Made by a program: the position numbers and the translations under genes. Shown here in pieces: positions 1 through 24,838 of a stretch of 24,838 bases of DNA (position 1 is its first letter; each line of letters starts with the position of its first letter). The notes under the pieces are model-generated. The model was given only the letters and a program-made list of their open reading frames with translations. It was not told where the DNA came from and ran no database searches. The DNA lies in the IMG/VR virus record IMGVR_UViG_3300032322_001976, positions 1 through 24,838 of that record; one strand, written 5' to 3'. The stretch comes from a virus.

Positions 1-419
1 ACCGCGTTGTGGTTACTGTTCTGTGGGTCCGCGCTGTTTGATCTGTTGCTGCTTAAGTAGTTGTTAGTTCCATTTGCTAGCACTCCAGTTCTGCGGTTGT
101 AGTTCCAACCACTCTCCGTACCGAAGCGTGTTGGTGCTCCACCCACCAGCGGCACCAACGCGCCGGCCAGGGTGCGGGCACCAGCCATAATGGGGGCAGC
201 TTTGATTACGCTAGACGCTTGGCTAATTGTTCCCCCCGAAACACCCAAATAACCATCAACAACCAGACTGTCGATAAATGTGTTATAGGCTGATTTAGTG
301 TCATCTTCTAGACCCAGAAGGTTGCCAGCTGCAACGTCAGCAGCAATCACTCGATCTAGGTAGTCGCTAACTGGTGCTGAATACTGCCGGGTGTACCAGT
401 AGGGGTTGAGCAGCCACAT
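1..419 (-). CDS. Tail fibre / appendage-like protein, 3' end cut by the contig edge
   Basis: An open frame starts at ATG (419) and runs off the left edge, giving 139 residues without a stop. The start overlaps the upstream gene's stop as TGATG, a sign of translational coupling. The visible C-terminal part has 'WNYNRRTG' followed by 'LSSNRSNSADPQNSNH', a pattern I associate with receptor-facing ends of cyanophage structural proteins, usually preceding a lectin-like sandwich domain. The middle is rich in Ala, Gly and Val. It is the last of a run of appendage genes, which supports a structural role. The identity of the missing domain cannot be seen. Confidence 0.6.
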   Translation of the reverse strand, partial: MWLLNPYWYTRQYSAPVSDYLDRVIAADVAAGNLLGLEDDTKSAYNTFIDSLVVDGYLGVSGGTISQASSVIKAAPIMAGARTLAGALVPLVGGAPTRFGTESGWNYNRRTGVLANGTNNYLSSNRSNSADPQNSNHNA

Positions 420-937
420 CAGCTCAATGCCTCGACAAAATCAGTCGGCAGATCGAACATTGTGGCCATCGCGGCTACCTCTGCTGCTATCGGCGCCGGC
501 ACCAGCCCGCTTGCCCGCGCCTGTGCCCAGGCCGCTAGGAAGGTGACCGGGTTACCGTCTGCCGCCTGCCCCAGCCCTACGCCCAGCATCAGATGCAGCA
601 CTGGGGCAGCGGTAGCAGCGGTGGCAACCAACTGATTTACCGCCGGATCTGCGGCCAGCATCCCCGCGAACTGCACCCACTGGGCAACAGCTGGAGGGGG
701 AGGGGGAGCAGGCAACGGGACCAACGCCCACCCGAGACGCAGTACGCCAGAGTCGAGGTCTACGTTTTGCGTGGCCTTCAGTCCGTACACTGCTGGGTCG
801 TAGCTCTCCGGCTGCGGCTGCTGCTCAATCCACAGCATGACCACAGGCGGCTGCAGGCCCACTACGTCTGCATCGTCAACGCGGGGCCAGTCGATTAGTG
901 AATCGGACTCGGGGTTATAGAGGATCCGCTGCATCAC
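419..937 (-). CDS. Hypothetical protein of the tail-fibre block
   Basis: This is a 172-residue protein. The GTG at 937 overlaps the preceding stop (TAGTG), and an ATG lies one codon further in, so the exact start is uncertain by one residue. The N-terminal half contains 'YNPESDSLIDWPRVDDADV' and a Pro-rich linker with five consecutive prolines. The C-terminal half is an Ala/Val/Leu-rich helical region. It resembles hypothetical proteins sitting next to fibre genes in marine and freshwater phages, which might be fibre-assembly or attachment factors. No catalytic motif is visible. The role is inferred only from position between two fibre-like genes. Confidence 0.6.
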   Translation of the reverse strand: MMQRILYNPESDSLIDWPRVDDADVVGLQPPVVMLWIEQQPQPESYDPAVYGLKATQNVDLDSGVLRLGWALVPLPAPPPPPAVAQWVQFAGMLAADPAVNQLVATAATAAPVLHLMLGVGLGQAADGNPVTFLAAWAQARASGLVPAPIAAEVAAMATMFDLPTDFVEALS

Positions 938-1434
938 TAGAGCCTCACTGCGGGCATCATTACTTTTGCTCCTGCGCCTCCGCCACCTGACGGCGCCTGG
1001 GTGACATGGATAGTCACTAGGGAGCCAGCCGGTATCTGCTGATTTGCACTGACAAACGCAGTCGAGAAAACTGCTGCAGTTGTTGTTGTTGAACTGGTGT
1101 TACCGACTGCAATTGTCGGTAACGTGGAAAATATCGACGTCCCATCAATTCTGATGTCGAACTGCAGTGCTGAACCGATTGGGGCGCTACTGGACCATAG
1201 CGGCACAGTCGTCAGCCAGCGGTCCAAGGGCCAATGGTGGACCGTCATTTTTGTCCCCTGGACTGCGGATGAAGTTTCATCGCCTATCGAAAGGAAGATA
1301 GGGTCTTCAACTGAAGCCCATTTCGGCGGAGCGCTTAACCCTTGCGAGACAAAAACCTGACCCGTAATTCCGGGGCTGCCGTCGAGCTGTACCGGTGTTT
1401 TGAAGTTAGGTGGCGTTAAAAAATCTTTCGCCAT
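937..1434 (-). CDS. Tail fibre-like structural protein
   Basis: This 165-residue protein starts at ATG 1434, overlapping the upstream stop as TAATG. Near residues 19-40 it has 'GSPGITGQVFVSQG' and 'PPKWASV', a short peptide found repeatedly in phage fibre and adhesin proteins. The rest is rich in Ser, Thr and Val with a Gly-rich tail ('PSGGGGAGA'), typical of beta-structured virion appendages. No enzymatic motif is visible. It probably forms part of a fibre or a chaperoned tip together with the genes on either side. Confidence 0.65.
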   Translation of the reverse strand: MAKDFLTPPNFKTPVQLDGSPGITGQVFVSQGLSAPPKWASVEDPIFLSIGDETSSAVQGTKMTVHHWPLDRWLTTVPLWSSSAPIGSALQFDIRIDGTSIFSTLPTIAVGNTSSTTTTAAVFSTAFVSANQQIPAGSLVTIHVTQAPSGGGGAGAKVMMPAVRL

Positions 1435-2225
1435 TAACCCAGCACCACAACGCGGTACGCATTAGTTGCGGGCGCAGTCGCAAATACAACTGTCGCCGCG
1501 TTCACACTGGGGCGCTGTACATCTACTTCCACATCATCAAATTGCCCCGAGTTGGGGAATACTCGCACTATTACATCGCGAGTATTAAAGTTGTGTGTTA
1601 CCGTATGACTTGTGTTACTGCTATCACCGACGTTTGCGGAGAACTTCCGCAGCCGTCCACTCCAGTCTTTTAATGTCTGCGGGGAAACCGCCAGGTCAGT
1701 GGCGGTTCCGGCGTCCACCTCCGGCTGCGTTGCCAGGCGCATGATGCCTGACTGCGTTGTGCTCGCAGTTGGGGCGGCGGTGCCCATCACGGTCCAGCTC
1801 ACTGCCGTGCTACCCAACGTGCCGTTCACCGCTGTCTGGCGGTACGTCACACCAGCGCTAGTGCCTTCCTCCACCGTGGTGGTGGCCTGCTTCAGCTCGG
1901 GGAACGTGTTCGCGTCGAACGCTCGGGCCATTGCCGACGCAGCGCCGTTCCAGATATAGATGCCGTTCTCAGCGCCTGCGGTCTGCACACGCACCAGCAC
2001 CCGATCGCCGCTGGCCATCGTGACGGCGTCGATCGTTGCGCCAGGGCTGGCCAGGTTTAGGTTGGCTTGCGTCGCAACCCGGCAGGAGTCCTTCCAGGCC
2101 AGCCCTTCGACCGCTGAGTCCACATAACCTTTGGTTGCGGCATCGCTGCTCGCCTGCGGCGCAGGTAGGTTCTTACAGGTGGAAACTCCCTGGAAGTCGA
2201 AGTCAGTAAGAATGGGGCGGGACAT
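1434..2225 (-). CDS. Tail fibre / appendage protein
   Basis: A 263-residue protein. Its N-terminus has 'DAATKGYVDSAVEGLAWKD', which resembles the start of cyanophage fibre domains that follow a trimeric attachment segment. Residues near 160-190 contain 'SGIMRLATQPEVDAGTATD' and then 'AVSPQTL', a recurring long-tail-fibre peptide. The C-terminal part ('TVTHNFNTRDVIVRVF') resembles a small beta domain, also common at the ends of phage fibre proteins. The order of domains fits an adhesion protein. The family calls are from memory of motifs, not a search. Confidence 0.75.
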   Translation of the reverse strand: MSRPILTDFDFQGVSTCKNLPAPQASSDAATKGYVDSAVEGLAWKDSCRVATQANLNLASPGATIDAVTMASGDRVLVRVQTAGAENGIYIWNGAASAMARAFDANTFPELKQATTTVEEGTSAGVTYRQTAVNGTLGSTAVSWTVMGTAAPTASTTQSGIMRLATQPEVDAGTATDLAVSPQTLKDWSGRLRKFSANVGDSSNTSHTVTHNFNTRDVIVRVFPNSGQFDDVEVDVQRPSVNAATVVFATAPATNAYRVVVLG

Positions 2226-2244
2226 GTCGATACCTGGCGGAGGG

Positions 2245-2835
2245 TTAGTTCAAACGGGCCTGACCCGCAGTCGCCGGATTCAATGTCACGACAACCTGAT
2301 TCACACTTGTGTGTGCAATATCACCTTCTATCTCTTGCCCACCTGCATTAAGAAGTTCAACTGCAGGTCTAAAGCCTAGATTGTGATTGATTGTCCATGT
2401 CGTTGAAGGAGCCGATTGTGTATAAATGAACTCAGCTCCAGGCTGAACAGGGGATACAGGGTCAGTTCCCCCATCAGTGCTACCACTGCTCGACTCTGTA
2501 AAGCTGTAAGGTTCTGAGTAAAGAGCGAAACCGCATACGGGCAGGCAATCTCGCATTTGCTTGTACTCCTGCCCGTAGAGTGTGGAATCCAGCCCTGCAC
2601 CAAGAGATTGCCCCGAGGGCGCTCCAACCTGCATACCTATCTGCATAACCCGCAAAGCGAGAAGATGGGCAGTTAGGTATGCAACTGCATCCCTGCGAAT
2701 ATCCTCGTTGCCCCAGACATTAGCAGGAACGTCCCTCTCAGCCTTGTTGATAGTGGTGTCAACCACTGCTAACTGCTGCTCCCCGAACTCGGGGAACCGC
2801 TCCTTAAAGGTAGCTTCAGTCAGCAGCAGGCCCAT
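2245..2835 (-). CDS. Head-tail adaptor (DUF4054-like) with fibre-like C-terminal domain
   Basis: A 196-residue protein beginning four bases after the previous stop. Residues 1-95 resemble the DUF4054 head-tail connector fold: 'FKERFPEFGEQQLAVVDTTI', then a helix containing 'DAVAYLTAHLLALRVMQ'. Such proteins join the portal ring to the tail. After a Ser/Gly/Pro-rich linker (about 112-135), residues 140-196 form a separate domain with 'WTINHNLGFRPAVELLNAGG', which is usually seen in tail-appendage proteins. The fusion is unusual because an adaptor normally ends after the first domain. The first domain is fairly sure and the second likely. Confidence 0.75.
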   Translation of the reverse strand: MGLLLTEATFKERFPEFGEQQLAVVDTTINKAERDVPANVWGNEDIRRDAVAYLTAHLLALRVMQIGMQVGAPSGQSLGAGLDSTLYGQEYKQMRDCLPVCGFALYSEPYSFTESSSGSTDGGTDPVSPVQPGAEFIYTQSAPSTTWTINHNLGFRPAVELLNAGGQEIEGDIAHTSVNQVVVTLNPATAGQARLN

Positions 2836-2839
2836 TGGA

Positions 2840-3271
2840 TCAATCCCCGCCAGTCAGCGTGTTGATCCGCCTGGTGATGGCCTGGCGGAGGGGAACTCGC
2901 TGCTCATCACTCAGCCAAGCTTCAAGCTTCTGAAGGTCATGGGTTGTAGCCACGACTTTGACAGCGTCGGAGATCTTGAGCGTTGAGATGGAAACGTCGT
3001 CCGGGATGTTGAGGTCGTCCTTGTCAAGAGTGTCCTTGACTTCAACCTCGTCCATGACGCGCAGTGCCCCGAGGGCGAGCAGGCGCTGCGCGTAGGTCTT
3101 CTCCTTGATCTCTTCCCAATCCTTGTCTTCGATCTTGTTGAGCCCATCGCGAATACGGACAGTCGTGGACTCTCCGGTGACTTTCGCGATCTTGCTGAAC
3201 ATGATGGAACACTCCGGGGCACACGGAGGGTTTTCAAGCTCGGGGGCGTAGAAGACGTTGACGCTGGCCAT
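2840..3271 (-). CDS. Small head-region protein of unknown function
   Basis: A 143-residue, Lys/Asp/Glu-rich and largely helical protein between the major capsid protein and the DUF4054 adaptor. Gene order in related phages suggests a head completion or connector role. Cysteines sit at residues 17 and 21 ('PPCAPECSIMF'). The central part (about 40-110) has alternating charged and hydrophobic residues, and the C-terminus ('LRQAITRRINTLTGGD') looks amphipathic. I do not recognise a family. Its start is the only ATG consistent with the gap to the capsid gene. Confidence 0.6.
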   Translation of the reverse strand: MASVNVFYAPELENPPCAPECSIMFSKIAKVTGESTTVRIRDGLNKIEDKDWEEIKEKTYAQRLLALGALRVMDEVEVKDTLDKDDLNIPDDVSISTLKISDAVKVVATTHDLQKLEAWLSDEQRVPLRQAITRRINTLTGGD

Positions 3272-3315
3272 GAGTGAAGAGGGTCCTGAAGGATTTATGA
3301 ACTGGTTATACCTTA

Positions 3316-4233
3316 TCAGGCTTTTTCCAGCACCATGACAGAACGGGGGTAGTAGATGGCTACGCCGCCATGCCGAGCGTGGGCTGGCACGGTGTACTCC
3401 AGGCCCTGCAGCTGAGCCGCGAAGAACTCCAGTGGCTGGGGAAGGTGCATCTCCAGCTTGTCCGGGTTGCGGTTGTAGCAGATGACCCGGTCTTTGCTCA
3501 GGAAACCACCAGAGTTATTGGCGGTGAGTTCATTGATAGGCTCGATGTCCTTGATCACCTCGTTGGTATTGAGGAAGAACTGCATTACAGTGGTGTCGGA
3601 TGCAGTCCCGAGCTTGGTGGTGGAGATCTTACGGAACACGTTGTAGGGCACCAGCATGGTGTCCGGTTGTTCCTTCATGTTGCTGTTGCTAACAAGCCGG
3701 GTGACCGGCTCGTTGAGCAGCTCCAGTAGTTCGTCAGCAGTGATAGTGGAGCTATCAAACCACTTGTCGGGGACAATCTTGTCCAGTTGGTCTGAGTTAA
3801 AGAAGCCCCGGAGGCCAGCAGCCGTATCACCGAAGTACGCGATGCGTTGCATGGTCTCTTCGTAGACGCGCCGCACAGCATTGGCCCGACGCTGCTCCAA
3901 ATTGGTGTTGGGGACTTCAGCGGCAGCACGGAGTTCCTGCACGGTGTAGCCGAAGGACGAACCGTAGGAGTCCACCTTGTTGGTGACCTCGCGTCTGAAG
4001 ACGTCAGCGCGGGGCAGATCCTTCGCCTTGTCGGCTATCCGCCGCATGGACCCCTGTTGGTCGTAGATGCGGTAGGTGTAGCTGTCCTTGCCACGGGAAA
4101 CCTCGCTGTTGATAGGCAGCACCTGGCTGTACTTAATGTCCGCATACTCAACCTGAAAGACTTCAGGAAGAATGTGCTCAAGTTCCCTCGCGAGGAAGAA
4201 ACCGATGGTGTCGAGGCGGATGTCGTTGGGCAT
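3316..4233 (-). CDS. Major capsid protein (DUF2184-like)
   Basis: A 305-residue protein if started at ATG 4233. This start is chosen because GAGAGG lies 8 bases upstream, while the 28-residue extension available upstream is low-complexity. The N-terminus ('LARELEHILPEVFQVEYAD') and the following 'QVLPINSEVSRGKDSYTYRIYDQ' block match the DUF2184 type of HK97-fold capsid proteins. A G-G-F loop near residue 240 and a C-terminal 'ARHGGVAIYYPRSVMVLEKA' fit the end of that fold. It follows the prohead protease and a cement protein in the usual head-gene order. It assembles as the icosahedral shell. Confidence 0.85.
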   Translation of the reverse strand: MPNDIRLDTIGFFLARELEHILPEVFQVEYADIKYSQVLPINSEVSRGKDSYTYRIYDQQGSMRRIADKAKDLPRADVFRREVTNKVDSYGSSFGYTVQELRAAAEVPNTNLEQRRANAVRRVYEETMQRIAYFGDTAAGLRGFFNSDQLDKIVPDKWFDSSTITADELLELLNEPVTRLVSNSNMKEQPDTMLVPYNVFRKISTTKLGTASDTTVMQFFLNTNEVIKDIEPINELTANNSGGFLSKDRVICYNRNPDKLEMHLPQPLEFFAAQLQGLEYTVPAHARHGGVAIYYPRSVMVLEKA

Positions 4234-4241
4234 GATCGGAG

Positions 4242-4247
4242 CCTCTC
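4242..4247 (-). promoter_or_regulatory. Ribosome binding site of the major capsid gene
   Basis: GAGAGG on the minus strand lies 8 bases before ATG 4233. It is one of the few clear Shine-Dalgarno sites in the window and decides the capsid start over the longer frame. It overlaps a CTCGCGAG palindrome (4245-4252). Confidence 0.6.
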
Positions 4248-4313
4248 GCGAGGGGGGAAAACAGGAAGGGACTGGGGGGACTAAGGGTTGAAGATTCCGG
4301 CGAAGCCGGAGGA

Positions 4314-4937
4314 TCAATCGGCGGTGAAGGTGGCGGCAACCATCTCGATCTCCAGGAGAGCGAGGCCCGCACCGGAGGTCTTGCTCAAGAAGCGAGCACC
4401 GTTGGTGAATTGGGTGGTCCGGGTGGCCGAGAGCGTGGTGCAGAATCGACCCTGGAAGGCGCCGGCCACCGTGGCGGAGTGATCGACGTCCCAGAAGCGG
4501 ACGGGGCTGGTGAGACTCACGGCCTCGGTGACAAACACCCAGATCTGGCCCCGGCGGAGGCAGTTGAGCGCCCTCCGAGTGGGGTAACCAGGGCGGCCAT
4601 CGGTGGCCAGGTTGGTGCCGGGGATGCCGGTCGAGAGGTAGCTGGCGCTGCCGGAGGCGACACCTTCAAAGGTGAAGGAGTCGATCAGGATGCCCATGTT
4701 CCCGGTAGCACCGGTCGACAGGGTGAGGGCGTTGTCGTCCCGACCGGCTGTTGTGTCAACCTGGACCAGGGCTCCAAAGGGCAGAGCCCCTGCGGTCTGG
4801 TTGATCCCGCTGAACTGGTCGTAGGAGTTCAGGTTGCCCAGCATGCCTTCATGGGCGGCTGCTGAAGTGAAGGGGTAGCTGGACTGAACACCTTGAGGAT
4901 TGGTGACCGTTGTCGGTGTGAAGGCTACAGGGGACAT
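4314..4937 (-). CDS. Structural cement / capsid decoration protein
   Basis: A 207-residue protein between the prohead protease and the major capsid protein. The N-terminal part has 'AAAHEGMLGNLNSYDQFSG'. The centre has 'DGRPGYPTRRALNCLRRGQ' and then 'VRFWDVDHSATVAGAFQGRF', a layout I associate with Gp24-type structural cement proteins. It is beta-rich, with many Thr, Gly and Ser residues. Such proteins bind the outer surface of the shell and stabilise it. Position and motif support the role. The exact family label is less certain. Confidence 0.7.
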   Translation of the reverse strand: MSPVAFTPTTVTNPQGVQSSYPFTSAAAHEGMLGNLNSYDQFSGINQTAGALPFGALVQVDTTAGRDDNALTLSTGATGNMGILIDSFTFEGVASGSASYLSTGIPGTNLATDGRPGYPTRRALNCLRRGQIWVFVTEAVSLTSPVRFWDVDHSATVAGAFQGRFCTTLSATRTTQFTNGARFLSKTSGAGLALLEIEMVAATFTAD

Positions 4938-4988
4938 GATTTGAGAGGGCTAACCTCGGAAAAGGGATCAGTGAGCAATCGGTAAAGG

Positions 4989-6311
4989 TCAGCGCTTGCG
5001 AGAAGCGGTCAGGGGTTTCCGCCAGTCTTGGGTGACTTTGCTGGCGTAACCATCCGAGGCGGCAGCTGCGTCCTTGCGCTGGACACCTCGGAGGGCGGTG
5101 CGGAGCCGGCCTGTGGAATCAGTGGAGGCGGAGTCTCCTCTTGAAGAGGGGGGCTCGGGGTCTTCGGTTGTGTCGCTGGCGTCGAGTGTGGCCAGGGCAC
5201 CTTCGACGCGGCCACGCATCAACTCGACAGACATTTCATCGTCAGGGGCTTCGCCGAAGATGTTCTCGTAGGCGGCGATGTAGAGGTCGTCATCCCCAAT
5301 ACCATCGAAGACGAAGTCGTCGTCAAAGGCGGGGGCGAGACGGCGCAGTGTATCTAAGCGGGCGGACACAAGTGCGTCGATGCGCTCAGCGGGAATCTGG
5401 GCGAGGACTGCGTCAATGTTGTCCTCGTCTAAGGTGATTTCGCCCTCGGGGGCTTCATCGAGCGCAGCTTGCAGGCCGTCAGCGCGGCCCTCGGCGGCTT
5501 CTTTTTCAGCCTCAACATCGCTGAGGTCTGCCTTCAGGGTGGTGACTTCTTCAACCAGCGCGGTGTTTGCAGAGCGTAAATCACCAATCTCCTTCGCACT
5601 GTCACGCACGAATGCTTGGATGAGCGGAGCGACATCGGAGGCGACATCGACGTCGACCCCATCGAGCTTGATACGGACAGTGGACATAGCTGGGATTGCG
5701 GGGGTTACGGACTCGGGGGGATCGAGAAGTTCCTGATCGAAAGATACTGCGGACGCGGAATCCATCTCATCGAGGAGGAGACGAACTTCGGGACCGGCCC
5801 GTCCCTTGGGGACGATGGCGATGTGGTTGACACGGATGTTGCGTTGGACACCGTCGTAGGCTTCGCCCGAGGGTGTTTTACCGGGGGTGGGGTCGTAGTC
5901 GACCCTGTATCCGGCGGAGACTTCGACTGCGTGATCGGCAGAGTCCTTGTTTTGGATATTGGTGATCGACTTCTTATCTGTGACGAGAAGGGCTACTTCA
6001 ACAAAGCCGTCACTGAAGTGGACATGAGATCCCGCATGCCCTATTTGAAACATCTTGGTATTTTCCGCGTCAAGCAATGAGGGCGGATGCCTCCAAGTGA
6101 CCGGCTTCATCCCGAAGGAAGCCAGTGTTTCCGGCTTGCTTACTTCCTCCTCAGGGCGGTATTCCGTCTCGATGGAGCCGTCTGCACGGCGGTATTTCTG
6201 GAGGCCGGTGCGGGCTGTTCGGGCGCGGACCTTGAGGTAGCCCGTTTCCCGGTCGATCTCGCTACCCACGATGGGCAGCGACAGGAAGTCGTAGCGAGTG
6301 GCTGTGATCAT
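4989..6311 (-). CDS. Prohead protease fused to scaffold (DUF2213-like)
   Basis: A 440-residue protein. Residues 1-180 match the DUF2213 family: 'VTWRHPPSLLDAENTK', 'VEVSAGYRVDYDPTPGKTPSGE' and 'IRVNHIAIVPKGRAGPEVRL'. His75, Ser132 and His163 are candidate catalytic residues of a herpesvirus-like assembly protease. Residues about 230-295 are a long charged coiled coil, followed by an acidic region (about 305-375) and a basic Ser-rich tail, as expected for an internal scaffold removed during maturation. A 6-bp hairpin ends two bases before its ATG. It precedes cement and capsid genes in the canonical order. Confidence 0.85.
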   Translation of the reverse strand: MITATRYDFLSLPIVGSEIDRETGYLKVRARTARTGLQKYRRADGSIETEYRPEEEVSKPETLASFGMKPVTWRHPPSLLDAENTKMFQIGHAGSHVHFSDGFVEVALLVTDKKSITNIQNKDSADHAVEVSAGYRVDYDPTPGKTPSGEAYDGVQRNIRVNHIAIVPKGRAGPEVRLLLDEMDSASAVSFDQELLDPPESVTPAIPAMSTVRIKLDGVDVDVASDVAPLIQAFVRDSAKEIGDLRSANTALVEEVTTLKADLSDVEAEKEAAEGRADGLQAALDEAPEGEITLDEDNIDAVLAQIPAERIDALVSARLDTLRRLAPAFDDDFVFDGIGDDDLYIAAYENIFGEAPDDEMSVELMRGRVEGALATLDASDTTEDPEPPSSRGDSASTDSTGRLRTALRGVQRKDAAAASDGYASKVTQDWRKPLTASRKR

Positions 6312-6313
6312 GG

Positions 6314-6330
6314 GCCAGCTTACGGCTGGC
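6314..6330 (-). other. Hairpin directly upstream of the prohead protease start
   Basis: On the minus strand GCCAGC, a 5-base loop (CGTAA) and GCTGGC form a perfect 6-bp stem that ends two bases before ATG 6311. It would lie in the ribosome entry region. No T-run follows, so a terminator is unlikely. A role in translation control is inference. Confidence 0.4.
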
Positions 6331-6338
6331 GTTTAGCG

Positions 6339-7415
6339 CTAGACGTATTTCCGCCTTAGTTGCATAGCAGCTTCGTGGTCTTTTATTAGACTGTTGTTTA
6401 GGCTGCTGTAAAAGCCCTTTATTACGGGCAGCGCGGTGTCGAAATCCCCGTTGTTAACCCGCCTTTCTACAAGATCCAGCTTGTCGTCCCACCTAAAATC
6501 AAACTCCCGTCTTGCCCGAGGGGATAATCCTATCCTGTATGGGACTTCCCTCATCTCTTCGCTTAAGAAAGTCCCTGCTTCAGATTCGTGAGCTAGAGAG
6601 GCGAGCCCGAAGTCGATAAAGCGAAGGTCTTTTGTCTTGCGGTTATACAAGATATTATTTGAGTGTGCGTCGTTGTGGATTAACCCGTGGGTGTGCATCA
6701 CCCTGTAGGCTCCGTGCATGCTCTTCTTAGCGGATAGTGGCGCCCGTTCGTCCACTCCATAAAATGTGCTCCAGGTCATTTCTGACAGTGGTCTATGGTT
6801 AGGGAGATGCTCCATAACCATTACCCTGTCTGAAGCTTTGAACAACTTAGGTGCAGGGACCCCAATGTCATTGGCGTACTTGTGAGCCTCAGCTTCCGCT
6901 GTTATTGTCAGGTCGTCGCCACTTGAATAGCGGGGGTCTCTGCGGTCACCATGATTGTACTTTAGGCCGTATTTCTCAGAGGGGTGTACGATGTAATTGC
7001 CGAATGCTCCACGCTCTGAGCAGGCCCGTACTTTAGGCGTGAAAGCGTCGGTTATGTAATTAGTAATACCTTGAGCAGCACACGCAGCGGCGTGAGCTTT
7101 CTTGTTTTCTTCAAAGACGCTCCATTTCTTGCCACCCTTCCGGGCTTCCGCCTCGATCCGATCCCAGTCTTCGCCGGGGGTGGAGAAGCCTTTCCAGTTG
7201 GGATCGCGGCGGCCCCAGCGGCGGAGCGCTGCACGACCGAGAAGGGCTCCGCCAAAAACAGCGCCTGCCCCGAGGGCGACCTTGCCAATCAGGCTCGGGG
7301 TGATCCGGGAGGATGTGGACGTTGTCTTCTTAGAGCACTTCTTATTAGCGGGGATGCCGGATTTCCCGCACTTCTTGTCCAAACGCAGCTGCGCTGCGGT
7401 CAGTTGCAGTTCCAT
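6339..7415 (-). CDS. Membrane-anchored protein kinase-like protein with cysteine module
   Basis: A 358-residue protein. Residues 16-27 are the cysteine module 'CGKSGIPANKKC' and residues 43-63 are a Gly/Ala-rich hydrophobic segment, probably membrane-spanning. From about 130 a protein kinase fold follows: a Gly-rich strand ('RGAFGNYIV', 135-143), candidate ATP lysine Lys152, alpha-C Glu near 174-176, hinge 'VMVMEHLP', catalytic loop 'HNDAHSNN' (247-254, base Asp249, metal Asn254) and 'IDFG' (Asp268). All key residues are present, so it may phosphorylate a host or phage protein, lipid or sugar. The motifs recall RIO/Bud32/Kdo-kinase-like families. It overlaps the DUF6321-like gene by 16 bases. 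The substrate is unknown. Confidence 0.8.
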   Translation of the reverse strand: MELQLTAAQLRLDKKCGKSGIPANKKCSKKTTSTSSRITPSLIGKVALGAGAVFGGALLGRAALRRWGRRDPNWKGFSTPGEDWDRIEAEARKGGKKWSVFEENKKAHAAACAAQGITNYITDAFTPKVRACSERGAFGNYIVHPSEKYGLKYNHGDRRDPRYSSGDDLTITAEAEAHKYANDIGVPAPKLFKASDRVMVMEHLPNHRPLSEMTWSTFYGVDERAPLSAKKSMHGAYRVMHTHGLIHNDAHSNNILYNRKTKDLRFIDFGLASLAHESEAGTFLSEEMREVPYRIGLSPRARREFDFRWDDKLDLVERRVNNGDFDTALPVIKGFYSSLNNSLIKDHEAAMQLRRKYV

Positions 7416-7717
7416 TTCCGCAGCGACTTGTTGATCCGAGAATCGGGATCATTCGCGGTGGCCGCGCTGGTTAGCTTCCGCTTCATCCCCGACATGCGGG
7501 AGCAGAACCTCCGCCGTCGTTCTGCTCTTGCCGATCCGGGTTTTAGCTTCGACGGGTCTGTTGTTACCGCCAGGGAGAGCTTTGAGCCTGGGTTCTGCTT
7601 GCGGTAGGAGGCGATGCCCTTGGCGTTCAGGCCGCCCTCGGGGTTCTTCCCTTCCTTGCGTTGCCAGGCGGGGGATTTGTTGTCGAGGCGGATGGTGAGA
7701 GGTGTGAGGCTCCCCAT
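7400..7717 (-). CDS. DUF6321-like protein
   Basis: A 105-residue basic protein started at ATG 7717, one base after the previous stop. A longer TTG start at 7732 would overlap that stop. It contains 'SPAWQRKEGKNPEGGLNAKG', 'SYRKQNPGSKL', 'RRRRFCSRMSGMKRKL' and 'NDPDSRINKSLRKWNC'. I recognise this as the short Lys/Arg-rich domain labelled DUF6321, widespread in cyanophages and other marine phages, with no established function. It sits inside the cysteine-module cassette, which hints at a virion or DNA-associated role. Family recognition is strong and function unknown. Confidence 0.8.
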   Translation of the reverse strand: MGSLTPLTIRLDNKSPAWQRKEGKNPEGGLNAKGIASYRKQNPGSKLSLAVTTDPSKLKPGSARAERRRRFCSRMSGMKRKLTSAATANDPDSRINKSLRKWNCN

Positions 7718-7718
7718 C

Positions 7719-8573
7719 TCAGCTACCGCCAAACAGCTCGCGCTTCTTTCTGATCAGCCCGATCTGCGTCTTCCTCGCGGCCCGGCCAACCTTCTTGAGA
7801 TCGGACTGGGCCCTGGCTCTTGCCATACCAACCGTAGGGCCGGCGGCTGTTCGTGCCTGAGCCATGGCGGCCTGGGTCTTCGCCATTCCCTGGTTGAGGC
7901 CCGCCTTGACCTTGGCGACTGTCGGGCCAGCGGCCTTCTGCGCTTTGGCGAATCCAACCTTAGCTGTGGCCATGCCAGCCTTGGCCGCCTTGCGGGCGCG
8001 GACCTTGGAGAGGGGGGCTGCGCCGGAGGCCAGCATGGTCCGGGCCTGGGATCGAGCAGCACTGCGACCAGCGGGGCCTTGACCCATGCCGGAGTTACGG
8101 ATGGTCTTGGCAACGTTGAGGTTGGAGAGTGCGTTCTTCTGCATGCCTCGGTACTTCATGGCTCCGACCGTGCCTGCGGTGACTGCGCCTGCGACAGCAG
8201 CGACTTTTAGGCCGGTTTGGAGGGCGGAGCCCCCGCCTTTGTTGCACTTCTTGTTCTCGGCAATGCCGGAGTTTCCGCACTTCTTGTCTTCCCTCACGCC
8301 CAGAACACCCCGGACGTAAGCCCTGCTGCGGTTCTGGATCCCCAAATCGCATGCGTCGAGGTACTCCATCGGGGTAAGAGCAGCATCCATTGCGGCCTTT
8401 GCAGCGCAGCCGCAGGATCCTTTCTTTTTCCCCTTCTTCATGCACTTCGCGCAGGGCTTTTTCATACCCTCTTCGGCCTCGGGGGCTTCACTCCCTTCCA
8501 TCGAGGCTTTCCCTTCCATCGAGGCTTTCCCGGCCTTTTTGATTTTCTTCAGAAACGCGGCAGGGATTGGCAT
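7719..8573 (-). CDS. Ala/Lys-rich membrane-segment protein with cysteine module
   Basis: A 284-residue, strongly basic protein. Residues 15-26 repeat K-A-S-M-E-G twice. Residues 41-56 hold four cysteines (C-x2-C ... C-x-C) in a Lys-rich stretch that could bind metal. Residues 99-110 are the cysteine module 'CGNSGIAENKKC', followed by a hydrophobic Ala/Gly/Val segment (about 121-138). The C-terminal 140 residues are low-complexity Ala/Lys/Arg helices with an imperfect repeat around 'KAAGPTVAKVKAG' and 'RTAAGPTVGMARA', resembling histone-like or DNA-coating tails. The start codon touches a 12-bp hairpin. No enzyme domain is visible. It may be an internal virion or DNA-binding membrane protein. 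Confidence 0.7.
   Translation of the reverse strand: MPIPAAFLKKIKKAGKASMEGKASMEGSEAPEAEEGMKKPCAKCMKKGKKKGSCGCAAKAAMDAALTPMEYLDACDLGIQNRSRAYVRGVLGVREDKKCGNSGIAENKKCNKGGGSALQTGLKVAAVAGAVTAGTVGAMKYRGMQKNALSNLNVAKTIRNSGMGQGPAGRSAARSQARTMLASGAAPLSKVRARKAAKAGMATAKVGFAKAQKAAGPTVAKVKAGLNQGMAKTQAAMAQARTAAGPTVGMARARAQSDLKKVGRAARKTQIGLIRKKRELFGGS
8493..8528. repeat. Two perfect 18-bp tandem repeats
   Basis: CCCTTCCATCGAGGCTTT occurs twice in a row (8493-8510 and 8511-8528). The repeat is in frame within the Ala/Lys-rich protein and encodes K-A-S-M-E-G twice. It looks like a recent in-frame slippage duplication. Confidence 0.9.
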
Positions 8574-8606
8574 AACCTGGAGAGTGGACCTCGTCTCCCC
8601 AGGTTA
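8573..8606 (-). other. 12-bp hairpin abutting a start codon
   Basis: On the minus strand TAACCTGGGGAG, a 10-base loop and CTCTCCAGGTTA form a stem of 12 pairs with one G-U pair. The last stem base is the A of ATG 8573. The loop contains GAGG, which could be a ribosome-binding sequence. It may control access to the start of the 284-residue protein. No T-run follows, so it is not an obvious terminator. Confidence 0.55.
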
Positions 8607-8623
8607 CCGCTAAGGTTTTGGGC

Positions 8624-8821
8624 TCAGTTCTTGTCTGCCCAGGGGGCGCGGATCTCCATGGCCCCTCCGAGCAGAGCGCTCTCCCCCGGCTGCAGCTCAG
8701 GATCAACCGGGTGATGAATGATGATCGGCTGCTGCTCAACATCAAGCTGCGCTTGGGCAGCCCGGTACTCCTCCACGGCAGTGTCGATACGCTGGGAGGT
8801 CTGCTGTTCGTTACGTTCCAC
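8624..8821 (-). CDS. Small hypothetical protein
   Basis: A 65-residue protein from GTG 8821. The reading frame stays coding-like upstream ('SFQVGGLSPRDRAQ') without an ATG, so the true start could be a rarer codon further up. The N-terminal half is helical and Gln/Glu-rich ('NEQQTSQRIDTAVEEYRAAQ'). The C-terminal half is Pro-rich ('HHPVDPELQPGESALLGG'). I do not recognise a family. It lies between the holin-like gene and the cysteine-module cassette. Confidence 0.55.
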   Translation of the reverse strand: MERNEQQTSQRIDTAVEEYRAAQAQLDVEQQPIIIHHPVDPELQPGESALLGGAMEIRAPWADKN

Positions 8822-8895
8822 CTGAGCACGATCTCGGGGGGAGAGGCCACCGACCTGGAATGAGATCAGGTGGCCAGGGTTCCCCCGAGGGCGGC

Positions 8896-9129
8896 TCAGG
8901 GGCGCTGCTTCCCCAGGAAGAGGTTCAGCACCGAGCGGATCGCCTGCACGATCGTGTTTTCCTTGATGGGGAGCAGGTCGATGATCTTGTCGATGGCGAA
9001 CCAGAGCAGGCCGGCGATGGCCAGCCAGGTGGGAGTGGCGGCGGGAACTGCAGCGGTAGCGGCGGTAGCCAACGCGGGGAAGGTGACCAGTGCCAGGGCG
9101 GTGAAGGCGGCGGCAGGGAGGAACTTCAT
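8896..9129 (-). CDS. Holin-like small membrane protein
   Basis: A 77-residue protein from ATG 9129. An in-frame TTG at 9183 would add 18 residues. It has a signal-like N-terminus ('MKFLPAAAFTALALVTFPAL', then Ala-Thr-Ala), a second hydrophobic segment ('WLAIAGLLWFAIDKIIDLLP', about 33-52) and a basic end. Two membrane segments, short length and a charged tail fit a holin. Similar small proteins occur in cyanophages. No endolysin is nearby, so a lysis role rests on topology alone. A structural or effector-export role for the neighbouring cassette is an alternative. Confidence 0.5.
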   Translation of the reverse strand: MKFLPAAAFTALALVTFPALATAATAAVPAATPTWLAIAGLLWFAIDKIIDLLPIKENTIVQAIRSVLNLFLGKQRP

Positions 9130-9256
9130 GGAAGGGAGCGGCTGAACCGCGAGCAATGTGCTCAGGCTACTGCTGAGAGGCAAGCCCCTCGATTTCGGAA
9201 TTGGGCGCCAGTTTGCGGGCGACGTTAAGGGGTGTCGAGTCGAGGATCGCGGCGCA

Positions 9257-12200
9257 TTAGCTAGCCGTTTGTAGTCTGCGAGCTTTTACTAAAGCAGACG
9301 TGAGTGAAAACACTGCCCGCTCCGTAGCATCAGTCTTGGCCGTGGAGCCGATGGCGTTTTGCTGCACCTCGGCGCGAAGAGTTTTACTGCTGCGTTTGAC
9401 TTTGCCGGGGTCATAGCCTCCGTACCAGACGTCAATCATCCTATCTTCAATCTCTGAGCGAAGTTCCCCCAAGGCTTGCTGTTTGTTGCGGTTCAGGGCT
9501 TTAGAGTAGCGCTCTAGGACTTCGTCACTCTTATCCCCGAATAGCGCTTTGAGGTCGCCCTCCATAGGCTTACTTTCGGCGACACGCCAAATCACCTCGT
9601 TACTGAGTTCTTTGGAACGTTGGCGATCTACTGTTAGGTAGGTGTAAGCTTCTGAACGCAACTGCTTGTCAAACATATAGCTGTTCCTGCCATCCTCTTT
9701 GAGGCCGTGAGGGATGCCTTCGTTCTTAAGCATCCGGGTGGGGCTGCTAGCAAATGCTCGTTTGCCCATAGTCCCGTAGAACATATCCCCCTTGCTAACC
9801 CATGTACGCATGTTTTCGTCAGAATGTTTGAAAATACCAAAGGTAGGGCCTGCGACATTGACAACTTTCACGTCTCTATAGCCCATTTCAGCGAGAATAG
9901 CTAGCGTTTCGGACGCGACATTTCCTCCGTTGCTGTAGGCCAACATGTGGACAGGCTTGCCTGTTAGCCGGCGCTGAGCTGCAACAAACGCCGCTGCTCT
10001 AACTGCGTCAGGGTTAAAGCCTCGATTCTCGACGTTCCCTCGTAAATAGTCCATCTGCTTAAACGCATTCTTCATCTCGATAGCCGTCGTCGCTGGCTTT
10101 TGCGCCACCTTGGGGAGCATACCAATGCGAGCTTTGCGGGTCTTCATTGCAAGATCATCAGCCCCTTGCTTGATGGGCTGCGAGATCTTGTTAGCAAAGG
10201 GGAGGATGTCGTGTTCACCCCAGATCTCGCGAAAGGCTCCGCCTTCTGCCATGAGGTGGCTACCCTGACCGCGCTTGGTGAACGTACCGTCATCCGCGTA
10301 GGACAGCATGACTACAGCTCCTCTGCTGCTAGCTGTCTGCCCGTAGAAAGCGGTGGTGTTGTCTGTACTGCCAAAGCCAGTGTCGTAGCCCTTATCTTTG
10401 AAGTTGTAAGTGGAAGCTTCAAAGGGAGTGACGTCTTTTACATCTTTTCCTAGGCGCTTCGCGGCCTTCTCGTTGAACTCACGCACCATGTCTTTGGCCA
10501 TGGCTTCCGCGTCAATAGCGGACCTGGAGACGTTCCTACGGTAGGCCGTGATTTTTTGGGTCTTGGCCCCGAGCACGGCTGCCACGACGGCTGCGGCAAC
10601 AGCAGCACCACCGATCGCGACTTTCTTGAATGTGCCCTCACCCTCTTTTGGGGCTGCTGCAGATTGCCCACCTCCGCCAGAGGCGGCTTGCGCGGCCAAT
10701 GTCTTCTTGGAGCACTTCTTATTCTCAGCAATGCCTGACTTCCCACAGCGCTTGTCTGCGCGGATAGCGTTAAATGCTTCGTAATACGCATCGCCGCGCT
10801 TCTGCTTACCCTCCATGCGACGTTTTTGGATCTCCGCACGGGCCGCAGCCTCTGCCGCTGCGCGGGTTTTGTAGAGAGGTTTGCCGTCAGGCCGCTTCCT
10901 ATCTACAAACCCTGCGACAACATCAGTAAAGGACGCTTCTTCCTCAGGGCTCTCAAACTTGAACGGTGTCTTCTTGTTTCTAGGCCGTGCGACGACAGGC
11001 CCTACCCCCGCGACAGGGCGGGAGGGGTCGACCAGTCCTTCAAACGCCCCGGTGCCTTTGAGAATCGTCACCGCTTCGTTGAGGTCGGTAACCGGACGGC
11101 CAGCATGTTCGGCAGCGGCTTTCTGCAAGGTCAGCCTCGGGGCAGTCCATCGCCGGGTAAACATTGCCGGGTTGCCGCCAGTCTGGAAGTAATGATTGTT
11201 GACCAGATCTGCAGAGTGAGGCCCTTTGACAGCCTGCCGTCCTGCATTGGGATATAGCCGAGTTGCGTGGAACTCCGCATGCCCCTGCATGGCTGTCTGC
11301 ATGACGGGGAAACGATCTATAGGTACAGAGCGGCGCAGGCCGTTCGCGTTGTAAACCTTTGGAAGGTCGTCAACTACGGACTCAAAAAACGTGTCAAAGC
11401 TAGAGACTGTCTTAGTGTAAATGTCCCTGGCGGCTTGGTTGATAGGCAGCTCTGGCCGCGCCATACGCATGAGTTGTCTCTGCGATTCTTCCCGCGCTTT
11501 CCCTGTGAGCTTCTGGTCGTCGAGCATAAATGAGACAAAGCTCTGCCGACTCTCCGCATTAGAGAGATTGTAGCCTCTGTCTTTAGCAAAAGTTGCGATT
11601 GTTTTGTGTTCAGACCGGAGCTTTCCTGTGATTTGCTCCACTAGATCTCTACCTGCAACCTCTGAGCCTCCTGTTATTTTGTATTGATTACGAAGGAAAT
11701 CTTCTCCCGCAAGCGTAGCAAAGTAATATCCGTCCTTGCTTTTGAGGGCGTCGTTGATTTTTTGTTCGCCCAACCTCGGGGTGCCCCACATCGCCTTATA
11801 GGAAGCCTGGTGCCACGCTCCCAAGTCGCCATTGTAAGCAAGCGGATCAATATCCCGAACCCGCTTACTCAGATTAGTATTTGGGGCGAAATCAACAGGG
11901 CTTCGCCGCAGGAGATCGGAGGTGTCAGGTAGTTTCCGTCCTGCTACGCCAATTGACCCAAGCCCATTGCGGCGCCCCACCAGTTCAGCGACTGCAGCGC
12001 GGGCCTCCGTCTTACTGCGAGCGCGGGCGGGGTGCAAATCCAGCACAGTATTGAGGGCGTTGCCAACACTGTCGTCAATCTTTTTGCCAATACCCTCGCG
12101 GTAGGCGCGGGCATTGCTGAGAATTCCGTGAGCGCGAACGCCCCCGCCCAAGACTGCAAGGGCGATGCCGATTCCTATGGTGCCTTGCACCAGCTTTGCC

Positions 12201-12547
12201 TGTAGTTCCTTTTTCTCCTTAAGGTCTTGCGGAGAAGCTTTGACCGTACCCCGGATAAGAGCTTTTCTGCCCCCCTCTAACTCAGAGAAGTTTCCAGTAA
12301 GTAAACCTTTGCGCAGCCGGACTAAACCGCGCTGGGCATTAGCAAGGCCAGATAGGGGATCACTACCTTTACCTGCAGCACGAAGATGTCCATCACCGCC
12401 TTCACCTCGTAGGCGACAGTCCCACTCAGGAGGGATGCAGCGGTTCCCGCATTTCTTATTTGGAGGCTTGCACGAAACCCCGTTCCGCGTCTTGCGATCA
12501 AACCTTGCCTGAGTCGCGAGAAACAGAGTGGCGCGGATATTGGTCAC
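9257..12547 (-). CDS. Giant two-module protein with alpha/beta-hydrolase domain
   Basis: A 1096-residue protein whose GTG start overlaps the portal stop as GTGA. Residues 26-44 form a four-cysteine module ('CKPPNKKCGNRCIPPEWDC'), followed by a hydrophobic segment near 119-137. A long unrecognised region follows to about 590. Residues 601-612 are a second cysteine module ('CGKSGIAENKKC'), followed by a second hydrophobic segment (641-661). From about 740 an alpha/beta hydrolase appears: nucleophile elbow 'LAYSNGGN' (Ser872), strand 'VKVVNVAGPTFG', candidate Asp921 ('SKGDMFYG') and His947 ('IPHGLK'). It may be a lipase or esterase. It occupies the slot where a minor head protein usually follows the portal, so a virion location is plausible. 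Confidence 0.8.
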   Translation of the reverse strand: MTNIRATLFLATQARFDRKTRNGVSCKPPNKKCGNRCIPPEWDCRLRGEGGDGHLRAAGKGSDPLSGLANAQRGLVRLRKGLLTGNFSELEGGRKALIRGTVKASPQDLKEKKELQAKLVQGTIGIGIALAVLGGGVRAHGILSNARAYREGIGKKIDDSVGNALNTVLDLHPARARSKTEARAAVAELVGRRNGLGSIGVAGRKLPDTSDLLRRSPVDFAPNTNLSKRVRDIDPLAYNGDLGAWHQASYKAMWGTPRLGEQKINDALKSKDGYYFATLAGEDFLRNQYKITGGSEVAGRDLVEQITGKLRSEHKTIATFAKDRGYNLSNAESRQSFVSFMLDDQKLTGKAREESQRQLMRMARPELPINQAARDIYTKTVSSFDTFFESVVDDLPKVYNANGLRRSVPIDRFPVMQTAMQGHAEFHATRLYPNAGRQAVKGPHSADLVNNHYFQTGGNPAMFTRRWTAPRLTLQKAAAEHAGRPVTDLNEAVTILKGTGAFEGLVDPSRPVAGVGPVVARPRNKKTPFKFESPEEEASFTDVVAGFVDRKRPDGKPLYKTRAAAEAAARAEIQKRRMEGKQKRGDAYYEAFNAIRADKRCGKSGIAENKKCSKKTLAAQAASGGGGQSAAAPKEGEGTFKKVAIGGAAVAAAVVAAVLGAKTQKITAYRRNVSRSAIDAEAMAKDMVREFNEKAAKRLGKDVKDVTPFEASTYNFKDKGYDTGFGSTDNTTAFYGQTASSRGAVVMLSYADDGTFTKRGQGSHLMAEGGAFREIWGEHDILPFANKISQPIKQGADDLAMKTRKARIGMLPKVAQKPATTAIEMKNAFKQMDYLRGNVENRGFNPDAVRAAAFVAAQRRLTGKPVHMLAYSNGGNVASETLAILAEMGYRDVKVVNVAGPTFGIFKHSDENMRTWVSKGDMFYGTMGKRAFASSPTRMLKNEGIPHGLKEDGRNSYMFDKQLRSEAYTYLTVDRQRSKELSNEVIWRVAESKPMEGDLKALFGDKSDEVLERYSKALNRNKQQALGELRSEIEDRMIDVWYGGYDPGKVKRSSKTLRAEVQQNAIGSTAKTDATERAVFSLTSALVKARRLQTAS

Positions 12548-14451
12548 TTCTCGTCCTCGGGGGCCGGAGTCATCGTGAATATAGTCTGCTCGGGCAGGAA
12601 AGCGGTCAGCCCCTTCCGTGCCGCCCGGAGCGAGGCAAAACCGGTGACCAGCGGGCCAGGGAGAATCGCCCCATCGAGCTTGATTTTGGTGCGGAAGCTG
12701 GTGTACTTCCGCGAGCGGTTGGGGCCAATCAGCACTAGGCGAGAGAGATCGGGGCCGCCTGCGGCATCGACACGGGAGGTCTCACCTACCCTGCGGCCCA
12801 TGCTCATGCCGTCGATGCGCTTGACGACGTCGATTTCTAGATCGAGGGCCTCGTAGCTATCGGTCTTGGGCTTGGCTTTGGGCTTGGCGGCGGGCTCCTG
12901 CGGTTGAGACGCTTGAGACTCAGATTGAGACTCCCCAGGCAGGACACCCTCTTGCTCCGGCGGAGCTTCGCCCTCGGGGGGAATGGGTTCCCCGTCTGGC
13001 CCCAAGCCTTGTGCCGCGAACGACTGCGCTTGCAGTTGGTTCATGCTGTTCTCAAACTCCGAGTCCTGCTGCATCTCCAGCTGGGCAGATACATTTTCAT
13101 CGAGCACGGTCTCGATGCTGTACTCCGTCGAGCCAAACCTGTTGTTGCGGATCTCAAGTGGCTTGAGGGCGCCGATCGCGTGGTAGATCTGATCAACACT
13201 CGCTTGAGATGCGCTCCGCGCAGTTTTCTCCGTGTCTGTTTCTGTGAACACCGAGGGAAAGTGAATCTCCCAGCTGTCTGGCTCCTTGCCTCCCATCGGG
13301 CTTTCCTTAGCCAGCATGAAGAGCCTGAAGATGTCAGAGACGGCTTCTTGGCAGTAGACGGTCTGCCAGTCTTCGACAAGGGAGGCCCAGACCCGCTCCT
13401 CAAATCGACCTTCTTTCCCGAGGCCGCCGGGGCTGGTGCCCATCAGGATCGAGGCGGGCCAGCCGGTGGTGGCCTGGAGGTACTCCGCAAAGGGGGCCGT
13501 GGCTGTTGCCATATTGCCAAGCGCTCTTTCGGAGAAACCGATCTCCTCGCCTGTGTCGAGGATCATGCCACCGTAGACAGAGCGGGCGAGGTTGTTAATC
13601 TCCATCCGCTTCATAATTTGCTGGGTATTTCCCGCTTTCACCATGTTCATCAGGCCGGGAATTTTATGGTAAAAGACTGATGCGTCAGTTATGGAAGACT
13701 CCAACCCTCGGATAGCGGTTTCGTAGGTCTTCCACGCTTCCCAGACCACCTGTAACGGGGCCTGTCCCCAGCCGTTCTGTTGTTGACGCAGCCGCCAAGG
13801 CAGATACAATCCATCAAATCGGATCACACGGGTGTGGTGAACCGTGACATTAGTAGTGTTGGTTTGTTGGTTTGGGTCGAGTTTTTGATTGGTGGTGATC
13901 CGGTACGCCTCCGGCTTGGAGTGGTCCATGACGGACACATCCAGGGGGGTGATTTCGTGTCGGGAGAGGGGGCAAAGCCCACGAATGCCTCGGATCCGGT
14001 CGAAGTTGACGGGCTCTGCTGGATCCTCGACACCGTCGTCGATGAGTACGACGATAACGGCCCCGCCGTAGAGGCGTTGTAGGCGGATTGCCTCTGCGTA
14101 GGCACGGTAGAAAGATATTTGCTTGAGGTAAGCCTCAAAGTCTTTAATCTGGTCTATCTCTTTGGAAGACTTGTCTCCCCCTAGTGTGATCGTCGGTCTG
14201 TGTTTGAGCACAGCATCTGCAATTGCGTCGACGTAGCGCCGGGGGAGTCCTACGGAGTAGAGGGCTTCAAGCTCTGGGTGGGAGAGCAGTAAGGAAAAGT
14301 TTGGGCGCGTGTGTTGAGTCCTGTCTCGACCCAAGACCCCCATGCCGGTCAGGCCGTTAACCAAGGCACCGTCAATACGAGTGAACTCCTCGTCGCTACG
14401 GACATTAGCGCCGGAGAAGTTATCGGTAATTGCGGAAGATTCCTGTGTCAC
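12544..14451 (-). CDS. Portal protein (DUF1073-like)
   Basis: A 635-residue protein starting at GTG 14451. Its N-terminal 450 residues match the DUF1073 type of portal: 'YSVGLPRRYVDAIADAVLK', 'RLQRLYGGAVIVVLIDDG', 'GWGQAPLQVVWEAWKTYE', and 'LMGTSPGGLGKEGRFEERVW' near the clip/wing region. Residues about 470-540 are a Gln/Pro/Glu-rich linker. The last 100 residues form a small extra domain ending 'TIFTMTPAPEDEK'. It forms the dodecameric DNA channel and docks the terminase encoded just upstream. Sequence and gene order agree. Confidence 0.88.
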   Translation of the reverse strand: MTQESSAITDNFSGANVRSDEEFTRIDGALVNGLTGMGVLGRDRTQHTRPNFSLLLSHPELEALYSVGLPRRYVDAIADAVLKHRPTITLGGDKSSKEIDQIKDFEAYLKQISFYRAYAEAIRLQRLYGGAVIVVLIDDGVEDPAEPVNFDRIRGIRGLCPLSRHEITPLDVSVMDHSKPEAYRITTNQKLDPNQQTNTTNVTVHHTRVIRFDGLYLPWRLRQQQNGWGQAPLQVVWEAWKTYETAIRGLESSITDASVFYHKIPGLMNMVKAGNTQQIMKRMEINNLARSVYGGMILDTGEEIGFSERALGNMATATAPFAEYLQATTGWPASILMGTSPGGLGKEGRFEERVWASLVEDWQTVYCQEAVSDIFRLFMLAKESPMGGKEPDSWEIHFPSVFTETDTEKTARSASQASVDQIYHAIGALKPLEIRNNRFGSTEYSIETVLDENVSAQLEMQQDSEFENSMNQLQAQSFAAQGLGPDGEPIPPEGEAPPEQEGVLPGESQSESQASQPQEPAAKPKAKPKTDSYEALDLEIDVVKRIDGMSMGRRVGETSRVDAAGGPDLSRLVLIGPNRSRKYTSFRTKIKLDGAILPGPLVTGFASLRAARKGLTAFLPEQTIFTMTPAPEDEK

Positions 14452-14507
14452 GCTGGTTTCTGCGTGTGCTTAGTGTAGCTTCGGCCTCGGGGGAGTCTCG
14501 CTAAAAG

Positions 14508-14634
14508 AGGGTTCGTCCCGATATTCCAGGGTTCGTCCCGATAAACCAGGGGTCGATTCTCCGACTTTCCAGGGTTGGTCCTGACTTTCCAAGGTTGGTC
14601 CCGATATTCCAGGGTGCATCCTGACTTTCCAGGG
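14508..14634. repeat. Array of six imperfect 20-bp repeats between terminase and portal
   Basis: Consecutive units lie at 14508-14527, 14528-14547, 14548-14570, 14571-14590, 14591-14610 and 14611-14630, with the start of a seventh. The minus-strand consensus is about CTGGAAWRTCRGGACSAACC. Five units are 20 bp and one is 23 bp. Two subtypes, GGAAAGTCAGG and GGAATATCGGG, are interspersed. The 20-bp period is close to two helical turns, as in iteron-type protein binding sites. The array lies in a 209-base gap without a supported gene. Confidence 0.85.
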
Positions 14635-14660
14635 TTTTTACATTTTTTCTTGAAGACAGC

Positions 14661-16157
14661 TCAGGCCGCCTTGAGGAAGCCCAGGAGATCAACGGAGCCG
14701 GGGGCGGCCATAGCTGCCAGGGCCAGGGATATGACCGTGTCGTCATGGGCGGATCCCCCTGCGCTGCGCTTGCCTTTGGCATCCCGGCGGAAGGCTCGAT
14801 GCTCATCCGCAATGATCCCGTCAGGGAAGGTCAGGTCGTTGTCCTCCATCATGTACAAAGTTCTGTCCGTTATCGCGTTCTTGATCGTGTCGGACATGTA
14901 GACGAGTTCGATCTTAGTGCCGGAGGATTGCAGAGCGAGTGCTTCTGCGATGATGATGCCCATAGAGTTCTTTTCTACAATTACTTCTGATGGGAGGAAG
15001 TTGTCGATAAGGTCTTTGACCTTCTGCAGGCTGTAAGGCGAGGAGCGGTTGTTCTCGCGGTACATCGCCGCTACGCGGTTGGGCTTTGAGGTAATGTCGA
15101 GAACCATCGCGGTGAAGTAGTCATCGCCGCCTCCGTTGGGGTCAACGCCCATGGCGTAGATGCGATTGGCCATGCCGCACTCGGAGAAAGAGCCCTTGGC
15201 ACAGGATTTGACCAGGCTGCTCGGGTAGATCGCCGATGCTGTTGAGCCGAACTTAAGCTCAAACTCAGCATCCCACTGGTTCTGCGTGAGCTTCTCCTGC
15301 TTGCGGTAGTTTTCCGCCCAATTTGGGTCCGCACCGTATTGAGGGTGCATGGAGTAATGGAGGGCGACCCGTGCCCAACCGTCCTCTCTGCCGACTTCGT
15401 CGAGCATCGCCTGGAGGCCAACGAAGTCGCGTCTCTCGACGTAGTCGTACCAGTCAGAGGGGAGACCCGTTGTCCATTTTTCTCCAAACCAGTTTGACTC
15501 CATCTCTGGAGTGGAGACTACGATCACTTTCCCGGCCTTACCGAGTTTCATGAGGGAGGGGTTTGCACCCTGGTAGATGTCAGCTACGCCTTCGATAAAG
15601 GCCGCTTCGTCGAGGAAGAGAACGGAACAGGCGGGGATACCACGACCGCCCCGACCTGTTGCAGGGAGGAAGTGGAGTGTTCCTCGGCCACGCCAGGAAA
15701 GGCGTGTGTCGCTGTTGGACAGCCAGGTGAGGGATTCGTTCTTGAGAGACTCGACCATGAAGCGAACGCGCTTCGCTAGTTCCTGGGAGTCTTTCTGGGT
15801 CTTTGAGATGATTACAGCTGTGAAGCCGGGTTCGGTTAATGCCCTATTGGCGAGATAGTTACAGATAACTTCGGATATACCAATCTGCCGGGACTTGAGG
15901 ACTTGTACCCGCCGTGATCGGTGAAGGATCTGGACGAAGTCCTTCTGGAATTGATACGGATTGAATGGCTCAACCGATGCACCATCATCGTCACCGGTCT
16001 GGATCCAGGTGAGCGGGGCGAACTCCTGCCAGTTTTCAACTGAAGGGAGCGACGTCACCAGCTTTGAGCTGGCATGGAGCATCGCCGCAGCTTCCCTCAG
16101 CTCGGTCTCTTTCTCAAGCCGCGCTAGTCGAGTGCGAAGTGAAGCACCGTACTTCAC
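14661..16157 (-). CDS. terL: Terminase large subunit
   Basis: A 498-residue packaging motor from GTG 16157, which overlaps the small-subunit stop as TAGTG. The ATPase domain has a variant Walker A at 88-95 ('KSRQIGIS'), Walker B 'VLFLDEAA' with Asp183 and Glu184, and coupling motif 'VVSTPE' (214-217). The Walker A lacks the usual Lys before the final Ser; Lys88 may substitute, as in several phage terminases. The RNase H-like nuclease domain shows Asp339 ('MGVDPNGG'), Glu395 ('VIVEKNSMG') and Asp472/473 ('AHDDT'). It cuts concatemeric DNA and pumps it through the portal. Full length. Confidence 0.92.
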   Translation of the reverse strand: MKYGASLRTRLARLEKETELREAAAMLHASSKLVTSLPSVENWQEFAPLTWIQTGDDDGASVEPFNPYQFQKDFVQILHRSRRVQVLKSRQIGISEVICNYLANRALTEPGFTAVIISKTQKDSQELAKRVRFMVESLKNESLTWLSNSDTRLSWRGRGTLHFLPATGRGGRGIPACSVLFLDEAAFIEGVADIYQGANPSLMKLGKAGKVIVVSTPEMESNWFGEKWTTGLPSDWYDYVERRDFVGLQAMLDEVGREDGWARVALHYSMHPQYGADPNWAENYRKQEKLTQNQWDAEFELKFGSTASAIYPSSLVKSCAKGSFSECGMANRIYAMGVDPNGGGDDYFTAMVLDITSKPNRVAAMYRENNRSSPYSLQKVKDLIDNFLPSEVIVEKNSMGIIIAEALALQSSGTKIELVYMSDTIKNAITDRTLYMMEDNDLTFPDGIIADEHRAFRRDAKGKRSAGGSAHDDTVISLALAAMAAPGSVDLLGFLKAA

Positions 16158-16654
16158 TAGATGTCAACTACTGCGAATGGTGTCTCATCCCCACCGTCAT
16201 TCTCATTTTCCGCAGCTTCTAGTTGGTGGAAGCCTGCGGCAGCGGCGTTTGTTGCTGCCCCTGAAAGGAGCATGAGCCTCCGCTCCAAACGGGCGATGGT
16301 GACCTCCATCTCCCTCTGTTCCTGGTAAGCATTGGCGGAGTCCATGATGACCTTCGCGGCCCGGATGCGATCAGCGTCTTCCGATGTCGGGCTGTTCATG
16401 ATGGTCTGGAGGACGTGAAGGCATGCAGGAACAAGGCCGACACCTTGAGTTCCTGTCATGTCTGTCCGCTCTTGGAGCTTGCGGTTGACCACAGACATGA
16501 ACTGGGGTGTGTGCCTCCAGCTCCAGAGCGTTTTATTGGTCACTCCCGCCGCCTTGGCTGCATCTGTCATCGTCTTCCCTGAGACGATGGCGTCCGCCGC
16601 GATGACCTGTTTGACGGTTAAGCCGTCTGCATTAACGGGAATCTGGGCGACCAC
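16157..16654 (-). CDS. terS: Terminase small subunit
   Basis: A 165-residue protein from GTG 16654. Residues 12-50 form a helix-turn-helix ('VSGKTMTDAAKAAGVTNKTL', then 'WSWRHTPQF'), the DNA-recognition domain of small terminases. A long helical region follows (about 60-135), probably the oligomerisation domain, and an acidic Asp/Glu-rich tail. Immediate overlap with the large subunit confirms the assignment. It recognises the packaging site, probably near this gene. The upstream gap carries direct repeats that may be relevant. Confidence 0.85.
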   Translation of the reverse strand: MVAQIPVNADGLTVKQVIAADAIVSGKTMTDAAKAAGVTNKTLWSWRHTPQFMSVVNRKLQERTDMTGTQGVGLVPACLHVLQTIMNSPTSEDADRIRAAKVIMDSANAYQEQREMEVTIARLERRLMLLSGAATNAAAAGFHQLEAAENENDGGDETPFAVVDI

Positions 16655-16863
16655 TTGTGGAAAGGTTAGAGCGCGTTGAGACTGGTATGAGTCTACCTGA
16701 GATTACCTATTTGTGAATGGGTTGGAGGGGGAGAGGGTTGGGGAGGCTGTCGGGCTCGGGGGAAAGGTTTCTGCCGGGGCCCCTGGCCTAGGTCGGGCCT
16801 AGGTGCTATCAGGTTCCGTTGTGCGCATGTGATTTGTGTTTGCGAATGTTAGTGTGGCTATCC
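16655..16863. other. Intergenic gap before the terminase genes
   Basis: About 209 bases hold no supported gene. The stretch is purine-rich on the plus strand with several G-runs, contains one CTCGGGG motif near 16755, a self-complementary GGGGCCCC block near 16777, and the direct repeat at 16784-16804. It is the most likely place for a promoter of the late genes or for a packaging site. I see no convincing -35/-10 pair. Confidence 0.4.
16784..16804. repeat. Two 11-bp direct repeats containing CCTAGG
   Basis: GGCCTAGGT occurs at 16785-16793 and 16796-16804, giving a period of 11 bp, about one helical turn. Each copy carries the palindrome CCTAGG. The pair looks like a tandem operator or terminase binding site upstream of the small-subunit gene. 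Confidence 0.6.
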
Positions 16864-17250
16864 CTATTCTTGTATAGGTGGGACAATGTCTATAGAGGTT
16901 GGGAGCTGGGGGTCCGGTCTTGAGGCTTTGACGTAGTCCATCCAAGGGGCATGTTTTTGAATCGCCGCTTTCGGTGTGTTAGGGCGAATACGTTGTGACA
17001 TTAACTTAAACAAAGCCTCTAATACTTGGATCACACTCAGCTCAGGGTCGGGGAATGCCGATTGCACGTAGCCCATATCTATGCGAATTGTCATCCCGGT
17101 AGGTCTATAAATCGGGTTTTGACTGACCTCAAACCGTAAGATGTAGTTGTGTATGTCTTGGCGGGAAACGGATAATCTGGCTAGCGGGAAGTGGTGTTTG
17201 ACCTCATAGGCCATCCGAAACGGTAGAAAGTGCGGGAGCGCTTTAGTCAT
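16864..17250 (-). CDS. Hypothetical protein
   Basis: A 128-residue protein from ATG 17250, the last gene of the accessory block before the terminase genes. It has a mix of short strands and helices ('LARLSVSRQDIHNYILRFEV', 'MTIRIDMGYVQSAFPDPELS', 'VLEALFKLMSQRI'), no cysteines and no membrane segment. I do not recognise a family. Balanced composition and length support a real gene. Confidence 0.55.
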   Translation of the reverse strand: MTKALPHFLPFRMAYEVKHHFPLARLSVSRQDIHNYILRFEVSQNPIYRPTGMTIRIDMGYVQSAFPDPELSVIQVLEALFKLMSQRIRPNTPKAAIQKHAPWMDYVKASRPDPQLPTSIDIVPPIQE

Positions 17251-17281
17251 AACTGATTGTGCGAGGGCTGACTGATGTTGA

Positions 17282-17575
17282 CTAGAGGTTAACTACGGGG
17301 CGCGATGTGCTATCCGGTGCGGTTGTGTCAATCCTATTTCCAACAGTTCTGAGATAATCATTGAGTTCCTCCCAAATACCAAGATCTATGGCTTCGCTTA
17401 TGGTCAAGGGGCTGCAACAAGCCCCGCATGGCGGACTAATGTGACAGCTACAGCCTCCTCTAAGGCTGATCAATTCACGATACAAGGCTTGGTCATTTGC
17501 AACTCTTTCATCTAGTTCGTCTAGCTGCTCTTCAGCGAGAGCTGCGGCGCGGGCTTCTTCAGTGGGGGGTTTCAT
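17282..17575 (-). CDS. Small cysteine-rich hypothetical protein
   Basis: A 97-residue protein from ATG 17575, overlapping the upstream stop as ATGA. The N-terminal half is acidic and helical ('EEQLDELDERVANDQALYRE'). Residues 41-55 carry a dense cluster, 'GGCSCHISPPCGACCSPLT', that could bind one zinc ion or an iron-sulfur cluster. Similar C-x-C-H ... P-P-C-x-x-C clusters occur in small phage proteins of unknown role. The function is unknown. Confidence 0.6.
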   Translation of the reverse strand: MKPPTEEARAAALAEEQLDELDERVANDQALYRELISLRGGCSCHISPPCGACCSPLTISEAIDLGIWEELNDYLRTVGNRIDTTAPDSTSRPVVNL

Positions 17576-17949
17576 GGTAGAAAGTCTTCCCGGATAATCT
17601 GGGGCGGCGGGAATTGTGGTTTGGAGATGATGTCGGGCTTCGGCGTAGTAGGGCCACTGCTGTAGCCGTCACCGCTCCGCCTGAACTTCAGTGGACGTTC
17701 TTCGCTGCTGTTAGGGGCGGTGTTTTCGTGATTAAAGCTGCGGCCCTGGTCAGATCGCCGTAACTTCAGTGGTGGCTCGCCAGCGGGGCGGTTAATGTTT
17801 TCGTGGCTGAAGCTCCGCCGCCAATCAGGGCTAAAGCGACCACCGTAACTGCCTTGGGACGGTCGGTGGCTTCCCTTGGCGTTCCAGCCAGCCCAGTACG
17901 ACAGCAGAGCGATAATGCCGCCGATGAGTGCGTAGAGTTCTTTACTCAC
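17572..17949 (-). CDS. Membrane-anchored protein with internal repeats
   Basis: A 125-residue protein from GTG 17949, overlapping the upstream stop as GTGA. One N-terminal membrane segment ('LYALIGGIIALLSYWAGW', 5-22) is followed by a soluble, Arg/Ser/Pro-rich tail. The tail holds two 25-residue repeats: 'RSFSHEN ... LKLRRS' (45-66) and 'RSFNHEN ... LKFRRS' (70-92). The DNA is also recognisably duplicated there. The end is Pro-rich. It looks like a tethered, disordered tail that could bind nucleic acid or a protein at the membrane. The function is unknown. Confidence 0.55.
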   Translation of the reverse strand: MSKELYALIGGIIALLSYWAGWNAKGSHRPSQGSYGGRFSPDWRRSFSHENINRPAGEPPLKLRRSDQGRSFNHENTAPNSSEERPLKFRRSGDGYSSGPTTPKPDIISKPQFPPPQIIREDFLP

Positions 17950-18209
17950 GCCACCACCCCCGCCGTGTAGATCCGGCCACCGACATAGGGTGGATCGAGT
18001 CGCGCTTTAATTTGTCGCCCGCGAGCGCGGCGGGCTCGACGCTTGCGCCCGATCGGTGAGTCTGTGCGTAGGGTCAAGGGACGCCACTTCGGGCTGAGAT
18101 TGCTGTAGACCCTGTTGAGTTCACTCTTAATAACTGCGGCAAACTGTTCGCCGAACGTGCTCATGATTCTGTAGAAGGGGTGATGGGTGATGGGGTGTTG
18201 ACTAGGCAT
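17946..18209 (-). CDS. Small basic hypothetical protein
   Basis: An 87-residue protein. The start at ATG 18209 is preferred because GGAG lies five bases upstream and the ATG overlaps the previous stop as TAATG. An in-frame ATG at 18164 lacks such a site. The middle is helical ('FGEQFAAVIKSELNRVY') and residues about 54-68 are almost all Arg/Lys ('RKRRARRARGRQIKAR'), suggesting nucleic acid binding. No family is recognised. Confidence 0.55.
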   Translation of the reverse strand: MPSQHPITHHPFYRIMSTFGEQFAAVIKSELNRVYSNLSPKWRPLTLRTDSPIGRKRRARRARGRQIKARLDPPYVGGRIYTAGVVA

Positions 18210-18430
18210 TAGTTCTCCTCTCTAGTGGTCTCAGTCGGCGGCAGTACGCGCTTCAGCATTTGTGTGTACTCGTCGGACTGCCAATAGTGATGATCCCAGC
18301 CACACATGATTGCGTTGGCAAACCAGGAGATCATGGTCTGCTCGTCAACCGTGCCACCCGTAATTCGCATGAACTCAGCGGCCCATGCCCGTGCGTCCAT
18401 CGTGCGGACTAGGTTAATGTCTTCAGCCAT
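18209..18430 (-). CDS. Small hypothetical phage protein
   Basis: A 73-residue acidic protein from ATG 18430, with AGAGGA about ten bases upstream. It contains 'TMDARAWAAEFMRITGG' and 'MISWFANAIMCGWDHHYWQ', a pattern I associate with a widespread small phage family whose function is unknown. It overlaps the next gene by TAATG. Likely a real early gene. The role is not inferable. Confidence 0.65.
   Translation of the reverse strand: MAEDINLVRTMDARAWAAEFMRITGGTVDEQTMISWFANAIMCGWDHHYWQSDEYTQMLKRVLPPTETTREEN
18215..18218 (-). promoter_or_regulatory. Ribosome binding site deciding the 18209 start
   Basis: GGAG on the minus strand lies five bases before ATG 18209, within AGAGAGGAGAAC. It supports the longer start of the basic protein over the internal ATG at 18164. 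Confidence 0.6.
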
Positions 18431-18442
18431 TAGTGTGTTCCT

Positions 18443-18616
18443 CTACAGCTTGACTTCAATTCTGATTACATAGCTAGTGAGAGACCCCATCCTGAACACG
18501 TTGTCGATGTTTATACCATCGACAGCTAGACCTGTGTCTTTGCCGAACTGAGTGAGCAGCGTTGAGATCTGGTCTTGAAGTTGCTGCTTAGCGGATTGGA
18601 TGTCTTTGATGTCCAT
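18443..18616 (-). CDS. Short hypothetical protein (57 residues)
   Basis: A complete frame from ATG 18616 to TAG 18443. The N-terminal helix ('DIQSAKQQLQDQISTLLTQF') is followed by a small strand region ('TSYVIRIEVKL'). It fills the gap between its neighbours, with four bases from the upstream stop, and the amphipathic pattern and balanced composition look coding. I associate this layout with small phage proteins of unknown role. Confidence 0.6.
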   Translation of the reverse strand: MDIKDIQSAKQQLQDQISTLLTQFGKDTGLAVDGINIDNVFRMGSLTSYVIRIEVKL

Positions 18617-18620
18617 GGTT

Positions 18621-19280
18621 TTAGTGTGTTGCTCTAGTGTTGTTGGCGGGTGCGGGCATCGGTAGCGCCCAGTAGGGCAGGGAGCACGTCATTGACGGTG
18701 CGTCCTCGGGGCGACAAAGCCGCCATGACGGAATGAACTCAGCATCGCCTGGATGGCCCATCCAACACCTTCCCTCGGCATCTAACCACCCCTCACGCTC
18801 CCAAGGCCGCTCGCTTACCGGCACCGGCTGAATGGTGGGGGTGAGCGAGCGGGCTAGGACGGCGCGGGCGTAGGCGATCAGCTCTTCGCCATTAGCCTCA
18901 AGTTCTTTGCTGTCAACGCGGATGTGGACATAGCCAAGCGCATTAGAGGCCATTTCCAGCAGCTCCTCATTCGTCACCGCCACCGGCTGGATGGCGAGTG
19001 CGCCCCAACGTGCGAGGGCAAATCGAGTCCATTCGACGCACTCCACAAGCGCTATGCCATGTAGCGAAACGTACGAGCGACCATAGCGATCGCTGTACCA
19101 ACTACGGAACTTATCGTCATAATCCGTAGGCGCCACCGGCTCGGGCTGGACATCCAGGGCGGTGCGGGCGTTGTCAATAGCTGCTTCAAAATCGCCCTCA
19201 GCAGCGGCGGCGTCATGCGACACCGCGTCGGACGCGAGAACAATGTCAGCACACAGTGTGCGGAAGTCGGGCTTGCTCAT
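18621..19280 (-). CDS. Hypothetical protein with DUF551-like C-terminus
   Basis: A 219-residue protein from ATG 19280, overlapping the upstream stop as ATGA. It is modular, with Pro-rich joints ('PEPVAPTDY', 'IQPVAVTNEE', 'IQPVPVSERP') separating segments. The third segment, 'RPWEREGWLDAEGRCWMGH' plus 'SWRLCRPEDA' and 'SLPYWALPMP', recalls the short Trp-rich DUF551-like domain seen at the ends of many phage and cyanobacterial proteins. The middle segment ('YVSLHGIALVECVEWTRFAL') is helical. The function is unknown. Confidence 0.6.
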   Translation of the reverse strand: MSKPDFRTLCADIVLASDAVSHDAAAAEGDFEAAIDNARTALDVQPEPVAPTDYDDKFRSWYSDRYGRSYVSLHGIALVECVEWTRFALARWGALAIQPVAVTNEELLEMASNALGYVHIRVDSKELEANGEELIAYARAVLARSLTPTIQPVPVSERPWEREGWLDAEGRCWMGHPGDAEFIPSWRLCRPEDAPSMTCSLPYWALPMPAPANNTRATH

Positions 19281-19615
19281 GATTCAACTTCGGGGAACGT
19301 TTTTAGAGCGTAATTGCATTTATATTCGCAATCTGTATTGGGCCAGTATTCACCTGCTTCATCGCAACCGTCCTCGCCAATTTCGCCCGCTGGCCAAACT
19401 ACATCTACTTCTGCAGCGCGATGGGTAACCATGAACGCAAAAACGCTGGTTACTTCCTCAAGCCATTCGCTCTCGTCGAGATACGCTTTGATCGTTTTCT
19501 CGGCTGCTTCGTCGCGCTCTTTGGCGCTTTTGTAAAACGTGATTCCATCGCCCTCAGGGTCGTAAAGACCGTAAAGATGGGTGGCGCTTGGTGTGTGGCG
19601 AATGTCGTTGCTCAT
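19277..19615 (-). CDS. Acidic hypothetical protein
   Basis: A 112-residue, strongly acidic protein from ATG 19615. It has 'ITFYKSAKERDEAAEKTI', 'SEWLEEVTSVFAFMVTHRAA' and a cysteine-containing C-terminal part ('EDGCDEAGEYWPNTDCEYKC'). I recall similar acidic proteins in cyanophage accessory regions. An acidic, DNA-mimic-like role is conceivable but unsupported. No catalytic motif is visible. Confidence 0.6.
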   Translation of the reverse strand: MSNDIRHTPSATHLYGLYDPEGDGITFYKSAKERDEAAEKTIKAYLDESEWLEEVTSVFAFMVTHRAAEVDVVWPAGEIGEDGCDEAGEYWPNTDCEYKCNYALKTFPEVES

Positions 19616-19645
19616 GATTCATAGGGGATAGTGGGGTCTTGTTGC

Positions 19646-19894
19646 TCATTCCACGGGTTGGCGCTGGGTTAGGGCGGCAGCGTGTGAACAGCCAGCAAGG
19701 AAGGCTTCGCGTAGCGCCCAGCCGTACCAGGCGCAAATGCCATCAGGCACGGTCTTAATGTCGGCTGTGTGAAGTACCCGATCGACATCGGCGTAGGCGG
19801 CCTTCACTTCTGGATGGAGGTCGTTTTTCATGGCCCTTGCTGAGTGCTCGGGGGTGATGTCGCTGTTGGCGCTCATGGGGGTGGGGTCAGGCAT
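19646..19894 (-). CDS. Small hypothetical protein
   Basis: An 82-residue protein starting at ATG 19894, three bases after the previous stop. An in-frame ATG at 19876 is equally possible. The C-terminal two thirds contain 'VKAAYADVDRVLHTAD', 'ICAWYGWALREAFLAGCSHA', a helical pattern that recurs in small cyanobacterial phage proteins. It has no membrane segment. The function is unknown. Confidence 0.55.
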   Translation of the reverse strand: MPDPTPMSANSDITPEHSARAMKNDLHPEVKAAYADVDRVLHTADIKTVPDGICAWYGWALREAFLAGCSHAAALTQRQPVE

Positions 19895-19897
19895 GGG

Positions 19898-20257
19898 TCA
19901 ATCAGCCAGCTCGGGTTGGGGTGTGGGCCAGCGCCTCCTGTGAAGGTCTAATGCCGTTTCCATCGTGGGGTGACGCTGCCAGGTGATGCCTTTCCTAGCG
20001 TGGCGTCTATGCAGAACCACGCCCGTGCGCCCCGGCCCGCCATTGGTCAGCTCGGCCCGCACACAGCGGTCATGAGCAAGTAACACTAGCGTCGTAAGTA
20101 GATCGAAGTCGAACGTACTTAGGGCGCAGCTATTGACGGAAACTTTGATCCCGCTGCCGAATGGCTTCACTGTTGGTACATGGTGTGCGCCGGACAGCCA
20201 ATCACACAGCATCTCGTAGCAGTAGCACTGATCTTCGGTCATCCACTGATAAGTCAT
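19898..20257 (-). CDS. Hypothetical protein
   Basis: A 119-residue protein from ATG 20257, which overlaps the previous stop as ATGA. A longer frame begins at 20368 but would overlap the neighbour by over 100 bases and adds an Arg-rich low-complexity segment, so it is rejected. It contains 'MTEDQCYCYEMLCDWLSG', 'DFDLLTTLVLLAHDRCVRAE' and a Arg/His-rich end ('VVLHRRHARKGITWQRHP'). The mixed strand/helix pattern suggests a small globular protein. No family is recognised. Confidence 0.55.
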   Translation of the reverse strand: MTYQWMTEDQCYCYEMLCDWLSGAHHVPTVKPFGSGIKVSVNSCALSTFDFDLLTTLVLLAHDRCVRAELTNGGPGRTGVVLHRRHARKGITWQRHPTMETALDLHRRRWPTPQPELAD

Positions 20258-20493
20258 GAGTTGGCCTCCCGCTCCATCAGCGAGCCGGCGGGGGCTGATG
20301 GAGCGGGTGGGGGCTCGGTGAATTGGACCCAGGCGACTGGTACCCCTTCCACCTGACCATCGGGCCATTCGACGATGGCTGTGGAGTAGACCCCAGGACC
20401 GCCATCAAACTCTTCGTAGTCAGACCCGAAGCAGTGGAATGTCGCTTCACCGGAACGGCCTGTTTTGCGAGTGATAAGAACGGGGCGGGTCAT
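20254..20493 (-). CDS. Small hypothetical protein
   Basis: A 79-residue protein from ATG 20493. It begins 'MTRPVLITRKTGRSGEATFH' and continues with 'DGGPGVYSTAIVEWPDGQVE' and 'VPVAWVQF', a beta-rich SH3-like pattern I associate with small phage and cyanobacterial proteins. The C-terminus is Pro/Ala-rich. Its stop overlaps the next start (ATGA). The function is unknown. Confidence 0.6.
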   Translation of the reverse strand: MTRPVLITRKTGRSGEATFHCFGSDYEEFDGGPGVYSTAIVEWPDGQVEGVPVAWVQFTEPPPAPSAPAGSLMEREANS

Positions 20494-20536
20494 GAATCCT
20501 CAGGTGCAGGAGGTAGGAAGTTAAACAAGACTAGAT

Positions 20537-20794
20537 TTAATGCCGTCGCTTGCTGCTCGTAGTAGGCGGGCCTACAAAGGCGATTGCGCGGGCTGTTCCT
20601 ATTCGGATAGGAGCGGTGGTTTCGGTGGTGCCTTCCTTCCTAACCCATTTGATGCTGTTAGGGGGAAGTTCCACTTCAACCGTCCACCACATGTGCTTGC
20701 AGCTTACGCATTTGTGCTGGCGGAGTTTTGATTCGATTGTGTCTGTACGGGATTGGGTGATTATGGAAAGTCCAGCACATTTAGAGCAGAGCAT
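20537..20794 (-). CDS. Zinc-ribbon protein, NrdR/Ogr-like
   Basis: An 85-residue protein from ATG 20794, starting inside the end of the upstream gene. Two paired cysteines, 'CSKC' (3-6) and 'CVSC' (29-32), separated by 'SIITQSRTDTIESKLRQHK', form a zinc ribbon like that of small regulators such as NrdR N-termini or Ogr. The following 'HMWWTVEVELPP' completes the ribbon. The tail is a Thr/Arg/Lys-rich extension. It may bind nucleic acid and regulate transcription. Target unknown. Confidence 0.65.
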   Translation of the reverse strand: MLCSKCAGLSIITQSRTDTIESKLRQHKCVSCKHMWWTVEVELPPNSIKWVRKEGTTETTAPIRIGTARAIAFVGPPTTSSKRRH

Positions 20795-21122
20795 TTGTTG
20801 TTTGAGTTAAACTCCTCGTAGCTGTGTGTACCTCTGGATTCAGCATTCTCTCACACTTGTAGAGTACGGCCTGAGCGGATTTAGCTTCTGTGCGAGCCCG
20901 CTCAAGGCGCTGTTCCGCATGACGCATAAGCACTGCATGAGCTTCTCCCCATGTGTCACAGTATTTGTGGGGGACAATTCTTGAAATCGACTCTTTAGCT
21001 TCACGCCTACCTTCTAGGTCCCAGACGGTCGACGCACTTTCACGGGAACATTCGACGCGGTTGATTCTTGGAGAAGCCGGTAAAGCTTTATACTTGATGA
21101 TCGGGGAGGTGGGGTTGGTCAT
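20781..21122 (-). CDS. Hypothetical protein
   Basis: A 113-residue protein from ATG 21122. The N-terminal half has 'IIKYKALPASPRINRVECSR' and 'ASTVWDLEGRREAKESIS', a beta-hairpin-like pattern. The C-terminal half is a helix ('TWGEAHAVLMRHAEQRLERA'). I recall this arrangement in small phage proteins. It overlaps the zinc-ribbon gene by 14 bases, indicating tight coupling. The function is unknown. Confidence 0.6.
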   Translation of the reverse strand: MTNPTSPIIKYKALPASPRINRVECSRESASTVWDLEGRREAKESISRIVPHKYCDTWGEAHAVLMRHAEQRLERARTEAKSAQAVLYKCERMLNPEVHTATRSLTQTTNALL

Positions 21123-21162
21123 TAGTGATGGATTACGCGGAGGGTAGTGAGGATGGTAATAA

Positions 21163-21984
21163 TCATGGCGCGAGCCTCGCTTTACCCCAGCGGTTGGTCA
21201 TGTACCAACGAGCTACCTCAGGAGTCCATTTATGGAACTCAACCATGAGCAGTTCGCAGAGCGCCTGGATTTCAAGCTGGGCATCGAGCTTCGCTCGGAG
21301 ATCGAGGAAGTGCATGAGGGAGCGGAGGTTGAAGGAGACGACGAAGTTCTGCCGAAAATCGAAGGGTATTAGACTTCTTGCGTGTTCTTCAGCAAAACCT
21401 TGGCTTAGCTTTGTTGAGTAGACCTGTGCTAGGTAGACGCACAGGGCCTCATCGGCGTGAAGTCGGGTTTGCTCGTAAACATAGTCATTACCCTGACGAT
21501 CTTTGTATCGACCTACTGGTCTAAAGTAGACCAGATCGGAGATGTGCAAGCTATCAGGGTCATAGCCTTCATCCTCCGGGTTCATCCGCTTGAACCTATC
21601 CCCGGTATAACGGGATGACTGCACATCGAAGGAGACCGCAACGCGATGCGTCCGGGCTTGTTGCATCACGGAGTGAGGGAACCCCGCTGTCGCGATGGTG
21701 ATCTGGGGGTGTTCCAGGGGGCCGAAGTGACCCCGGCCTCCGGCGAGGAGGTGCTTGAGAAGGGCCTCGCCTGCTTCGGGCTCGGGGGGAGGAGTGTTGT
21801 CGATGACGGAGCCTTCGGAGTAGCACTGGTGCATAGCCATCCAGGCGATCTGGTTTGGTCTCTCAGTCGCCCCGAGGGTCCTCACTCGCAGCCTTGGGTC
21901 AGCTTTGAGGAGGCACTCCGGGGTGACTATGGGGTAGTCGGCGATTTGATCTGACTTCTCGGTTGCGGCGGGATTGGGTGTCAT
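21163..21984 (-). CDS. thyX: Flavin-dependent thymidylate synthase
   Basis: ThyX makes dTMP from dUMP using FAD and methylenetetrahydrofolate. The 273-residue start at ATG 21984 is chosen because it lies five bases after the previous stop; a longer frame (22068) would overlap that gene by 79 bases. The signature is at 111-126: 'RTHRVAVSFDVQSSRY'. It differs from the textbook R-H-R-x7-S form in the way cyanobacterial enzymes do. Also present are 'GHFGPLEH' (85-92) and 'NLRSLMHFLDLR' (219-230), which form flavin and nucleotide pockets. It boosts nucleotide supply for phage DNA synthesis. The enzyme looks intact. Confidence 0.92.
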   Translation of the reverse strand: MTPNPAATEKSDQIADYPIVTPECLLKADPRLRVRTLGATERPNQIAWMAMHQCYSEGSVIDNTPPPEPEAGEALLKHLLAGGRGHFGPLEHPQITIATAGFPHSVMQQARTHRVAVSFDVQSSRYTGDRFKRMNPEDEGYDPDSLHISDLVYFRPVGRYKDRQGNDYVYEQTRLHADEALCVYLAQVYSTKLSQGFAEEHARSLIPFDFRQNFVVSFNLRSLMHFLDLRAKLDAQLEIQALCELLMVEFHKWTPEVARWYMTNRWGKARLAP

Positions 21985-21989
21985 AGGAG

Positions 21990-22340
21990 TTAGGCGATAG
22001 AGTTGATAGAGAGGAGAGCCTTTGCGCAATCCTCTAGCTGTCTGTGGCGCAGTAAGTAGCGATAGCAAGCCCGAATGTCGGAGTTATCGCCGGCTGCCTT
22101 AAACAAGGTCGTGTTGGCAGTCTGGAGGATAGTTAGACGGCTGATCATTTCTGCAAGGATCACCGCCATGGGTGAGAGTACGGGCCGGTTAGACTGTTCG
22201 GCTTTTCCCCAAGCTTGCATCTCGCCCCAGAATGCGTTCCCGCGTTGTGTAGTGTCCTGAGCAGCTACTTCCCTTAGAGCCGTTTGCCAGGCTTGGTCAA
22301 ACTCCTGGTTATCCGGTTGTGTTTCAGTGGGGTTGCTCAT
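21990..22340 (-). CDS. Hypothetical protein upstream of thyX
   Basis: A 116-residue helical protein from ATG 22340. A longer start (22367) is possible. It contains 'FDQAWQTALREVAAQDTTQR', 'MAVILAEMISRLTILQTANT' and 'DIRACYRYLLRHRQLEDCAK'. It has no membrane segment and no recognised domain. It is five bases from thyX and probably co-translated with it. The function is unknown. Confidence 0.55.
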   Translation of the reverse strand: MSNPTETQPDNQEFDQAWQTALREVAAQDTTQRGNAFWGEMQAWGKAEQSNRPVLSPMAVILAEMISRLTILQTANTTLFKAAGDNSDIRACYRYLLRHRQLEDCAKALLSINSIA

Positions 22341-22716
22341 GGAGAGAGGGGGTGATGGATTGATCAAGGAGCTTCTTTGCTGTGCGTATCTTCTGGGTCA
22401 GCGCTTTTTGCTGCTTCTTTGTCATTGATGTCACATGCCATAAACCACAGAACTGGCATGTGAAGGGAAAGCCTTTGTAACCTGACTGGCGGAGATAGGT
22501 AGTAACCTCAGCCCGTGTCATGTAGGCGGCTTTACCCTGACAGGAACTTTGGACACGGCTAATCAAGAACTTCGCGTCCGAGATGTCAGAGGCGGATTGT
22601 TGTCTTGAAATCCCCGCGCTGCTGTCTCTATGAGATTGTGCAGTCTTCGATGCGGAGTGAGCACATCGAGAGGGGTAATTACTCTGACCGCGCTGTGTAT
22701 ATGTTCCTGTGGCCAT
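22324..22716 (-). CDS. Small zinc-finger-like protein
   Basis: A 130-residue protein from ATG 22716. A longer frame from 22857 is rejected because it would overlap the previous gene by 86 bases and its extra part is low-complexity. The Ser-rich N-terminal half looks disordered. The C-terminal part has 'AAYMTRAEVTTYLRQSGYKG' followed by 'CQFCGLWHVTS', a C-x2-C ... H arrangement that, with an earlier Cys in 'SSCQGK', can bind zinc. I recall this C-x2-C-x2-W-H-x-T-S pattern in small phage proteins. A basic Lys/Gln-rich helix follows. Confidence 0.6.
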   Translation of the reverse strand: MATGTYTQRGQSNYPSRCAHSASKTAQSHRDSSAGISRQQSASDISDAKFLISRVQSSCQGKAAYMTRAEVTTYLRQSGYKGFPFTCQFCGLWHVTSMTKKQQKALTQKIRTAKKLLDQSITPSLHEQPH

Positions 22717-22771
22717 TGAGAAAGAAGCAGGGTGCTGAATAGATGATTCGTGAATCGGTGAACTTGGGCGA

Positions 22772-23077
22772 TCATGGTGACCTGGGTGGAGGGTCTGGAC
22801 ACAGACCATGGGGGATGATGGCAGGCTTTGGCTGGTGTCCCCCAACTCGATTTCCATTACCTCTGATGCGAGTCCCCTCTGTGAACTCTATGGGGGATGG
22901 TGTTAATTGCTCCAGCTTCTTCTCTAGAGCGATAGCTGCCCGTGCATAGGCAATAAGCGCGGCGCGTGGATTTGAAGCTGTTATCGACGTTGTTACCGTC
23001 CGCCCTCTCCACGAATCACCACGGTGCTCAAAGTGATCGAACGACAACTCAAATAATCTGTCATCAGATAGGTTCAT
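22772..23077 (-). CDS. Hypothetical protein
   Basis: A 101-residue protein from ATG 23077, which overlaps the upstream stop as ATGA. The first 60 residues are a small folded domain with 'FELSFDHFEHRGDSWRGRTV' and an Ala-rich helix ('PRAALIAYARAAIALEKKLE'). The last 40 are Gly/Pro-rich and probably disordered. It has no recognised family. Confidence 0.55.
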   Translation of the reverse strand: MNLSDDRLFELSFDHFEHRGDSWRGRTVTTSITASNPRAALIAYARAAIALEKKLEQLTPSPIEFTEGTRIRGNGNRVGGHQPKPAIIPHGLCPDPPPRSP

Positions 23078-23265
23078 TCGTCACCCTCAATAAGGAAGTT
23101 GTCTGGAGAAGCTGAGCGCAGTGCTGTGCGACCGGCGGAGGTTTCCTGGGCTCGATGAACGGCGGCGGATGTTTCGCCCAGCACGGACATGAGAGGGGTC
23201 GCGACGGGGGCTAGCTCTTGGAAGAATGCTGCCGCTGCTGCGAAGAAAGGGAGTGGTGTGGTCAT
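23074..23265 (-). CDS. Short hypothetical protein
   Basis: A 63-residue protein from ATG 23265. A longer frame from 23391 overlaps the HTH gene heavily and reads as its shadow, so it is rejected. The N-terminus is hydrophobic and Ala-rich ('PLPFFAAAAAFFQELAPVAT'), possibly a weak membrane segment. The rest is helical and mildly basic. The stop overlaps the next start (ATGA). The function is unknown. Confidence 0.45.
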   Translation of the reverse strand: MTTPLPFFAAAAAFFQELAPVATPLMSVLGETSAAVHRAQETSAGRTALRSASPDNFLIEGDE

Positions 23266-23284
23266 GGGAAGGAAGTGAGAAGGG

Positions 23285-23671
23285 TCAGTTTTCATCGGAA
23301 GGTGTTGGCATAGCTGCCGCCTTGTTCCAGTCCAGCAGCGCCTCGCGGTAACGATTGACCGCTGCGTGGAGGATGTAGGCCGGGGAAACATCGAGTTGAT
23401 CGGCTAAGGCGCGGATGAACTTGGCGTTCTCTGGGGTAAGGGAGGTGTTGAACCGGGTAGTAAGGAGAGAGCCCGTGGGGCGGTAGCGGGCGGCGATCTC
23501 GGGGGAGATGTCTCCGCACCGGGCCGCAGCCTGGAGGCGCTTTTGGATGGTCTGTCTGGAGACATTAAGTCTGCGTCCGACTTCTGCGTAATTACAGATG
23601 CCGAGTTCGCTCAGGAGCTTTTCACACTCATGGACGATTTGTTCTAATGAGACTTTTGAGATATAGGGCAT
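23285..23671 (-). CDS. DNA-binding protein with HTH and ribbon-helix-helix regions
   Basis: A 128-residue protein from ATG 23671. Residues 26-48 form a helix-turn-helix ('NYAEVGRRLNVSRQTIQKRL'), resembling a recruited regulator. Residues about 72-110 look like a ribbon-helix-helix ('TTRFNTSLTPENAKFIRALA' then 'DVSPAYILHAAVNRYREAL'). Two DNA-binding folds in one small protein suggest a transcription regulator of the accessory block, possibly a repressor. A different architecture (a nucleoid protein) is possible. The operator is unknown. Confidence 0.65.
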   Translation of the reverse strand: MPYISKVSLEQIVHECEKLLSELGICNYAEVGRRLNVSRQTIQKRLQAAARCGDISPEIAARYRPTGSLLTTRFNTSLTPENAKFIRALADQLDVSPAYILHAAVNRYREALLDWNKAAAMPTPSDEN

Positions 23672-23696
23672 TAAGTCGCTCTGAAGTGGTTAGAGC

Positions 23697-23897
23697 CTAC
23701 TTCTGTGCGATGTCTCCGTGGAGTGTAGGGATGTGAAAGTCCCCGACAGGGAAGAAACGTGACGGTAATTCCCGCTGACGTAGGTTCTCGTTGGCTCTTA
23801 CGATCTCTGCTATCGACGCTGTTGTCTGGTATAAGAATGCACCTGTGACCGTGTGGCGTAATTCGTAGGCAGCGAACCCATCCATGTTCGTAGACAT
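23697..23897 (-). CDS. Small hypothetical protein
   Basis: A 66-residue protein from ATG 23897, the only usual start in this frame after a stop. It has 'YELRHTVTGAFLYQTTASIA' and 'RANENLRQRELPSRFFPVGD', which I associate with a widespread small phage protein. A different frame (23671-24036, 121 residues) is open across the same DNA and overlaps both neighbours more neatly. I prefer this frame because its composition and pattern look coding. Confidence 0.5.
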   Translation of the reverse strand: MSTNMDGFAAYELRHTVTGAFLYQTTASIAEIVRANENLRQRELPSRFFPVGDFHIPTLHGDIAQK

Positions 23898-24032
23898 GCG
23901 GCGGCAAGCCCTTTAGGGGGGCTATGTGGAATGTGCGGTATAGCTCCGTTGCAGCAGGCGCAGTGCCGGGGCAGCTGGTCAGGCCCACACAGTCTGGCGC
24001 GGAGGGTGAGGATGGAGTGAGACAGGTGAGAC

Positions 24033-24197
24033 TCATTGTGAGACTCCGCTGAGGAAGAGGGCGCGGACGGTCAGTGAGGCGGAGCAGGAGGTCATGAAGA
24101 CCATGAACAGGGAGGGGCGGTAATAGAGGACGCAGAAGCCGTAACCGGTGAGAGCGCTGGAGGCGCCCAGCAGCAGCCAGGAGTTAAGGGGGGTCAT
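24033..24197 (-). CDS. Small membrane protein (54 residues)
   Basis: A complete frame from ATG 24197 to TGA 24033. The start overlaps the previous stop as ATGA. Two hydrophobic segments, 'SWLLLGASSALTGYGFCVLY' and 'SLFMVFMTSCSASLTVRALF', with Arg residues at 27 and 46, suggest a two-pass membrane protein. The stop overlaps an ATG at 24036. No family is recognised. A superinfection or lysis-related role is speculative. Confidence 0.55.
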   Translation of the reverse strand: MTPLNSWLLLGASSALTGYGFCVLYYRPSLFMVFMTSCSASLTVRALFLSGVSQ

Positions 24198-24570
24198 ATG
24201 GATAGGGGGGAATCGAAATCGTTAGAGGTGAAGCCCGCAGAAGTGACCGGTGGGATGCTGCCGGGGGTGAAGTAAGGGCCAAAGGTTCCGGGGTTGAGAT
24301 TGGGGACCAACGGCTGCGCGGTTTCCGGCAGGGGCTGGGTAGGTTCGGCCTCGGGGGGAACCCGGAGGGCGTCCGCTTCGGCCTTCACCAGCTTCTCCTT
24401 CTGGATCTTGATCCATGCCTCCAGTGCGGTGCAGGCAGCAGCCAGGAGTTGGCTCTGGAGCGGGGTGGGGCGATGACTTCGGTGAGAAGCTCAGAGACCT
24501 CAGTGATCGAGGTGTTTAGCTGGGCGACGACGACTGCAGGGGTATCTAAGAGGAGGTGCTTTGAGGTCAT
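24194..24570 (-). pseudogene. Gene interrupted by a single-base frameshift
   Basis: From ATG 24570 (TGATG overlap with the Tad2-like gene) one frame gives 'LNTSITEVSELLTEVIAPP' and then turns into Arg-rich nonsense. From about 24465 the adjacent frame carries clearly coding sequence: 'LQSQLLAAACTALEAWIKIQ', 'KEKLVKAEADALRVPPEAEP' and a Pro-rich end reaching TGA 24194. The two join if one C is added in the CCCC run at 24462-24465, giving about 125 residues. Nothing restarts the second frame except a GTG at 24388. It could be an assembly error, a true mutation, or programmed -1 slippage. Confidence 0.6.
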
Positions 24571-24812
24571 CAGGCGTCCTCGTCGAAACGGCACCAGTCA
24601 TTAGCGAGGAGATCAGTTTGACTGGCGAGCCAGGGGACACGGTCGCCTTGAACTGTTGTGATGAAGAAGTACGGGAGGGTCATCTTAGAGTGTTCGTCTG
24701 GGACTTGAAGTGCAATCCATTGGTTTGCTCCGTTCCAGCCTCTGCGGGTTAGGCGGCAGCCGTCTCTAAGCTCTTTCAGAGCTTTACTAAAGGAGAATAG
24801 AAGCTCAGTCAT
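24570..24812 (-). CDS. DUF2829 / Tad2-like protein, candidate anti-Thoeris factor
   Basis: An 80-residue protein from ATG 24812. The family pattern runs from 'FSKALKELRDGCRLTRRGWN' through 'WIALQVP' and 'LPYFFITTVQGDRVPWLASQ' to 'TDLLANDWCRF'. This matches DUF2829, whose member Tad2 sequesters the signal 1''-3' gcADPR and blocks Thoeris defence. Length and all conserved blocks are intact. Not every DUF2829 protein is proven to be an inhibitor, so the activity is inferred. It is the first gene of the window, with the contig end only 26 bases upstream, so its promoter cannot be seen. Confidence 0.8.
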   Translation of the reverse strand: MTELLFSFSKALKELRDGCRLTRRGWNGANQWIALQVPDEHSKMTLPYFFITTVQGDRVPWLASQTDLLANDWCRFDEDA

Positions 24813-24822
24813 TGGAGTGTTC

Positions 24823-24838
24823 GGGGGGGGGGGGGGGG
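24823..24838. repeat. Terminal run of 16 G
   Basis: The window ends in 16 consecutive G after TC. A homopolymer exactly at the end is typical of a two-colour sequencing or assembly artefact, not phage DNA. It marks a likely contig end. Confidence 0.85.

Follow-up and report, generated by a model that had tools for sequence, protein, structure and literature searches.

The gene at positions 6339–7415 (minus strand) probably encodes a cargo effector carried in the virion of a cyanophage, a reading to which we assign a probability of about 0.6. Its N-terminal module would be a loading or delivery signal shared with other proteins of the phage, and its C-terminal part an active kinase of an atypical, RIO/Bud32-like type. 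This reading is favoured because the module recurs in three ORFs of the window (the whole stretch of DNA analysed here, i.e., the complete 24.8-kb virus record IMG/VR IMGVR_UViG_3300032322_001976, positions 1–24,838), because the tag within the module is joined to varied enzymes, and because the breakpoint of a domain swap falls at the tag. Furthermore, the three S-CBWM1 kinases reported in virions are tagged and a fourth kinase is not; the window kinase is conserved at about 51%, versus 75–90% for its structural neighbours; and its catalytic residues are invariant and under purifying selection. We propose that the tag would recruit the kinase into the procapsid during head assembly, that the protein would enter the host together with the phage DNA, that the hydrophobic segment would insert and position it at the host membrane, and that it would phosphorylate a host protein, rather than a small molecule, early in infection.

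Genomic context and relatives

The record is probably a fragment of a larger genome, since the longest relatives measure 64–76 kb. The order of genes on the minus strand is: terminase small subunit (16157–16654; phrog_2538, 5.6e-8), terminase large subunit (14661–16157; phrog_2, 2.9e-34), portal protein (12544–14451; PF06381, 6.1e-53; phrog_146, 5.2e-75), a 1096-aa protein (9257–12547), small ORFs, a basic 284-aa protein (7719–8573), a small basic 110-aa protein (7400–7732, start codon uncertain), the kinase, the head maturation protease (4989–6311; phrog_530, 1.5e-70; DUF2213, 1.5e-43), the structural cement protein (4314–4937; PF22758, 2e-16) and the major capsid protein (3316–4317; PF09950, 1.2e-51; phrog_264, 2e-75). 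The first-pass annotation of this DNA had placed the kinase beside the prohead protease, and the profile matches of its neighbour bear this out; the late expression assumed there is suggested by the position of the gene. The end of the 110-aa gene overlaps the start of the kinase gene by 16 nt, the kinase ATG lying inside it, as in translationally coupled operons. The 110-aa protein belongs to phrog_727 (unknown function); in two relatives (L014 and L017) a tagged protein carries it as a C-terminal fusion. The window also encodes a ThyX-type thymidylate synthase (21163–22068, minus strand; PF02511, 2.8e-39), and Rfam and tRNA scans of its whole length were empty.

A single-sequence search of viral contigs with the kinase returned no relatives; the family was recovered by searching with the portal instead. 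The kinase is found in ten IMG/VR contigs at about 51% identity, directly before the protease in all of them. The flanking proteins are more conserved (protease 75–84%, capsid 85–90%, 110-aa protein about 90%). By portal and protease the nearest isolates are Synechococcus phage S-CBS4 and Aphanizomenon phage CL131, and therefore the host is probably a cyanobacterium, most likely a freshwater one. Searches of phage isolates by tblastn found nothing with any of four queries: the whole kinase, the first 72 aa of it, the 1096-aa protein, and the kinase II of relative L011 described below. In several relatives, the DNA immediately upstream of the kinase holds short stretches resembling residues about 176–239 of the major capsid protein, at 42–56% identity (L016:18737–19078, minus, on the opposite strand; L005, about 14005–14133; L011, about 18075–18242).

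The kinase domain

The 358-aa product starts at an ATG and, by ORF, profile and fold evidence, consists of the tag, the hydrophobic segment, a linker and an atypical kinase domain. The latter (residues 134–358; 6342–7016, minus strand) is delimited by Pfam, residue conservation, AlphaFold and Foldseek. It contains Gly136 and Gly139 in 'ERGAFG', Lys152 (codon 6960–6962), His247-Asn248-Asp249 (Asp249, 6669–6671), Asn254 (6654–6656), and Asp268 in 'IDFG' (6612–6614). All features of the protein-kinase-like superfamily are present, i.e., the Gly loop, the VAIK-type Lys, the alpha-C Glu, the catalytic Asp and Asn, and the DFG Asp. The catalytic residues were said in the first-pass annotation to be in place and in order; the numbering proved right. 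Indeed, they are among the few invariant columns (including Gly136, Gly139, Lys152, Glu174, His241, His247, Asp249, Asn254 and Asp268) of an alignment of nine kinases, which comprises orthologues plus three other, very divergent kinases and whose non-query members are 16–42% identical to the query. Their invariance across such divergent sequences rules out a pseudokinase. The dN/dS ratio among close relatives is 0.10–0.20. Together with the position of the gene in the relatives, these values support the earlier claim of an intact kinase inside the head-gene cluster and point to an enzyme under purifying selection.

As to its family, Pfam gave matches above the gathering cut-offs for RIO1 (1.5e-8; 34.9 bits versus a cut-off of 22), Pkinase (2.2e-8) and ABC1 (1.3e-6); because the last two pass as well, the RIO1 assignment holds at clan level only. 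A profile built from the nine-sequence family matched protein kinases of solved structure at 3.5e-15, over a region reaching from the Gly loop to DFG. These scores put the identity as a kinase well above what chance would give. The first full-length fold was poor over the N-terminal 140 residues; the kinase domain was therefore refolded alone (AlphaFold pLDDT 80, pTM 0.80), and Foldseek matched this model to PRPF4B, A. fulgidus Rio1 and PRPK. The APE motif that marks canonical eukaryotic-type Ser/Thr kinases is absent after IDFG from every member of the alignment. Bud32 is the best NCBIfam match, but its score lies far below the equivalog cut-off (36.7 versus 125 bits), as does that of the Rio1 equivalog model (24.0 versus 480 bits). 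Rio1 and Rio2 are characterised by an STGKEA loop and a winged helix; here the loop reads ERGAFG and the N-terminus is made of the tag and the hydrophobic segment. The aminoglycoside kinase profile (APH, 22.8 bits versus a cut-off of 23.2) and that of choline kinase (22.6 versus 29) remain below threshold, and the Kdo kinase profile is not among the matches listed. The comparison with the RIO, Bud32, Kdo and aminoglycoside kinase families proposed by the first-pass annotation thus places the enzyme closest to RIO, Bud32 and ABC1, outside the specific definition of each. No family model supports an established sugar kinase; hence neither of the two outcomes that the annotation had named as refuting its view, a degenerate pseudokinase or such a sugar kinase, came about. 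Profiles of defence systems were matched through the generic kinase core only, and such an identity was discarded.

A module shared by otherwise unrelated proteins

The first-pass annotation overlooked a module at residues 11–60 of the kinase. It comprises a tag of the form CG-x3-I-x5-C (residues 11–31, RLDKKCGKSGIPANKKCSKKT; 7323–7385, minus strand; the exact pattern lies at 7335–7373, with a chance expectation of 0) and a Gly/Ala-rich hydrophobic segment (residues 42–60; 7236–7292, minus strand). The membrane anchor proposed earlier is suggested by this one, moderately hydrophobic segment (Kyte-Doolittle 19-mer, 1.67). When the kinase was searched against the window, two other ORFs matched, through residues 10–58 only. 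Overall, there are three window ORFs in which a basic CG-x3-[IV]-x5-C tag precedes a hydrophobic segment rich in Gly and Ala: the kinase, the 284-aa protein (tag 8244–8282, segment about 8157–8213) and the 1096-aa protein, which contains two such modules (tags about 12407–12460 and 10700–10756). The latter gave no Pfam match; a hydrolase-like 'AYSNGG' was noticed by eye. The 284-aa protein has, at residues 38–56, a second Cys-rich basic stretch (KKPCAKCMKKGKKKGSCGC), kept in relatives and distinct from the tag.

Tags occur 4 times in the window versus 0.045 in shuffled proteins, 7 times versus 0.01 in the first 50 kb of CL131, and 4 times versus 0.23 in S-CBWM1. A hydrophobic 19-mer lies at most 110 aa downstream of 64 of 95 unique tags, compared to 19% of control stretches from the same proteins, in a collection that is no unbiased sample, since nine tags were picked from isolates because they had the motif and most of the rest came from a pattern search. 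The domains joined to the tag include the window kinase, a second kinase family (L011 and others), further kinases (L065 and L075), J-domains (L017 and L077), LRAT-like domains (L043, L072 and L077; most of them short of the curated cut-off) and lipase/hydrolase-like (alpha/beta-hydrolase-like) domains (CL131 gp048). For some tagged relatives the Kdo profile exceeds its cut-off, and several of the tagged proteins looked at could not be placed in any family. The likeness of the L065 protein to an ADP-ribosyltransferase, seen by eye, received no support from Pfam. CL131 gp048 (L088:42705–48140) is 1811 aa long and bears five tags in the relaxed pattern, four followed by a hydrophobic segment; at least three stretches match lipase/esterase (alpha/beta-hydrolase) profiles, so that the polypeptide is a chain of tagged enzyme modules. 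A short conserved signal common to otherwise unrelated proteins of one phage is, by analogy with T4, what distinguishes internal head proteins of the CTS type, and the tagged proteins of the window have such a signal. The cysteine pair of the tag could form a disulfide or bind a metal.

The tag was looked for and not found in S-TIM5 (1–147 kb), around the head genes of S-CBS4, and in the initial 50 kb of both Mic1 and PSS2; therefore, it is not universal in cyanophages. Prokaryotic genomes gave one match, to the tag only, on a contig assigned by binning to Thermosynechococcus. In its strict DNA form, a pattern that misses variants, the tag was present in 0 of the 292 genomes searched from the phylum of this genome, so a host origin of the tag is unsupported. 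An unrelated-looking viral ORF (L051:8685–9020) ends in KCGNSCIDCSKKCHGG, whose spacing agrees with that of the tag, perhaps by chance or perhaps because the motif is more widely distributed. We consider it an even bet that several non-T4 cyanophages use CG-x3-[IV]-x5-C as a general signal for loading proteins into virions. The tag would then define an undescribed polymorphic effector system: kinases, hydrolases, J-domain and LRAT-like proteins would take turns behind a single tag and reach the cyanobacterial cell by injection, and the module could be repeated within a polypeptide.

Exchange of domains behind the tag

Conservation of the protein is uneven along its length. As compared to L009, L014 and L005, the tag is 83–91% identical and residues 38–110 are 75–80% identical, versus 38–42% for the kinase domain. 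Furthermore, the window kinase and kinase II of L011 have 373 nt in common at 86% DNA identity. This block runs through the upstream 110-aa gene and stops at the tag, some 80 nt inside the kinase gene; past the breakpoint, the two kinase domains are 16% identical. The pair represents a cassette swap that placed unrelated kinases behind the same tag. Within L005, two tagged ORFs share a block of 184 nt at 82% identity. Judged from these alignments, the pattern fits a conserved delivery part with exchangeable effectors.

Tagged kinases reported in the virions of cyanophages

Virion-associated kinases of cyanophages, of which the first-pass annotation was unaware, have already been reported, namely in S-CRM01, S-TIM5, S-CBWM1 (APH, ChoK and Rio2 types) and S-CREM2 (PMC10665884). 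The authors of the S-CREM2 study caution that proteins of this kind could have co-purified with the virions as contaminants (PMC10665884). Only four ORFs of S-CBWM1 are tagged, namely its RIO-, ChoK- and APH-like kinases and gp106, which has weak HNH matches below cut-off. All three kinases reported in its virions therefore carry the tag; a fourth, PknB-like kinase is untagged and is not named among the virion kinases (PMC10665884). This link between tag and virion is correlative, comes from one isolate checked and relies on a second-hand source. The S-CBWM1 tags have no hydrophobic segment nearby. Part of the tagged genes lie outside the head cluster; the tag is thus more than a mark of gene position.

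In two of these kinases, gp113 (RIO-like; L083:20360–21322) and gp161 (ChoK-like; L084:19825–20700), the annotated start falls downstream of the tag. Because the tag-bearing N-termini (MSKRCTKGKSCGATC... and MGKNCSKGKSCGSAC..., respectively) are in frame upstream of it, the annotated starts are probably wrong. The virion kinase of S-CRM01, a T4-like phage, lacks the tag, which is therefore not the sole route to the virion; its N-terminus, MISFDQFLSE, presumably resembles a T4-type capsid targeting sequence. The kinases of the T4-like cyanophages S-CRM01 (L086:1648–4113) and S-B68 (L087:1484–3424) carry another N-terminal repeat, LGLxYRGFGxWxxPQTG...LVPV, twice in S-B68, which is possibly an analogous tag.

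Competing explanations

The first-pass annotation had offered two roles, a packaged kinase acting at infection or a kinase phosphorylating a capsid or scaffold protein. The former is now better supported and the latter less so, since the module is shared with cargo-like proteins, the tag is present on the three S-CBWM1 kinases reported in virions, and a variable, swapped domain contrasts with a capsid and a protease conserved at 75–90%. A kinase that acts in morphogenesis, modifying a capsid, scaffold or protease protein without being delivered, with the tag as a docking motif for the assembling head, would account for the place of the gene directly before the protease and near the capsid gene in 10 of 10 contigs, and for the tagged 284-aa and 1096-aa proteins in the same cluster. 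However, its would-be substrates are much more conserved than the kinase itself (about 51%), an unrelated kinase replaces the domain behind the same tag, non-kinase enzymes bear this tag, and the head cluster does not hold all the tagged kinases of S-CBWM1; we regard such a role as unlikely.

Somewhat less probable still is a late, unpackaged kinase that the tag and the hydrophobic segment target to a host membrane (e.g., the thylakoid) to act on host signalling or lysis. Most tags are indeed followed by a hydrophobic segment, and kinases found in virions may be contaminants (PMC10665884); yet the S-CBWM1 tags lack a nearby segment although their kinases are reported in virions, and the gene sits in the head operon. 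The substrate could also be a small molecule (sugar, choline, lipid or antibiotic) phosphorylated by an enzyme of APH/Kdo type, which could nonetheless be packaged. We hold this to be the least probable of the three, with RIO1, Pkinase and ABC1 above their cut-offs and APH and choline kinase below, and with structure matches to Rio1, PRPK and protein kinases; in its favour, the fold is the same in both groups, and so is insufficient by itself to decide, the profiles of APH and choline kinase give weak matches near the catalytic loop, and Kdo passes its cut-off in some tagged relatives.

Significance of a proposed virion-cargo kinase

In a narrow literature search we found neither a common tag on virion kinases, nor its fusion to a hydrophobic segment, nor its shuffling among enzyme classes; the tag thus appears undescribed as a common label of cyanophage virion kinases. 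The virion kinases of several cyanophages have been reported so far without an explanation of their packaging or of their role at entry. Should the cargo reading be true, virion-delivered effectors would be predictable from sequence, and testable by deletion or transplant of the tag. There is also a consequence for annotation, as the tag is cut off by two annotated starts of S-CBWM1.

Comparison with known systems

The closest parallels are the virion kinases of S-CBWM1, S-TIM5, S-CRM01 and S-CREM2, likewise kinase-fold proteins encoded by cyanophages; three of those of S-CBWM1 bear the CG-x3-[IV]-x5-C tag, and kinases of S-TIM5 and S-CBWM1 are the best phage structure matches. The window kinase differs in that it has no detectable tblastn match to any phage isolate, carries a hydrophobic segment after its tag and is a putative virion protein. 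The kinases of T4-like phages differ from it in lacking the tag. Likeness to RIO and Bud32/PRPK lies in the RIO1 score above cut-off, the top NCBIfam match to Bud32, the Foldseek matches to PRPK and Rio1, and the missing APE motif; on the other hand, the scores fall far under the equivalog cut-offs, the Gly loop is GAFG, and the tag and hydrophobic segment replace a winged helix or a Kae1 partner. T7 gp0.7, the product of an early gene, is, like other early phage kinases, also phage-encoded and presumed to act on the host, but the window gene belongs to the head cluster and has a module in common with other proteins.

The principle of tagged internal virion proteins is already given by T4, whose internal proteins IPI–III are diverse and alike only in a short N-terminal targeting sequence; their genes lie close to those of the head, and they presumably function at infection (PMC3012670). 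The diverse proteins of the window phage with one short signal, encoded near head genes, resemble them; however, this tag contains cysteines, comes with a hydrophobic segment, and may be internal and repeated. In polymorphic toxin and MuF-type systems, a conserved N-terminal module precedes swappable enzyme domains. Neither an immunity gene nor a MuF domain was identified here, and the vehicle would be the head of the phage itself; nevertheless, the swappable enzyme domains behind a conserved module, with a breakpoint at the tag, follow the same design.
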